DNA of 46,150 nucleotides, from positions 1 to 46,150 of the forward strand of contig DULK01000081.1 in NCBI GenBank assembly GCA_012840385.1, in the 5' to 3' direction. The notes beneath the pieces are model-generated. The model did not search any database. It was not told the origin of the DNA and saw nothing but the letters and a program-made list of their open reading frames with translations. Positions 1 through 46,150 of this stretch are shown here, piece by piece (the stretch's first letter is position 1; every line of letters starts with the position of its first letter). The translations under genes and the position numbers were made by a program. This DNA comes from Syntrophomonadaceae bacterium (GTDB taxonomy: Bacteria > Bacillota > DSM-12270 > Thermacetogeniales > Thermacetogeniaceae).

Positions 1-200
1 CAGCCGACCGGCTCCTATGACGCCATCCATGGCGCAGAGTCGCCTAGCTCAACATCCTGTTTCGCTTCGGCTGCCGTTAGCTGCTCCTTCGTCAAGGGCG
101 AGTAACAACCTCCGTAGGTCGCTGCGCTAGCAAGGATAAACCGCTTTTTCGTTCCTCTGCTGGTGCCGCCGGAGGCGGCGTGGTGGTCTGCTCTGAAAAT
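1..200 (-). ncRNA. Candidate structured RNA element, copy A (unidentified)
   Basis: No coding frame is convincing here. The segment aligns, with many substitutions, to 265-565, and the differences respect base pairing. In the minus-strand reading a hairpin with arms CGCCG/CGGCG in this copy is TGCCG/CGGCA in copy B. A second stem changes from AGGA/TCCT to AGAAT/ATTCT. A GGCG...CGCC hairpin is kept in both. Paired changes like these point to a folded RNA rather than protein. The strand is inferred from the minus-strand riboswitch upstream. The element runs off the left edge of the window. I do not recognise the family. Confidence 0.35.
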
Positions 201-264
201 ATTTTCCGGGTTATTCTTGTGCTTGCTCCCAGACTCCGGTTGAACTCACCCTAAAACCTGTCGC

Positions 265-565
265 AGACGGTAGCTGGTCGGCTCCCTATACGTCCGTCCA
301 CGGCGCATAGTCGCCTATCTCAACGTCTGTTTCAATTCGGCTGCCCAGCGCAGGCACTGGAACCTCTCGTGCCCGCGCCCCGCCTGCACCCGCATACTGT
401 TCCTGTATCCCTTGGTCCTTTTCCAACGACTAACGACCAACCACCAATTAGATGCTCCCCGTCAAGGACGAGATAACAACCTCAGTAAGGTCGCTTTAGC
501 CTGCAAGAATAAAACACTCTTTTCATTCTTTTGATGGTGCCGTACGTGCGGCATGAGTGTCTAAC
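265..565 (-). ncRNA. Candidate structured RNA element, copy B (unidentified)
   Basis: This is the second, longer copy of the element at 1-200. It carries about 80 extra bases in its middle (roughly 355-445) between two well-matched blocks. The conserved blocks include a GGCGACTATGCGCC hairpin and a GAGGTTGTTA..TCG stretch, both in minus-strand orientation. It lies directly downstream, on the minus strand, of a cobalamin riboswitch and its terminator, so it may be transcribed under B12 control. Alternatives are a decayed mobile-element end or an intron-like RNA. No protein-coding frame is supported. Confidence 0.35.
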
Positions 566-598
566 TAGGTAATCAAGATTACTTTAAAACACCGCATC

Positions 599-627
599 AA
601 AAAACCCCGGTCTAGGGAGGACCGGGG
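599..627 (-). terminator. Intrinsic terminator of the B12 riboswitch
   Basis: On the minus strand an 8-bp perfect stem (CCCCGGTC / GACCGGGG, loop of 7) is followed by six U residues. It lies about 80 bases after the aptamer, which is where the expression platform of a transcription-terminating cobalamin riboswitch would be. Confidence 0.8.
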
Positions 628-656
628 TGTCTTTTGCTTAAACATAAGTTAAGCAT
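612..656 (-). CDS. Possible 14-residue leader peptide
   Basis: A minus-strand frame starts with ATG at 656 and ends in TAG at 612, reading MLNLCLSKRHPGPP. A strong GGGAGGTGG ribosome site lies 9 bases upstream. The stop codon falls inside the terminator stem. It could be a translated leader whose ribosome affects the terminator, or the leftover start region of a lost B12-controlled gene. The frame is too short to be certain it is translated. Confidence 0.25.
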   Translation of the reverse strand: MLNLCLSKRHPGPP

Positions 657-699
657 CTGTAACCACCTCCCTATCTCGCGTAGATCAAAGGTGAGCGCG

Positions 700-862
700 G
701 AACAGGCAGGTTTCCTGGCTCGGGTTCATTTTCTGCCTTACGCCTTCCCAGGCTTCCCCAGTGGCATTATGTAAGGCAAATCCCCCTCACAGTGGCGGGA
801 CCGCGCCGGATTTCCACCGGCTTCCCTCTTCGGCCTTGTATCGCTAGGCCACCTGCTCCTCA
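700..862 (-). promoter_or_regulatory. Cobalamin (AdoCbl) riboswitch
   Basis: The minus strand carries the hallmarks of the cobalamin aptamer in order. The P1 arm GCAGGT (850-855) pairs with ACCTGC (706-711). Next come the GAAGCCGGTGNAAATCCGGC block and GCGGTCCCGCCACTGTG, which holds the B12 box (about 789-806). A GCCACTGG box follows, and the aptamer closes with GAGCCAGGAAACCTGCC. An intrinsic terminator follows, implying that bound cobalamin stops transcription. No protein gene follows within the window; the next sequences are the two structured repeats at 565-1. The true target may lie left of position 1. Confidence 0.95.
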
Positions 863-1028
863 TTTAATTTTATTAATTATCTTCGTTGCACCTTAAACAA
901 AATCCTGCCTTCTTTCAAAAATATTTTTGCCCGTTACCGTGACCTGTGGTTTGAGTGTCATCCTGTTCATGCCTTTCCGGTTTTAGGCTGACCGGAACGA
1001 CCGGTGATATCAAGAAATCAAGAAAGGG

Positions 1029-1117
1029 TTACCTGACATGGATGCTTCGTGCCTCCATGTCAGGTGGAAAGGAGGGAAAGAAAGCTCCTTGCCGGGCTTT
1101 GCCGGAACCCGGCTTTT
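1029..1117 (+). repeat. Two-hairpin element, copy 1 (candidate leader or terminator RNA)
   Basis: A perfect 10-bp hairpin (CCTGACATGG / CCATGTCAGG, 1032-1063) is followed by GGAAAGGAGGG and then a terminator-like hairpin (GCCGGG / CCCGGC plus TTTT, 1091-1117). An 89-base element with the same layout, and nearly the same first hairpin, occurs at 42999-43087. Both are followed by GGGAGG and an ATG but by no real gene. The function is unknown. Confidence 0.6.
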
Positions 1118-1146
1118 AGGGAGGTGTATGCCAGAGGCTGCGGTTA

Positions 1147-1197
1147 TAAAAAAACCACGCAGCCGCCCCGCTTCTGCGGGGTCAGGACCTCCGTGGT
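1147..1197 (-). repeat. CCACG-type terminator-like hairpin (family member 1)
   Basis: Read on the minus strand it is ACCACGGAGGTCCTG, an inner CCCCGC/GCGGGG stem, then CTGCGTGGT and a run of T. The outer stem ACCACG/CGTGGT with an AGGTC internal loop recurs at five other places in the window. The architecture is that of a rho-independent terminator with a bulged two-part stem. Confidence 0.6.
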
Positions 1198-1379
1198 CTG
1201 AATTTCTAAAAACATTATACCATGACAGTTTTCTCTCGGGAAGAGAGTCCCGGAAGATTTGCAGAAATATGCACTCCCGATTTCAAAACTGGGGGGCAGG
1301 TTCAGACAAAAAATGGTATAATTAGGGCAACCGGAGCTAAGATATTTTCAAGGAGTGAGTAACTATTTTCCCCGAAGTT

Positions 1380-2078
1380 TTGGATAAGGCCGGATGGGAT
1401 GTTTGTGCCGCCTTGAGCAAGAGCAAACTCGCCCGTATGTACTACCTGGCGGGGGGAACCGCTTTGGCTCTACAGATTAACCACAGAAAATCTTACGACC
1501 TGGATTTTTTCCGGATCGGGGTTCACGAGAGGATTAATTTCAACGCAATAGCGGGAGAGCTAAAAAAATTGTTTCGAGAGGAAGATATTAATATTGTATT
1601 AAAAAAGAGCGATCAAACGATAATTGACGTACGTGGTACAAAGGTCACGTTTTTGGCTTACCCGTTCCCTCTCCTGGAAATGCTGATCCCGGGAAAACAA
1701 ATATCGGTGGAGCTGTCCGGTCTAATGCTGGCGTCCCCACCGGAGATAGCCCTGATGAAGGCTTACGCGATTGGCAGGCGTACGACCTTCAGGGATTATT
1801 TAGATCTATATGCCCTCTTGAAAAACGGTTTGGTCACTCTTAAATATATAATGGAAAAGGGACCGAAAAAATTTGTCATTGCCGGTGAGACCGTTTTTTC
1901 TCCAAAGTTGTTCTTGGAGCAACTGGTCTACACGAACGATATAGAAGATAAGGAAGCTGCTATTGCTACTCTTTGCGAAGAGAGGGTAAGCAGCGATCAG
2001 ATAGAAGAGTTTTTCCGCCGTCAGGTGAAAAGGGCGTTGGAAGAACACGTCACCGATCAGAGGGGAATAGAGCGATGA
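1380..2078 (+). CDS. AbiEii/AbiGii-type nucleotidyltransferase toxin
   Basis: The 232-residue product belongs to the AbiEii family. These are nucleotidyltransferase-fold proteins that act as the toxin in type IV-like toxin-antitoxin and abortive-infection pairs. The signature is plain: GGTALALQ at 25-32, then HRKSYDLDFF, with D40 and D42 as the likely metal-binding pair. It overlaps the next gene by four bases (ATGA), as an operon pair would. The start is uncertain. The usable codon is TTG at 1380, but AAGGAG sits at 1349-1354 and an in-frame ATT at 1365 is better spaced and adds the IFPEV residues expected before VLDK in this family. Confidence 0.85.
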   Translation: MDKAGWDVCAALSKSKLARMYYLAGGTALALQINHRKSYDLDFFRIGVHERINFNAIAGELKKLFREEDINIVLKKSDQTIIDVRGTKVTFLAYPFPLLEMLIPGKQISVELSGLMLASPPEIALMKAYAIGRRTTFRDYLDLYALLKNGLVTLKYIMEKGPKKFVIAGETVFSPKLFLEQLVYTNDIEDKEAAIATLCEERVSSDQIEEFFRRQVKRALEEHVTDQRGIER

Positions 2079-2452
2079 GGCTGCCTGATTTTTTCTCCCC
2101 GCTTTTTAGAAATTACGACATCCAAAAAATTGACCTTGAAGAGCAGAAAAAAATGATTGTCAAGACAACCCTGACCCGTGGCACATGGGAGCAGATCAGG
2201 TGGCTGTTCAGGTATTACGGCCTTGAAACCATAAAGGAAGTTTTTCTGGATGATTTCAACGGTTTGAGGGAATTGCCCGAACCCGTAATCAACCTGTGGG
2301 GATTGCTTTTTTTGGATGAAGAGGCTTACAAGAACGAGATTAATAGACAGAAAAAGGGTGACCGGCTGGAAAAATGGCGCGGCCGGCGCTCTGTACCGGT
2401 TGCACCGGAACCCCGGCAAGATGCCGGGCGTACATATAAAAAAATAATGTAG
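2075..2452 (+). CDS. DUF6922-like partner of the AbiEii toxin
   Basis: A 125-residue protein starting at ATG 2075, overlapping the stop of the toxin gene. The N-terminal part (LPDFFSPLFRNYD, then KTTLTRGTWEQIRWLFRYYG and INLWGLLF) resembles the small DUF6922-type proteins commonly coded beside AbiEii nucleotidyltransferases. The tail, after about residue 95, is basic and low in complexity. By position it is the likely antitoxin or regulator of the pair, but this is inferred from context and from memory of the family. A longer in-frame reading from 1973 lies inside the toxin gene and is not supported. Confidence 0.65.
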   Translation: MRLPDFFSPLFRNYDIQKIDLEEQKKMIVKTTLTRGTWEQIRWLFRYYGLETIKEVFLDDFNGLRELPEPVINLWGLLFLDEEAYKNEINRQKKGDRLEKWRGRRSVPVAPEPRQDAGRTYKKIM

Positions 2453-2791
2453 AAAGCAGGAATTTTTTAGAGTGCGTTGAATAAGCAACAATAGAAAGTG
2501 ATGGCCGAAGCCATTTAAGGCGGGTTTCGTTAGGCCGCTGACGTCTCCGGAAGAGACGCTTACAGGCAGATGTTTTAACCTCAACGGAAATAGCAGTCGG
2601 AAGAGACCATGAAGGTCTGTCGCCTTTAGAAAAAGGCGGGGCTTTCATGGTTTTTTGTTTGGTGCGGAGTGTTCCGGATACCCTTTCTCCGGGAGATGCT
2701 CTCGCTGTTGCGGTGGCAAAAAAAGTGGGGTGGAGGTTGTCCACGGGATGTTTGGCACGCAGCCGATTTTTAAAAGAGGGGATGTGGTTAT
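2453..2791. other. Intergenic stretch with a hairpin and no gene
   Basis: This stretch lies between the toxin pair and trmO. It holds a small GACGTCTC..GAGACG hairpin near 2539-2562 and the terminator-like repeat at 2605-2656. No frame in it has a ribosome site and family-like residues together. I see nothing else. Confidence 0.6.
2605..2656 (+). repeat. CCACG-type terminator-like hairpin (family member 2)
   Basis: ACCATGAAGGTC, an inner CGCCTTT/AAAGGCG stem, then CTTTCATGGT and a T run. The outer pair is CCATGA/TCATGG here against CCACGA/TCGTGG in other copies, a compensatory change. It stands 136 bases before trmO, in the same orientation. Confidence 0.6.
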
Positions 2792-3223
2792 TTGGAACTG
2801 ACGCCTATCGGGGTTATCCGCAGCCCGTACCGTACGCCTCAAGATGCTCCCCGCCAGGGGCGCTTTTCCGGCCAAACGGCCGAGCTGGAAATTTACCCCC
2901 GGTTTGCGGAAGGGCTCAAGGACGTGGAACAGGCGACCCACCTGATCGTTCTTTACTGGTGCCACCTGGGAAGCCGGGATACGCTGCAGACCAAAACACC
3001 TTTCGGGCCGGAAATACGCGGCGTCTTCGCCTGCCGCTCGCCCTCCCGGCCCAACCCCATCGCTTTTTGCGTGTCGGAACTGCTGGAGGTGCGGGAGAAC
3101 CGCCTGCTGGTGCGCGGGATCGATGCGGTTGACGGGAGCCCCCTTTTGGACATCAAGCCTTATTCTTCGGAAGTGGACGGTGTTGCGGGAGCACGCATCG
3201 GCTGGTTAAAAAATAGAATTTGA
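2792..3223 (+). CDS. trmO: tRNA (t6A37) N6-methyltransferase TrmO/TsaA
   Basis: 143 residues, the length of a minimal TrmO (UPF0066) beta-barrel domain. This enzyme uses SAM to methylate N6 of threonylcarbamoyl-adenosine 37 in some tRNAs. The diagnostic beginning TPIGVIRSPY and the core HLIVLYW, RGVFACRSPSRPNPI and IDAVDGSPLLDIKPY are all present. The start is TTG at 2792 behind GAGGGG. It ends 13 bases before cooC. In anaerobic Firmicutes and archaea this fold also turns up near metal-enzyme genes, so the link with cooC may be functional or merely positional. Confidence 0.9.
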   Translation: MELTPIGVIRSPYRTPQDAPRQGRFSGQTAELEIYPRFAEGLKDVEQATHLIVLYWCHLGSRDTLQTKTPFGPEIRGVFACRSPSRPNPIAFCVSELLEVRENRLLVRGIDAVDGSPLLDIKPYSSEVDGVAGARIGWLKNRI

Positions 3224-3236
3224 GGAGGCTGGTTAT

Positions 3237-4025
3237 ATGCCGAAGATACTGATCTGCGGGCGGGGCGGAAGCGGGAAGAGCACCCTGGTGGCCCTGCTGG
3301 CGCGGCGGCTGGGAGAAGAGGAAAAGGTGCTGGTGGTGGATGCCGACGAATCGAACTTGGGGCTGGGCACCATGTTGAACCTGCAGCCGCCGGAAAAGAC
3401 GTTAATGGACCACCTGGGGGGCAAGCCGGCGGTAAGAGAAAAGCTGATGGACGCCCTCCGGGGTCGGGGCGATGAAGTTATGCAGCTTTTTACTGAAAAA
3501 ATCACTCTGGACAACCTGCCGCCGGAATGCAGGTACCGGGAGGGGCAGGTGGCCTGGATGCGGGTGGGCAAGATCGAGCATGTCATGGAGGGGTGCGCCT
3601 GCCCCATGGGTGCGCTGGCGCGGGCTTTCTTAAACCACCTGGCGGTGGGAGACGGCGAATGGGTGCTGGTCGACACCGAGGCGGGGTTGGAGCACTTCGG
3701 GCGGGGAGTGCTGGAAGGCGTTGACGCCGTTTTGGTGGTGGCGGAACCGTCCCATGAGGCGGTCATCCTGGCCGAGAAGGCCGTAAAGCTGGCACGAGAG
3801 GCGAAAAAGAACTATGGTGTGGTGCTGAACAAGGTCGTTGACGAAACGGAGTCTGCTTTAAGGGAAATGCTTGCGGCCAGGGGTATCGAGATAACGGGAG
3901 TGCTGCCTTATTCCCCTGCCGTTGGGTGGGCGAATCTCTGGGGGGAACCTCTGGAAGGCGGCGTGATGCGGGATGAGGTGGACAAGCTGGTGAGCGGGAT
4001 TAAAGGGATGCTGGAAGGAAACTAG
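3237..4025 (+). CDS. cooC: CooC-type CODH nickel-insertion ATPase
   Basis: 262 residues. A MinD/Mrp-type P-loop ATPase that, in the CooC family, supports nickel insertion into the C-cluster of carbon monoxide dehydrogenase. The deviant Walker A motif GRGGSGKST is at 8-16. C120-A-C122 is the paired-cysteine motif with which CooC dimers bind metal. DTEAGLEHFGRG near 147-157 is the family's strongly kept switch region. The ATG at 3237 follows GAGGAGG. Codons are more G+C-rich than in the methyl-transfer genes. No CODH gene is present in the window. Confidence 0.92.
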   Translation: MPKILICGRGGSGKSTLVALLARRLGEEEKVLVVDADESNLGLGTMLNLQPPEKTLMDHLGGKPAVREKLMDALRGRGDEVMQLFTEKITLDNLPPECRYREGQVAWMRVGKIEHVMEGCACPMGALARAFLNHLAVGDGEWVLVDTEAGLEHFGRGVLEGVDAVLVVAEPSHEAVILAEKAVKLAREAKKNYGVVLNKVVDETESALREMLAARGIEITGVLPYSPAVGWANLWGEPLEGGVMRDEVDKLVSGIKGMLEGN

Positions 4026-4133
4026 CCCTTGCAAGAGGGATCCCTGACGGAATTATTTATCACAAGGGTACCGTGAGTCTCACTTGCGTATCTGCCGCAT
4101 GAGATGAGCGGAAAAGACAGGGAGGAGAAAGGA

Positions 4134-5261
4134 ATGCGGACAAAGGCATTGAAGGCAGCGGCTATGCTCATTGCCCTGCTGATTACCATCGTTACGCTGA
4201 GCGGGTGCGGCGCCGCCGGGACCGGCCAGAGCGCCAGCACACAGCAACAGCAGAAAGCGGTTGTCACCGACCTGGCCGGCCGGCAGGTGGAAGTTCCCGT
4301 ACCAGCAAAGAAGGTGGTGGCCGTCGGCCCCGGTGCCCTGCGGCTGGTCTGCTACGTCAACGGCGGGGACAAGGTGGTGGGGGTGGAGAACCTGGAGAAG
4401 CAACAGCCCACCGGCAGGCCGTATATTTTAGCCTATCCCGAGCTTAAGAACCTGCCCACCATCGGCCAGGGAGGGCCGAATTCCACCCCGGACGCCGAGA
4501 AGCTGGTCGGCGTCAGGCCGGACGTAATTTTTATCGCCTACCTGGTGGACAGATCCCAGGCCGACGAACTGCAGGCCAGGACGAACATTCCGGTGGTGGT
4601 GCTGAGCTACGGCGACCAGGTGCCCTTTGACGAAGATGTTTACAAGTCGCTACGGCTGATCGGCAGGGTCACCGGCAGTGAGCAAAGGGCGCAGGCGGTG
4701 GTCGACTACCTGCAGAAGTGCCAGTCGGATCTGCGGGAGAGGACAAAGGACATTGCTGAAGACAAGAAGCCGTCGGTTTACGTGGGCGCTTTGGGGATGA
4801 AAGGGGTGCACGGCATTGAGAGCACCGCGGCTAAATACGGGCCCTTCGTTGCCATCGGCGCCCGCAACGTGGTGGACGAGACCGGCAGCCGGGGGAGCGT
4901 GATGATCGAGAAGGAAAAGCTCCTGGCCTGGGACCCCGACATCATTTTCATCGACGAGGGCGGCCTGAGCCTGGTGCGGGACGACTACAAGAAAAACCGG
5001 CAGTTTTACCAGTCCCTGAAGGCGGTCAAAAGCGGGAGGGTTTACGGCCAGATTCCGTTTAACTACTACACCACGAACATCGACACCGCCATTGCCGACG
5101 CCTACTACGCCGGGAAGGTGATTTTCCCCGACCGGTTCCAGGACATCGATCCGGCAGAAAAGGCAGATGAGATTTACCGCTTCCTCTTGGGCAAGCCTCT
5201 CTATCAGCAGATGGCGAAGGACTACGGCGGGTTTAAGAAACTGGATCTGGCCGGCCTGTGA
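4134..5261 (+). CDS. Iron/B12/nickel-chelate-type ABC transporter substrate-binding lipoprotein
   Basis: The start is ATG 4134 behind GGGAGGAGAAAGG (an earlier in-frame ATG at 4104 has no such site). This gives 375 residues with a lipoprotein signal ending LSGC. The mature part is a type III (FepB/BtuF) binding protein: TDLAGRQVEVP near the N-terminus, GVRPDVIFI, WDPDIIFID, and a C-terminal region with NYYTTNIDTAIADAYYAGK. It would hand a metal complex or corrinoid to the permease and ATPase just downstream. Neighbouring CooC makes nickel, or corrinoid for CODH-linked metabolism, plausible, but the substrate is not determined by the sequence. Confidence 0.85.
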   Translation: MRTKALKAAAMLIALLITIVTLSGCGAAGTGQSASTQQQQKAVVTDLAGRQVEVPVPAKKVVAVGPGALRLVCYVNGGDKVVGVENLEKQQPTGRPYILAYPELKNLPTIGQGGPNSTPDAEKLVGVRPDVIFIAYLVDRSQADELQARTNIPVVVLSYGDQVPFDEDVYKSLRLIGRVTGSEQRAQAVVDYLQKCQSDLRERTKDIAEDKKPSVYVGALGMKGVHGIESTAAKYGPFVAIGARNVVDETGSRGSVMIEKEKLLAWDPDIIFIDEGGLSLVRDDYKKNRQFYQSLKAVKSGRVYGQIPFNYYTTNIDTAIADAYYAGKVIFPDRFQDIDPAEKADEIYRFLLGKPLYQQMAKDYGGFKKLDLAGL

Positions 5262-5278
5262 TATGCGAGGAGGAAGGC

Positions 5279-6352
5279 ATGCGGCAGGCGGCAGTGGAAG
5301 GCGTCCCTGAAGGTTACCTGAAGTATACCGGTAGAAAGGTTTTCATCATTTGCCTGATTCTTCTCTTAACCGCTCTGCTGGGGATCTACGCCGTCAACGC
5401 CGGTTCGGCGGAGCTTTCTCCCGCCCAGGTGCTGCTGACGCTGCTGGGCCGGGCGGAAGGCCGCCTGAATATCATTGTCTGGAACATCCGACTGCCCCGG
5501 GTGCTGGCGGCGGTTACCGCCGGAATCGGGCTTTCGGTGGCCGGTTGTGTGATGCAAAACCTCCTGCGAAACCCCCTGGCCTCTCCCTCCACTCTGGGGG
5601 TTTCGCAGGGAGCTGCCTTTGGCGCCGCAGTGGCGATCATCGCCCTGGGAGCGGGGAGCGTTCAGAGCACCAGCGCCGATGCGGTCATCATCAACAACCC
5701 CTGCCTGGTCACCTGTTCCGCCTTTGCAGGGGCGATGGCGACGACGCTGGTGGTGCTCTTCCTGGCTCAGGTCAGAGGGGTCACTCCCGAGGCGATGGTG
5801 CTGGCGGGGGTGGCCCTGGGTTCCCTTTTTTCGGCTGCCACCATCATCCTGCAGTTTTTTGCCAGCGATGTGCAGGTGGCTTCGATGGTCTTCTGGACCT
5901 TCGGCGACATCGGCCGGGCGTCCTGGCGGGACCTGGAGATAATGGCCGCGGTGGTGGCGGTCTCGCTCCTTTACTTTTTGATCAACCGGTGGAACTACAA
6001 CGCCCTGGACGGCGGCGAGGAGACGGCCAAGGGGCTTGGGGTTGACGTCGAGAAAGTCAGGCTGGCCGGAATGTTTGTGGCATCCCTGATCACGGCGGTG
6101 ATCGTCTCGTTCCTGGGGATTATCGGCTTTATCGGCCTGCTGGGCCCGCAGATAATGCGCCGTGTGCTGGGCGGCGACCACCGTTTTCTGATCCCGGCCT
6201 CCGCCGGAATGGGAGGTTTTTTGCTGCTGGCTTCCGATACCCTGGCCAGGACCGTTATTTCCCCGGTGGTTTTACCGGTGGGGGCGATTACCTCCTTTAT
6301 GGGCGCACCCCTTTTCCTTTATCTTCTTACCAGGGGGTATGGCAGAAGATGA
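5279..6352 (+). CDS. FecCD-family ABC transporter permease
   Basis: 357 residues from ATG 5279 (AGGAGGA site). About ten hydrophobic segments and the family blocks IRLPRVLAAVTAGIGLSVAGCVMQNLLRNPLA and GFIGLLGPQIMRRVLGGDHR (coupling region) identify the FecCD/BtuC type. It lies 17 bases behind the binding protein and overlaps the ATPase gene by four bases, so it forms one operon with both. It would form the homodimeric channel of the importer. Confidence 0.9.
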   Translation: MRQAAVEGVPEGYLKYTGRKVFIICLILLLTALLGIYAVNAGSAELSPAQVLLTLLGRAEGRLNIIVWNIRLPRVLAAVTAGIGLSVAGCVMQNLLRNPLASPSTLGVSQGAAFGAAVAIIALGAGSVQSTSADAVIINNPCLVTCSAFAGAMATTLVVLFLAQVRGVTPEAMVLAGVALGSLFSAATIILQFFASDVQVASMVFWTFGDIGRASWRDLEIMAAVVAVSLLYFLINRWNYNALDGGEETAKGLGVDVEKVRLAGMFVASLITAVIVSFLGIIGFIGLLGPQIMRRVLGGDHRFLIPASAGMGGFLLLASDTLARTVISPVVLPVGAITSFMGAPLFLYLLTRGYGRR

Positions 6353-7101
6353 TCCTCTCGGTGGATGGAGTGGAATTCAGCTACAACAGCCGGCCCGTGT
6401 TAAGGGACGTCAGGTTTGCGGTCAACAGAGGGGAATTGTTTTCCATCCTGGGCAACAACGGCGCCGGGAAGTCCACCCTGCTCAGGTGCCTGAACAGAAT
6501 TATCAGGCCCCGGGCGGGGTCCATTCTCATCGAAAAGGAAGATCTCTTTGCGCTTACCCGCCGGGAAGTCGCCCGGCAGGTGGGATATGTGGCGCAGAGG
6601 CACGAAAGCGCACGGGTTACGGTCTTCGATGCCGTGCTGCTGGGGAGGAAACCCCATATCAGGTGGGATGCCACCGCAAGGGACCTGGAAATCGTCCGGG
6701 AGGTTTTGGCCGTCCTCGGCATGGAGGAGTTTTCCCTGCGCTACCTGGACGAGTTGAGCGGGGGAGAGCTACAAAAGGTGATCATTGCCAGGGCGCTGGC
6801 GCAGGAACCCAGGGTGCTGCTGCTGGACGAGCCGACCAGCAACCTCGACCTGAAGAATCAGTTCGAGGTGTTGCAAATAGTGAAGAGGGCGGCCCGGGAG
6901 CGCAACATCGCCGTGGTTGTGGTGATGCACGACCTGAACCTTGCCCTGCGGTTTGCGGATAAGTTCCTCCTCTTGAAGAACGGGGCCGTCTTCGCCTGCG
7001 GGGGGAGGGAGGTCATGACCCCGGAGAACATCGCCGGCGTTTACGGGGTTCCGGTGGCGGTGGAAAGGATGGCGGATGTCCCGGTGGTTGTGCCTCTGTA
7101 A
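6349..7101 (+). CDS. FecE/BtuD-type ABC transporter ATP-binding protein
   Basis: 250 residues. Walker A GNNGAGKST (about 36-44), signature LSGGELQK (about 137-144), Walker B VLLLDEPTSNLD, and the switch histidine in VVMHDLNLAL mark an intact type II importer ATPase. It completes the three-gene importer started at 4134. ATG 6349 overlaps the permease stop. Confidence 0.92.
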   Translation: MILSVDGVEFSYNSRPVLRDVRFAVNRGELFSILGNNGAGKSTLLRCLNRIIRPRAGSILIEKEDLFALTRREVARQVGYVAQRHESARVTVFDAVLLGRKPHIRWDATARDLEIVREVLAVLGMEEFSLRYLDELSGGELQKVIIARALAQEPRVLLLDEPTSNLDLKNQFEVLQIVKRAARERNIAVVVVMHDLNLALRFADKFLLLKNGAVFACGGREVMTPENIAGVYGVPVAVERMADVPVVVPL

Positions 7102-7207
7102 CCGTTTCCGGAGGGGATTGGCGCCCTCTTAAAGGGGAAGTTCCTCTGTATCTCGCCGGAGCGGGGACGGCGTTTGTAACCTTGTTTTTTGTGAGAAGGG
7201 ATGGGCG

Positions 7208-8146
7208 GTGAAGCGATATCTGCTGAAAAGACTGCTTTACCTCTTTCCGGTAATGCTGGGGGTTTCCATAATCACTTTCGGTCTCATCAATTTAGCTCCA
7301 GGTGACCCGGCCGAACTGATCCTGCGGGCCGGGGGCGTGGAACCCACACGGGAGGCGGTGGAGGCCCTCCGCAGAGAATTGGGACTCAACGAACCGGTCT
7401 ACGTGCGCTACGGCCGGTGGCTTTGGGATGCCCTCCACCTCGACCTCGGCAAGTCATTTCGTACGGGCAGGCCGGTGGCGGAAGAAATTTTTTCCCGTTT
7501 CCCGGCGACTCTGGAATTAACCGTAGCGGCGCTGGGGGTTATGGTGCTTCTTGCCGTTCCTGCGGGTATTCTGGCCGCCCTTTACCGTCATGCCTTGCTG
7601 GATCACCTCAGCCGCATCTGCGCCCTGCTGGGTGCTTCACTACCCGGTTTCTGGCTGGGGTTGATGCTCATCTACCTCTTTTCGGTAAAGCTGGGCATAT
7701 TCCCGGTCATGGGGCGGGGCGGCCTGAACCATCTGGTGCTGCCCGCGGTGACGCTCGGTTTTGGGATGGCTGCCGTCTACGCCCGGCTCTTGCGTTCCGG
7801 TATGCTGGAGGTGCTGGGGCAGGAGTACATTAAGGCGGCCCGGGCCAGGGGACTCCATGAAAGATGGGTGATAGGCCGTCATGCCTTGAAAAATGCCCTG
7901 CTCCCCGCGGTAACCCTTTTTGGGATGAGTTTCGGGCATCTGCTGGGAGGGTCGGTGATCGTGGAGACCATTTTTGCCTGGCCGGGGGTGGGCAAGTTCG
8001 CCGTTGATTCCATTTTTAACAGGGACTATCCGGTGATTCAGGGCTATGCCCTCTTTATGGCGGTCGTATTCGTGGTGGCCAATTTGATGGTGGACCTTGC
8101 CTATGGGCTGCTCGATCCGCGCATCCGCCTGGAAGGGAGAAGATGA
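7208..8146 (+). CDS. NikB/DppB-type ABC transporter permease
   Basis: 312 residues from GTG 7208. It begins with the LLKRLLYLFPVMLGVSIITF opening of nickel/dipeptide permeases, has the early APGDPAE block, and a C-terminal BPD domain with the EAA loop EYIKAARARGLHERWVIGRHALKNALLP. Six membrane segments are expected. It is followed after one base by the NikC-type permease. Substrate (nickel complex or oligopeptide) cannot be told from the permease alone. The nickel/CODH-linked neighbours favour nickel. Confidence 0.88.
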   Translation: MKRYLLKRLLYLFPVMLGVSIITFGLINLAPGDPAELILRAGGVEPTREAVEALRRELGLNEPVYVRYGRWLWDALHLDLGKSFRTGRPVAEEIFSRFPATLELTVAALGVMVLLAVPAGILAALYRHALLDHLSRICALLGASLPGFWLGLMLIYLFSVKLGIFPVMGRGGLNHLVLPAVTLGFGMAAVYARLLRSGMLEVLGQEYIKAARARGLHERWVIGRHALKNALLPAVTLFGMSFGHLLGGSVIVETIFAWPGVGKFAVDSIFNRDYPVIQGYALFMAVVFVVANLMVDLAYGLLDPRIRLEGRR

Positions 8147-8147
8147 G

Positions 8148-9083
8148 ATGAGCGGTTTGCCTCGGAGAGGGGAGGGGGCTGTGCCGGCCGGTGCCCCCGC
8201 CAGGGTGGTGGCGGAGCCCCCAAAAGAGTTTGTGGAAGAGGGGCTTATGCGGTCGGCTGTAAGGAGGCTGGTCGGAGATAAGCTGGCTTTGCTGGGGCTG
8301 ATCATCGTTGCCCTGGTAGTCCTGGTCGGGATCCTGGCCCCTTACCTGATGCCCCACGATCCCCTCAAGGTGGCACTGGACCAGCGGCTGTCCCCCCCTT
8401 CCCGTGCCTATCCCCTGGGTACCGACCACCTCGGCCGCTGTCTTCTTTCCCGCCTGATTTACGGAACGCGGGTTTCTCTGACCACGGCGGCTCTGGCTCT
8501 GGTAACAATTATGCTTATCAGCATCCCTGTCGGTACCGTTGCCGGCTATCTCGGCGGCCGGGTGGATAATCTGCTCATGCGGCTCGTTGATATTCTCCTC
8601 GCATTTCCCGACCTGATTCTGGCCCTTGTGATTGCAGGGATGCTGGGGCCCGGTCTCCTTAACGTGATGCTCGCCGTGGCCTCAGTCTGGTGGGTTGGTT
8701 ACGCCCGGGTTATCCGGGGAATGGTTCTTTCCGTGAAGGAAAAGGAGTTCGTGCTTGCGGCAAGGGCGTGCGGGACCTCCGAGTTCGGTATCGTCCTCCG
8801 GCACATCCTGCCTAATGTCCTTTCGCCGGTGATCGTGCTGGCCACACTGGATATGGGGAAGCTGATCCTGGCCATTTCCGGTCTTTCCTTCCTGGGCCTC
8901 GGCGCCCAGCCGCCCACGCCGGAGTGGGGAGCCATGCTCAACGACGGCCGGCCTTATCTGCAGGTGGCCCCGCAGCTGATGGTTTACCCCGGCCTGGCGA
9001 TCATGATCGTCGTGCTGGCCTTCAACCTGCTGGGGGACGGGCTGCGGGACGCCCTCGACCCCAGAGAAATTCTTAAAGGTTGA
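8148..9083 (+). CDS. NikC/DppC-type ABC transporter permease
   Basis: 311 residues from ATG 8148, one base after the previous stop. The N-terminus is an unusual proline/glycine-rich cytoplasmic stretch of about 30 residues. It is followed by an OppC-type first helix, the conserved PLGTDHLGRC block, and an EAA loop EFVLAARACGTSEFGIVLRHILPN. It pairs with the NikB-type permease. The ATPases that should follow lie 1.27 kb away, beyond an inserted toxin-antitoxin pair. Confidence 0.88.
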   Translation: MSGLPRRGEGAVPAGAPARVVAEPPKEFVEEGLMRSAVRRLVGDKLALLGLIIVALVVLVGILAPYLMPHDPLKVALDQRLSPPSRAYPLGTDHLGRCLLSRLIYGTRVSLTTAALALVTIMLISIPVGTVAGYLGGRVDNLLMRLVDILLAFPDLILALVIAGMLGPGLLNVMLAVASVWWVGYARVIRGMVLSVKEKEFVLAARACGTSEFGIVLRHILPNVLSPVIVLATLDMGKLILAISGLSFLGLGAQPPTPEWGAMLNDGRPYLQVAPQLMVYPGLAIMIVVLAFNLLGDGLRDALDPREILKG

Positions 9084-9191
9084 GGGCCTGTTGCAGGATT
9101 TAATTCGGCAGTCGTCTGGGGAAAAGAGGCGGCCGGAAGGGAGCGCAATCCAATGCAGCCTCCTGCCTCAAGGGGGTGGTTTTTTGGCAGG

Positions 9192-9605
9192 TTACCGGTC
9201 TCCTGGCGGGGCAACCCATCCGACGTTTAACTTTTCAAAATCATTGTCAAAGGAGCAGATGCTTTCCTCGCGCGCCCGGGCCAGCGCGGCAAGATAGGCA
9301 TCTGCGAAGTCGACGTTTTTTTCCGCCATATCTTGCAGGGCCTGGATAAGCAAGGCGGGGTTTTCGGCGTAAATTCCGTCGGCGCCGAGAAAGGAGATCA
9401 TGGTTTCGGCGATCTGGCTTTTGGCATACCTGTAAAAAGAAGAAAGCACCCAGACGATTTCGGCTACTACCAGGTGAGATACGCGCAGGCCGATATCCCC
9501 TTTTTCGGCTCGGTTCATTAGCTCCAGGGCTTTGGCAGCCATTTCCGGTGGGTCGCCGGTGAGAAAGCGCAAGACAACGTTGGCATCAACCCACAAATAA
9601 ACCAT
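9192..9605 (-). CDS. VapC-type PIN-domain toxin
   Basis: 137-residue PIN ribonuclease with acidic residues in family positions: D7 in the opening WVDANVVLRF, E49, D99 and D102 in VDFADAYLAA, and D120/D122 in SFDNDF. The start codon overlaps the stop of the upstream antitoxin gene (TAATG). It faces the nik-type permeases convergently and appears to have split the transport operon. Confidence 0.9.
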   Translation of the reverse strand: MVYLWVDANVVLRFLTGDPPEMAAKALELMNRAEKGDIGLRVSHLVVAEIVWVLSSFYRYAKSQIAETMISFLGADGIYAENPALLIQALQDMAEKNVDFADAYLAALARAREESICSFDNDFEKLNVGWVAPPGDR

Positions 9606-9871
9606 TACGCTTCTTTCTCCTTGCCCAGTATCTGCCGGGCGAGTCCGCCGGCCACCTCTTCGCGAACTTCTGCCTTGCCGGGGTAAGGTCTCTTAGCGGG
9701 CAGGGAGGCGTACAGCTCGGTTAAGCGTTTGCGTTTCAATGCCCTGACCTTAACCTCCCCGTCCGGGCCGAGATCGAACACGAGTTCGTCTCCCGGTTGC
9801 AGGTTAAGCTTGCGGCGGACGATTACGGGTATTGTTACCTGTCCCTTACTTGTTAGTCTTGCTCTTAACAT
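9605..9871 (-). CDS. AbrB/SpoVT-type VapB antitoxin
   Basis: 88 residues. The N-terminal swapped-hairpin DNA-binding domain is clear (TSKGQVTIPVIVRRKLNLQPGDELVF). The C-terminal tail, rich in charged residues, would wrap the PIN toxin. It is translationally coupled to the toxin gene. Autoregulation of the pair by the AbrB domain is usual for the family. An AT-rich region with TAACATAAAC lies upstream (9872-9910). Confidence 0.9.
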   Translation of the reverse strand: MLRARLTSKGQVTIPVIVRRKLNLQPGDELVFDLGPDGEVKVRALKRKRLTELYASLPAKRPYPGKAEVREEVAGGLARQILGKEKEA

Positions 9872-10055
9872 TTAAATTCCTCCTTACATCTAACATAAAC
9901 CTTACATCAGTTCCTGTCAAGGGTAGCTGCCTGAACGGGGCTTGGTGGCTTAACACGATTTCCGTGGTTTTTTTCTTGGAATGGAGAGGTATGCCTTATG
10001 GAAGCGAACGTGGTTGAGGCCGGCATTTTAGTTTTGCGGCGGAGTCATGCTTTTG

Positions 10056-10336
10056 GGAGGTGCGCTGCCGGCACCGACGGAAAAATACTTGGGGCAGAAG
10101 TGATTTTTTAACGGTATCCTGCGCAGGAATTTTCTGTTCTGTGTCGAAGTAAACTCACGTAAAAAAAAGGCGGCAGAAGCCGTCCCTGTGCTTGCGGTTT
10201 TTGAATTGACAGCATGAAGAAAATATTGTCGATAAGGGACCACGAAGGTCTTGTCCTCTGCCGGAAGGGGGGGGAGATCTCCGTGGTTTTTGTTTTTGCA
10301 GGCGTTGTTTTAAAGCGTTTCGGTTGAGCGTTGAGG
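10056..10336 (+). repeat. 281-bp dispersed repeat, copy 1
   Basis: It matches 16040-16321 over its whole length with only scattered differences. It starts at GGAGGTGC and ends at GCGTTGAGG. It contains a GGCGGCAGAAGCCGTCC hairpin and the CCACG-type terminator-like hairpin. It ends 13 bases before the start codon of the OppD-type ATPase gene and therefore forms its leader. No transposase or terminal inverted repeat is seen. Confidence 0.9.
10239..10292 (+). repeat. CCACG-type terminator-like hairpin (family member 3)
   Basis: ACCACGAAGGTC, an inner CCTCTGCCGGAAGGGG stem, then GATCTCCGTGGT and TTTTTG. It lies inside the dispersed repeat, 57 bases before the ATPase gene and in the same orientation, so it may attenuate that gene. 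Confidence 0.65.
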
Positions 10337-10349
10337 GGGTGCGGCCTGG

Positions 10350-11348
10350 ATGCCTGGCGAACCTGTGCTGGCAGTTGATGATTTGAAAACGGTTTTTTTG
10401 ACCCGGCACGGGGTGATTAAGGCCGTGAACGGAGTCAGCTTCGCAGTAGAGGCCGGTAAAACTCTGGGACTGGTGGGGGAGAGCGGGTGCGGAAAAACCG
10501 TTACATCCCTTTCGCTGCTCGGCCTGATCGAGCCGCCGGGGAAGATCTTGTCCGGGGAGGTTCGGCTGAACGGATATAATTTGCTCAGCATGTCTCAAAA
10601 ACAGCTGCGACAGGTACGGGGCAAGGAAATTTCCCTCGTTTTGCAGAATCCAATGACTTCCCTGAATCCGGTTTTGACCGTCGGCACTCAAATAATCGAA
10701 ACCATTATCTCTCACGAAAGGGTATCCCGGGCAGAAGCGCGGCAGAGGGCCTTTGACCTGTTAACAAGGGTGGGCCTGCCCTATCCGGAAAAACTCCTGA
10801 AATGCTATCCTTTCCAGCTATCCGGAGGCATGCGCCAGCGTGCAATGATCGCCATGGCTCTAGCTCTTCATCCCAAAGTTCTCATTGCCGACGAGCCTAC
10901 CACCGCCCTGGATGTTACCGTTCAGGCACAAATTCTTACAGAACTGCGGCGGTTGCAGACGGAATTCAATACCGCCATCATCCTGATTACCCACGACCTG
11001 GGCGTTGTGGCGGAAATGGCCGATGAAGTGGCGGTGATGTATGCCGGTTCCATTGTGGAATACGGAGGGGTGATAGAGGTGTTCGAAAACCCCGGTCATC
11101 CCTATACCCGGGCGCTGCTGCGTTCCGTGCCGCGCCTTGATAGAAAATGTGAAACCCTTGAGCATATTCAGGGTCAACCGCCCAGCCTCCTCAATATTCC
11201 CGACAGGTGCGCCTTTCTCCCGCGCTGCCCGGTGGCGGTTGGTGAGTGCAGCGGTCCCAGGCCTCGATTGGAGGCCGTTGCTTCAAAACATATGGTTGCC
11301 TGCTATCAGGCGTGCAAGGTTCGGGCAAGGGAGTTGCAACCCGCATGA
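10350..11348 (+). CDS. NikD/OppD-type ABC transporter ATP-binding protein
   Basis: 332 residues from ATG 10350 behind GAGGGGG. Walker A GESGCGKT (about 44-51), signature LSGGMRQR, Walker [13 protein letters not shown], and the OppD/F C-terminal extension with the C...LPRCPVA..C cysteine block near 285-300 are present. It probably serves the permeases at 7208-9083, from which it is separated by the vapBC insertion. It overlaps the next ATPase gene by four bases. Confidence 0.9.
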
Positions 11349-12307
11349 GCCTGCTCGAGGTGCGCGGCCTGATCAAACACTACCAAGCAGGAGGCGGTTT
11401 TTTCCGGGCAACACGGGAAAGGGTACGGGCCGTAGACGGTGTTTCCCTTTCCTTGGATCGGGGCGAGACCCTGGGGCTGGTAGGGGAGAGCGGGTGCGGC
11501 AAGAGCACGTTGGGGAAGTTGATTGTCAGGCTGGAGGAGCCTACCGCGGGAAAGATTTTTTACAACGACCGGGAGATTACCTCTTTGTCCGGGGAAAATC
11601 TGCGGGAACTCCGGTGCAAAATTCAGATCATTTTTCAGGACCCATATTCATCCCTCAACCCCCGGCAAACCGTGGGGTCGATCATCGGTGAACCCTTGGC
11701 GAACTTCAAAGTGGGAGCAAAAGAGGCGCAAAGGCAAAGGGTATCGGAACTCCTGGAAACGGTCGGCCTCGATCCCGAGCACATCTCCAGGTATCCCCAT
11801 GAGTTCAGCGGTGGCCAGCTTCAGCGCATCAACATCGCCCGCGCCCTGGCGTTGCGGCCGGAACTGATAGTCTGCGATGAGCCGGTTTCCAGCCTGGACG
11901 TCTCCATCAGAGTGCAGATCTTAAACCTGCTTCGAGAGCTGAAAAGGCGGTTTGAGCTGTCGTACATCTTTATTTCTCACGACCTGGCGGCGGTGAGTTA
12001 CCTGGCGGATCGAATCGCGGTGATGTACCTGGGCAAGATTGTAGAGGTGCTGCCGACGGGAGACCTCGTGTCTGGTGCCTGCCATCCTTATACCAGGGTG
12101 TTGCTGGCGGCGGTGCCGGTTGCCGACCCGCGGCAGAGATATAACCGGAGGGTTACAGTTCAGGGCGAGCCGCCGAACCCGGCAAGTCCTCCGCCGGGAT
12201 GCCGCTTTCACCCCCGCTGTCCCGAGGCCCGGCAGGCATGTCGGGAGAAGGAGCCCGTTTTGAAGGAGGTGGGGGAGAGGCATTTGGTGAGGTGCCACTT
12301 GAGTTAG
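11345..12307 (+). CDS. NikE/OppF-type ABC transporter ATP-binding protein
   Basis: 320 residues. The start at ATG 11345 overlaps the previous stop (ATGA). In-frame sequence upstream lies inside the first ATPase gene. Walker A GESGCGKST, signature FSGGQLQR, Walker B LIVCDEPVSSLD, and the oligopeptide-type C-terminal CRFHPRCPEARQAC block are intact. It is the second member of the heterodimeric ATPase pair. Confidence 0.9.
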   Translation: MSLLEVRGLIKHYQAGGGFFRATRERVRAVDGVSLSLDRGETLGLVGESGCGKSTLGKLIVRLEEPTAGKIFYNDREITSLSGENLRELRCKIQIIFQDPYSSLNPRQTVGSIIGEPLANFKVGAKEAQRQRVSELLETVGLDPEHISRYPHEFSGGQLQRINIARALALRPELIVCDEPVSSLDVSIRVQILNLLRELKRRFELSYIFISHDLAAVSYLADRIAVMYLGKIVEVLPTGDLVSGACHPYTRVLLAAVPVADPRQRYNRRVTVQGEPPNPASPPPGCRFHPRCPEARQACREKEPVLKEVGERHLVRCHLS

Positions 12308-12369
12308 AGTACCTTTCGTAACGATCCGGATGTACAAAGGGCGATAACTGGAGAAAGGGGTGCAGAAAC

Positions 12370-13938
12370 GTGAAATATTTAAAGCAAATAGTGTCTTTCT
12401 TGGTCATCATAATGTTGGTTGCCGGGTCTGCGGGTTGTGGTGGGCAACAAAGAGAAGGTCGGGTAAGCAAAAAGGAATTAGTTGTGGGCGTTGGAGCTGA
12501 TGGTTATAGCCAAAGGGACAGCGAGTTAGGAATTTATCCGCTAAATGTCAATATTTGCGAGCCGTTAATTAGACTAACGCCTGAGTATCAATTAGAGCCA
12601 CTTTTGGCCACCAAATGGGAATATAAGGGAAACAACACTTGGCGCTTTTACCTGCGCAAAGGCATAAAGTTCCATAACGGTGAGGACTTTAATGCTGCAG
12701 CTGTAAAGTACACCTTGGAAAAAGGTATTCGCTCCAGTGGAAAATCCATGTTAAAAATCAAAGAAGATGCTGTCAAAATAATTGACGATTATACGGTGGA
12801 TATTGTAACCACAGAACGTAATATGCGCGTTCCAGAAATCCTGGCTCACCCAAGTTTTGCCATACGAATCAAAGAAAATGAAGATAGCCAGAAACCTATT
12901 GGTACCGGCCCCTTCTGTTTTGCCAGGTACGAGCAAGATAAAGAGCTGGTTGTTGAGCGTAACCCTAATTATTGGGGGGAACCAGCAAAAGTGAATAAGA
13001 TTGTTTTTAAATTCATTCCAGACCACAACAGCCGGCTCCTTGCCCTGCAGGCAGGTGAAGTTGATGTTATTACAGAAATTCCTCGTGAAATGATTGGACA
13101 ACTCAGAACAACCCAAGGGATTCAGGTGTTGCGCGGAAAAACCGGTGCTTATGTGGCTCTTTACCTTATGGTTAACGGGAAACAGCCCTACGACATTTTA
13201 CAGGACAAAAGGATACGGCAGGCCGTTGGCTGGGCCATCGACCGTGAGGCTATTATCCAAAAGGTATGGGAAGGTAATGCTGTAAGTAGCCAGACCATAA
13301 TTCCTCCTGACATCTTGAGGGAGTATAAGGGTTTAGTCAACGGATTTGCCTACAACCCAGAAAAGGCCAAAAATCTCCTGGAACAGGCTGGATGGAAACC
13401 CGGGTCTGACGGCATCAGGATCAAGGACGGGCGGCGCTTGGAACTCACCCTTGTTTCTGGTTTTCCTTCGGCTAGTGTGCTAGAACCCCTGCCGGAAATT
13501 TTGCAGCAGCAGCTTAAGGAAGTCGGTATTGCAGTTAAGGTGGTGGAAGTTGCAGATCGTGGGCTTTACTTCGATAAATTGAAAAAGGGAGAAGGGGATC
13601 TCTGGCTGGAGCGAGGCAGCCAGAATGATGGTGACCCTACTTTCTTGCCGCAGCTTCTCTTCCATAGCAAAGGGTATTATCAAATCAACTATAATAAAGC
13701 GTTCTGGCCAGGCAGAAAGTTTGACGATTTGATTGATCATGCCCGTAACAATCCTGAAATAGGGGAAGTAGCACGGCTGGTGGCGGAGGCCATTCATGTT
13801 CTAATAGATGAAGAAACAACTGCTGTACCAATTGCCTCGTTATACACGATCTATGCCGCAAAAGAAAAGGTTAAGGGACTTACTCCTCATCCTTCAAATA
13901 TTAACACGAGATGGGACACTGTCTATATAGAAGAATAG
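12370..13938 (+). CDS. Nickel/peptide-type ABC substrate-binding lipoprotein 1 (SBP_bac_5)
   Basis: 522 residues from GTG 12370 behind GGAGAAAGGGG. The lipoprotein signal ends AGSAGC. The family 5 domain shows LLATKWEYKG, WRFYLRKGIKFHNGEDFNA, the PIGTGPFCF and NPNYWG blocks, and DKRIRQAVGWAIDRE. It is the presumed capture protein of the importer coded directly upstream. A SAM methyltransferase gene follows after 21 bases. Codon use looks distinctly more AT-rich than in the ATPases, a possible sign of separate acquisition. Confidence 0.9.
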   Translation: MKYLKQIVSFLVIIMLVAGSAGCGGQQREGRVSKKELVVGVGADGYSQRDSELGIYPLNVNICEPLIRLTPEYQLEPLLATKWEYKGNNTWRFYLRKGIKFHNGEDFNAAAVKYTLEKGIRSSGKSMLKIKEDAVKIIDDYTVDIVTTERNMRVPEILAHPSFAIRIKENEDSQKPIGTGPFCFARYEQDKELVVERNPNYWGEPAKVNKIVFKFIPDHNSRLLALQAGEVDVITEIPREMIGQLRTTQGIQVLRGKTGAYVALYLMVNGKQPYDILQDKRIRQAVGWAIDREAIIQKVWEGNAVSSQTIIPPDILREYKGLVNGFAYNPEKAKNLLEQAGWKPGSDGIRIKDGRRLELTLVSGFPSASVLEPLPEILQQQLKEVGIAVKVVEVADRGLYFDKLKKGEGDLWLERGSQNDGDPTFLPQLLFHSKGYYQINYNKAFWPGRKFDDLIDHARNNPEIGEVARLVAEAIHVLIDEETTAVPIASLYTIYAAKEKVKGLTPHPSNINTRWDTVYIEE

Positions 13939-13959
13939 AAAGTTCAGGGAGGAAGCCTT

Positions 13960-14898
13960 ATGACAACAGAAAAGCTGAATCCGGAAGGGGGAGCTCCGAA
14001 TTGTTCAGGGTATTCGTTGAAGGACCCCCATTTCTGGACAGAGGCGTGGAACGGAGCGCATAGAAATTCCCTGTCCGCCAGGCGGCGACGTGATCTGGAT
14101 ACCATGGACTACTGGAACCGGCTGGCCGGGCGGTTTGAACGCTGGGCCGGCCAGGAGCGCACCGGAAGACGCGTGGCCCGGGTGCTGTCCTGGCTGGAGG
14201 GGCAGGGGGTCCTGCAGCCGGGGATGGATGTGCTGGACATAGGCGCCGGTACGGGTGTCTTCACCGTTCCCCTGGCCCGCCGAGGGGCAAAGGTGACCGC
14301 CCTGGAGCCGGCCCCGGCCATGCTGGCCGCCCTGCAAAAGATGGTGGAAGCGCAAGGACTGACAAACGTCCACTTTCTTGACCGGGAGTGGGAGAAGGTT
14401 GACCCAGTGCAAGAAGGCTTGGCCGGCAGGTTCGACGTAGTCTTTGCCTCCCTCACGCCGGGTGTGCGGGATGTGGAAACCCTTGAAAAAATGATAACCT
14501 GCTCCCGCCGGTGGTGTTTTCTGTGCGACTATGCCGGCAGGCGCAGTGCTCCTGGAAGGGAGGAACTGTGGCGCCTGCTCTTCAGCGAGGAAATGCCCAC
14601 GCCTGGGCACGATATTATCTATCCCCTTAACTACCTATACGCTAGTGGGTATCGCCTTTCTTTTCAGACCTGGGAGGATGATTGGGGCGAGGAGTTGCCG
14701 GTTGCGGAGGCGGCGGCTGGGTTGGAGGAGTTTTTCCGGCTCTACACGGAGGTTACCCCGGAGATCAAAAAGACAATTGCCAGGTACGTGGAGCAGCGCG
14801 CAGTCAATGGGGTTTACAGGGAGGAATACCGGGTGCGCCTGGGCATGATCCTCTGGACGGGGGGTGAAAAATGGGAGGCCGAAACAGGTGCTGTTTGA
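13960..14898 (+). CDS. Class I SAM-dependent methyltransferase, transporter-linked (1)
   Basis: 312 residues from ATG 13960 (GGGAGG site). A family-specific N-terminus of about 85 residues (FWTEAWNGAHRNS, MDYWNRLAGRFERWA) is followed by a Rossmann core with motif I VLDIGAGTGVFT (about 91-102) and acidic E116 in ALEPAP. The C-terminus is a distinct helical region with GMILWTGGEKWE. It lies in operon with a metal/peptide-type binding protein, so a role in making or altering a transported ligand is possible but unproven. A copy of its last residues occurs in a chimeric remnant at 16335. Confidence 0.85.
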   Translation: MTTEKLNPEGGAPNCSGYSLKDPHFWTEAWNGAHRNSLSARRRRDLDTMDYWNRLAGRFERWAGQERTGRRVARVLSWLEGQGVLQPGMDVLDIGAGTGVFTVPLARRGAKVTALEPAPAMLAALQKMVEAQGLTNVHFLDREWEKVDPVQEGLAGRFDVVFASLTPGVRDVETLEKMITCSRRWCFLCDYAGRRSAPGREELWRLLFSEEMPTPGHDIIYPLNYLYASGYRLSFQTWEDDWGEELPVAEAAAGLEEFFRLYTEVTPEIKKTIARYVEQRAVNGVYREEYRVRLGMILWTGGEKWEAETGAV

Positions 14899-15447
14899 GG
14901 AGAATTTCAGGTTTCGGCAAGCAATGCGGTGGAAAATAACTGGGCCTGCCAGGTATTCTTCAAACTGGGACGTCTCATTATACCCGCCGTACATTCCGGA
15001 CACCTGCCTTTTTACATCGTTTCTATCTTCTTCAGTTTACACCAGTTGGCAGTAGCTGGCAAGGATTTGCAAATTCAACAAGAACAGTCGGCAGCGTACC
15101 CTCATTTACCTGGGGAGAAGGGAGTGGCTTACCTTTTCATCAGCCACGAACCGGAACTGGCAGGAATGTTCTGCCACCGGATATGGCGGCTGTGTGAAGG
15201 GAAGCCGGATGTTTGTCTTCTTGCTAATATTGAGCCGGGGAAAAACCGAAAGGTCGTGATGTTTTAAAACTACCCTGGCCTGGCTTGTAAAAACCAGTGA
15301 CGGATTTTATTGTTTTATGCCCGCAGCTATGGTACGCTATGGAGAAAGTGGATGCTTTATCTTGCTATCGGGGTTAGCAGGAAAGCTGTTGTCTTCTGAA
15401 GAAGTATAGACTTTACGGGAATAAATTCTAATTGGGGAGTGGTAGAG
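14899..15447. other. Degenerate stretch after the methyltransferase
   Basis: No intact gene is seen. The middle carries the tail of a broken ABC ATPase (15106-15267). The right part (15270-15430) is AT-richer and may hold the promoter for the small genes that follow. Confidence 0.6.
15106..15267 (+). pseudogene. Remnant of an OppF/NikE-type ABC ATPase
   Basis: The frame reads GEKGVAYLFISHEPELAGMF, then CHRIWRLCEGKPDV. This is the stretch of an oligopeptide-type ATPase from just before the switch histidine (SHE, normally SHD) to the following beta strand. Walker A, signature and Walker B are missing, and the flanking residues are unlike the family. It is a decayed C-terminal fragment, consistent with loss of a second transport operon here. 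Confidence 0.6.
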
Positions 15448-15765
15448 ATGGACATTCGGGAAGAAAGGGCGGCCATGGACGAGAGGCGCCTTGCCTCGCT
15501 GGAGACGTTGAGCGCCATTGTCAAGTGGCTGAAGGAGACGAAGCCCTCGGAAATTTTCTACGTCGAGGGGGAAGGGAAGGGGAAAACCCCTGCTCCGAGC
15601 ATGAGCGACGAACACTTGCGGGTGATCTGGCAGCGCTGGGTTGCCAAGGCGAGCGATGTCCTGGAGCGGAGTGCCATCATCCCGGACCTGCTCCTCTCCG
15701 ATATCGAAAGGTTGTTCAAAGGTAAAGACGGGGACGGCAATGCCTCCGCTGCGGGAACACCTTAA
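15448..15765 (+). CDS. Hypothetical protein, 105 residues
   Basis: I do not recognise this family. The start is ATG 15448, 8 bases after GGGGAG. The product is helical and charged. It has an N-terminal heptad-like stretch (about 1-35), a glycine/lysine linker (EGEGKGKTPAPS) and a C-terminal helical part (LRVIWQRWVAKASDVLERSAIIPDLLLSDIERLF). No signal peptide, membrane segment or cysteine motif is present. It overlaps the next small gene by 26 bases, so the two are probably translated as a unit. Confidence 0.6.
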   Translation: MDIREERAAMDERRLASLETLSAIVKWLKETKPSEIFYVEGEGKGKTPAPSMSDEHLRVIWQRWVAKASDVLERSAIIPDLLLSDIERLFKGKDGDGNASAAGTP

Positions 15766-16039
15766 GGCCGCCAGGAAACTCCTGGGTCATTCCGATCCTT
15801 TGGTGCACAGACTCCTGGACCGGGCCGTGGAGCGGCTGGGGCCGCGCCACCGCTTTGTCTCCCACAACCAGGAGTACATCAAATTCATCGGGCAGATGCT
15901 GGGGAGGGAGGCTGCCCTGGAAGCTACCCTGCACCTGCTGCAGGACTGGGGGCTGGTGGAGCCTTCCGACTACCGGTTTGATGCTCCCAGCTCTACAGGC
16001 AGGTTGCCCCGGCAAGCGGCCCGGCCTTTAAGCAAGTAA
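15740..16039 (+). CDS. Hypothetical protein, 99 residues
   Basis: I do not recognise this family. ATG 15740 follows GGGGACGG within the end of the upstream gene. The product is a compact, basic, helical protein (LREHLKAARKLLG, VHRLLDRAVERLG, IKFIGQMLGREAALEATLHLLQDWGLVEP) with a disordered tail. The last two helices look like a small winged-helix or partner-binding unit, but this is only an impression. The stop lies exactly where the second copy of the 281-bp repeat begins. Confidence 0.6.
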   Translation: MPPLREHLKAARKLLGHSDPLVHRLLDRAVERLGPRHRFVSHNQEYIKFIGQMLGREAALEATLHLLQDWGLVEPSDYRFDAPSSTGRLPRQAARPLSK

Positions 16040-16321
16040 GGAGGTGCTCTGCTGGCACCGACGAAAAAATACTTGGGGCAGAAATGATTTTATAACGGCA
16101 TCCTGTGCAGGAATTTTCTGTTTTGTGTCGAAGTAAACCCAGCATAAAGAGGGCGGCAGAAGCCGTCCCCGTGCTTGCGGTTTTCGAATTGGCAGCATCA
16201 TCAAGAAGATATTGTCGATAAGGGACCACGAAGGTCTTGTACCCTGCCGGAAGGGGGGAGATCTTCGTGGTTTTTGTTTTATTAAGGCGTTGCTTTAAAG
16301 CGTTTCGGTTGAGTGTTGAGG
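16040..16321 (+). repeat. 281-bp dispersed repeat, copy 2
   Basis: Counterpart of 10056-10336, in the same orientation, with the same internal hairpins. Copy 1 leads into an intact ATPase gene. Copy 2 leads into a chimeric gene remnant, which suggests that duplication and deletion took place between copies. Confidence 0.9.
16225..16280 (+). repeat. CCACG-type terminator-like hairpin (family member 4)
   Basis: ACCACGAAGGTC, inner CCCTGCCGGAAGGGG, GATCTTCGTGGT, then TTTTTG. Compared with member 3, the closing arm has TTCGTGG against CTCCGTGG, pairing with CCACGAA in both. Confidence 0.65.
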
Positions 16322-16334
16322 TTGTAACCTGAGC

Positions 16335-16487
16335 ATGATCCTCTGGCCGGGGGGTGAGAAATGGGATGTGCCTCTCTGTCCTATTTACCACGATGTTTGC
16401 CTGTACGCCACCAGGAAAAACGTTCACGGCTTAAAACTCGATCCTTTCTTTAAGCCGAGCCTGGATAAAGCCTGGTTTAGAGAGTGA
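16335..16487 (+). pseudogene. Chimeric remnant: methyltransferase tail joined to a binding-protein tail
   Basis: A 50-codon frame begins MILWPGGEKW, nearly identical in DNA and protein to the end of the methyltransferase at 14843-14875. It then switches to CLYATRKNVHGLKLDPFF, then KPSLDKAWF, which looks like the C-terminus of a family 5 (nickel/peptide) substrate-binding protein. No start region of either gene is present. It reads as a deletion junction within a former binding-protein/methyltransferase locus. Confidence 0.6.
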
Positions 16488-16624
16488 TCTGTCTGCGTTT
16501 TCGGGGCAGATGCTCATGCCGCCCTCTGACATTCTGCCTCGGACATCTGGTTAAATACGTGGTGGCGGGTAATAAGCCGGGAATTCTAAATCACTACCGG
16601 GTCTGGGTAAAGGTGGGGATGTAG
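16488..16624. other. Short gene-less stretch before the Gate-domain gene
   Basis: A frame ending at 16623 (..HLVKYVVAGNKPG, then ILNHYRVWVKVGM) has protein-like composition but no start or ribosome site, and may be another remnant. The AAGGTGGGG at its end is the ribosome site of the next gene. Confidence 0.4.
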
Positions 16625-17587
16625 GTGCAGCTCATTTTAGATGTCCTGCCGGATCTCCTGAAGCTGTGGAAAAGTGTGATGCCTTCCATGCTGCTGGGTT
16701 GTTTTCTCGGCAATCTGTTTCAAAATACTGTCCTTTTGCAGCGCCTGGGCCGGGTAATGCAGCCACTGGCGCGGCTGGGCCGTTTACCTGCAGGCTGTAT
16801 CACCTCCCTCACCTTATGCCTGGCCGACCGGATTGCCGCCTATGCCATGCTGGCCGAACTCAAAAATACCGGTGTCGTTGGCGCCCGGGAGGTGGTGGTT
16901 TCTTTTCTGGTTTCCTCCCTTCCTACCGGAATATATTTCACGATATTTTTCATCGGCCCGGCGGTTATGGCCTCCCTGGGGTGCCATACCGGAGCCGTGT
17001 ACCTGGCAATTTACCTTGGCATAAGTTTTATGGTCGGCGCCGTGGGGATGCTGCTGGGCAGGCTGCTTTTGCCGCTGCCGGATCAAGGTCAGGAAGAGGG
17101 TGATCGAAGCCCGGAAACGGTTGGTTCACCCTGGCGGGATAAGCTGGCTGAAGCGGTGCGCCGCACGCTTCCCGCTTTTTGCCGTCTGGCTGTGGTATTC
17201 ATGCCCGTCACCTTTCTGGTAGCGATCCTGCTGCATACGGACCTTGTCAACCGAATATTGCGGCAGGTTGAACCTGTCTTAAGTTACCTGGGCCTGCCGG
17301 CCCCTGTGATCCTCGTTATTACTACAGGTGTAATCAGCATGGTTGCAGCCATAGGCACCCTCGGCCCCATCCTGCAGGCCGGTTTGGTCACTCCGGCCGA
17401 GGCGGTTATCGCCTTGCTGGTTACTTCGGTGCTGCATTACCTGTATGCATTCTGGAGCAGCGGGCTGCCGACCAATATTTCCATTTTCGGGTCCAAATTG
17501 GGAGGAAAGGTGAGCCTGGCAGCGCTGGTGGTGCAGGAGTGTGCAACTTGCCTGGCAATAGGTTTGGTGGTCGTCTTGTTTAATTAG
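16625..17587 (+). CDS. Nucleoside-recognition (Gate) domain membrane protein
   Basis: 320 residues from GTG 16625 behind AAGGTGGGG. Eight to ten membrane helices fall in two halves, each like a Gate (nucleoside recognition) domain. The first is near 15-150 (MLLGCFLGNLF, SLTLCLADRIAAYAML). The second is near 180-320 (FMPVTFLVAILL, GVISMVAAIGTLGPILQAG). They are split by a charged loop (DQGQEEGDRSPE). Twin Gate domains form the membrane part of FeoB. Here there is no GTPase domain. Sited between nickel-type transport genes, it may be a metal permease, but that is inference. Confidence 0.75.
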   Translation: MQLILDVLPDLLKLWKSVMPSMLLGCFLGNLFQNTVLLQRLGRVMQPLARLGRLPAGCITSLTLCLADRIAAYAMLAELKNTGVVGAREVVVSFLVSSLPTGIYFTIFFIGPAVMASLGCHTGAVYLAIYLGISFMVGAVGMLLGRLLLPLPDQGQEEGDRSPETVGSPWRDKLAEAVRRTLPAFCRLAVVFMPVTFLVAILLHTDLVNRILRQVEPVLSYLGLPAPVILVITTGVISMVAAIGTLGPILQAGLVTPAEAVIALLVTSVLHYLYAFWSSGLPTNISIFGSKLGGKVSLAALVVQECATCLAIGLVVVLFN

Positions 17588-17701
17588 CATTTCTCCCTGA
17601 TGCAGCAGCGCTTTAAGTGAACATCTCGGGAGTCGCTGCCGGGCAGATGGGGCTTAATTTCTTAAGTTTCTATTAAATTACAGTTTAAGGAGTGGTGGAG
17701 G

Positions 17702-18454
17702 ATGAGTGAAAAACCGAAAGTCGCCTTGCGCGATACCACGGATTTGATGGTATACGGCCATGAGCCGTGGCTGGAGATGGCCGGCAGCCACGGCCACGCA
17801 GGCGGCAGCGTAGATGTCTATGTAAAGTGGGGGCACAATATGCAGACTGATGGGCTTGCCCGGAAAGAAGGCATGGCCGCCCTTGTCATTACCCCGGGTG
17901 GGGAAAGAGAAGAATTGGCCATTGCCAAGGGTGGATTTGATTATTATACCCTGCGTTTTTCCACACCTGCAGCCGGTTTTTACCATGTTGTTGTCAAAAA
18001 CACAGGCAATTATGTGCTGGATAAGGAGTACCGGTATCATCAGGGCACCCGGAGGGAATACCCGGATGCTGCCCATGCCATTCATTACGTCCAGTACGCC
18101 CAGGCCTTTGTTCCGGTGGGGCATGATCTGGAGGGTATTCCCCGGCAAGGGGGTATGGAGCTGGAAATAGTGCCTGAGAGATGGAGGCAGTGGCGGGCAG
18201 GGGACCAGGTTGCCTTGCAAGTGCAGTTCCGCGGCAAGCCGCTGGATACTGCGGTCGTGGATATGGTCTGTGACGGCCCCGGCGGATATAAACAATGGAA
18301 AGAATCGGTGGGAGAGGATGGCCGCATAAGGCTGCAGGTTGGGGAGCCGGGCCGCTACCTGGTGGTGGCCCGCCGCGAGGTGCCGGAACGGGAAGAAGGG
18401 GTTTACGATCTCCTGTCCCTGACGGCAACATTGTGCTTTATTGTGACTAAATAA
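17702..18454 (+). CDS. DUF4198-family protein
   Basis: 250 residues from ATG 17702 (AAGGAGTGGTGG). The order YGHEPWLEM, then GHNMQTDGL, a middle FYHVVVKNTGNYV strand region and a C-terminal Ig-like GEDGRIRLQVGEPGRYLVVARRE fits DUF4198. That family is found beside nickel and cobalt uptake systems and has HxxWLE-type N-terminal histidines. Family members are usually exported. This one begins MSEKPKVALRD with no signal peptide or membrane helix, so it may act inside the cell. It is a single gene between two transport clusters. Confidence 0.75.
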   Translation: MSEKPKVALRDTTDLMVYGHEPWLEMAGSHGHAGGSVDVYVKWGHNMQTDGLARKEGMAALVITPGGEREELAIAKGGFDYYTLRFSTPAAGFYHVVVKNTGNYVLDKEYRYHQGTRREYPDAAHAIHYVQYAQAFVPVGHDLEGIPRQGGMELEIVPERWRQWRAGDQVALQVQFRGKPLDTAVVDMVCDGPGGYKQWKESVGEDGRIRLQVGEPGRYLVVARREVPEREEGVYDLLSLTATLCFIVTK

Positions 18455-18522
18455 AGCCTTGTTACAAGCTGCAAGGAAGTCAGACGTTATGAGGAAAGTC
18501 TTTTGTCTGCCGGGCTCTGGAG

Positions 18523-18562
18523 GACCGTCATGGCTGCCTTTCATACCACCGGTCATGACGGT
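18523..18562. terminator. Hairpin between DUF4198 gene and binding protein 2
   Basis: Perfect 9-bp arms ACCGTCATG / CATGACGGT separated by 22 bases. There is no T run on the + side, so terminator function is doubtful. It could be an operator or RNA structure in the leader of the next operon. Confidence 0.35.
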
Positions 18563-18628
18563 TCAACAGGCCACATGTTAAAAAGTTCCATAAATTATAA
18601 AAATTCAAGGAACAGGGGGATGAATTAG

Positions 18629-20239
18629 TTGTTCCAAAGATACAAGTTTTTAATCAGCTTTTTGATATTAATGTTATTGGTTGCAGTTCTCAATGGCTGT
18701 GCAAAAAAAACTAGTGTAAGTGTAAAAGAAAAAGGAGGAGAAATAACGGTAGCTGTCGCCGAAGACCCCGGTTTTGATCAACTGGATGCAGCCTCCTATA
18801 ACGGTTTAATTCAAGCTTATCCGATGATCTATGACTCTTTGGTCGAGTATGGAGAAAAAGGCAAGATTCTACCTGCTTTAGCCACGTCCTGGGAGATTTC
18901 ACCTGACGGTAAAACTTACACATTTCATTTGCGACAAGGAGTAAAGTTTTCCGACGGTACACCTTTTAATGCTGATGCGGTCAAATTTTCCCTGGAAAGG
19001 TGGCGCCAGAAGCCAGAGCATTCTTCAATCACTGTTTCTAAAGCCCTGGAGAAGATTGAGGTTGTTGATTCTCATACCATTAAGTTGCACTTTAATATCT
19101 GCTATTACCCCATCTTGACGGAATTGACGTATCCCCGGCCGGTGAGAGTTATGAGCCCTTCTGCGGTTACTCCCGCCGGAGATCCCAATGGTAAGTTCGT
19201 CAAACCCATCGGGACAGGCCCCTGGATGGTTGAAAGTTATACTAAAGACCAACAGGCTGTCTTGGTGAGAAATCCCAATTATTGGGGAGATAAGCCCAAG
19301 CTAAGCAAGATCGTTTTAAAGGTTATTCCCGACCCCCAAGCCAGGACGCTGGCTCTCCAGAGCGGAGAGGTGGATTTGGCCGGAGGGCGAATGAGCAGTA
19401 TTCCTCTGGAAAGTCTCCCGTTAATAACAAAAGACAGCAAGCTGCAACTTCACCGGACGGAGGGGACCACATCTTATTTCTTGATCTTCAATTATAACAA
19501 AGAGTTTTTCCAAGATGTCCGCATTAGGCAGGCCATCAACTATGCGATCAACAAAAAGAGCATGGTGGACAATCTCCTTGGTGGGGTGGGCAAACCCGCG
19601 CAAGGGCTTTTCCAATTCACTGTTCCCTATGTTACCGTAAGAAATAACCAGGGTTACACGTACAATGTGAACAAGGCCAGGGAACTGTTAGCGGAAGCCG
19701 GGTGGAAAGATACAGATGGCGACGGCATACTGGACAAGAATGGGAAACCTTTTAAGGTTTCTTTAACCTTCCAAAACGTAGAGTATCCTGAATGGAAACC
19801 CATGTGTGAAGCCATCCAAGGTGACCTGGCGAAAGTGGGCATTCAGGTAAACTTGAAAATGCTGGAGCGCACTGCTTATTATGATGAACTCTGGAAAAAC
19901 AGGGGCTACGAACTCATTATCTACCGAACCTATTCAGACTCCTGGAATCCTCACGGCTTTTTAGCGGGACTTTTCCATGCTGCCAAGGGCAAACCCGCTG
20001 TTGCCTGGTCCGATCCAAAACTTGAATTGCTGATTGATAATGTCTTATCTACTATGGACGAAACAGAAAGGCAAAAAATCTATGATGAAATCTTCCATTT
20101 GATTTACGAACAGGCCATGTGCGTACCTCTTTATTACCCGGAAGAAATTATAGTGGTTAATTCCCGTGTCCAGGGTTTTAAATTTGGAACAACGTCGTAT
20201 TGCCCCGTAAAATGGGAGAAGCTTTTTGTGACCAAATAA
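18629..20239 (+). CDS. Nickel/peptide-type ABC substrate-binding lipoprotein 2 (SBP_bac_5)
   Basis: 536 residues from TTG 18629 (AGGGGGA site; the nearby ATG 18620 stops at once). The signal ends VLNGC. Family 5 blocks are all present: LATSWEISPDGKTYTFHLRQ, FSDGTPFNADAVKFSLERW, PIGTGPWMVES, RNPNYWGDKPKLSKI, and DVRIRQAINYAINKKSMV. It is the first gene of a unit with a methyltransferase 22 bases downstream, the same arrangement as 12370-14898. Codon use is AT-richer than in the permease and ATPase genes. No permease lies next to it, so it may share the importer at 7208-12307. Confidence 0.9.
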   Translation: MFQRYKFLISFLILMLLVAVLNGCAKKTSVSVKEKGGEITVAVAEDPGFDQLDAASYNGLIQAYPMIYDSLVEYGEKGKILPALATSWEISPDGKTYTFHLRQGVKFSDGTPFNADAVKFSLERWRQKPEHSSITVSKALEKIEVVDSHTIKLHFNICYYPILTELTYPRPVRVMSPSAVTPAGDPNGKFVKPIGTGPWMVESYTKDQQAVLVRNPNYWGDKPKLSKIVLKVIPDPQARTLALQSGEVDLAGGRMSSIPLESLPLITKDSKLQLHRTEGTTSYFLIFNYNKEFFQDVRIRQAINYAINKKSMVDNLLGGVGKPAQGLFQFTVPYVTVRNNQGYTYNVNKARELLAEAGWKDTDGDGILDKNGKPFKVSLTFQNVEYPEWKPMCEAIQGDLAKVGIQVNLKMLERTAYYDELWKNRGYELIIYRTYSDSWNPHGFLAGLFHAAKGKPAVAWSDPKLELLIDNVLSTMDETERQKIYDEIFHLIYEQAMCVPLYYPEEIIVVNSRVQGFKFGTTSYCPVKWEKLFVTK

Positions 20240-20261
20240 AACTTGACAAGAGGGAAGTAAG

Positions 20262-21014
20262 ATGATCAACGAGATATCAAAGTACTGGAGCCGGGATGCG
20301 AGTGAGTACGATAAAAGTATCCAGGCTGAGTTTCGTAATCAGAAGGGTATTGAAGTGTGGAAAAATCTCCTTCGAGAAGCCTTGGGAGAAAAAATACCCC
20401 AGCATGTCCTGGATGTGGGAACCGGTTCCGGATTTTTAGCATTGCTTCTGGCCGAAATGGGACACCATGTTATGGCCGTGGATGCTGCACCGGGAATGCT
20501 GGAAATTGCGTCTAAAAATGCTGCCCAGCGTGGTTTACAAATAGATTATCGTTTAAGTGACGCTTCGGATCTTGTTGGAGTGGCCGCCGAGACTTTTGAT
20601 GCAGTAGTTTCCCGCCATGTTGTCTGGACCTTGCCGGATCCGGAAAAGGCATATGCTGAGTGGTGGCGAGTCCTGCGCCCGAAAGGAAGGCTAATAGTTG
20701 TCGACGGCAATTGGTACCTCAACCTGCGTTCCCCGTTCAGGAGGGCCTGGCAAGTTTTTGCCTGGATATTAATCTTTCTTTCCGAGGGCTATAAACCCTG
20801 GAAGCGGGACCGGAATGAGGAATTTTTGCAGAAATTACCCCTTATTGACCGCCTCCGGCCGCAGGAGGATCAAAAATTCTTAGACTCTTGTGGCTTTAAA
20901 GTAATTACCATTAAATCTAACATTAATTCCCAAATACGAAGTATATTTGAACATTTAAAGGCGGGCTACTGGGGAGATACCTTTATGATTGTTGCCGAGA
21001 AACCAGTAAATTGA
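20262..21014 (+). CDS. Class I SAM-dependent methyltransferase, transporter-linked (2)
   Basis: 250 residues from ATG 20262 (GAGGGAAG site). The UbiE/BioC-like core has motif I VLDVGTGSGFLALLLAEMG (about 48-66), D73 in AVDAAPGML, motif II FDAVVSRHVVWTLPDPE, and LRPKGRLIVVDGNWY. Like the enzyme at 13960 it stands directly behind a family 5 binding protein, but the two methyltransferases differ in length and terminal domains, so they are not recent copies. The substrate is unknown. The repeated pairing is the main clue. Confidence 0.85.
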   Translation: MINEISKYWSRDASEYDKSIQAEFRNQKGIEVWKNLLREALGEKIPQHVLDVGTGSGFLALLLAEMGHHVMAVDAAPGMLEIASKNAAQRGLQIDYRLSDASDLVGVAAETFDAVVSRHVVWTLPDPEKAYAEWWRVLRPKGRLIVVDGNWYLNLRSPFRRAWQVFAWILIFLSEGYKPWKRDRNEEFLQKLPLIDRLRPQEDQKFLDSCGFKVITIKSNINSQIRSIFEHLKAGYWGDTFMIVAEKPVN

Positions 21015-21134
21015 TGCAAAGCTGGAACATTGACCGGGGGAAGTACGTTCAATTAATAAATGCACCTGCTTGGGTGACTGAATCGGTGTTCTGCAATGTA
21101 AATCATATGGTAACTGAAAGGGAGGTTACAGACA

Positions 21135-22694
21135 ATGAAGTTGAGCAAATATTTGGTCGTGATTATAACGGTGGTGTCCCTCTTGGTGTCAACGTCGGGC
21201 TGCGGCCAAAAGGCATCCGAAAAAACGGCGACCAGGGGGGCAGCCGGAAAAACCATCACTGTCGGTATGGCTCAATCACCCACCAATCTTGACCCCGCCG
21301 TTGAATATAACGGCTGGCATGTTATGAAATACGGTTTGGGGGAGACCCTGGTCAGAATAGGCAAGGGCATGAAAATCGAACCGTGGCTTGCAGAATCATG
21401 GACAAAAGTGGATGACGTGACCTGGAAAATAAAAATCAGGGATAATGTTGTGTTTCATAACAACAAAAAGGTTGACGGAGAAGCGGTCAAGGCTTCCCTC
21501 GAACGCACTATTAAAATGAATAAAAGAGCGCCTCAGTTGCTTGACATTGCCTCGATAGAGGCAAACGGCAATGAAATAACGGTAAAAAACAATCATCCGA
21601 ATCCGTCATTTATCCCTGCTTTAGCCGATCCCTTTGCGGTAATCGTGGATGCAAACGCAGCCAATACCATGGGTGAAGCTTTTGCCTTGAAACCCGTCTT
21701 GACCGGACCTTTCAAAGTAAAAGAATATGATAAAGATGTTCAGGTAGTGGTCGAAAGAAATGACGGTTACTGGGGAGATAAGGCAAAGCTGGAGGAGGCT
21801 ACTTTCAAGTTCATACCTGATAGCAATACCCGGATGATGGCCTTGCAGGCGGGGGAAATCCAGGTTGCGGACAACATTCCTGTAGAAAGCGTGGAAGCCA
21901 TTACTAAAACCGGGGCATTCCGGGTGGTGAGCGAGTCCTCTCTGCGCACGCATATGCTCATTTTTAATGTCAAGAAACCCGGGCTTGATGATATTAACGT
22001 GAGAAAAGCTATTAATATGGCCATTAACAGGGAAGACCTGGGTAATAAAGTGATGAAAGGCAGCGGCATTCCCGCAGTAGGCCCGTTCCCGTTTGTCCTG
22101 CCTTTTGGGAGCAATGAACTGGAGGGATATACCTACAAGCCTGAGGAGGCCAAAAAGCTCCTCGATGCTGCCGGGTGGAAGGCCGGTCCCGACAGCATCC
22201 GCCAAAAGAACGGAAAGAAGCTGGAGTTTACCGTTCTTTGTTATAAAAACAGGCCGGAGCTGCCGGTTCTTTTGGAAACCATCCAGGCTGAACTGAAGGA
22301 GATCGGCATCAAGATAAATATTGCCAGTGTTGAAAATATCGGTGACGCCCTGAAAGGAGATTTCGACGCTACTATTTACAGCATGAACACCGCTCCGACC
22401 GGCGACCCCCAATACCTTCTGGAGACGATGTTCAGGACGGGAGCGAGCTCCAACTTCGGAAAATACAGCGGTGCCAAGCTTGATGCCCTGGCCGATCGGC
22501 TGAAAACTACTTTTGATACCCAGAAGAGAAATTCTATTGCAAGAGAAGCGCAGCAAGTGATTCTGGATGACGCGGCTTTTGCATTCCTGGTCTATCCCAA
22601 GACGATTATGGCCATAAGCAATAAGGTTAAGGGTATTGCGGTATCTCCAACCGAGTACTATCTGTTGAACCCTGAGGTGACGGTGGCGACGTGA
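21135..22694 (+). CDS. Nickel/peptide-type ABC substrate-binding lipoprotein 3 (SBP_bac_5)
   Basis: 519 residues from ATG 21135 (GGGAGG site at 21119). The signal ends STSGC. Family blocks: LAESWTKVDDVTWKIKIRDNVVFHN, VLTGPFKVKEYD, ERNDGYWGDKAKLEEATFKF, and DINVRKAINMAINREDLG. It is clearly related to binding proteins 1 and 2 but well diverged. A GNAT acetyltransferase gene follows after 63 bases, completing a run of binding protein, methyltransferase, binding protein, acetyltransferase. Confidence 0.9.
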   Translation: MKLSKYLVVIITVVSLLVSTSGCGQKASEKTATRGAAGKTITVGMAQSPTNLDPAVEYNGWHVMKYGLGETLVRIGKGMKIEPWLAESWTKVDDVTWKIKIRDNVVFHNNKKVDGEAVKASLERTIKMNKRAPQLLDIASIEANGNEITVKNNHPNPSFIPALADPFAVIVDANAANTMGEAFALKPVLTGPFKVKEYDKDVQVVVERNDGYWGDKAKLEEATFKFIPDSNTRMMALQAGEIQVADNIPVESVEAITKTGAFRVVSESSLRTHMLIFNVKKPGLDDINVRKAINMAINREDLGNKVMKGSGIPAVGPFPFVLPFGSNELEGYTYKPEEAKKLLDAAGWKAGPDSIRQKNGKKLEFTVLCYKNRPELPVLLETIQAELKEIGIKINIASVENIGDALKGDFDATIYSMNTAPTGDPQYLLETMFRTGASSNFGKYSGAKLDALADRLKTTFDTQKRNSIAREAQQVILDDAAFAFLVYPKTIMAISNKVKGIAVSPTEYYLLNPEVTVAT

Positions 22695-22757
22695 TTAATA
22701 TCCGGAGCAAGGTCATCTGATAAACTCAGAAACTATAAAATTTTGAGGGTGATCCAT

Positions 22758-23270
22758 ATGCCAACATGTACGGGGATTGTTGTCAGGAGCGCGGCAGGCG
22801 ATAATGCTCCGGAAGTTGCTGAATTCGCTATTCGAAGTATTAAAGAGGTTTATGGCAGAGAAATCAGCCCTGAGTGGGACCGCGATCTGCTTAATTTTCA
22901 AAAGGTATACCTCGAAACCCCCGGCAATACCTTTTTGACCGCTTATGCCGGAGATGATAAGATTGTCGGCGCCCTGGCCGTGCGCCGGTATGACGGGCGA
23001 ATACGGATTTTGGATGGTTTTTATGATTTAAAGGCGACGGCAGAGCTTTCCAGGTGTTTTGTCGATAAGCAATACCGGAGAAACAGCATCGGTTCCTTGT
23101 TGGTGAAAGAGGCCGAGCGGTTCTGCAAATCGTCTGGATATAGATTAGTATATCTTCATACCCATAAGTATTTGCCGGGCGCTCTGAATTTCTGGCAGTC
23201 TCAGGGGTATATGGTAAGAGTTGATGAAGGCGGCCCCCAGCAGACTGTACATCTGGAAAAGGCTCTTTGA
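22758..23270 (+). CDS. GNAT-family N-acetyltransferase
   Basis: 170 residues from ATG 22758 behind GAGGGTGAT (an earlier in-frame TTG at 22743 overlaps that site). The GNAT fold is supported by VGALAVRRYDGRIRILDGFYD, then CFVDKQYRRNSIGSLLVKEAERFC, an acetyl-CoA-binding motif A of the Q/RxxxxG type, and ALNFWQSQGY near the C-terminus. It would acetylate an amine from acetyl-CoA. Its place behind binding protein 3 hints at a small-molecule ligand of the transporter. Self-protection or unrelated housekeeping are equally possible. Confidence 0.8.
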   Translation: MPTCTGIVVRSAAGDNAPEVAEFAIRSIKEVYGREISPEWDRDLLNFQKVYLETPGNTFLTAYAGDDKIVGALAVRRYDGRIRILDGFYDLKATAELSRCFVDKQYRRNSIGSLLVKEAERFCKSSGYRLVYLHTHKYLPGALNFWQSQGYMVRVDEGGPQQTVHLEKAL

Positions 23271-23365
23271 ACCTAACTTGAACAAAAGCGCCCCTTTTGT
23301 GGCCTTGACGGGGCAAAATGTCAGCGGGCGCAGTGGGGGATGGAATTTAATCAGATGGATTGCCA

Positions 23366-23423
23366 GGCCATGAAGACCCGGCCCCTGTTGAAACGGGGGC
23401 AGCCATTCATGGCCTTTTTGTTT
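23366..23423 (+). repeat. CCACG-type terminator-like hairpin (family member 5)
   Basis: GGCCATGAAGACC, inner GCCCCTGTTGAAACGGGGGC, then ATTCATGGCC and TTTTTG. The outer arms GGCCATGAA/TTCATGGCC are fully paired. It ends 27 bases before the HD-GYP gene, in the same orientation. Confidence 0.65.
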
Positions 23424-23449
23424 AAACCAAGGCAAGGAGGAGTTTTCTC

Positions 23450-24079
23450 ATGTCGTGTAATTTGCGCGGAGAGAAAAACCAGGTTGTCTCACCCGCCGGT
23501 GAGATGTTTCCGTTGAATGAACTGAATCAATTTATTTGCAACCGGCAGCTCTGTAACCACTGCCTGCGCGTGGCGAACTGCGCCGCTTTCCTGGCGCGGA
23601 TTCTTGGCTTGATGGAAGATGAGGGAAGGACAATCTACCTGGCAGGTCTGTTCCATGACATCGGCAAGGTCAGGGTGGGGAAGACCATTCTTAGCAAACC
23701 CTCTTCCCTGACAATACAGGAGAGAGAAATCATGGAAAAACACCCTGTCTGCGGGGCTCTGATCCTGCTGGGCCTCGGTTTGAAAGGTTCGCTTCTTTCC
23801 CTTGTATTGCATCACCACGAGCGCTTTGACGGAAACGGTTACCCGGCCCGGCTGCGCGGCGAGGAAATACCCGTAGGCGCACGCATTCTCAGCGTTGCCG
23901 ATGCTTATGATGCCATGACTTCCCCGCGCTCCTACAGCAGGGTGTTGTCGCCGGAAGAAGCCCTGGATGAACTCAAGAGGTGCAAAGGCACACAATTCGA
24001 TCCTGTTGTTGTTGAAGCTTTTATCGCTTCCCACCACTATCTGACGAAACGCACCGACAAACGATGCCTGGTCAGATGA
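23450..24079 (+). CDS. HD-GYP-domain protein (likely c-di-GMP phosphodiesterase)
   Basis: 209 residues from ATG 23450 (AAGGAGGAG). It consists almost only of an HD-GYP domain: H69-D70 in FHDIGKVRVG, the H98 region in EKHPVCGALI, HHHERFDGNGYP at 121-132, and ILSVADAYDAMTSPRSY. All metal ligands appear intact, so hydrolysis of cyclic di-GMP is likely. There is no sensor domain. The N-terminal 30 residues contain cysteines (C3, C30, C35, C38, C44) that might bind metal. It is followed by a diguanylate cyclase gene, so synthesis and breakdown are coded side by side. Confidence 0.88.
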   Translation: MSCNLRGEKNQVVSPAGEMFPLNELNQFICNRQLCNHCLRVANCAAFLARILGLMEDEGRTIYLAGLFHDIGKVRVGKTILSKPSSLTIQEREIMEKHPVCGALILLGLGLKGSLLSLVLHHHERFDGNGYPARLRGEEIPVGARILSVADAYDAMTSPRSYSRVLSPEEALDELKRCKGTQFDPVVVEAFIASHHYLTKRTDKRCLVR

Positions 24080-24201
24080 AGGGCCTGCTGAAGATTGTGT
24101 GCTTTTTTCCGGCATACGATCCTGTTCCTCGTTATTGAGAGATGTACCCGCCGGACACGGTAGGGTGTCATATAAAAATAACTGTTTAGAGGTAGACGGC
24201 T

Positions 24202-25986
24202 ATGAATCGCTCCCTGACCCGTTCCTTAACCTGCTGGTTTTTGAGCTTTGCCCTTTTTTCGGCTGTTCTCTTCAGTTACTCTTCGTGCAAATACCTGGTG
24301 ATTGCCTCGGAGTATTCCACCTACCAGATTCTCAACAGCGCGTGCCAGAAAGAAGCGGAGTTGTTCGCTTTCTGGTTCCAGAAGTGCGTTGACCACATGA
24401 AGATGGCCTTCCCCCACCCCCCTCGCCTGGTGCCGGAGGTAGAGGATGCCCTGGTGCGCCTTCAAAGGGAGATGCCCGGCTGCAGACGCCTTGTTTTGCT
24501 GGACGGAAAGGGGATGGTTGTGGCGGACACCGCCGGATCGCGGGGAAGCAGTCTCTCTTTCCCTAACCAGGGCACCGGTCGTACTGCTACTCCATTGCCG
24601 GATGGCGGGTCCATCACCAGCAATTTTTACATCTGTGTTCCCCTGGATGAGGGGGGTGACTCTGGCACCCTCCGGGGGGAGTTTGATGTTTGCTCGGTGC
24701 GCTCCGCGATCGATCCCGGCATCGCCGACCACAAGGAATTCGCCATCCCTATCGATCAAAAAAAAGTGTGGCTTTACGGATTCGGTTATCGTCCCAAAAA
24801 ACCCGAGTGGACGAAACTCAGGATGTACCTGGTGGGGATAGAACCTCCCATGTTGGTTGAGCTCAACGGGAACGAAAAACCGCAGCATTCCCCCGCCAGG
24901 ACAGCGCCTCCCCCCAAACCCGGTTCCGAGGTGATGCGCTGGGCAAAGGAAAAAGGTTCGGGGGTTGGGGCTTACACTGACGGCGCCGGGAGGAAGGTAC
25001 TCGCTGCTTACCGGTGGATGCCCGATCCTGCCAGGATGCTGGTTGTTGAAGTAAAACGGGCGGACGTCCTGGCCGGTGTTTTCTCGCAGTTCGCCACTAT
25101 GCTGCTGCTGACTCTTTTCCTGCTCCTGCTGTTCACCGTTCCCCTGAGTACGCTGGTCACCCGTAAGCTGGCCGGGCCGCTGAAGCAGTTGGCCGCCGAG
25201 GCCGACCGGATCGCAGCGGGCGATTTCGGCCGCCAGATCGAAATTGCCGCCTATTCGGAAATCGCGGTCTTAACCGGCGCCTTTAACAACATGTCGGCGC
25301 GCCTCCAGGAGTCGTATGCCCAAAAGGCCCGCCAGATCGAAGAGCTTGCCCGCCAAAAGTTGGAGATTGAAAACCGCAACCGGGAACTGGAAAGACTCCG
25401 GCAACAACTGGAAAGGAATAAGGCGGAACTTGAGGAAAAGAACAGCCGCCTCCAGGAAATGGCTTATATCGACGAGCTCACCAGGGTTCTCAACCGCCGC
25501 TCCTTCCTGGCGCAGGCCTTGCGGGAGATGGCGCGGGCGCGCCGCTGCGGCCAACCCGTGTCCGCGGTGATGATCGATATCGATCAGTTCAAGTCCTACA
25601 ATGACACGCACGGCCATGCCTGCGGCGACATGATGCTCCGGGAACTGGCAGCGCTCCTCAAGGGTGTCGCCCGGGAGAGCGACCTGGTGGGGCGTTACGG
25701 GGGCGACGAGTTTGCCGTGATCCTTCCGGGCATTGACCTGGACGGTGCCCTCGCTTTTACCGGGAGGGTCCTCGAGGTCGTGAAACGCAGTACCTTTATA
25801 ACCCCCTTCGGATGCCTGTTGATGCGGGTCAGCATCGGGGTTGCGGTGTGGCAGCCGGAGGAGCATGTCGGCGACCTCGACCAGGAACTGCGCACCCTCC
25901 TCAACCGGGCGGACCTGGCCCTGCTGGATGCGAAGCGCACCGGCCGCAACAGGGTAGTGGTTAACAGGGGGCCGGAATTCCGGTAA
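24202..25986 (+). CDS. Membrane diguanylate cyclase (HAMP-GGDEF)
   Basis: 594 residues. Helix 1 (about 11-33), an extracytoplasmic sensor region of about 260 residues, helix 2 (about 294-316), a HAMP domain (KLAGPLKQLAAEADRIAAGDFGR), a coiled coil (about 365-415), then GGDEF. The active loop GGDEF is at 500-504. The inhibitory RESD I-site at 491-494 is exactly five residues upstream, so feedback control is expected. It makes c-di-GMP in response to an external cue that cannot be guessed from sequence. The extracytoplasmic part has no signature I recognise beyond a possible Cache fold. Confidence 0.9.
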   Translation: MNRSLTRSLTCWFLSFALFSAVLFSYSSCKYLVIASEYSTYQILNSACQKEAELFAFWFQKCVDHMKMAFPHPPRLVPEVEDALVRLQREMPGCRRLVLLDGKGMVVADTAGSRGSSLSFPNQGTGRTATPLPDGGSITSNFYICVPLDEGGDSGTLRGEFDVCSVRSAIDPGIADHKEFAIPIDQKKVWLYGFGYRPKKPEWTKLRMYLVGIEPPMLVELNGNEKPQHSPARTAPPPKPGSEVMRWAKEKGSGVGAYTDGAGRKVLAAYRWMPDPARMLVVEVKRADVLAGVFSQFATMLLLTLFLLLLFTVPLSTLVTRKLAGPLKQLAAEADRIAAGDFGRQIEIAAYSEIAVLTGAFNNMSARLQESYAQKARQIEELARQKLEIENRNRELERLRQQLERNKAELEEKNSRLQEMAYIDELTRVLNRRSFLAQALREMARARRCGQPVSAVMIDIDQFKSYNDTHGHACGDMMLRELAALLKGVARESDLVGRYGGDEFAVILPGIDLDGALAFTGRVLEVVKRSTFITPFGCLLMRVSIGVAVWQPEEHVGDLDQELRTLLNRADLALLDAKRTGRNRVVVNRGPEFR

Positions 25987-26068
25987 TTCATATTTCTATC
26001 ATCTAGATATAATCTTGACGTCATTTAGCAGTTGAATTTATAATTACTTTAAGTGAGGTGATCATTAT

Positions 26069-26314
26069 ATGCGTCAAAAAGTGGGTACTGCCATTAACGC
26101 CCGACTGCTTTACAGGGCCAAACTTTTAGCGATCCAGGAGCAAAAACATCTCAATGAAATAATTGAAGAAGCTCTGGAACAATACTTGTCTGAGAACAGG
26201 ATTAAAAGTAAGGATTGCTTATCACCTGCTGTCAAAAGCAGTAAGGGCTGTATCCCGGCCAATGCCGATCTGGTAAAAAAGGTGCTGGAGGAGGATGCCT
26301 TTTTTGAGGTTTGA
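26069..26314 (+). CDS. Putative antitoxin of VapBC pair 2 (ribbon-helix-helix type)
   Basis: 81 residues from ATG 26069 (GAGGTGAT site). The N-terminal half (VGTAINARLLYRAKLLAIQ, then LNEIIEEALEQYL) has the strand-helix-helix pattern of ribbon-helix-helix antitoxins. The C-terminal tail, ending VKKVLEEDAFFEV, would bind the toxin. It overlaps the PIN gene by 20 bases. The family assignment is less sure than that of its partner. Confidence 0.75.
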   Translation: MRQKVGTAINARLLYRAKLLAIQEQKHLNEIIEEALEQYLSENRIKSKDCLSPAVKSSKGCIPANADLVKKVLEEDAFFEV

Positions 26315-26801
26315 GGAATTAAAAGCAGGCAGCAAGGTTTTTATTGATGCCAACATCTTTATTTACCACTTTAGCGGGATCTCGGAAGAATCCAGCTTCT
26401 TATTAGAGCGGTGCGAGCGGGAAGAAATATTAGGCTTTACTACTACCACTATCTTATTGGAGGTCATGCACCGCTTAATGATGCTGGAGGCGGTTGCTAA
26501 AGGGCTGGTTGCACCGGGAAATATTGCAAAGAAGTTAAAAAGCAAGCCGGAAATAGTTACTGAACTGACAACCTATGCTGAGCAAGTGCAAAAAATTCCG
26601 GAAATGAACATTAACATTGTACCCCTTACCCAGGATTTATGCTTCCAGGCGGTGATCTGGCAACAAAAATACGGGTTGATGACCAACGATTCTATCCTTC
26701 TGGCTGCCTGCCAGGAGCAGAACTGCTGGAATCTTGCCAGCAACGATTCAGCATTTGCCAGGGTGGAGAAATTGACCCTGTTACAACCCATGGATGTATG
26801 A
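26295..26801 (+). CDS. PIN-domain toxin of VapBC pair 2
   Basis: 168 residues from ATG 26295 inside the end of the antitoxin gene. VFIDANIFIYHF near the start (D18), an acidic residue in ILLEVMHRL, and GLMTNDSILLAACQEQNCWNLASNDSAF near the end form a typical PIN active site. The product is expected to be an RNase neutralised by the upstream protein. It is distinct from the VapC at 9192-9605 and is not a recent copy. Confidence 0.88.
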   Translation: MPFLRFEELKAGSKVFIDANIFIYHFSGISEESSFLLERCEREEILGFTTTTILLEVMHRLMMLEAVAKGLVAPGNIAKKLKSKPEIVTELTTYAEQVQKIPEMNINIVPLTQDLCFQAVIWQQKYGLMTNDSILLAACQEQNCWNLASNDSAFARVEKLTLLQPMDV

Positions 26802-27114
26802 AAATGTAATCCGTCAGCATCATGATGGGTGGAAGAGCCGGACAGGCTTCTGGAAAGAGCCCGCCCGACGCTCTACCCGGACAATGTGCGCTTGAGAAAC
26901 TCATCGGGACAAGAATAAATTCGCCGGGCAATGCCCGGTCACGGTTTTCTTTATAGTGAAATAAGATAGTGATATAAGTTTTTCAAAAAATCAGCTCTTG
27001 CAAATATTGCCTGTATAACCTTTCAGGAAGATCTGCAAACATAATGTCCCCCGCCAGGATGTAAGAACAACTATAGAACATTGTAAAACGATCCTTTCTC
27101 GACAGCCTTTCTCT
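26802..27114. other. Intergenic stretch after vapBC 2
   Basis: It contains a CCGGGCAATGCCCGG hairpin followed by a T-rich tract (26924-26947), probably the vapBC terminator, and then AT-rich sequence with no gene. Confidence 0.5.
26924..26947 (+). terminator. Probable terminator of vapBC 2
   Basis: CCGGGC/GCCCGG hairpin, then TCACGGTTTTCTTT. The T run starts six bases after the stem, so termination strength is uncertain. Confidence 0.45.
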
Positions 27115-27207
27115 TGGTCCCAAGTATATAAACTCTTCGCAAGAAATCCCCCGTTAGCGCAAAAATTTTGAATTGAGGGGGATTGTGCCCCAAATTATTA
27201 TAAAATT
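27115..27207 (+). promoter_or_regulatory. Shared control element, copy 1 (module I operon)
   Basis: The last ~62 bases are almost identical, one substitution by eye, to the minus-strand copy at 34423-34511. The upstream ~30 bases are alike but diverged. It holds an inverted repeat (ATCCCCC / GGGGGAT, about 24 bases apart, with AAAATTTT in the middle), a GGGGGATTGTGCCCC palindrome, and an AT-rich TTATTATAAAATT suited to a -10 region. It precedes the corrinoid-protein gene. The other copy precedes the divergent methyltransferase gene, so both are probably bound by one regulator. Confidence 0.85.
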
Positions 27208-27453
27208 GCAGAGGTTCACCGGTGACAATTCATCAGCAGGGCTTCCAAAAGGTGCTGCACGTGCGGCCTGCTAGAGTTGGATTTTCCGGGATGATTCCCT
27301 TTGGTGATGCCATTACCCTAAGTAGGCTTCTGAAACTTTCGTTATCTCTGACCAGCGGTAACTGCCTCCGTGTGCGGGTATTCATCCCGGTAATTCATGC
27401 TCATAACTAAAAAAAGTACGGTGAAATGTCAAAAAATATTAGGAGGTTTGAAA
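27208..27453 (+). other. Long untranslated leader of the module I operon
   Basis: About 245 bases between the control element and the first start codon. It contains a GCAGG...CCTGC hairpin (27236-27273) and other short stems. No known riboswitch consensus was recognised, including cobalamin, SAM and THF. It is not shared with the other operon carrying the same control element. Confidence 0.35.
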
Positions 27454-28077
27454 ATGGAAGAACTAACAAAAGCAATTGTTGAATTAGAAAATGAAAAAGT
27501 TACCAAAATGGTGAAGGATGAGCTCGTTAAAGGAACAGCAGTAGAAGAGATTGTTGAAAAATGCAGGCAGGGCATGGAAATAGTCGGTCAGAAGTTCAGC
27601 AAAGGGGAATACTTCCTTCCCGAATTAATTATGGCCGGAGAGATTTTTAACTCCATCATCGAGATCATCCGTCCTGTTCTAGCGGAAGCCAAAACAAATA
27701 CTGTTGGAAAGATTGTCCTGGCAACTGTCCAAAATGACATCCACGATATTGGAAAGAATGTATTCAAGGGATTTGCGGAGGCTAACGGCTTTGATGTCCA
27801 CGACCTGGGAGTAGATGTCGATCCCGAAACAATTGTCAATACCATTAAAAATGAAAAGCCGGATATTGTCGGCCTGAGCTGTCTCCTCACATCAGCTTTT
27901 GACTCCATAGAAAACACAATCGCTAAAATCAAAGAAGCAGGTGTCCGCGACCAGGTAAAAATTATCATCGGTGGTGCTCCGGTAAGCGAAGAGCTTAAGG
28001 ATTGGTCGGGCGCTGACGCCGCCACCAGGAGCGCTGCTGAAGGTGTGCAACTCTGTAAAGAATTATTGAAGAAATAG
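27454..28077 (+). CDS. Corrinoid (methyl-carrier) protein, module I
   Basis: 207 residues from ATG 27454 behind AGGAGG. An upstream in-frame ATG at 27397 gives a basic tail foreign to the family. The helical cap domain is at 1-80 and the B12-binding Rossmann domain at about 85-207. The lower-ligand motif D95-x-H97-x-x-G100 is in NDIHDIGKN. It carries the methyl group between the URO-D-type methyltransferase coded next and a methyltetrahydrofolate-type partner, probably the one at 33487-34284. It is the MtaC/MtvC/MtoC type of protein. Confidence 0.93.
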   Translation: MEELTKAIVELENEKVTKMVKDELVKGTAVEEIVEKCRQGMEIVGQKFSKGEYFLPELIMAGEIFNSIIEIIRPVLAEAKTNTVGKIVLATVQNDIHDIGKNVFKGFAEANGFDVHDLGVDVDPETIVNTIKNEKPDIVGLSCLLTSAFDSIENTIAKIKEAGVRDQVKIIIGGAPVSEELKDWSGADAATRSAAEGVQLCKELLKK

Positions 28078-28090
28078 GAAAGGAGGTCCG

Positions 28091-29275
28091 ATGAACATGG
28101 CTGAAAATAAGAACTTGAAATTATATGAGGAGCGGTTAAACCGCATAGTCAAAGCGATGCAGCTTGAAGAACCCGACCGTGTTCCTCTGATCCCGCCAGA
28201 AGAAGGTTACTGGGTTGCTGCGTATGCCGGGTATTCTGTCGCCGATGTTACCTATGACTACTCCCTGCTGGCGGCAGCGTGGGAAAAGGCTTTTACGGAC
28301 TTTCCGGAGTGGGATGCCGCTTACGCTCCATTCTGCGTATGGTCCGGCCCTATGTTCGAATTCGCGGGGATCACTCAATTTGCCCTTGCCGGGAAAGACG
28401 GTGCTGCCCAGAAGATGCACCAGTGGAAACAGGTTTCCTGTATGTCTGAAGACGAGTACGACGAACTGATTGCCGATCCCTACAAGTTCCTCCTGGAAAA
28501 AATCTTGCCGCGGCGCTGCAAGGAATTAGGAAAACCATACCCCAGAAATGCAATGGCTTTTGGGAAAGCCTTCCAGGAGTTCCTGAGCTGGCTCGGTTAC
28601 TGGGGTGCAAAAGGTGCCGAATGGAAAGAGAAATTCGGCATGCCGGTACTCGCCGGCGGATTTACCGAAGCCCCCATTGACTTCCTGATGGATCACTTGC
28701 GCGGCTTTAAGGAATTCTCTCTTGATTTGCGGAAGTTACCGAAGGAAACTATCATCCGGGCCTGTGAAGCCCTGCTTCCCTACATGATCAAGTGGGCAAC
28801 CACAGGAACCCGGCCGGCTCTCTTCCCGCCAATCTTCATTCCACTGCATTTTGCTCCTTTCATTTCACCTGATTGTTTCAAGGAATTCTACTGGCCTACC
28901 TTCAAAAAACTTGTCGATTCACTGGTCGAACTGGGATATGGCGTAATCATCTACTGTGAATCAAACTGGACACCGCACCTGGCTTACCTGAAAGAACTTC
29001 CAAAAGGAAAAGTGATTGCCGAGTTCGAAACAATTGATATGAAAGAGGCCAAAAAGCTCATCGGAGATACAGTCTGCCTGATGGGCAACCTCCCCTACGA
29101 ACTGCTTGTGTACGGGACAAAGGAGAAAATTGAAGATTATACCAAGAAGCTGATTGATGAAGCCGCGCCAGGTGGAGGCTTTATCATGTCCGCCGATAAA
29201 ATCTTTGGTGAAAATGTCAACCCCAAATGCATGAGGTACTGGTGCGAAGCCGTAGTTAAATACGGTCAATACTAA
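28091..29275 (+). CDS. URO-D-superfamily corrinoid methyltransferase, module I
   Basis: 394 residues. ATG 28091 lies 4 bases after AGGAGG; ATG 28097, two codons on, is equally possible. The fold family is that of uroporphyrinogen decarboxylase, which includes MtaA/MtbA, CmuA and O-demethylase methyltransferases: early DRVPLIPPE, GVIIYCESNW, then KGKVIAEFETIDMKEAKKLIG and CLMGNLPYELLVYGT. The HxC zinc motif of MtaA-type enzymes is replaced by YCESNW. Together with the adjacent corrinoid protein, this suggests a primary substrate:corrinoid methyltransferase (for example for a methoxylated compound) rather than a coenzyme-M-type enzyme. Confidence 0.85.
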   Translation: MNMAENKNLKLYEERLNRIVKAMQLEEPDRVPLIPPEEGYWVAAYAGYSVADVTYDYSLLAAAWEKAFTDFPEWDAAYAPFCVWSGPMFEFAGITQFALAGKDGAAQKMHQWKQVSCMSEDEYDELIADPYKFLLEKILPRRCKELGKPYPRNAMAFGKAFQEFLSWLGYWGAKGAEWKEKFGMPVLAGGFTEAPIDFLMDHLRGFKEFSLDLRKLPKETIIRACEALLPYMIKWATTGTRPALFPPIFIPLHFAPFISPDCFKEFYWPTFKKLVDSLVELGYGVIIYCESNWTPHLAYLKELPKGKVIAEFETIDMKEAKKLIGDTVCLMGNLPYELLVYGTKEKIEDYTKKLIDEAAPGGGFIMSADKIFGENVNPKCMRYWCEAVVKYGQY

Positions 29276-29384
29276 TTAGCTTGGTATCTCTAATTAAAGG
29301 TCAATAAAAAACATAAAAACAACTGGTTTAAGACAGGTTCCAAGACATACATTTAATAATCCGGGGATAAGGAGGAAAGGCAGA

Positions 29385-29537
29385 ATGAGTGAAAAATTAC
29401 CGCCGGTTGTCTCCGAGTACTATAAACTTATAGAAGAAACTGGAAATGAAAGTGCAGCAGCTGCAGCCATGGCAAGGAAGTGGAACATTGCCGAAGATCT
29501 TGTTCTCTCGTTTGTCCTGTTTCTAGTTAGTTACTAA
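29385..29537 (+). CDS. Small hypothetical protein, 50 residues
   Basis: ATG 29385 follows a very good AAGGAGGAAAGG site at ideal spacing. The frame reads MSEKLPPVVSEYYKLIEETG, an alanine-rich middle (AAAAAMARKWNIAED) and a hydrophobic end (LVLSFVLFLVSY). A perfect hairpin follows 14 bases after the stop. The strong ribosome site and position at the end of a methyl-transfer operon argue that it is real. I know no family for it. Confidence 0.55.
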   Translation: MSEKLPPVVSEYYKLIEETGNESAAAAAMARKWNIAEDLVLSFVLFLVSY

Positions 29538-29551
29538 AATATTTTTACAAA

Positions 29552-29577
29552 CCCGGTGATGCATTAACATCACCGGG
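29552..29577 (+). terminator. Hairpin closing the corrinoid/methyltransferase operon
   Basis: Perfect 10-bp arms CCCGGTGATG / CATCACCGGG with a 6-base loop. No T run follows, so it may be a processing or mRNA-stabilising 3' end rather than an intrinsic terminator. Confidence 0.55.
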
Positions 29578-29655
29578 ATACCCCCCATTCAGGGGCCGGG
29601 CTGGCTATTCGCATATCCTGTGCTCTCTTTACCTGCTGTTCCCGGCTCTTTTGCT

Positions 29656-29695
29656 AGGTGCTCTTTGCCAGGTGCTATACCAAGTGCTCTATAAT
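29656..29695 (+). promoter_or_regulatory. Possible promoter with iterated GGTGCT motif before the sensor kinase
   Basis: TTGCCA (29665-29670) and TATAAT (29690-29695) are separated by 19 bases. AGGTGCT, AGGTGCT and AAGTGCT occur at 29656, 29670 and 29682, steps of 14 and 12, across the same interval. The motif could be a regulator site. Confidence 0.35.
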
Positions 29696-29843
29696 AGCTC
29701 GCTTCTCCAGAATAAACCTATTGGGGCATCAGGAGCGAGCATAACAAAAGTGGAGTGTTCTTTTGCGGTTTGTGCACGTTTCTCCTTGGCAGGTCCAGTG
29801 GAAAGTAGCGAGGGAGGGCTTAGATCTGAGCAGGAAGGTCTTC

Positions 29844-31667
29844 ATGACAATTGCCGAAACATTAATCAAAGGTGATTCCTTCGGGGTTAAACAGTTGATA
29901 GAGCAGGCCCTGGAGGGGGGGATCGCTCCTGAGGACATTATCAAAGAAAGCCTGATCCCGGGCATGGAAACAGTAAGCGTCAAATTCCAGAGCGGTGAAT
30001 TCTACGTGATGGATGTTATCACCGCAGCGGATGCTATGCAAACTGGTATCAAGATACTGAAAGAAAGGTCTCGCGGCGAAAGAATACTTGATTTCCATGG
30101 CCGGATTGTCATCGGAACAGTGGAGGGTGACATCCATGATCTGGGCAAGAACATCGTCGCCCTGACGCTGGAAGGGGCGGGGTACGAAGTCATTGACCTG
30201 GGTGTGAATGTTTCCCCGGCTCAGTTCGTAGAGGCCATCGCAAAATTCCACCCGGATCTCGTCTGCATCTCCGCCCTGCTGACAGTGACCATGTGCAACA
30301 TCGAAGATGTCATCAAAGCCATCAAAGAAGCCGGCTTCCGGGAACAGGTCAAAATTATCATCGGGGGGGCGCCGATCACCCAGAGCTTTTCCGACAGGAT
30401 CGGGGCAGATGCTTATGTCAAATACGGCACTGATGCTCCTTATAAGGCAAGAGAGCTGTTAAAAAGTAGCAAGCAAAAAGATTTACGGGATCATCTGGCG
30501 GCAGTCCTGGACGCAAAATGCCAGGAAAGGTTGAAGGCGCTGCTCGAAGTTTGCCCCACCTTCATAGACGCGGCAGGGAATGTCATCCTCCAGGGGGATG
30601 GGGAGCCCCCTGGGCCTTGCCTACAGTGCCCGGAATGGCGGCAGCAGCAGTACATCGAGAATGCCGGGATCTTCTCCTGCCCCTGCGGCTTTATAAAAAT
30701 CGACGCAACAGTTATACTTGAAGGTAAAGCACTGGGGAAGATCTCCTTCGGTCCCTTTGCAGAAGGGATCGCCTCAACAGGAGGAGGCGGTTTCTCCCAT
30801 AACAGGGCTGGCTCAACCTGCCCTCGTATTAATGGGCCGGAGAACGAATTCGCTTTCCAGAGCATGAAAGCACCTCCACTGAAAGCGGAAAAAATGCTTC
30901 TCATTATCCAGGCTTTTTCCGAGCTTGTGCAGGAAAAGATAAAGGAGCAGCAGCTACAGCAGCAAATCGAAGAACAAAAAGAAAGCCTGATCCGTTCGCT
31001 GAAATTCCAGGAAGAGCTGAAGAACGCCCTTAATGAAGCAAACTACCGCTCACTGCAGTCACAGGTTAACCCCCATTTTTTGTTCAACAGCCTGAACAGT
31101 CTGGCCCGCATGGCAATGCTGGAAGGAGCGGAGCAAACCGAAAAACTGTCCTACGCTCTCGCACGAATTCTTCGCTACATCCTCCAGAACTTCAAGGGTA
31201 CGGTTACCATCGCCGAAGAAATCAAAATGCTTCAGGACTACCTCTTCATCCAGCAGGCACGTTTTTCCGATCGTCTCCAAATAGAGTTTCAGCTTGAAGA
31301 AGGTATTGAGAAGGCGCACATTCCCTGCTTGGTACTGCAGCCGCTCGTGGAGAATGCCGTCCTGCACGGTATTGAGCCTCTTGAAGGGGAAGGAGTACTC
31401 AAGATCTGCGGCAGGCTGGAAAAGCAGAAGATCATTTTCGAAATAAGGGATAACGGGGTCGGTATCCCCCCCAGCAAACTGAAGGAAATTTCCCAGCTCA
31501 ACATTAACAGCTCCGGACGCGGCCATACGACCGGTCTCGGTCTTGCCCACGTCCACCAGCGCCTCCAGCATTACTTCGGGGCCGATTATGGCCTGGAAAT
31601 TGAAAGCCATGAGAACGAAGGCACTCTAGTGAGGATAAATTTTCCCTATATCCACCAGGGTGGGTGA
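29844..31667 (+). CDS. Sensor histidine kinase with B12-binding and PocR domains
   Basis: 607 residues from ATG 29844 (AGGAAGG site; 27 extra in-frame residues upstream are not family-like). Order: corrinoid cap domain (1-80); B12-binding domain (85-205) with D96-x-H98-x-x-G101; PocR-type sensory domain (about 215-320) with cysteines C237, C259, C262, C279 and C281; coiled coil (360-400); LytS-type kinase with phospho-accepting H411 in NPHFLFN; and ATPase boxes LVENAVLHG and DNGVGIP. No membrane helix. It probably senses a bound corrinoid or its methylation state and signals to the regulator coded 6 bases downstream. Confidence 0.9.
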   Translation: MTIAETLIKGDSFGVKQLIEQALEGGIAPEDIIKESLIPGMETVSVKFQSGEFYVMDVITAADAMQTGIKILKERSRGERILDFHGRIVIGTVEGDIHDLGKNIVALTLEGAGYEVIDLGVNVSPAQFVEAIAKFHPDLVCISALLTVTMCNIEDVIKAIKEAGFREQVKIIIGGAPITQSFSDRIGADAYVKYGTDAPYKARELLKSSKQKDLRDHLAAVLDAKCQERLKALLEVCPTFIDAAGNVILQGDGEPPGPCLQCPEWRQQQYIENAGIFSCPCGFIKIDATVILEGKALGKISFGPFAEGIASTGGGGFSHNRAGSTCPRINGPENEFAFQSMKAPPLKAEKMLLIIQAFSELVQEKIKEQQLQQQIEEQKESLIRSLKFQEELKNALNEANYRSLQSQVNPHFLFNSLNSLARMAMLEGAEQTEKLSYALARILRYILQNFKGTVTIAEEIKMLQDYLFIQQARFSDRLQIEFQLEEGIEKAHIPCLVLQPLVENAVLHGIEPLEGEGVLKICGRLEKQKIIFEIRDNGVGIPPSKLKEISQLNINSSGRGHTTGLGLAHVHQRLQHYFGADYGLEIESHENEGTLVRINFPYIHQGG

Positions 31668-31673
31668 TTATAG

Positions 31674-33299
31674 TTGTATTCTGTCATGATTGTAGACGAT
31701 GAAGCCCTGGAAAGAAAAGGGTGGAGGATGATCCTGGAAAGATATCGGTCGGACCAGATCCGTGTGGCCGTAGAGGCGAAAAACGGCAAAGAAGCGGTGG
31801 AACTGGCATGGAAAACGCGACCCGACATCATCCTGATGGATGTGAAAATGCCGGGACTTGACGGGATTATGGCCAGCAAAGCCATAAAGAAGTTTCTTCC
31901 TGAGGTCAAAATAATCATTATTTCCGCCTATGACGATTTTGCCTACGCTCATGAGGCAATGCAGTTGAGGGCTGTGAACTACCTCTTAAAACCCGTTCAG
32001 CGCGGGGACATGCTTGATATCATCGACAGGCAGCTACAAGAGTTGGAAAATGAAAGGAAGCGAAAGGCGGAAGAAGAGGAACTACGGGAAGCGCTCCAGA
32101 GGATGATGCCTTACATCAAAATTGGCTTTATCTTCGAACTGCTAGCGGGAAATGTCAAATCCGCTGCAGAGATTCGTGAGAGAGCAGAATTTCTGGGAAT
32201 CAAACAGCTGCCGCAGGTAATACTTGTTGCCAACATTGATAACTTTGTGCAGCTCACCAGGAACAAGAAGGAAATCGAGCGCCAAGTTCTGAAACACAAA
32301 ATCTTTGAAAAAATAACAGCAGTTTCTAGAGAATGGCCGCAGAGCCTCTGCATCCCCTTGCAAGAGGACAAATATGGGATCCTTCTGGGGCCGCAGGATG
32401 GTGAGCATCCGGAAAAGCTGCGCAGGCGTGCTGAACGCCTAGCGGAGACCATAAGAAGGGAGATCGAAAACGATCCCTTTATCCACACTACGGTCACCAT
32501 CGGAATAGGAAGGACCTACCGAGAGGTTGACAATCTCCATCTTTCCTATAAAGAGGCCCTGAGGGCGCTTGAATACAAGCTCTATACAGACGGAAACCAG
32601 GTCATACATATTGACGATGTGCTCCCCTACGATGAACGCATTCACACCTACCCCTATACACTGGAGAAGGAGCTTATCTCCAGTTTCCGCATCGGAGACA
32701 GGGAATGTGCTCTCCAGTGGCTGGAAGAGTTACTTAGTGAACTGCTTTCCAAAACAAACAACAATCCCGTTCTTCTCAAAACCCGGCTGCTCCAACTGCT
32801 GCTCGTTCTCTCCCGCCAGGCAATCGAAAGCGGGGCAGATCCCGAAGAAGTAGGCAGACAGGATTTTACCTGCGCTCAGGAACTGCAGAGCAAAGAGAAT
32901 TTAAATGAACTGCGGAAGTGGGTTGTGGCAAAAGTTGAACAGTTGATACGGTTGATTCAGGAAAGCCGCAGCCAGCGCCAGGAAAACATCATGAAAAAAG
33001 TGGTTAACTACATCCACCAGCACTACCACCGCGACCTTACCCTGGAAGAGGTAGCAGAAGCGGTCCATTTCAGCCCCTGCTACCTGAGCCGGATCTTCAA
33101 ACAGATGCAGAAAGTCAATTTCATCGATTACCTCACTCGGGTAAGGCTGGAAAAAGCAAAAATGCTACTCAAAGCAAGCAACTATTCCATCTCGAGCATT
33201 GCCAGAAAAGTCGGGTACCAGGATCCCAAATACTTCAGTACCCTATTCAAAAAGCACGTTGGCTGTACACCGAGCGAGTACCGGCAGAATATTGCATAG
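31674..33299 (+). CDS. AraC-type response regulator (YesN-like)
   Basis: 541 residues from TTG 31674 (GGGTGGG upstream; ATG 31686 is a weaker alternative inside the first strand). The receiver domain spans 1-120, with the VDDE acidic pair near the N-terminus, the phospho-site aspartate in IILMDVKMPG, and KPVQ. A long middle region (about 130-420) with coiled-coil and YesN/GGDEF-like folds follows. The C-terminal AraC DNA-binding domain has FSPCYLSRIFKQM and ISSIARKVGYQDPKYFSTLFKK. It is the partner of the B12-domain kinase. The duplicated control element at 27115 and 34511 is its most likely target. Confidence 0.92.
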   Translation: MYSVMIVDDEALERKGWRMILERYRSDQIRVAVEAKNGKEAVELAWKTRPDIILMDVKMPGLDGIMASKAIKKFLPEVKIIIISAYDDFAYAHEAMQLRAVNYLLKPVQRGDMLDIIDRQLQELENERKRKAEEEELREALQRMMPYIKIGFIFELLAGNVKSAAEIRERAEFLGIKQLPQVILVANIDNFVQLTRNKKEIERQVLKHKIFEKITAVSREWPQSLCIPLQEDKYGILLGPQDGEHPEKLRRRAERLAETIRREIENDPFIHTTVTIGIGRTYREVDNLHLSYKEALRALEYKLYTDGNQVIHIDDVLPYDERIHTYPYTLEKELISSFRIGDRECALQWLEELLSELLSKTNNNPVLLKTRLLQLLLVLSRQAIESGADPEEVGRQDFTCAQELQSKENLNELRKWVVAKVEQLIRLIQESRSQRQENIMKKVVNYIHQHYHRDLTLEEVAEAVHFSPCYLSRIFKQMQKVNFIDYLTRVRLEKAKMLLKASNYSISSIARKVGYQDPKYFSTLFKKHVGCTPSEYRQNIA

Positions 33300-33486
33300 A
33301 AACATCGGTTGCGCTCACCAGTGCTTTCAAAATGAGGATTCAGATTACTATCCTCAGCCCCCAGTTCTATCAACCGCTGTCTCTGGGTAACCGTCCAGGT
33401 GCTCCCCTTTCTAACCGTGCATGGTCATGCGGAGCACCCTCGGTTCAGCTTATACCGCCGCCCTTCTCCCTGCAGGCGTCTATAGG
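33300..33486. other. Convergent intergenic stretch with hairpins
   Basis: It contains a TGAGGAT..ATCCTCA hairpin (33331-33356) and GGTGCTCC/GGAGCACC arms at 33399-33438. The latter, read on the minus strand with its TGCACGGTTAG and CCGAGGGTGC neighbours, reminds me of sequence found at ends of group II introns or similar elements. No gene is seen. Confidence 0.4.
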
Positions 33487-34284
33487 CTAGAAATCGAATT
33501 TATTTTTTCTGTAAGCCTTAAGATAATTGGTGCAATATTTATCCCGGCCCGCCAGCGTCTCGGCAGCAGTTATGCAAGCCATCATCCGCTGATCCAGCGG
33601 GTTGATGATCAGAGCGTCGAGTCCCTTTGCTATGGCCATCACCGCAAAGGTCTGATTCAAGAATTTGCGGGCCGGCAATCCGTAAGAGATGTTGGAAAGC
33701 CCGCATATCGTGTGCACACCGGCAAACCCGGTCATGATGGCCTCAACGGCGTTCAGAAATTCGATGCCAAAGGTATCTTTTGTCCCCACCGGCTGAACCA
33801 GGGGGTCTACGTAGATGTTATCAAGAGGAATGTTGGCTCTGGTCAAACCATTGATGAGCTTTTCGGCAATCTTTAGCCTGTCATCCGTGGTTTCAGGCAT
33901 GCCATCATCGCTCATGCAGAGTGCCACCACTTTCAGATCGGTGCCGGAGATAACCGGCAGGAGGGCGTCATAGCGTTGCTTCTCCAGGGAAATGGAATTG
34001 ATCATTGCCACTCCTCTATGCACTGTCAGAGCGGCCTCGATGGCTTTCGGGTCGGGACTGTCAATGCAACAAGGGCAGTCCACCACCTCCTGGACGTTCT
34101 GAACCAGCCATTTCAGATAGTCGGCCTCTTTGCCCACAAATATTCCGGCATTGACATCAATGTAATCAGCCCCTGCCTGGCGCTGTTCCCGGGCCACCTT
34201 TTTGATGGCATCAGCGTCCTGTGCCTCGATCATTTCTGCAATCGGCTTGCGGCTGGCATTGATCAGTTCTCCAACAACCAGCAT
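33487..34284 (-). CDS. DHPS-like corrinoid:tetrahydrofolate methyltransferase, module I
   Basis: 265 residues on the minus strand. The pterin-binding TIM-barrel family of MtgA/MtvA/AcsE is evident from the opening GELINASRKPI, YIDVNAGIF, CIDSPDPKAIEAAL, MINSIS, VVALCMSDDGMP, YVDPLVQPVG and GLSNISYGLP. It would move the methyl group from the corrinoid protein to tetrahydrofolate, or the reverse. It is transcribed divergently from module II but preceded by the same control element as the module I operon, so it belongs functionally to that operon. It is clearly homologous to the protein at 38665 but not a recent duplicate. Confidence 0.92.
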   Translation of the reverse strand: MLVVGELINASRKPIAEMIEAQDADAIKKVAREQRQAGADYIDVNAGIFVGKEADYLKWLVQNVQEVVDCPCCIDSPDPKAIEAALTVHRGVAMINSISLEKQRYDALLPVISGTDLKVVALCMSDDGMPETTDDRLKIAEKLINGLTRANIPLDNIYVDPLVQPVGTKDTFGIEFLNAVEAIMTGFAGVHTICGLSNISYGLPARKFLNQTFAVMAIAKGLDALIINPLDQRMMACITAAETLAGRDKYCTNYLKAYRKNKFDF

Positions 34285-34422
34285 CTCAGTACCTCCTCGT
34301 AGTTCTGATTATTGAAATCCTTCTCCTAACAGGGGTATGGAAGACAACTCCACCGTATATATGTATTGCGTATATCATCCAGATTCAAAGTTATATCTGT
34401 ACTTCGTATATCCTCAAAGATT

Positions 34423-34511
34423 AATTTTATAATAATTTGGGGCACAATCCCCCTCAATTCAAAATTTTTGCGCTAATGGGGGATCTCTTGCCGAGAGTTC
34501 ATACTTGGACC
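34423..34511 (-). promoter_or_regulatory. Shared control element, copy 2 (divergent methyltransferase gene)
   Basis: The reverse complement nearly duplicates 27115-27207, including the ATCCCCC/GGGGGAT inverted repeat, GGGGGATTGTGCCCC and the AT-rich promoter-proximal end. It faces the minus-strand methyltransferase gene with about 140 bases of leader in between. Confidence 0.85.
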
Positions 34512-34603
34512 GTTAATTTAGCTTTCCAGTTTGTCCTTGATTTCCCGCAGCCTGGCGCAAAATTAAATCAACTCATAGTGTGACTTGACCTTACGCGAAC
34601 TGA

Positions 34604-34635
34604 AAACGACTCGGTTAGTCGAAAGTGACTCGTTT
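34604..34635. promoter_or_regulatory. Candidate upstream activator site for the sigma-54 promoter
   Basis: Imperfect palindrome: the left arm reads AAACGACTCG. The right arm, on the other strand, reads AAACGAGTCAC. An inner GACT...AGTC pair is also present. It is centred about 90 bases upstream of the expected start point, the usual position for an enhancer-binding protein such as the one coded at 39678. Confidence 0.6.
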
Positions 34636-34655
34636 CTGTTTTGCCGCCTGCTATT

Positions 34656-34684
34656 AAAACCCCATGAAATGAGGGGGTTTTTTT
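34656..34684 (+). terminator. Intrinsic terminator just upstream of the sigma-54 promoter
   Basis: AAAACCCC ... GGGGGTTTTTTT with an ATGAAATGA loop. It lies between the activator site and the promoter, with no + strand gene upstream. Its effect would be to stop read-through into module II. Confidence 0.75.
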
Positions 34685-34685
34685 G

Positions 34686-34702
34686 TTGGCATAAAACTTG
34701 CG
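34686..34702 (+). promoter_or_regulatory. Sigma-54 (RpoN) promoter of module II
   Basis: TTGGCATAAAACTTGCG matches the -24/-12 consensus (TGGCAC-N5-TTGC) at every position except C to T next to the -24 box, with the GG and GC 12 bases apart. Transcription should begin near 34713, ahead of the MttB-family gene. A sigma-54 activator is coded in the same cluster. Confidence 0.85.
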
Positions 34703-34843
34703 ATAACAGCCGGCAGGGCTATTTTTACATCTACTATCTTGCCCAGGGTTAACCCGGGAATTTGTTTCTTGAAGTAAAGGAGGGGTTCATTAGGGGTCGA
34801 TGCTTGGTTAGCCTGACACTTAATTATGAGGGGAGGATTTACA

Positions 34844-36328
34844 GTGATCAGAAGTCTGAAGGCAGGATTTAATTCATTATCGGGATTCGGGCTGAACGCC
34901 TTTACAGCAGATGAGTTGGAATCGCTTCACCTTGCCACGCTGGAAGTGCTGTCCGAGGTGGGGATCAAAGTAGAGTCCGACGAGGCCATCGAGATATTCC
35001 AGGGTGCAGGTGCCAAGGTTGAACGGGTCAAGGATTACGGTATTGTAAAGTTTCCTCACTACCTTGTGGAGGATTGCATCCGGTGGGCTCCCAGAAACGT
35101 TATATATTACGGAAGAGATAGCAATAAAGATTACATCCTGGAACCCAAACGGGTAGGCTTCAGCACTTTTGGCGAGTGCATCCAGGTGATTGATCCCTAT
35201 ACCAGGCAGGTTAGAAAATCGGTCAAGAGTGATCTGGGAGGAGCTACCCTGGTTTGTGACTACCTGGATGAGATTGTTGCGGTTGAAAGGGCTCTCTGCT
35301 CTTCGGATCAGTTTCCCGAAACGCAGCCGTTACATAATTTCGAGGCAATGGTCACAAACACCGGCAAACATCTTCTGCTCGGTTTTGGAAGTGGTGCAAA
35401 CACGAAAAAGATTATCGAAATGGCGGCGGCATGCGTCGGGGGTATGGAAAATTTCAAGAAGCGGCCTATTGTGACGGCATTTGTATGCCCCACCAGTCCT
35501 CTGACCCTCGTTAAGAGGTGCTGTGAAGTTATCATCGAGTGCGCCCGGCTTGGAGCGGGTATAGCCATTATCCCCATGGCCCTGTCCGGTGCAACCTCGA
35601 CCGCGACCCTGGCGGGGACGCTGGTTCAGCATAACGCGGAAGTATTGAGTGCTTTGATGCTGGCCCAGTTGACCAACAAGGGTACGCCCTGCACCTATTC
35701 AAGCTGCACTACAATGATGGATTTGAGATTTACGATTACGGCCGTCGGCGCTCCAGAATACGGGATTATCAGCGCCGGATTGGCTAAACTTGCCCAGTAT
35801 TACCGGCTTCCGGTATGGGTGGGTGGAGGCCATTCGGACAGCAAGCTTCCCGATGCCCAGGCAGCCTATGAAGCCAGTATAACTGCAACCGTCGCTGCGT
35901 TAGCCGGTGCCAATGTTATTTACGGTGCGGGTTGCCTGGAATCCGGTTTGACCTTTGATTATGCCAAACTGGTTATGGACGCCGAAATGATCAGGGGGGT
36001 TCAACAGGTTGTCAAGGGGATCGAAGTTAATGACGAAACTTTGGGGATTGACGTTATTAAAGAAGTGGGTCCCGGCGGTGAGTTCATGACACATCCCCAT
36101 ACTTTCAAACACATGAAAGAATTGTCCCAGTCCCGATTGTTTGACAGGAGAAACCGTGAGTCCTGGCAGGAGTTTGCAGGCGGTAAGGACCTGACGGAGC
36201 GAGCCTATGAAGAAGCAAAGCACATCCTTGAGAACCACAAGCCTGCGCCGCTGCCTGACGGTGCTGCCGAAGCCATGAAGTCTATTATCGAGGAGTATGA
36301 AGCGGAACTGAAAACCAACCACCAGTAA
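34844..36328 (+). CDS. MttB-superfamily quaternary-amine:corrinoid methyltransferase (MtgB-like)
   Basis: 494 residues from GTG 34844 behind GAGGGGAGGA. The MttB family (COG5598) is recognised from LHLATLEVLSEVGIKV, FSTFGECIQVIDPYTRQVRKS, LVQHNAEVLSALMLAQL and LPDAQAAYEASITATVAALAGANVIYGAGCLESG. There is no in-frame TAG, so it is a non-pyrrolysine member, the group that includes glycine betaine (MtgB), carnitine and proline betaine methyltransferases. It would pass one methyl group to the corrinoid protein at 37941. The BCCT gene 22 bases on supports a betaine-like substrate. First gene of the sigma-54 operon. Confidence 0.9.
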   Translation: MIRSLKAGFNSLSGFGLNAFTADELESLHLATLEVLSEVGIKVESDEAIEIFQGAGAKVERVKDYGIVKFPHYLVEDCIRWAPRNVIYYGRDSNKDYILEPKRVGFSTFGECIQVIDPYTRQVRKSVKSDLGGATLVCDYLDEIVAVERALCSSDQFPETQPLHNFEAMVTNTGKHLLLGFGSGANTKKIIEMAAACVGGMENFKKRPIVTAFVCPTSPLTLVKRCCEVIIECARLGAGIAIIPMALSGATSTATLAGTLVQHNAEVLSALMLAQLTNKGTPCTYSSCTTMMDLRFTITAVGAPEYGIISAGLAKLAQYYRLPVWVGGGHSDSKLPDAQAAYEASITATVAALAGANVIYGAGCLESGLTFDYAKLVMDAEMIRGVQQVVKGIEVNDETLGIDVIKEVGPGGEFMTHPHTFKHMKELSQSRLFDRRNRESWQEFAGGKDLTERAYEEAKHILENHKPAPLPDGAAEAMKSIIEEYEAELKTNHQ

Positions 36329-36350
36329 GGAGTAAGAAGGAGGATGGAAT

Positions 36351-37919
36351 ATGGCACAAGAAAAAAGGCTGAAGCTGGATCATGCGTTATTCTGGCCGCC
36401 GCTGTTATTGATCTCGTTAATATGTGCCTATATTATCGGTCATCCGGCCAAAGCGAAAACCATATCCGACAATGCCCTGGCCTGGGTTACGGACAAGCTG
36501 GGCTGGGCCTTTGAGTGGTACGTAGTGGCGCTGTTTCTGATCGCCCTTTATATGATCTTTGGGAAGTTGGGCAACAAGAAACTCGGTTCAGGTGAACCCG
36601 AATTTAAAACTTTCAGCTGGTTGGGATTGATGTTTACCTCAACGGCCAGCGCGGCTCTAATCTACTGGGCCACGATCGAATGGTTCTACTACATGAAGAC
36701 CCCACCATGGGGTGCCAAGCCCTTCTCCCCTGAAGCGGCAGACTGGGCGTCCTGTTACGGCATGTACCACTGGGGGTTAATTCCCGTAGCCATGTATGTG
36801 GTGATTGCCGTGGCCATCGGCTATAACTTCTTTATCAGGAAGAGGAAAGTCATCAGACCGAGCGATGTCTGCGGAATTCTCGGTCAGCAGAAGGACAGGC
36901 TGCTCGGGAAAGTTATCGATGTCCTCTACATCATCGGTATGGTGGCCGGCGTCGGCACCTCGTTGGGTTTGGGGACACCGCTGATAGCAGAGTTGATCTC
37001 CAAAATTTTCGGGGTTCAACATACTCTGTCTCTCGACGGCTACATACTGATTGCCTGGATCGCTCTGTTTACCACCTGCCTCTACTTCGGTTTGCAGAAA
37101 GGCATCAAGTTCTTAAGTGACGTCAGAATCTGGCTGGCATTCGGTGTGCTGATATTTGTCCTGGTGGTCGGACATACGTCTTATATCCTGAACTCCTTCA
37201 CCCAGGCTCTGGGCACCATGCTCCAGAACATTGTCAGAATGTCGCTCTATACCGATCCCCACGGAAAATCCGGATGGCCGCAGGGTTGGACCATCTTCTA
37301 CTGGGCATGGTTCTTGAACTGCGTGATTACGTATGCCATCTATCTGGTCCGCATCTCCAGGGGTAGAACGGTAAAGGAATTCGGTCTTGCGGTACTGGGT
37401 TCCATCACTCTCGGCGAGATGGTCTTCTTCGCCGTCTTTAGCAACTATGCCATGTACGTGCACGAGAATCACATTTTGAATATTGCTCATTACTTTGATA
37501 AGTTCGGCCCTGCCAGAGCTATTGTGGAGATCTGGGCGACTTTACCGCTGGCCAAGATAGTCCTGCCGATTCTCCTGATTTACGCCTTCATTTCCACGGC
37601 CACGTTTATCAACGGTGTGGCCTATACCCTGGCTATGGTGACTACTAAGGAGATCACCGAGGATGATGAGCCTTCCAAACTGAACCGGGTCACCTGGGCT
37701 CTCTTGCTGGGTGTACTGGCGATATCACTGCTCTTTATGGGAGGTTTAGGCCCTCTCCAGACTTCGGCTGTCGTCGGCGGGTTGCCGATGATGATCGTGT
37801 GTATCGTGATACCTATCTCGTTTTTTAAAGAAGTGAAGAAGTGGGGTTGGAAGACGAACGGTGAGGGTCCGGAAATCGAGGTTCCTGAAGAGACGGCTCT
37901 TTCACAGCGAATGATTTAA
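36351..37919 (+). CDS. BCCT-family betaine/carnitine/choline transporter
   Basis: 522 residues, about 12 membrane helices. The family region AALIYWATIEWFYY (helix 3-4) and the signature near SGWPQGWTIFYWAWFLNCVITYAIYLVRISRGRTV (about 305-340) are clear. It imports a quaternary ammonium compound, by exchange or with an ion. Its place between the methyltransferase and corrinoid-protein genes makes it the substrate entry route of module II. The CaiT- or BetP-like mode cannot be decided by eye. Confidence 0.93.
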   Translation: MAQEKRLKLDHALFWPPLLLISLICAYIIGHPAKAKTISDNALAWVTDKLGWAFEWYVVALFLIALYMIFGKLGNKKLGSGEPEFKTFSWLGLMFTSTASAALIYWATIEWFYYMKTPPWGAKPFSPEAADWASCYGMYHWGLIPVAMYVVIAVAIGYNFFIRKRKVIRPSDVCGILGQQKDRLLGKVIDVLYIIGMVAGVGTSLGLGTPLIAELISKIFGVQHTLSLDGYILIAWIALFTTCLYFGLQKGIKFLSDVRIWLAFGVLIFVLVVGHTSYILNSFTQALGTMLQNIVRMSLYTDPHGKSGWPQGWTIFYWAWFLNCVITYAIYLVRISRGRTVKEFGLAVLGSITLGEMVFFAVFSNYAMYVHENHILNIAHYFDKFGPARAIVEIWATLPLAKIVLPILLIYAFISTATFINGVAYTLAMVTTKEITEDDEPSKLNRVTWALLLGVLAISLLFMGGLGPLQTSAVVGGLPMMIVCIVIPISFFKEVKKWGWKTNGEGPEIEVPEETALSQRMI

Positions 37920-37940
37920 AACAAAGGGAGGATACGTACA

Positions 37941-38576
37941 ATGAGTGATTTCGATAGTTTGGCCCAGGCAGTATTTCACGGTGATTTTGACGGTGTCGTA
38001 TCTGCTACAAAGAATCTTTTGGACCGTGGCGTCAACCCGCTGGATGTTATCAACAAAGGGCTTTTAGCAGGAATGGACATCGTGGCTCCCAAATTTAAGG
38101 CCGGCGAAATGTTCGTTCCGGAGGTGATGATGTGCGCTAAGGCCTTAGGGGAAGGCATGAAAATCGTTCAACCTCTTCTTTCATCTTCCGAGGCGGCTTC
38201 GGCGGGTACGGTGGTAATCGGAACCGTTGCCGGTGACCTGCATGACATCGGTAAGAATTTGGTTGTCATGATTCTCAAGAGCGGCGGCTTTAACGTCATC
38301 GACCTTGGCGTCGATGTTTCCCCGGAGGGCTTCGTAAATGCAATAAAGGAACACAGTCCTCAGATTGTAGGCATGTCCGCCCTGTTGACCACAACCATGG
38401 TAAATATGAAGAAAACCCTGGATGCGATGGAGGCGGCAGGGGTGCGGGATAAGGTAAAGGTGATTATTGGCGGCGCCCCTGTTTCTCAGAGCTTTGCCGA
38501 TGAAATCGGAGCCGACGGTTATGCGCCGGACGCCATGGCGGCCAAGGAGCTGTGTGCAAAAATCATCAAGGGTTAA
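37941..38576 (+). CDS. Corrinoid (methyl-carrier) protein, module II
   Basis: 211 residues from ATG 37941 (GGGAGG site). Cap domain at 1-85 and B12-binding domain at about 88-211, with D99-x-H101-x-x-G104 in GDLHDIGKN. It is MtgC/MttC-like. It accepts the methyl group from the MttB-type enzyme and donates it to the DHPS-like enzyme coded next. It shares the general fold, but limited sequence, with the module I protein at 27454. Confidence 0.94.
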   Translation: MSDFDSLAQAVFHGDFDGVVSATKNLLDRGVNPLDVINKGLLAGMDIVAPKFKAGEMFVPEVMMCAKALGEGMKIVQPLLSSSEAASAGTVVIGTVAGDLHDIGKNLVVMILKSGGFNVIDLGVDVSPEGFVNAIKEHSPQIVGMSALLTTTMVNMKKTLDAMEAAGVRDKVKVIIGGAPVSQSFADEIGADGYAPDAMAAKELCAKIIKG

Positions 38577-38583
38577 ATGGCGG

Positions 38584-38615
38584 TAGTCAGGAAACCGTTC
38601 GTTGTTTCCTGACTA
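38584..38615 (+). terminator. Strong hairpin between corrinoid protein and methyltransferase genes
   Basis: TAGTCAGGAAAC / GTTTCCTGACTA, 12-bp perfect arms, no immediate T run. It sits 8 bases after the stop codon. It may lower expression of downstream genes or stabilise the upstream mRNA, which is common where the corrinoid protein is needed in excess. Confidence 0.5.
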
Positions 38616-38664
38616 CTCCCTCAGTTTTTATAAAGTTATTAAATCTTGATAGGGGGATGGTCAA

Positions 38665-39471
38665 ATGCTGATCATAGGGGAACTGATCAATACCAGCCGT
38701 AAACCGATTAAAGAGGCGGTGGAGAAAAGGGATGCGGGGTATATCAAAAAGATCGCCAAAGAACAGATCGAAGCAGGGGCGCACTACATCGATGTAAACT
38801 GCGGGACTATGGTTTTTAACGAAGTGGAAATGATGGAGTGGCTTGTTACTAATGTCCAGGATGCCGTGGAAGCTCCGTTGTGTATAGATAGTCCCAACCC
38901 TGAGGCCCTGGAGGCAGGGTTGAGGTTGTGTAGATACGGTCAACCGATGATTAACTCCATAACCGATGAAAAGGAGAGATTTGATAAGGTTCTCCCCCTT
39001 GTATTGAAGTACAGGGCCAAGATAGTGGCACTGTGTATGGATGATACCGGAATGCCTGATACGGCGGAGGACCGCATGCGTGTGGCGAGAAATTTGCATG
39101 CCAAACTTACCGCCGCAGGGGTTCCGGAAGAGGATATCTATTTCGACCCTCTTGTCAAGCCTGTTAGCAGTGTTGAGACCGCAGGCATAGAAGTGCTGGA
39201 AACAATCAAGATGATCAAAGAGCAGTACCCCAAGGTCCATTTCACGTGCGGACTCAGCAACGTGTCGTACGGGCTGCCAAACCGCAAGGTCCTGAACCGC
39301 TATTTTGTTGTTCAAACCATGGCTATGGGAATGGACGGCTATATTCTGGACCCGACCGATAGGGATATGATGGGTGCCATTTACGCCTCCATGGCTCTTT
39401 TGGGGCAGGATGCATATTGCATGGGCTACATAACCGCTCATAGAAAGGGCCTGTACAGACATGAGAGCTAG
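38665..39471 (+). CDS. DHPS-like corrinoid:tetrahydrofolate methyltransferase, module II (MtgA-like)
   Basis: 268 residues from ATG 38665 (AGGGGGATGG site). Blocks: GELINTSRKPIKEAV, YIDVNCGTMV, CIDSPNPEALEAGL, MINSITDE, IVALCMDDTGMPDTAEDR, YFDPLVKPVSS, FTCGLSNVSYGLPNRK. It completes the methyl path of module II by methylating tetrahydrofolate. It is similar in length and blocks to the protein at 33487-34284, so each module has its own enzyme of this kind. Confidence 0.93.
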   Translation: MLIIGELINTSRKPIKEAVEKRDAGYIKKIAKEQIEAGAHYIDVNCGTMVFNEVEMMEWLVTNVQDAVEAPLCIDSPNPEALEAGLRLCRYGQPMINSITDEKERFDKVLPLVLKYRAKIVALCMDDTGMPDTAEDRMRVARNLHAKLTAAGVPEEDIYFDPLVKPVSSVETAGIEVLETIKMIKEQYPKVHFTCGLSNVSYGLPNRKVLNRYFVVQTMAMGMDGYILDPTDRDMMGAIYASMALLGQDAYCMGYITAHRKGLYRHES

Positions 39472-39677
39472 GATAAGAGAGTAACTTCTTATTTTATCAC
39501 TATACGGACCGGCTCGTTACTTAAATACGATCCAGAAAAGATTGGTGGCATCCCGACATAAACCAGGAACCGGCACCAGACTTTACCAACGTATAATGAA
39601 TGGTCCGGCTCTCGTCATGTTATATAATTTTTGAAGTATAGTATCTTTCTATTATTTTAAAAAGTGGTGATCGGGAC
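39472..39677. other. Spacer before the activator gene
   Basis: A weak GATAAGAG..CTTATTTTATC stem just after the stop codon may end the methyltransferase transcript. The right half is AT-rich (TATATAATTTTTG, TATTATTTT) and may carry a separate promoter for the activator. Confidence 0.4.
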
Positions 39678-41156
39678 ATGCCAGTCAATAATGAAGTGTC
39701 CGGGATTGCAAATGAGCGGATTGACGGTAAGGAGAGCCCGGTTGACCTGGATGCCGCAACATTAAAAAAAATCCTTGATAATTCCTACGACGAGATTTTC
39801 GTCCTCGATGGTAATGGGCGCGTCATTTATGTAAACAATGCTTGCGAACGTCACTACGGTATGAAAGTATCCGAGGTTATAGGCAAAACCATCACCGAAT
39901 TGATCGGTCTTGGATACTGGCATCCGCCGGTAACACCGATTGTTCACAGAGAAAAGCGGCGGGTTACCATTGAACAAACAACTTATCTCGGTAAGAAGTT
40001 GATAACTACCGTAACTCCTGTCTTCGATGAAAAAGGGGAAATTGAGCTCACCGTACACAATGCCCGCGATCTGACGCAGCTTGAGGCCGTCAAGTACGAG
40101 CTTGAAATGACGCGCCACAGCCTGGTCAATTATAGAAAAAAAAGTAAGACCGACAATCCTAAAAGGGCATTCGGTGAGATAATCTGTCACAGCAAAAAAA
40201 TGAAGGAACTGGTTGAATTTGCAGAGCAGATTGCCTGCGTGGATTCGACTGTTCTGATCTTAGGTGAATCGGGTACCGGGAAGGGGCTGTTTGCCAGGCA
40301 TATTCATAAAAACAGCAGGAGAAAAGACGGCCCTTTCCTTGCCCTCAACTGTGCCGCAATTCCTGAGGACCTGCTTGAGTCCGAGTTGTTCGGCTACTCA
40401 AATGGCGCCTTTACGGGAGCGGAGCGGGGAGGAAAAAAAGGCCTGATTGAACTGGCTAACGGAGGAACTCTCTTTCTGGATGAAATTGCGGAACTATCTC
40501 CCCGGCTGCAGGCAAAGATCCTGCAGGTGATTCAGGAGCGGCAGTTTATACCCGTCGGCGGCACGGAAGTCAAAAAAGCTGATGTAAGAATAATTTCAGC
40601 AACCAATCAAGACCTGCCGGACATGGTTGAGAAGGGCTCATTTCGTAAAGACCTTTATTACCGGTTAAATGTTATCGAGATCAATATTCCACCCTTAAGA
40701 GAACGTCCTGAAGACATTATTCCCCTGGTCTACTTTTACATTGAGAAATTCAATAAGAAATACAACGTTTGCCGCGATGTCTCAAAAGAATGTCTGGAGA
40801 CATTGTGCCGGTACAGCTGGCCGGGGAATGTGCGCGAGCTTGAGAACCTTATTGAACGGTTGGTCGTATCGGTTCGTGATAATGAGATTAAGACAGAACA
40901 TCTTCCGAAACTTTTCCAACAAGAATTTAAAACAGAACGCCGTACCGGCAACTTGACTGTCGACAATAACACCTTTAGCTTTCCTCCAAATGTTCCTTTT
41001 GACGTGATAATGCGAGAGGTTGAAAAAGAGTTGATCACTCGAGCTTATCGAGAATACGGCAGTTCGAGAAAGGTGGCAAAAGCGCTCAAGATCAGCCAGA
41101 CGAAGGCGTCCCGATTGATTCGTAAATATTGTAAGAATATGGAGGTGGCTCTTTAA
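39678..41156 (+). CDS. PAS-domain sigma-54-dependent transcriptional activator
   Basis: 492 residues. PAS domain at about 28-135; AAA+ domain at about 165-395 with Walker A GESGTGKG (196-203), the sigma-54-contacting GAFTGA loop (243-248), Walker B TLFLDEI (264-270) and the WPGNVREL region; Fis-like helix-turn-helix at 460-484. It should activate the sigma-54 promoter at 34686 from the palindrome at 34604. The PAS domain is the likely input, perhaps sensing the amine or a redox cue. The stop codon overlaps the start of the next gene. Confidence 0.93.
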   Translation: MPVNNEVSGIANERIDGKESPVDLDAATLKKILDNSYDEIFVLDGNGRVIYVNNACERHYGMKVSEVIGKTITELIGLGYWHPPVTPIVHREKRRVTIEQTTYLGKKLITTVTPVFDEKGEIELTVHNARDLTQLEAVKYELEMTRHSLVNYRKKSKTDNPKRAFGEIICHSKKMKELVEFAEQIACVDSTVLILGESGTGKGLFARHIHKNSRRKDGPFLALNCAAIPEDLLESELFGYSNGAFTGAERGGKKGLIELANGGTLFLDEIAELSPRLQAKILQVIQERQFIPVGGTEVKKADVRIISATNQDLPDMVEKGSFRKDLYYRLNVIEINIPPLRERPEDIIPLVYFYIEKFNKKYNVCRDVSKECLETLCRYSWPGNVRELENLIERLVVSVRDNEIKTEHLPKLFQQEFKTERRTGNLTVDNNTFSFPPNVPFDVIMREVEKELITRAYREYGSSRKVAKALKISQTKASRLIRKYCKNMEVAL

Positions 41157-41398
41157 TGTCGAACTCGGCATGGTTCTGGACAATTTTTATCATATTGGTT
41201 TACTGGGTACTACCGATAGCTTTGTTTTGCTACCATCCTGACCGCTCCGGAGAAGTAACGGACGAATGGGGTGCCATCCCCTATGAAAAATTAAAGTTTA
41301 ATAAGAGGTTGGAGATGGCCGTTATTTTCGGAATTTGTGGCCTTACCGGCTGGATCGTTTGGGGGCTGATCAGGCTGGGTATTCTTGTATGGAGATAA
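41156..41398 (+). CDS. Small two-helix membrane protein next to the NSS symporter
   Basis: 80 residues. ATG 41156 overlaps the activator stop (TAATG) and follows GGAGGTGG. Two hydrophobic segments (WFWTIFIILVYWVLPIALFCY and MAVIFGICGLTGWIVWGLIRL) flank a 30-residue charged loop. Some bacterial NSS transporters are coded with a short membrane partner (MetS-like), and this gene sits 41 bases before an NSS gene. It is larger than MetS and I do not recognise it, so partnership is inference. Confidence 0.7.
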   Translation: MSNSAWFWTIFIILVYWVLPIALFCYHPDRSGEVTDEWGAIPYEKLKFNKRLEMAVIFGICGLTGWIVWGLIRLGILVWR

Positions 41399-41439
41399 TG
41401 CCGACATAATCACGTATTTATTCGAGGGGGGGTTGGCTC

Positions 41440-42954
41440 ATGGAAAGTACGGCATCTACTGAAAAGAGAGAAACCTTTACGTCTCGTTTCGGCGGTTTTA
41501 TGGTAATCATCATGACCAGCCTGGGGCTCGGCAATATCTGGAGGTTCCCTTACCTGGCTGCAAAATACGGCGGAGCAGCTTTTGTGCTGGTTTATCTTTT
41601 GGCCATTGTTTTCATCGTGAACATCGGCAACATGTGCGAAATCTGTATGGGCAAGTTTTCGCGCAGGGCTGTTGTCGGCGCATTTACGGCAATCGGCAGG
41701 AGGCCCGTATGGCGGATTTGCGGGATCGCAATTCTTTGCTTAAATATTATTGTTCTGAGTTATTATAACGTGGTTATCGGTTGGGTTGCACGATACTTTT
41801 TCACCAGTTTTAGCGGGGCAGTCTGGCGTGCCCCCTCTCCTGAGGTGTTTTTCAAGGCGTTTATAGATACCCCGCAGGTGTTTTTGTGGGTACTGCTTGT
41901 AAATGCCATAGTTTTTGGCATCCTCTGGTTTGGGGTTACCAGGGGCCTGGAAAAAGCCTCCCTGATCATGGGGCCGGTTTTATTTATTATTATGTCAATT
42001 ATGGTTGTACGCACGTTGAACCTGCATGGCGTAAGTAAGGGATTGGAATACTACTTGGCCCCGAATTGGAACTACCTGTTCAGGTATGAGACCTGGATGC
42101 AGGCGATAGGCCAGGCATTGTGGTCAGGGGCTTTCGGCTGGGGGATCATCCTGACCATGGGCAGTTACATGAAAAAAGGTGAAGATATCGGGTCCTCGAT
42201 TACCCAGACCGGGTTGCTGGACGGGGCCATCTCCTGGTTGGTTGGTCTGGCCATCATCCCCGCATGCATTGTTTACGGAGTTCCACTTGATTCGGGTACA
42301 AGCCTGTCTTTTTTGGTGTTGCCGAAGATGTTTCAAGAGATGCCGGGCGGGCATTTGATGATGATTCTGTTCTACGCCTCCCTTGCGCTGGCCGGTATCG
42401 GTGCAACCGTTGGTTGCGTTGAGGCGGGTTTGGCGCCGATGATGGAAGAATGGGGTTGGAGCAGGAAGATGGCCATTCCTGTAGGATTTGTGCTGTGGAA
42501 CGTGGCAGCTTTACCGGCATCCCTGAACAAAAATGTGTTCGACTGGTTGGATACTACCATTGGAAGCTATGCTATTCTGCTGGGAGGCTTTTTCATCCTC
42601 TTTTTCGTCGGTTGGGCCTGGGGCGCGGATCGGGTCAGAAAGTATGTGCTGAATTTAGGTGCGGATATTCCCTTCGGCCCCTGGTGGAACGTACTGGTTA
42701 AATATGTGGCGCCGGGATTGATCGCTTTTGCTGCCTACGGTTTCTTCAAGGTATGGTTGCTTCCCTCCGTTCCGGGACCAGTTGCATGGCCCTTGATAAT
42801 AGTTATCTGTGCATGGGTCCTGTTTATGTTCGTAGAGGCTGTAAGACACCCGGTACCTCCGGACATTGGAGATATACCAAAGGAAGTTCTTCATTATAAA
42901 GAAAGTGCGTTGGACAGATTGATGCCGGCTTCTGCGGATGACAAAATGCTTTGA
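41440..42954 (+). CDS. Neurotransmitter:sodium symporter (NSS) family transporter
   Basis: 504 residues, about 12 helices. The NSS hallmark SLGLGNIWRFPYLAAKYGGAAF is at about 29-50, with EKRETFTSRFG just before it. NSS proteins import amino acids or related amines with sodium. Here the substrate may be an N-methylated glycine, or the product of demethylation, given the module II context. The C-terminus is a soluble tail (PPDIGDIPKEVLHY). A hairpin-terminator element follows. Confidence 0.92.
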   Translation: MESTASTEKRETFTSRFGGFMVIIMTSLGLGNIWRFPYLAAKYGGAAFVLVYLLAIVFIVNIGNMCEICMGKFSRRAVVGAFTAIGRRPVWRICGIAILCLNIIVLSYYNVVIGWVARYFFTSFSGAVWRAPSPEVFFKAFIDTPQVFLWVLLVNAIVFGILWFGVTRGLEKASLIMGPVLFIIMSIMVVRTLNLHGVSKGLEYYLAPNWNYLFRYETWMQAIGQALWSGAFGWGIILTMGSYMKKGEDIGSSITQTGLLDGAISWLVGLAIIPACIVYGVPLDSGTSLSFLVLPKMFQEMPGGHLMMILFYASLALAGIGATVGCVEAGLAPMMEEWGWSRKMAIPVGFVLWNVAALPASLNKNVFDWLDTTIGSYAILLGGFFILFFVGWAWGADRVRKYVLNLGADIPFGPWWNVLVKYVAPGLIAFAAYGFFKVWLLPSVPGPVAWPLIIVICAWVLFMFVEAVRHPVPPDIGDIPKEVLHYKESALDRLMPASADDKML

Positions 42955-42998
42955 TAAGCAACCGAAGAACCGAAAGGTTGCCAAAAGAATAAGGAGGT

Positions 42999-43087
42999 TT
43001 ACCTGACATGCAGGCTTCGTGCCTCCATGTCAGGCGGAAAGGGGGGATTGCTGCCCGCCCGGCCGGTGACCGGGCGGCTTTTCTTTC
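42999..43087 (+). repeat. Two-hairpin element, copy 2
   Basis: CCTGACATG / CATGTCAGG hairpin (43002-43034), then GGAAAGGGGGG and a GCCGCCCGG-type terminator stem with TTTTCTTT (43053-43087). Same layout and same 89-base length as 1029-1117. Here an AAGGAGG lies just upstream. Its terminator half probably ends the NSS transcript. The conserved first hairpin implies an extra role. Confidence 0.65.
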
Positions 43088-43183
43088 AATGGGAGGTTTA
43101 AATGTATGCAGGGAGGCAGCGTTCGGGGCCTGCTTCTTGCAGGTCATGATAAACAACCGCTGCCGTGCTGTCTTTGGTTGCTG

Positions 43184-43372
43184 TTATTCTTCTTCAAGGA
43201 TAATCTTGTGGTCAACCAGCGCCAGTTCCTTGATGCGCGCCTTTAAAATCTTGCGCTGGCCGAAAATATTCTCCAGCAGCAGGCCGTCTTCCTGGGGCTG
43301 GACCCGGTCCACGCTCTGCAGAACCAGTTCGTCTTTTTCACCTCTGCGCAAATAAGCGTTGGCTTCACACAT
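43184..43372 (-). CDS. CooT-family nickel-binding protein
   Basis: 62 residues on the minus strand. The small size, the obligatory MC start (C2 is the nickel-binding residue in CooT) and the alternating strand pattern (DELVLQSVDRVQPQEDGLLLENIFGQRKILKARIKELAL) fit the CooT family of dimeric nickel-binding proteins tied to CODH maturation. Its start overlaps the end of the DUF3842 gene, so both are one operon. With CooC at the other end of the window this is a second CODH/nickel accessory gene. Confidence 0.8.
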   Translation of the reverse strand: MCEANAYLRRGEKDELVLQSVDRVQPQEDGLLLENIFGQRKILKARIKELALVDHKIILEEE

Positions 43373-43793
43373 TTTCTTTCTTCACCTCCAGCATTTCCTT
43401 TAATCTTTTGACCAGTTTTTCAACAAGGTGGGGCAAAGGCTCTTCTTCCACGCCGACCACTTCCACCTGTGAAAGGGTTAGCGGCAGGAGGATCTTGCGA
43501 GCCTTGCTCCCGGCTATGGCTTCGCTCATCTTCGGTGTCAATTCTCCCCGCATGGAGTGTGCGAGAATGATTCCGAGCGGCCCTACAATCACATCGCAAT
43601 CATCCACGTTCCTGACCACGGCGTTTTCTCCGCTGGCCCCCTCGTTGGCGCCGGCCCGGAGCATCAGGGATGTGGCGACGGCGTTGGTGCCCAGGGCGAT
43701 AATTTCCGTATCGGTGGGCAAGGCTTTTCTGATCTGCTCTGTGATCAGGCGCCCGATCCCACCTCCCTGGCCGTCCACAACCGCAATTCTCAT
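43365..43793 (-). CDS. DUF3842-family protein
   Basis: 142 residues on the minus strand. The opening MRIAVVDGQGGGIG, followed by EIIALGTNAVATSLMLRAGAN and DVIVGPLGIILAHSMRGELTPKMSEAI, matches DUF3842, a Rossmann-like family of unknown function common in anaerobic Firmicutes. It often lies beside CooT-like genes, which suggests a nickel or CODH link, but no biochemical role is known to me. The last ~20 residues are charged. GGGGTGATT precedes the start. Confidence 0.82.
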   Translation of the reverse strand: MRIAVVDGQGGGIGRLITEQIRKALPTDTEIIALGTNAVATSLMLRAGANEGASGENAVVRNVDDCDVIVGPLGIILAHSMRGELTPKMSEAIAGSKARKILLPLTLSQVEVVGVEEEPLPHLVEKLVKRLKEMLEVKKENV

Positions 43794-43879
43794 CCTGGAT
43801 CAATCACCCCTTTAAAGGCTGCGAGCATTTGTGGCATCTTTCCGGTTTCAGGCTAAGTGGCTAAAACCGCCAGTCCGCA

Positions 43880-43934
43880 AAAAATAAAAACCACGAATCT
43901 CACCCACTTCTGTGGGTTAAGAACCTCCGTGGTT
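43880..43934 (-). repeat. CCACG-type terminator-like hairpin (family member 6)
   Basis: On the minus strand: AACCACGGAGGTTC, inner AACCCACAGAAGTGGGT, GATTCGTGGTT, then TTTTATTTTTT. It lies upstream of the DUF3842 start in the same orientation, about 87 bases away. Confidence 0.65.
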
Positions 43935-44145
43935 CTGTCTTGTAGTACATTTATACTTTTTTCAATTATTAATATTTTTCTTATTCTTTATCGAGACACT
44001 AATTCCTGCAAGAGCATCTGTGCAGAATAAAAATTTTTTTAAGGCAATGCCCGTGTTGATAATTTTGCTTGATAGCGGGATTTAAAGATATGGTGCACCT
44101 CGTGCCTGTTCTGCAAATGCGTTTTGCCATGACGGGAAACACTAC

Positions 44146-44175
44146 TTGCTTTAAGTTGTTCGACTCTGTTAAAAT
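44146..44175 (+). promoter_or_regulatory. Likely sigma-70-type promoter for mrp
   Basis: TTGCTT and TAAAAT with 18 bases between, about 125 bases before the mrp start. No operator is recognised. Confidence 0.45.
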
Positions 44176-44301
44176 AAAAAGGGCATATGCCATAATAAAC
44201 CGTGATCGGGAGATGGAATTTTGGATGCCTCATCCCCGCATTTGGGGAGAAACTGACGGTTTCTCTACTCTTCATGATAAAAAAAGTATAGGCAGGAGGC
44301 A

Positions 44302-45192
44302 ATGAACGTGAAAACAGAAAAACCCGCTTGTGGTTCCTGTCCGGATAAGGGCGAACGCTGCGAGGAAACCTGCACGCAAGCGGATGCGGCGGAGTTCAGG
44401 TTTGCATCCAGAAATGATGTGAAATCGGTTATAGCGGTGATGAGCGGCAAAGGGGGTGTGGGCAAATCCACCGTGACGGCCCTGCTCGCCAGCACCATGG
44501 CCAAAAGAGGCTACGGGGTGGGCGTGCTTGACGGCGACATCACCGGCCCCAGCATTCCCCGCCTTTTCGGGTTGAAGGGGGGCAATTTGCGGACAGGACC
44601 TCACGGCATCATTCCCCGGGAGACGGACCTGGGAATCAAAGTGATGTCTCTCAACCTGTTTACCGAAAGAGAGGACGAGGCCGTGATCTGGCGCGGCCCC
44701 TTGCTGGCGGGAGCGGTCAAGCAGTTCTGGGAAGAGGTGGACTGGGGGGAGCTGGATTACCTCTTCGTGGATCTGCCGCCGGGTACGGGAGACGTACCCC
44801 TCACTGTGCTCCAGAGTTTGCCCTTGAAGGGTGTGGTGATCGTCCTGTCGCCTCAGGACCTGGCGGTCATGATCGTAAGAAAAGCGGTCAACATGACCCG
44901 GCAGTTGCACGTCCCCATCGTCGGTTTGGTAGAAAACATGGCCTACCTGGAATGCCCGAGGTGCGGGGAAGTGCTTTACCCCTTCGGCAAACCCCAAGGC
45001 GAGCAGGTAAGCCGGGAAACAGGCATTCCCTTGCTGGCAACACTCCCGATCAAGCCCGATATTACCAGATTTGGCGACGAGGGGATGGTGGAGATGCTGG
45101 AGGCCGGCGAGGTTTCCAGAATGGTGGAACGTCTGCAGGAACTCAATCTGCATCAGGAGCTGGCGGAGAATGGCCAACCCGAAAATAGCTGA
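44302..45192 (+). CDS. Mrp/NBP35-family P-loop ATPase (Fe-S carrier)
   Basis: 296 residues from ATG 44302 (AGGAGG). An N-terminal cysteine cluster (C11, C14, C20, C24), typical of NBP35-like members, precedes the deviant Walker A SGKGGVGKS (about 48-56). The core has DGDITGPSIPR and DLPPGTGDVPL. CxxC in ECPRCGEVLYPFG (about 216-228) binds the Fe-S cluster carried across the dimer. It delivers Fe-S clusters to apoproteins. The downstream NifU-like gene overlaps it by 23 bases and would supply the clusters. Confidence 0.93.
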   Translation: MNVKTEKPACGSCPDKGERCEETCTQADAAEFRFASRNDVKSVIAVMSGKGGVGKSTVTALLASTMAKRGYGVGVLDGDITGPSIPRLFGLKGGNLRTGPHGIIPRETDLGIKVMSLNLFTEREDEAVIWRGPLLAGAVKQFWEEVDWGELDYLFVDLPPGTGDVPLTVLQSLPLKGVVIVLSPQDLAVMIVRKAVNMTRQLHVPIVGLVENMAYLECPRCGEVLYPFGKPQGEQVSRETGIPLLATLPIKPDITRFGDEGMVEMLEAGEVSRMVERLQELNLHQELAENGQPENS

Positions 45193-45649
45193 ACACGCCC
45201 GAAACCCGCGCAACTGGGGGGAACTGGAGGATGCCAACGGCGTTCTGATCCATGTCCGGGAATGCGGCGACATCATCATGTTTTTCATCAAGGTGAAAGA
45301 CGACTGCCTGGAAAAGGTGAGGTTCATGGTTCAGGGGTGCCAGAACCTGATCGCCTGCTGCAGTGTTACATCCATGCTCGCCCAGGGGAAAACCGTCTGG
45401 GAGGCCATGGAGATCTCGGCCGGTGATGTGGAAAGGGCGCTGGGCGGCCTTCCTCCGGAGGAGCGGCATACTGCGGAGGATGCCGTCAATGCTCTGTACG
45501 CGGCGATTCAGGACTATCTCTCCGGGCAGTCGAAGCTGGGAGCCCCATTAGCCAGGGAGATGAGAGGCGAGGGGTGGAGGTCGCTGTATATCCAGGCCCA
45601 GAGGGGGCAGCAGCCGATGCCCAACCTGTACCGGAAGTATAAAAAGTAA
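45170..45649 (+). CDS. NifU/IscU-like Fe-S cluster scaffold
   Basis: 159 residues. ATG 45170 lies inside the end of mrp. The NifU N-terminal fold is visible: HARNPRNWGELEDANG, ECGDIIMFFIKVKDDCLEKVRFMVQGCQNLIACCSVTSMLAQGKTV. It has cysteines at the two usual ligand positions (ECGD and GCQ) and an extra CC pair where ordinary members have A/S residues. The C-terminal 50 residues are longer than usual and basic. Probably a dedicated scaffold for the Mrp carrier. The altered third-ligand region makes it a divergent member. Confidence 0.82.
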   Translation: MANPKIAEHARNPRNWGELEDANGVLIHVRECGDIIMFFIKVKDDCLEKVRFMVQGCQNLIACCSVTSMLAQGKTVWEAMEISAGDVERALGGLPPEERHTAEDAVNALYAAIQDYLSGQSKLGAPLAREMRGEGWRSLYIQAQRGQQPMPNLYRKYKK

Positions 45650-45670
45650 GGAAGGAAGTGGATTGTCGCC

Positions 45671-45876
45671 ATGAGAATAGCCATCACCGCTACCGGCCGG
45701 GATCCGGACTCTTCACTGGACTCCCGTTTCGGGCGCTGCCCCTGCTTTCTCCTGGTCGATCCGGAAATACAGGAGGGCAGTGCCCAACCCGGAATCTCCG
45801 GGGAGGAGGTGCCGGCATCAAGGGGGCAATGGCTACATACGGAGGCATATTCCGGCAGGCATGCGGGCAGGGGGTG
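45671..45876 (+). pseudogene. NifX/NifB-C-type (dinitrogenase FeMo-cofactor family) gene, frameshifted and truncated
   Basis: The ATG 45671 frame opens MRIAITATGRDPDSSLDSRF, then GRCPCFLLVDPE, the unmistakable start of the FeMo-co-binding family. After about 45800 that frame turns to nonsense, while the +2 frame reads GGAGIKGAMATYGGIFRQ, the expected continuation. A single frameshift near 45801-45809 (a GGGGAGGAGG run) explains it. The family's remaining ~50 residues are then missing, because the sequence passes straight into the DUF134 gene. A sequencing error could mimic the frameshift but not the truncation. Confidence 0.7.
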
Positions 45877-46150
45877 ATTGCTATACCAAGGAGGAGGAAA
45901 CGGTGCTGGGTAGAGTCCCTTCCGGCGGCAAACTATTACAAGCCGGCGGGGATACCGCTGCGGGAGTTGAGGGAAGTGAATTTAACGGTTGAGGAACTGG
46001 AAGCTGTGCGCTTAAAGGACCTTGAGGGATTGGACCAGGAGCAGTGCGCCGAACGAATGGGGGTGGCGCGCACCACTTTCCAGCGCGTGCTGTACGCCGC
46101 CAGGTCGAAGATTGCGGATGCTTTGGTCAACGGGAAAGCACTTCGGGTCG
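45874..46150 (+). CDS. DUF134 (UPF0251) DNA-binding protein, 3'-truncated by the window edge
   Basis: The frame is open from GTG 45874 to the window edge. From 45883 it reads IPRRRKRCWVESLPAANYYK, PAGIPLRELREVNLTVEELE, AVRLKDLEGLDQEQCAERMG, VARTTFQRVLYAARSKIADA. This is the DUF134 family with its helix-turn-helix. The usual start MPRPxK is represented by ATA-CCA here, so no ATG exists. GTG 45874 is the nearest usable start. The same frame is continuous with the NifX remnant, so a NifX-DUF134 fusion is a formal alternative. DUF134 genes often neighbour Mrp and NifX-family genes. Confidence 0.8.
   Translation, partial: MIAIPRRRKRCWVESLPAANYYKPAGIPLRELREVNLTVEELEAVRLKDLEGLDQEQCAERMGVARTTFQRVLYAARSKIADALVNGKALRV

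Follow-up and report, generated by a model that had tools for sequence, protein, structure and literature searches.

The window, meaning the whole 46,150-nucleotide stretch analysed here from a Syntrophomonadaceae bacterium, contains a methyl-transfer module encoded on both strands. CP1 (27454..28077, +) encodes a corrinoid protein with Pfam B12-binding and B12-binding_2 domains, while MT1 (28091..29275, +) encodes a UroD-type methyltransferase (Pfam URO-D) whose sole non-UroD relative in the PDB is CdmB (9rui, E 6.9e-36), a chloromethane methyltransferase. A conserved ORF of 50 amino acids (29385..29537, +) separates MT1 from the kinase gene; its identity is 86-90% in the relatives G007 and G013 and 44% in G006. 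The kinase gene, corHK (29763..31667, +), encodes a histidine kinase that begins with a corrinoid-protein module and also contains a PocR-like domain, as assigned using Pfam, alignment, a structural model and Foldseek. This gene is followed by one for a YesN-like response regulator (31674..33299, +), recognised from its Pfam domains (Response_reg, GGDEF_2 and HTH_18/HTH_AraC) and its orthologues. Finally, MT2 (33487..34284, -) encodes a methyltetrahydrofolate:corrinoid methyltransferase with a Pfam Pterin_bind domain, matching NF005719 at 358 bits (cutoff 259).

CP1 and MT2 are each preceded by a copy of the same element. In a gapless local alignment, copy I (27127..27207, +) and copy II (34423..34503, -) are identical at 76 of 81 positions, with a single mismatch in the last 62 bases of copy I (27146-27207) and none in the last 54 (27154-27207). 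The probability of an exact repeat of 54-55 bases arising by chance within 46 kb is negligible (approximately 1e-24). Beyond the 81-column block, weaker similarity with small gaps can be followed by eye to approximately 27115 and 34511 (GGTCCCAAGTATATAAACTC versus GGTCCAAGTATGAACTC); the limits given in the original prediction, which described copies differing by about one base over ~62 with unrelated flanks, are therefore right. The flanks are otherwise unrelated. Copy I leads to the corrinoid-protein gene (27454, +) 246 bp downstream and copy II to the pterin-binding methyltransferase gene (34284, -) 138 bp downstream. Both thus lead to a module gene, as had been proposed, and the position of copy II ahead of MT2 supports the proposal that this opposite-strand methyltransferase is joined to the operon.

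Searches of the 2.70-Mb genome, which is 98.8% complete, by BLAST and with a 22-bp core allowing up to three mismatches revealed no third copy. The many copies unrelated to methyl transfer that would have spoken against a dedicated control element are therefore not seen. The same 22-bp core has other three-mismatch matches outside the family. A match to the element in G059 appears by eye to sit in coding-like sequence and was taken as chance. Two near-identical inverted copies approximately 7 kb apart could also be read as a mobile or recombination-prone sequence that regulates nothing. We disfavour this reading and give it hardly any credence, since the genome holds no further copies, the module contains no mobile gene, and the element is conserved over large divergence at a fixed position before operons (see below).

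Comparison with relatives indicates that the duplicated element is an operator-promoter. Each copy contains a direct repeat of a GCAA half-site with a 20-bp spacing; the proximal half-site, GCAAnAATTTnGnnTTG, extends into the -35 hexamer of a predicted sigma-A promoter, with the -10 box 17 bp on. In copy I, the distal half-site GCAAGAAATC occupies 27139..27148 (+), the proximal half-site GCAAAAATTTTGAATTG 27159..27175 (+) and the core promoter TTGAGG-N17-TATTAT 27173..27201 (+). In copy II, the distal half-site GCAAGAGATC lies at 34482..34491 (-), the proximal half-site GCAAAAATTTTGAATTG at 34455..34471 (-) and the same core promoter at 34429..34457 (-), with a predicted start at ~34422. The TTG of the conserved block forms the first bases of the -35 hexamer TTGAGG, and the promoter-like AT tract noted in the original prediction corresponds to the -10 region. 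Relative to the predicted start of copy I (~27208), the distal half-site lies at about -69 and the proximal one at about -49, extending to -33. Elsewhere between 26.8 and 34.9 kb, 12 other promoter-like sites were counted against 8.3 expected by chance, which is near expectation.

Identity between the copies ends at 27207, adjoining the predicted start, so the duplicated unit appears to be a promoter cassette. Since the copies are identical through the spacer and diverge at the predicted start, copy II is most simply explained as a recent promoter-only duplicate carrying no transcribed sequence.

The layout of the element recurs ahead of methyltransferase operons in four further members of the family; a second family, f14, adds nine genomes (G032, G115, G201, G225, G249, G272, G317, G377 and G395). 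In nearly all of these genomes it is accompanied by orthologues of the two-component system encoded between the window copies. The closest case is G007, in which gene order from the corrinoid protein to the regulator is the same as in the window and the regulator is 80% identical; at this locus copy I is best matched by a block of 46 bp ahead of the operon, with a score of 29 where shuffled sequence reaches at most 14.5. G013 and G006 likewise have the conserved block before their orthologous operons, and in G011 it precedes a differently composed methyltransferase operon with a kinase and regulator. The f14 regulators are only ~40-43% identical to that of the window, and their operons run in the order corrinoid protein, MT2, kinase and regulator. 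As judged from the sequence start at one or two loci, these genes are followed by a ferredoxin-like activator and a UroD-type methyltransferase. Upstream of the f14 operons lies GGCAAGAAAACAAACCTTTGGCAAGAATTTAGCCTTG, followed by a -10-like box. Loci L027 and L029, on contigs without the operon start, were left out of the operator comparison.

Alignment of the 15 sites on the proximal half-site revealed which positions are kept. In that half-site, CAA, ATTT and TTG are invariant in all 15, whereas the intervening and surrounding sequences differ. Located 19-20 bp further upstream is a distal GCAA or a close variant of it; its CAA is kept in 14 sites, the exception being G006, where GCAA is shifted by one base to give a 19-bp spacing. 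A hexamer resembling a -10 box is found 17 or 18 bp beyond the -35. The sites thus have the hallmarks of an AraC-type class II operator, with direct half-sites about two helical turns apart and the proximal half-site overlapping or abutting a sigma-A -35. The -35/-10 spacer, which holds GGGGGATTGTGCCCC, is conserved between the two window copies only.

This conservation upholds the view of the repeat as a control element while moving its recognition site. The original prediction described a core with GGGGGATTGTGCCCC and an ATCCCCC/GGGGGAT inverted repeat; these fall within the -35/-10 spacer, which is not conserved, and the inter-half-site linker. Recognition is instead predicted to depend on the directly repeated GCAA half-sites that adjoin the -35. 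The inverted repeat is indeed present in both window copies and could in principle serve as a palindromic operator or RNA hairpin. However, its arms are absent from the orthologous elements of G007, G013, G006 and f14, it lies upstream of the predicted start, and the copy I leader is not unusually structured (z -0.23) and matches no Rfam family. We therefore disfavour this explanation as very improbable, and the inverted repeat is probably incidental. A riboswitch or other RNA element was likewise rejected, given that neither element nor leader has an Rfam match and the leader shows no excess structure.

Module composition varies around the operator. MT2 is encoded within the operon in f14 and G011 and is reached through a second promoter in the window genome. 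G007 and G013 each contain the element once, with no MT2 gene tied by a second copy, so this arrangement is so far specific to the window genome. In G148, another f14 genome, there is no corrinoid-protein gene, only a remnant of MT2 is left, and the operator was not found either, which speaks for a link between operator and module. G006 retains the operator and CP1, but its MT1 is frameshifted and the module looks decayed; no regulator orthologue was detected there at E<=1e-80.

A gapped pattern, GCAA-N15/16-GCAAnAATTTnnnnTTG, was scanned over 398 genomes of the phylum and gave 17 matches in 15 genomes; the reversed control pattern gave two. Ten of the 17 are the methyl-transfer promoters described above (G000 twice, G006, G007 and six f14 genomes), five fall inside long ORFs, and the remaining two belong to a G263 repeat array. 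Outside that array, the intergenic matches are therefore methyl-transfer promoters only. Of the 16 genomes with a close regulator orthologue, eight belong to the set of 15 that match the pattern (hypergeometric P 5e-9; counting by genus gives 0.003, the fairer figure given that the genomes are related). As the pattern was composed after the sites had been seen, the scan demonstrates the rarity and good placement of the sites rather than a blind prediction. The duplication, the promoter grammar, the conservation of this grammar and its co-occurrence with the regulator are thus established by sequence comparison, the basis of all the evidence presented here.

The proteins encoded between the copies have the features of a YesM/YesN pair. 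The kinase is of the LytS/YesM type, with PF06580 (His_kinase) and PF02518 (HATPase_c) domains and an invariant NPHFLFNSLN motif that includes the conserved phosphoacceptor histidine. The regulator contains a PF00072 receiver and an AraC-type helix-turn-helix (PF12833 and PF00165), with Asp-8, Asp-9, Asp-56 and Lys-106 invariant in the orthologue alignment. Retention of the phosphorylation residues in both proteins supports a working two-component pair in which the regulator would be phosphorylated. The kinase also contains a corrinoid-binding module (Pfam B12-binding_2 and B12-binding, with a DxHxxG...GG motif), of which D123, H125, G128, G201 and G202 are invariant over seven kinases. Its N-terminus resembles methyl-carrier corrinoid domains (MttC 7xcn, 1y80) and its C-terminus is GanS-like, according to alignment, Foldseek and a structural model of moderate quality (pLDDT 67, pTM 0.37) used for single-domain folds only. 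The PocR domain (PF10114) scores 16.9 bits in the window kinase, under the 23.9 threshold, and 39-64 bits, above it, in relatives from f14, G051 and G085.

The original prediction named an AraC-type regulator encoded between the copies as the binder. The operator accompanies orthologues of this regulator into a second family, making it the likely binder; it is nonetheless a response regulator (receiver, GGDEF-like and AraC helix-turn-helix domains) paired with the corrinoid-binding kinase encoded just upstream, not a stand-alone AraC protein. A recognition-helix sequence, SPCYxSRxFKQ, is common to the regulators of both families. The helix SPC/STC-Y-x-S-R-x-F-K also occurs in two corHK-linked regulators of G051 and G085, near which no operator of this kind was seen. 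Alternatively, an unlinked AraC-type or YesN-like regulator could bind the operator, with the adjacent two-component system acting elsewhere: G006 has the element with no detected regulator orthologue, and first-look counts give many REC/AraC-type candidates per genome. This seems improbable given the strong association across the 398 genomes, with the element heading operons that hold orthologues of the linked regulator in two families, and given the frameshifted MT1 and decayed appearance of the G006 module.

We therefore favour the linked regulator, and propose, with a probability of roughly 80%, that the element combines a sigma-A promoter dependent on an activator with an operator for that activator, the YesN-like regulator encoded between the copies. 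From the sequence features we infer binding, phosphorylation, activation over repression and the nature of the signal. Once phosphorylated, the regulator would occupy both GCAA half-sites, near -69 and -49. AraC-type class II activation uses the same geometry, as in araI1-I2, and from this position the regulator would recruit RNA polymerase to the weak TTGAGG-N17-TATTAT promoter. Copy I would drive CP1, MT1, the small ORF, corHK and the regulator gene, making the circuit autoregulatory, while copy II, as a recent duplicate of the promoter up to the start point, would place the divergent MT2 gene under the control that governs copy I.

Taken alone, the footprint would be compatible with either activation or repression. 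Repression by the linked regulator, whose binding beside the -35 would block polymerase until substrate is sensed, accords with an operator that abuts the -35, and AraC-type proteins can repress. On the other hand, no site overlaps the -10 or +1, and a weak -35 with a direct repeat just upstream is typical of activation, as by AraC and RhaS. We consider repression unlikely and activation the better reading.

The signal for activation is the least certain part of the proposal, the likeliest candidates being the substrate or methylation of the kinase's own corrinoid. Substrate may be registered through the kinase's corrinoid-protein domain, which MT1 would methylate when substrate is available, through binding to the PocR-like domain, or by both routes. 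The kinase has a methyl-carrier corrinoid domain, and the neighbouring genes encode methyltransferases for which such domains are targets, an arrangement suggestive of a sensor for corrinoid methylation. The PocR-like domain might instead sense a ligand, and the two modes are compatible. More tentatively, and at less than even odds, the kinase may be a flux sensor: MT1, or MT2 in reverse, would methylate the kinase corrinoid like the catalytic corrinoid protein, and its methylation state would set kinase activity and, through regulator and operator, pathway expression.

Judged by sequence, the protein pair and the operator are each of a known kind, YesM/YesN and AraC class II, respectively. 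As in araI1-I2 of pBAD, two direct half-sites lie ~20-21 bp apart with the proximal one touching the -35, and the proposed binder has an AraC helix-turn-helix domain. Unlike AraC, which binds a ligand, the proposed binder is a response regulator with a receiver domain. Further differences are the half-site, GCAAnAATTTnG, and the target, corrinoid methyl transfer. The kinase and regulator share their architecture with GanS and other YesM/YesN systems (LytS-type kinase, AraC response regulator). Among solved structures, GanS (6swj/6swk) is nearest to the kinase, and response-regulator entries in the GanS numbering series are among those nearest to the regulator. Unlike these kinases, corHK begins with a corrinoid-protein module and a PocR-like domain. 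CarH and the photocobilins, which are B12-binding light sensors, use a similar B12-binding fold in a regulatory role, but the corHK domain most resembles methyl-carrier corrinoid proteins.

The mec cassette of anaerobic dichloromethane degraders likewise combines a two-component system, a PocR kinase and a corrinoid methyltransferase cluster. In the available passages of PMC9768040, MecA (430 aa) is described with PocR only, for which ligand sensing is proposed, alongside MecD (272 aa); those passages describe no operator. Having a corrinoid module, corHK falls outside the MecA class of mec-cassette PocR kinases that lack a corrinoid domain. CdmB, the closest solved relative of MT1, belongs to the cdmBCA chloromethane methyltransferase of Acetobacterium dehalogenans, whose regulatory system was not identified by its authors; the same 2026 study describes the regulation of 26 systems in that organism as largely unexplored (PMC13222342). 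No corrinoid-fused kinase of the corHK kind was found described in the open-access literature searched, and as far as that literature shows, this kinase, the operator sequence and their conserved link are new.

Anaerobes encode numerous paralogous corrinoid methyltransferase modules, and for most of them little has been learned about what turns them on. The module described here offers a defined operator, a probable regulator and a sensor kinase with a corrinoid carrier domain, kept in two families. The operator could serve in regulon discovery, in attributing genes encoded apart from their module, such as MT2, and in testing whether methylated corrinoid is a transcriptional signal. Related promoters alongside genes for B12-type sensors in other bacteria suggest how little-understood methyl-transfer systems may be switched on.

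Between the gene for the UroD-type methyltransferase MT1 and that for the corrinoid-fused histidine kinase lies a 50-aa ORF (29385-29537, + strand), whose identity is 86-90% in the family members G007 and G013 and 44% in G006. A GC-rich hairpin is located 3' of this ORF (29552-29577), and both G007 and G013 have it as well. In G006, locus L046 (G006:C24) retains the corrinoid protein and the operator while its MT1 carries a frameshift, and a search of this genome for an orthologue of the YesN-like regulator found none at E<=1e-80. The L046 module is apparently decaying.

Genome G085 encodes a corrinoid-fused kinase and regulator pair at locus L183 (G085:C26, 3002-6527) to which no methyltransferase genes are adjacent. 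The pair is flanked by an rpoN-like gene on one side and by genes resembling gap-pgk-tpi by eye on the other.

The window also contains a cobalamin riboswitch (688-871, - strand, 128 bits). Two terminator-like hairpins (34607-34674, - strand) occupy the intergenic region between copy II, the operator-promoter preceding the MT2 gene, and a divergent MttB-family gene (34826-36328, + strand). Despite passing the pyrrolysine-type model TIGR02369 and containing a PYLIS_3 match that begins at 35831, the MttB-family gene lacks an in-frame TAG; the codon at 35831 encodes His (GGGHSDS). A BCCT transporter adjoins the gene, which is therefore likely to have a quaternary-amine role.

Follow-up and report, generated by a model that had tools for sequence, protein, structure and literature searches.

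The window analysed here, the whole 46,150-nucleotide stretch of contig DULK01000081.1 from a Syntrophomonadaceae bacterium, carries a two-component system among genes for corrinoid-dependent methyl transfer. On the forward strand, genes that Pfam assigns to a corrinoid protein (corrinoid protein 1, 27397-28077, start possibly at 27454) and a UroD/MtaA-superfamily methyltransferase (28091-29275) are followed by a soluble 607-residue B12-PocR-LytS sensor histidine kinase (29844-31667) with orthologues in relatives, and by a YesN-type response regulator (31674-33299). The Pfam-assigned gene for a pterin-binding methyl-THF:corrinoid methyltransferase (the folate methyltransferase gene) lies on the reverse strand at 33487-34284. 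By inspection, the UroD-type protein reads YCES where MtaA-type enzymes presumably carry their zinc motif HxC, and it is possibly a zinc-free methyltransferase I like CdmB. Upstream of the kinase, an ORF for a 50-residue small protein (29385-29537, forward strand, MSEKLPPVVSEYYKLIEETGNESAAAAAMARKWNIAEDLVLSFVLFLVSY) has a strong ribosome-binding site; it is found at the same place in two other genera with 86-90% identity, and a hairpin then follows.

The first-pass annotation of this DNA had proposed that the kinase carries the complete cap and B12-binding domains of a methyl-carrier corrinoid protein, and Pfam bears this out. The helical cap (29850-30062, forward strand) matches B12-binding_2 at residues 3-73 with an E value of 1e-17, and the core (30099-30437, forward) matches B12-binding at residues 86-198 with an E value of 5e-28, the two covering model positions 5-74 of 74 and 1-116 of 121. 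The expected D-x-H-x-x-G cobalt-ligand motif is present as D96-I-H98-D-L-G101 (30129-30146, forward). The LytS-type portion spans residues 400-601 and consists of His_kinase at 400-478 (31041-31277, forward; E value 3e-24), with the phospho-acceptor box P-H411-F-L-F-N, and HATPase_c at 496-601 (31329-31646, forward; E value 2e-12), with the N504 box, DNGVG and GLGLAHV; H-box, N-box and G-boxes are all intact. As had been stated, no transmembrane helix is evident in the kinase by hydropathy or in the predicted structure. By eye, translation may instead begin at a CTG at 29826, where one relative has TTG.

All domains of the kinase are significant in the protein itself except PocR. The region at residues of about 212-365 (30477-30938, forward) has the four cysteines that go with the proposed cysteine-bearing PocR domain (C259, C262, C279 and C281), and its PocR match falls below the Pfam cut-off (E 0.0008-0.005). 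Because PocR is matched at E 0.01 or better in 11 of 13 aligned full-length fusions (best 2e-17), we take the domain to be probably genuine although diverged in the source kinase. An AlphaFold2 model (mean pLDDT 82) places a long signalling helix, a probable coiled coil, at residues 348-405 (30885-31058, forward); the arrangement of the domains in it is uncertain since the pTM is 0.46. Structure comparison matched the modelled B12 module to MttC of the MttB-MttC complex (TM 0.77-0.84 over the target) and to PDB 1y80, and the modelled kinase part to GanS.

A profile built from 13 full-length fusions was used to survey the architecture, as the first-pass annotation had advised, across 398 genomes of the same phylum, and 20 of them, Moorella thermoacetica included, proved to encode a full-length fusion. 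The separation is clear: fusions score E below 1e-230 over the whole model, while PocR kinases without the module score E above 1e-117 and match only from about model position 202-226 onward. Full-length orthologues have 61-75% identity inside the source family and 34-40% in other families, and by these matches the architecture is far beyond chance. The fusion occurs in 6 of 20 genomes of the source class, a single family in this set, and in 12 of 22 genomes of the order that holds genome G032, 10 of them from one genus. A G032 protein is 100% identical across 208 residues to the M. thermoacetica protein of PDB 1y80, from which we infer that this genome belongs to M. thermoacetica or to a very close relative of it and that the genus is Moorella. 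No fusion turned up among 37 assorted named genomes, nor in 297 genomes from the phylum of a Desulfobacterales bin, the latter in a search that had no positive control; a plasmid search with the divergent region of the kinase returned nothing, and when genome contigs were scanned with the full alignment, nearly all hits were plain corrinoid proteins. The source genome also encodes a PocR-type kinase without a B12 module (C38:29135-29779, reverse strand), a natural control for the fusion.

Residues of 20 sensor modules were compared with those of 89 stand-alone carriers. Every sensor has D96, H98, G101, K102, N103, S143, G174 and G175, and likewise the cap residue F48, at a position like F708 of MetH. 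The carrier motifs D-x-H-x-x-G, S-x-L and GG are therefore present in 20/20, and the Asp-His-Thr ligand triad (96/98/149) in 19/20, T149 being kept in all but one. MttC has His107 and Thr158 at the same spacing as H98 and T149; in that carrier the triad controls how the His ligand is lost when the cobalt reaches Co(I), and binding of a methyltransferase moves the cap (PMC9842639). By analogy, these are two movements that a sensor could read. Sensors and carriers differ in several residues: cap position 56 is Pro in 82/89 carriers and in none of the sensors, cap position 57 is Glu in 76/89 carriers and Asp in 18/20 sensors, and C141 is found in every sensor vs 23/89 carriers. In a tree, sensor modules, with one or two origins, group apart from the adjoining carriers as a separate lineage, which ruled out recent duplication of a local carrier as their source.

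Mean identity between lineages is 55% for the B12 core and 26% for the PocR-like domain, and identity between the source family and distant fusions is 42-50% and 13-16%, respectively. Pairwise dN/dS in the source family, a rough measure here with dS near or above 1, is 0.076-0.092 for the B12 module, 0.051-0.089 for the kinase and 0.17-0.38 for the PocR-like domain; in Moorella all three are low. By these estimates the B12 module of the source family is as constrained as the kinase and the PocR-like domain is relaxed, so the corrinoid module, with its lower dN/dS and higher identity, is the more constrained input there. A divergent pair of fusions (L158:8506-10296 and one in L050) fits the view that the B12 module is the input that stays constant, since its B12 motif is intact and its PocR region nearly unrecognisable.

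We compared 21 fusion loci with 18 loci of the best PocR kinases without a B12 module, labelling neighbours by BLAST against window proteins and Pfam-checked proteins. In 18 of the 21, one or more genes for a corrinoid protein, a pterin methyltransferase, a UroD-type methyltransferase or RACo lie within 6.5 kb; two of the three exceptions sit on short contigs. None of the 18 B12-less kinases is near corrinoid methyl-transfer genes (Fisher p 3e-8, or 7e-5 with one locus per genus, values that overstate independence because the loci share descent). RACo, the reductive activator of cob(II) and a redox-state enzyme, accompanies the fusion in 12/21 loci vs 0/18. The only RACo gene found in the source genome (C36:62244-63032) is away from the kinase cluster. 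Several B12-less PocR kinases adjoin a diol dehydratase with its reactivase, and PocR systems beside diol dehydratase are already known from PDU1D loci (PMC4207490). The Moorella order is carrier, pterin methyltransferase, fusion kinase, regulator, RACo and UroD; from gene order and position, the carrier-methyltransferase pair would be mtvC5-mtvA3 of M. thermoacetica (Mothe_c21700 and 21690), transcripts of which are up on methanol (PMC13391211).

The AraC-type regulator named as the partner of the kinase is a protein with a receiver (D56), a GGDEF-like domain (GGDEF_2) and an AraC HTH, and a regulator of this YesN/AraC type stands beside the kinase in all 21 fusion loci. Its suggested target, an element at 27115-27207, proved real and is a plausible candidate regulator site: an 88-bp sequence at 27120-27207 (forward), before the corrinoid protein/UroD operon, recurs with 92% identity at 34423-34508 (reverse), before the pterin methyltransferase gene, and these are the sole copies genome-wide. 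Each contains a candidate direct repeat with 20-bp spacing, CGCAA-N15-CGCAA at 27138-27162 (forward) and, with G as a first-position variant, GGCAA-N15-CGCAA at 34468-34492 (reverse). The repeats end about 10 bp before the TTGAGG (-35 box) of a sigma-70-like promoter, TTGAGG-17-TATTAT, which is identical in the two copies (27173-27201, forward, and 34429-34457, reverse). Repeats next to the -35 box are a usual layout for AraC-type activators. The repeats of the first copy are also conserved ahead of the orthologous operon in another genus (L153:5969-5993), inside the best-conserved stretch of that upstream region (67-69% vs 36-62% around it). Duplication of the element before both units and conservation of its repeats in another genus support, without proving, control of both transcription units by the adjacent regulator. 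We prefer a DNA site to an RNA element or attenuator at 27110-27215, which was rejected because Rfam gave nothing credible, hairpin z-scores were weak (-1.0 to -1.9) and the G-run arms are lost in L153. The 16-mer TGAAWTGAGGGGGWTT was dropped as a regulon motif: the duplicated element accounts for two of the three places where it occurs exactly, and a mismatch-tolerant count in the window was not above chance.

The domains, residues, conservation, context and duplicated promoter element can be read directly from sequence, and the kinase very probably binds a corrinoid. We propose, with moderate confidence, that it is a corrinoid-state sensor that controls its own methyl-transfer cluster. In the cytosol, the N-terminal module would hold a cobamide base-off/His-on via H98, like methyl-carrier corrinoid proteins, and the Asp-His-Thr triad and the cap position would report the cobalt state, cob(I)/cob(II) vs methyl- or other cob(III). 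The signal would reach the LytS-type kinase by way of the PocR-type domain and the long helix, and the kinase would phosphorylate the adjacent YesN regulator; the latter would bind the 20-bp-spaced repeats that adjoin two -35 boxes, one before the corrinoid protein/UroD operon and the other before the pterin methyltransferase gene. State dependence and the direction of the response are predictions of this scheme, as is the regulator's site, and the PocR-type domain probably adds a second, lineage-specific small-molecule input. That RACo so often lies nearby favours redox as the signal, and the placement of the kinase in a methyltransferase cluster favours methylation. It is a tentative possibility that the sensor is itself a reporter carrier, its corrinoid reduced by RACo and methylated by the cluster methyltransferase, so that flux would set kinase output and transcription of the same genes. 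Methylation like that of a carrier, which the first-pass annotation had raised, is plausible and not implied, because sensors differ from carriers at the cap Pro-Glu; as this pair is absent from all sensors, carrier-like chemistry may have been lost.

Other readings of the module were weighed against a state sensor. It might report cobamide availability, apo vs holo, with the state not read and the enzymes made only if the cofactor exists. Regulators that respond to the presence of a cobamide are known in principle (B12 regulators and riboswitches), and the binding residues are fully conserved in the sensors. Mere binding would need neither the ligand triad nor cap F48, though, and both are retained; RACo as a partner in 12/21 fusion loci and the linkage to specific methyl-transfer operons also speak against a supply sensor, which we consider unlikely. 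The kinase might instead sense a methylated substrate or product through its PocR-type domain, in which case the B12 module would serve for docking or dimerisation and tether the kinase to the methyltransferases. In favour of this, simple hydrocarbon derivatives are what PocR domains are predicted to sense (Anantharaman and Aravind 2005, cited in PMC9768040 and PMC1592074), PocR kinases that lack the module occur with diol dehydratases, and quicker PocR evolution could reflect substrate switching. Against this stand the relaxed PocR-like domain of the source family, so much less alike than the B12 core in distant fusions, and an invariant cobalt ligand that a pure scaffold would not need, and we regard substrate sensing as quite improbable.

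A light sensor with adenosylcobalamin would be in keeping with the shared cap and B12-core fold of CarH and photocobilins. Kinase position 48, which we take to align with the CarH GxxW Trp in a register set by the motif spacing, is Phe in 20/20 fusions, and EH at 58-59 occurs in none. Since GxxW and EH are part of the light signature of such photoreceptors (PMC11796333), photoreceptor identity was rejected on signature, and light sensing of this type is hardly credible.

The B12 module of the kinase shares with methyl-carrier corrinoid proteins (MtaC, MttC, MtgC; PDB 1y80, 7xcn, 2i2x) the whole cap and core fold, the cobalt motif, S143, GG and the D/H/T triad, but it is fused to PocR and a kinase, has lost the cap Pro-Glu in 20/20 and is not a local-carrier copy. 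PocR two-component systems (PDU1D loci; the Clostridium butyricum 1,3-propanediol operon, PMC4207490; MecA, PMC9768040) likewise place a kinase and response regulator beside B12-dependent catabolic genes; unlike the fusion, they have no reported corrinoid-carrier module, nor was one present in the 18 loci examined. MecA, a 430-residue PocR kinase in the methyltransferase cluster of the dichloromethane (mec) cassette, has no B12 domain in its published description (PMC9768040); regulation of this sort can therefore do without the module. CarH and photocobilins are regulators built on the same fold, but they use adenosylcobalamin light chemistry, and the outputs of the described members are not histidine kinases. 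In Methanosarcina acetivorans, the sensor kinases MsmS and RdmS read redox and regulate methyl sulfide metabolism genes; they use haem or thiol (cysteine) instead of a corrinoid, and are archaeal, unconventional kinases whose regulators lack receiver domains (PMC6944256). B12-based regulators, PocR kinases and redox kinases for methyl metabolism were already known. In the open-access literature we found no account of a kinase that takes a methyl-carrier corrinoid module as its input, though Anantharaman and Aravind 2005 might mention the architecture, and such a sensor seems not to have been reported before.

How anaerobes choose among their many corrinoid methyltransferase systems has been called largely unexplored; Acetobacterium dehalogenans has 26, and the regulatory system for its chloromethane system is yet unidentified (PMC13222342). 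If the proposal is correct, a kinase with a carrier protein built in would explain the choice in some clusters in a concrete way that can be tested: it may sense directly what state the methyl-carrier cofactor is in and turn the enzyme genes on or off accordingly, giving B12-domain sensors a role besides light sensing. An orthologue seems to be present in the cultivated acetogen M. thermoacetica, which makes the idea testable beyond the source organism.

A second methyl-transfer unit lies at 34826-39471 of the window and comprises an MttB-family protein, a CaiT-like BCCT transporter, corrinoid protein 2 and a second pterin methyltransferase. The MttB-family protein passes the TIGR02369 cut-off and has no in-frame amber codon, and the unit is probably a quaternary-amine demethylation system. 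A sigma-54-like site with one mismatch precedes the MttB gene (34687-34702, forward), at a frequency no higher than chance, and a PrdR-like sigma-54 activator gene lies downstream of the unit (39678-41156, forward). The MttB unit may be under other control than that of the kinase.

What the first reader, a model, noticed from the sequence alone, without database searches (positions are those of the whole stretch)
34604..34713. Insulated sigma-54 control of quaternary-amine demethylation
A consensus -24/-12 promoter, a palindromic activator site ~90 bases upstream of the start point and an intrinsic terminator between them form a compact switch. The terminator has no gene to terminate on the + strand, so it may block stray transcription and leave the operon wholly dependent on the activator at 39678. 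Sigma-54 control of MttB-type methyl transfer deserves attention.
Basis: partly seen in the sequence, partly recalled or inferred. Interest (0 to 1): 0.6.

Follow-up and report, generated by a model that had tools for sequence, protein, structure and literature searches.

The report
Enhancer switch for methylated-amine demethylation operon
A bacterial operon for stripping methyl groups from amines such as carnitine or trimethylamine appears to be switched on by its own dedicated activator protein, and the same kind of activator, DNA site and promoter recur beside related genes in other anaerobic bacteria, so the switch looks like a shared but so far poorly described one.

Summary
The -24/-12 promoter (34686-34702) and a terminator-like hairpin (34656-34684) are real. 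Nested in it, TAGTC-N6-GACTC (34616-34631) is the likelier activator site: AGTC-N5/6-GACT precedes 21 of 56 sigma-54 promoters in loci carrying orthologues of the activator at 39678 (shuffles 0.11) and 0 of 16 in control loci. A composite site-plus-promoter search of 398 genomes hit 8 of 13 genomes with a detected orthologue and 2 of 385 without. MttB-family genes lie in 18 of 25 orthologue loci, 0 of 11 controls; 17 of 23 collected relatives' mttB genes have an in-frame TAG at the pyrrolysine position, the window gene has His330 and its genome no PylS above cut-off. The operon is mttB-BCCT-mtgC-MeTr. Sigma-54 control of betaine/mttB genes is already reported in Sporomusa; the dedicated activator family and its site are what is added here. 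'Insulation' is untested: 7 of 8 comparable terminators simply follow an upstream gene.

The parts
34616..34631 (+). Likely activator (enhancer) site TAGTC-GAAAGT-GACTC, core AGTC-N6-GACT at 34617-34630
   Evidence: Matches AAGTC-N5/6-GACTT found upstream of sigma-54 promoters beside activator orthologues; only such core in the window
34604..34635 (.).
   Evidence: Present; not significant alone; GACTCGTTT-like strings also upstream of mttB in L049 and L052, read by eye
34656..34684 (+). Terminator-like hairpin (8-bp stem, 10-nt loop, 7 T)
34686..34702 (+). Sigma-54 -24/-12 promoter; start point expected near 34713 (inference)
34844..36328 (+). mttB-family methyltransferase, GTG start, no TAG; His330 at the pyrrolysine position
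   Evidence: PF06253, TIGR02369 above cut-off; alignment
36351..37919 (+). BCCT transporter, L-carnitine/gamma-butyrobetaine antiporter type
   Evidence: NF002887 above cut-off
37941..38576 (+). MtgC/MttC-like corrinoid protein
   Evidence: B12-binding domains; best NCBIfam hits below their cut-offs
38665..39471 (+). Second MeTr-type (pterin-binding) methyltransferase, likely last gene of the operon
   Evidence: PF00809
39678..41156 (+). Sigma-54 activator: PAS, AAA+ with lid, HTH_50
   Evidence: PF00158, PF08448, PF25601, PF18024
33487..34284 (-). Divergent MeTr-type methyltransferase; sigma-70-like site at 34457-34429 on the - strand
   Evidence: NF005719 above cut-off

Best explanation
The region is the promoter-enhancer of the operon mttB-BCCT-mtgC-MeTr. 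The PAS/AAA+/HTH activator encoded at 39678, on sensing a methylated amine or a related signal (inferred), binds the inverted repeat TAGTC-N6-GACTC centred about 90 bp before the start point (inferred from comparative evidence), loops over the terminator and remodels sigma-54 RNA polymerase held at 34686-34702. It belongs to an activator family that often sits beside amber (TAG)-containing mttB genes in the window's phylum and also occurs in Desulfobacterota; here the enzyme is a Pyl-free version. Shown: promoter sequence, recurrence of the site, gene neighbourhood, RpoN gene. Inferred: binding, ligand, start point, substrate.
For: MttB-family hit in 18 of 25 fetched orthologue loci (misses L035, L066, L067, L068, L076, L078, L080), 0 of 11 loci of 43-48% relatives. 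AGTC-N5/6-GACT upstream of 21 of 56 promoters vs shuffle mean 0.11 and control 0 of 16; AAGTC-N5/6-GACTT with >=9 of 10 matches at 29 of 57 promoters vs 0.4 in shuffles, controls 0 of 16. Composite search: 14 sites in 10 of 398 genomes, reversed control 1 site; 8 of 13 orthologue genomes vs 2 of 385, Fisher 3.9e-12; by genus 6 of 11 vs 2 of 255, 2.7e-8; counting only sites outside loci used to define the motif 4 of 13 vs 2 of 385, 1.0e-5. Recognition-helix motif SQ(S/T)KA in the window and 24 of 25 orthologues (L083: SQSKV), in none of the control activators aligned. Genes after composite hits fit methylated-amine use: MttB-family, corrinoid activator RACo, APH/choline-kinase-like.
Against: The window's own site is 8 of 10 to the consensus; on that looser score >=8 arises in about 12% of shuffled regions (7.0 of 57), so the case rests on the exact core (p about 0.006) plus context. 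Promoters in loci of the window's own family (L032-L037) and Desulfobacterota activator loci (L066, L067, L084) have no exact core, so the site varies; 35 of 56 promoters lack the exact core and 28 of 57 score below 9. The motif was read from partly the same loci on which it was counted. No expression or binding data.
Confidence: 0.8

Rival explanations
1. The terminator is a true insulator that keeps stray + strand transcripts out of the operon.
For: Orphan position: no co-directional gene end within 1387 bp, and the stem ends 8 bp before the promoter.
Against: In 7 of 8 comparable promoters the terminator just follows a co-directional gene; no + strand sigma-70-like site was found in 33200-34720, so there is little known to block.
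Confidence: 0.25
2. The terminator is a leftover of an arrangement activator gene - enhancer - terminator - promoter - mttB, as still seen in L069, L070, L072, L077 and L082, before the activator gene moved downstream.
For: In those five loci the terminator ends 8-12 bp before the -24 element with a co-directional gene, the activator by position, ending 96-140 bp upstream; the activator tree places these near the window's (support only 0.67).
Against: No convincing activator remnant in 34285-34843 (only short weak matches among some 100 queries); the window MttB groups with Desulfobacterota MttBs, not with those loci.
Confidence: 0.3
3. The hairpin ends a short unannotated + strand RNA or the read-through of the response-regulator gene ending at 33299.
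For: No listed terminator directly after 33299; the + strand scan hits at 33763 and 34175 lie inside the opposite-strand MeTr.
Against: No + strand promoter-like site and no Rfam match in the intergenic region.
Confidence: 0.2
4. The operon is mainly sigma-70 driven and the -24/-12 match is fortuitous.
For: Sigma-54 matches with up to 1 mismatch are near background in this genome.
Against: Exact, intergenic, best-scoring site with a recurrent enhancer and a cognate activator gene; no + strand sigma-70-like site between 33200 and 34720.
Confidence: 0.05

Closest known systems
SigL (sigma-54) controlled 58-kb betaine cluster of Sporomusa sphaeroides KIAC (PMC12456013; passages read)
   Same: -24/-12 promoters mapped by dRNA-seq, sigma-54 regulators in the cluster, trimethylamine methyltransferase genes among those activated on betaine
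   Different: No enhancer sequence in the main text (terms upstream activ, palindrom, inverted repeat, UAS: 0); whether its regulators belong to this activator family was not tested
Sigma-54 regulon survey listing MttB (COG5598) in Clostridia (PMC12316311; passages read)
   Same: Predicted sigma-54 promoters at mttB genes
   Different: No activator or enhancer for them in the passages seen
MtcB / MtyB (L-carnitine / gamma-butyrobetaine) demethylases of Eubacterium limosum (PMC8604678; search listing only)
   Same: MttB superfamily members that act on quaternary amines
   Different: Sequence relation not compared here; their regulation not examined
PrdR, NifA and TyrR-type sigma-54 activators (NCBIfam)
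   Same: AAA+/HTH architecture
   Different: Scores far below the curated cut-offs of all of these (e.g. PrdR 419.5 vs 795 bits)

Membership tests
Sigma-54-dependent promoter | GG and GC dinucleotides 12 nt apart in TGGCAY-N5-TTGC | tested here: met
   34688-34689 and 34700-34701
Sigma-54-dependent promoter | Genome encodes RpoN | tested here: met
   PF04552, 207.6 bits
Sigma-54-dependent promoter | Transcription lost without RpoN | not testable with these tools
   Needs a bench test
Bacterial enhancer-binding protein | AAA+ sigma-54 interaction domain plus HTH | tested here: met
   PF00158 235 bits, PF18024 37 bits
Bacterial enhancer-binding protein | Recurrent inverted-repeat enhancer upstream of cognate promoters | tested here: met
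   the window copy departs at the outer bases
TMA methyltransferase MttB (pyrrolysine type, TIGR02369) | Score above family cut-off | tested here: met
   648.6 vs 525 bits
TMA methyltransferase MttB (pyrrolysine type, TIGR02369) | In-frame UAG for pyrrolysine and PylS in the genome | tested here: not met
   His330 at that column; no PylS above cut-off
Pyl-free quaternary-amine demethylase (MtgB/MtcB/MtyB type) | Demethylates glycine betaine, carnitine or gamma-butyrobetaine | not testable with these tools
   Only the CaiT-type transporter hints at it
Intrinsic terminator | Stem-loop followed by a U tract | tested here: met
   folding z only -1.5

The most novel reading that the evidence does not exclude
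A dedicated sigma-54 activator family with its own enhancer code (AAGTC-N5/6-GACTT and lineage variants) governs pyrrolysine-dependent trimethylamine demethylation clusters across the window's phylum and Desulfobacterota; in the window's lineage the enzyme has histidine in place of pyrrolysine and the genome lacks PylS while the same switch was kept, so the regulator outlived the genetic-code expansion it served.
Probability: 0.3. Interest if true: 0.6.

Novelty: new member of a known kind. Interest (0 to 1): 0.45.

Why it matters
Microbial use of methylated amines feeds methane and trimethylamine budgets, yet how bacteria switch mttB-type genes on is little described: in the held open-licence library no paper holds pyrrolysine, sigma-54 and trimethylamine together, and of the listings only the Sporomusa and survey papers were direct precedents in what I read. 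A predicted activator, its site and a set of candidate regulon genes (MttB, RACo, a choline-kinase-like protein, microcompartment shell proteins) make this directly testable.

Tried and rejected
Outer palindrome as the sole activator site: not significant alone. Second genomic mttB (C87) under the same switch: its AGTC-N5-GACT lies inside a BCCT-like gene with no promoter near, so I took it as chance; of 17 such cores in the genome (reversed control 64) I examined 16 (the one on C98 was fetched but not examined), and only the window's had a -24/-12 site scoring >=12 nearby, L099 having a weak one of 11.8. Remnant activator gene upstream: none convincing. Riboswitch or known RNA in the intergenic region: none at gathering scores. 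A Desulfitobacterium paper listed (PMC9888536, passages read) was not relevant. Rows dropped before counts: promoter sites overlapping called ORFs, short upstream stretches and identical upstream sequences; one search left out L050 as a duplicate of L084; one search used L084 while one search used L050 and L052 instead, hence 56 and 57 promoters; one search counted 17 control promoters, 16. The MttB tree and TAG count used only hits of >=44% identity and about 330 aa or more (23 plus the window). The sigma-54 matrix was written from memory. One search scored only 3 candidates per genome after its first look and used E <= 1e-140, so absence of an orthologue in the 385 is not proven. In one search only the sequence after the site was read for gene type; one kinase-like protein of six was run through Pfam, the others judged by eye.

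Full report
What is there. Upstream of the operon lie, in order, an imperfect inverted repeat (34604-34635), a terminator-like hairpin (34656-34684) and a -24/-12 promoter (34686-34702). The promoter is the only intergenic sigma-54-like site scoring 10.5 or more in the window, one of 4 exact TTGGCAYN5TTGC sites in the genome, and the genome encodes RpoN. The operon is mttB (34844), a CaiT-type BCCT transporter, an MtgC-like corrinoid protein and a second MeTr-type methyltransferase (38665-39471), which one search listed beside an opposite-strand ORF without any family match; the activator gene follows at 39678.

Which palindrome. The comparative data point to a nested site. I fetched 25 loci around orthologues of the activator (about 49-56% identical) and 11 around less similar activators (43-48%). 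Upstream of the sigma-54 sites in the first set, AAGTC-N5/6-GACTT recurs: the core AGTC-N5/6-GACT lies 25-200 bp upstream of 21 of 56 promoters (window included; shuffles mean 0.11, maximum 2), and of 0 of 16 in the control set; with nine or ten of the ten consensus bases it is found at 29 of 57 promoters against 0.4 in shuffles and 0 of 16 controls.

Wider test. A composite pattern (core, 55-85 bp, TGGCAYN5TTGC) was searched in 398 genomes of the phylum: 14 sites in 10 genomes, one site for the reversed control. Eight of the 13 genomes in which one search found an activator orthologue have it, against 2 of the 385 others (Fisher 3.9e-12; by genus 6 of 11 against 2 of 255, 2.7e-8). This is not fully blind, because several of these sites lie in loci from which the motif was read; counting only genomes with sites outside those loci gives 4 of 13 against 2 of 385 (1.0e-5). 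The genes after the 14 sites are APH/choline-kinase-like (6), MttB-family (3, the window included), microcompartment shell proteins (2), a RACo corrinoid activator (1), a class-III aminotransferase (1); one site lies inside a gene (of the six kinase-like ones, one was run through Pfam and five are judged by eye).

Activator family. The activator and its orthologues form a clade of 26 with support 1.0 in a midpoint-rooted FastTree of 39. The recognition-helix string SQ(S/T)KA is in the window protein and 24 of 25 orthologues and in none of the control activators aligned. An MttB-family hit lies in 18 of the 25 orthologue loci and in 0 of 11 controls. Of 23 MttB sequences collected from these and the named MAG loci, 17 carry an in-frame stop at one column, TAG in all 17; that this is the pyrrolysine position is recalled from the family. 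The window enzyme has His330 there, as do its two nearest relatives (L049, L084), and its genome has no PylS above the cut-off. Both the activator (support 0.991) and MttB (0.86) of the window group with sequences from MAGs titled Desulfobacterales or Proteobacteria; two sister genomes of its genus, 91% and 85% complete, lack the activator orthologue. Together these suggest transfer between phyla (inference).

Results against. In the loci of the window's own family (L032-L037) no exact core was found upstream of the promoters, and in Desulfobacterota-type loci only variants such as GAGTC-N6-GAATC (L052) or GAGTT-N6-AACTC (L049, read by eye). So the site differs between sublineages, and the window's copy, 8 of 10 to consensus, would not stand out on the loose score alone.

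Terminator. A terminator-like element lies within 130 bp upstream of 8 of 56 promoters in the test set (shuffle mean 0.4) and of 4 of 17 controls. In 7 of the 8 a co-directional gene ends 96-225 bp upstream; only the window's is an orphan. In five loci (L069, L070, L072, L077, L082; L069 and L082 near-identical) the order is activator gene, site, terminator, promoter, mttB. So the compact layout is not unique, and its usual reason is ending the upstream gene. Whether the window's copy insulates, is a leftover, or ends an unknown RNA cannot be decided here; no convincing activator remnant is left.

Known or new. Sigma-54 control of a betaine cluster that includes trimethylamine methyltransferase genes was reported from dRNA-seq in Sporomusa sphaeroides KIAC (PMC12456013, passages read), and MttB appears in a sigma-54 survey (PMC12316311, passages read); the Clostridiales sigma-54 regulon paper PMC6615313 has none of six terms searched in its main text, betaine, trimethylamine and the half-site strings among them. 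I found no enhancer described for these genes in the searches made, in an open-licence library only. The finding is therefore a new member of a known kind of switch, with a candidate activator family and site that appear undescribed as far as these searches reach.

Noticed in passing
29763-31667 and 31674-33299: A corrinoid-protein-like B12-binding module fused to a histidine kinase, followed by an AraC-type response regulator, next to a corrinoid protein (27397-28077) and a URO-D-family protein (28091-29275): a possible corrinoid- or methyl-sensing two-component system.
   Followed up: partly
34844-36328, codon 330: MttB has His where 17 of 23 collected relatives have an in-frame TAG; Rfam's PYLIS_3 still matches at 35831-35930 although there is no TAG.
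   Followed up: partly
38584-38613: Strong intercistronic inverted repeat (GTAGTCAGGAAAC...GTTTCCTGACTAC) between mtgC and the second MeTr gene, possibly a partial terminator or mRNA stabiliser (by eye).
   Followed up: no
688-871 (-): Cobalamin riboswitch, 128 bits (Rfam RF00174).
   Followed up: no
L103 7336-19475 (G000:C87): Second mttB cluster of the genome with two BCCT-like transporters and an AraC-type regulator; a strong -24/-12 site at 7336 is far from its mttB.
   Followed up: partly
L118, L120: Composite activator site plus sigma-54 promoter in front of bacterial microcompartment shell genes, suggesting that the regulon includes a compartment in some genomes.
   Followed up: no
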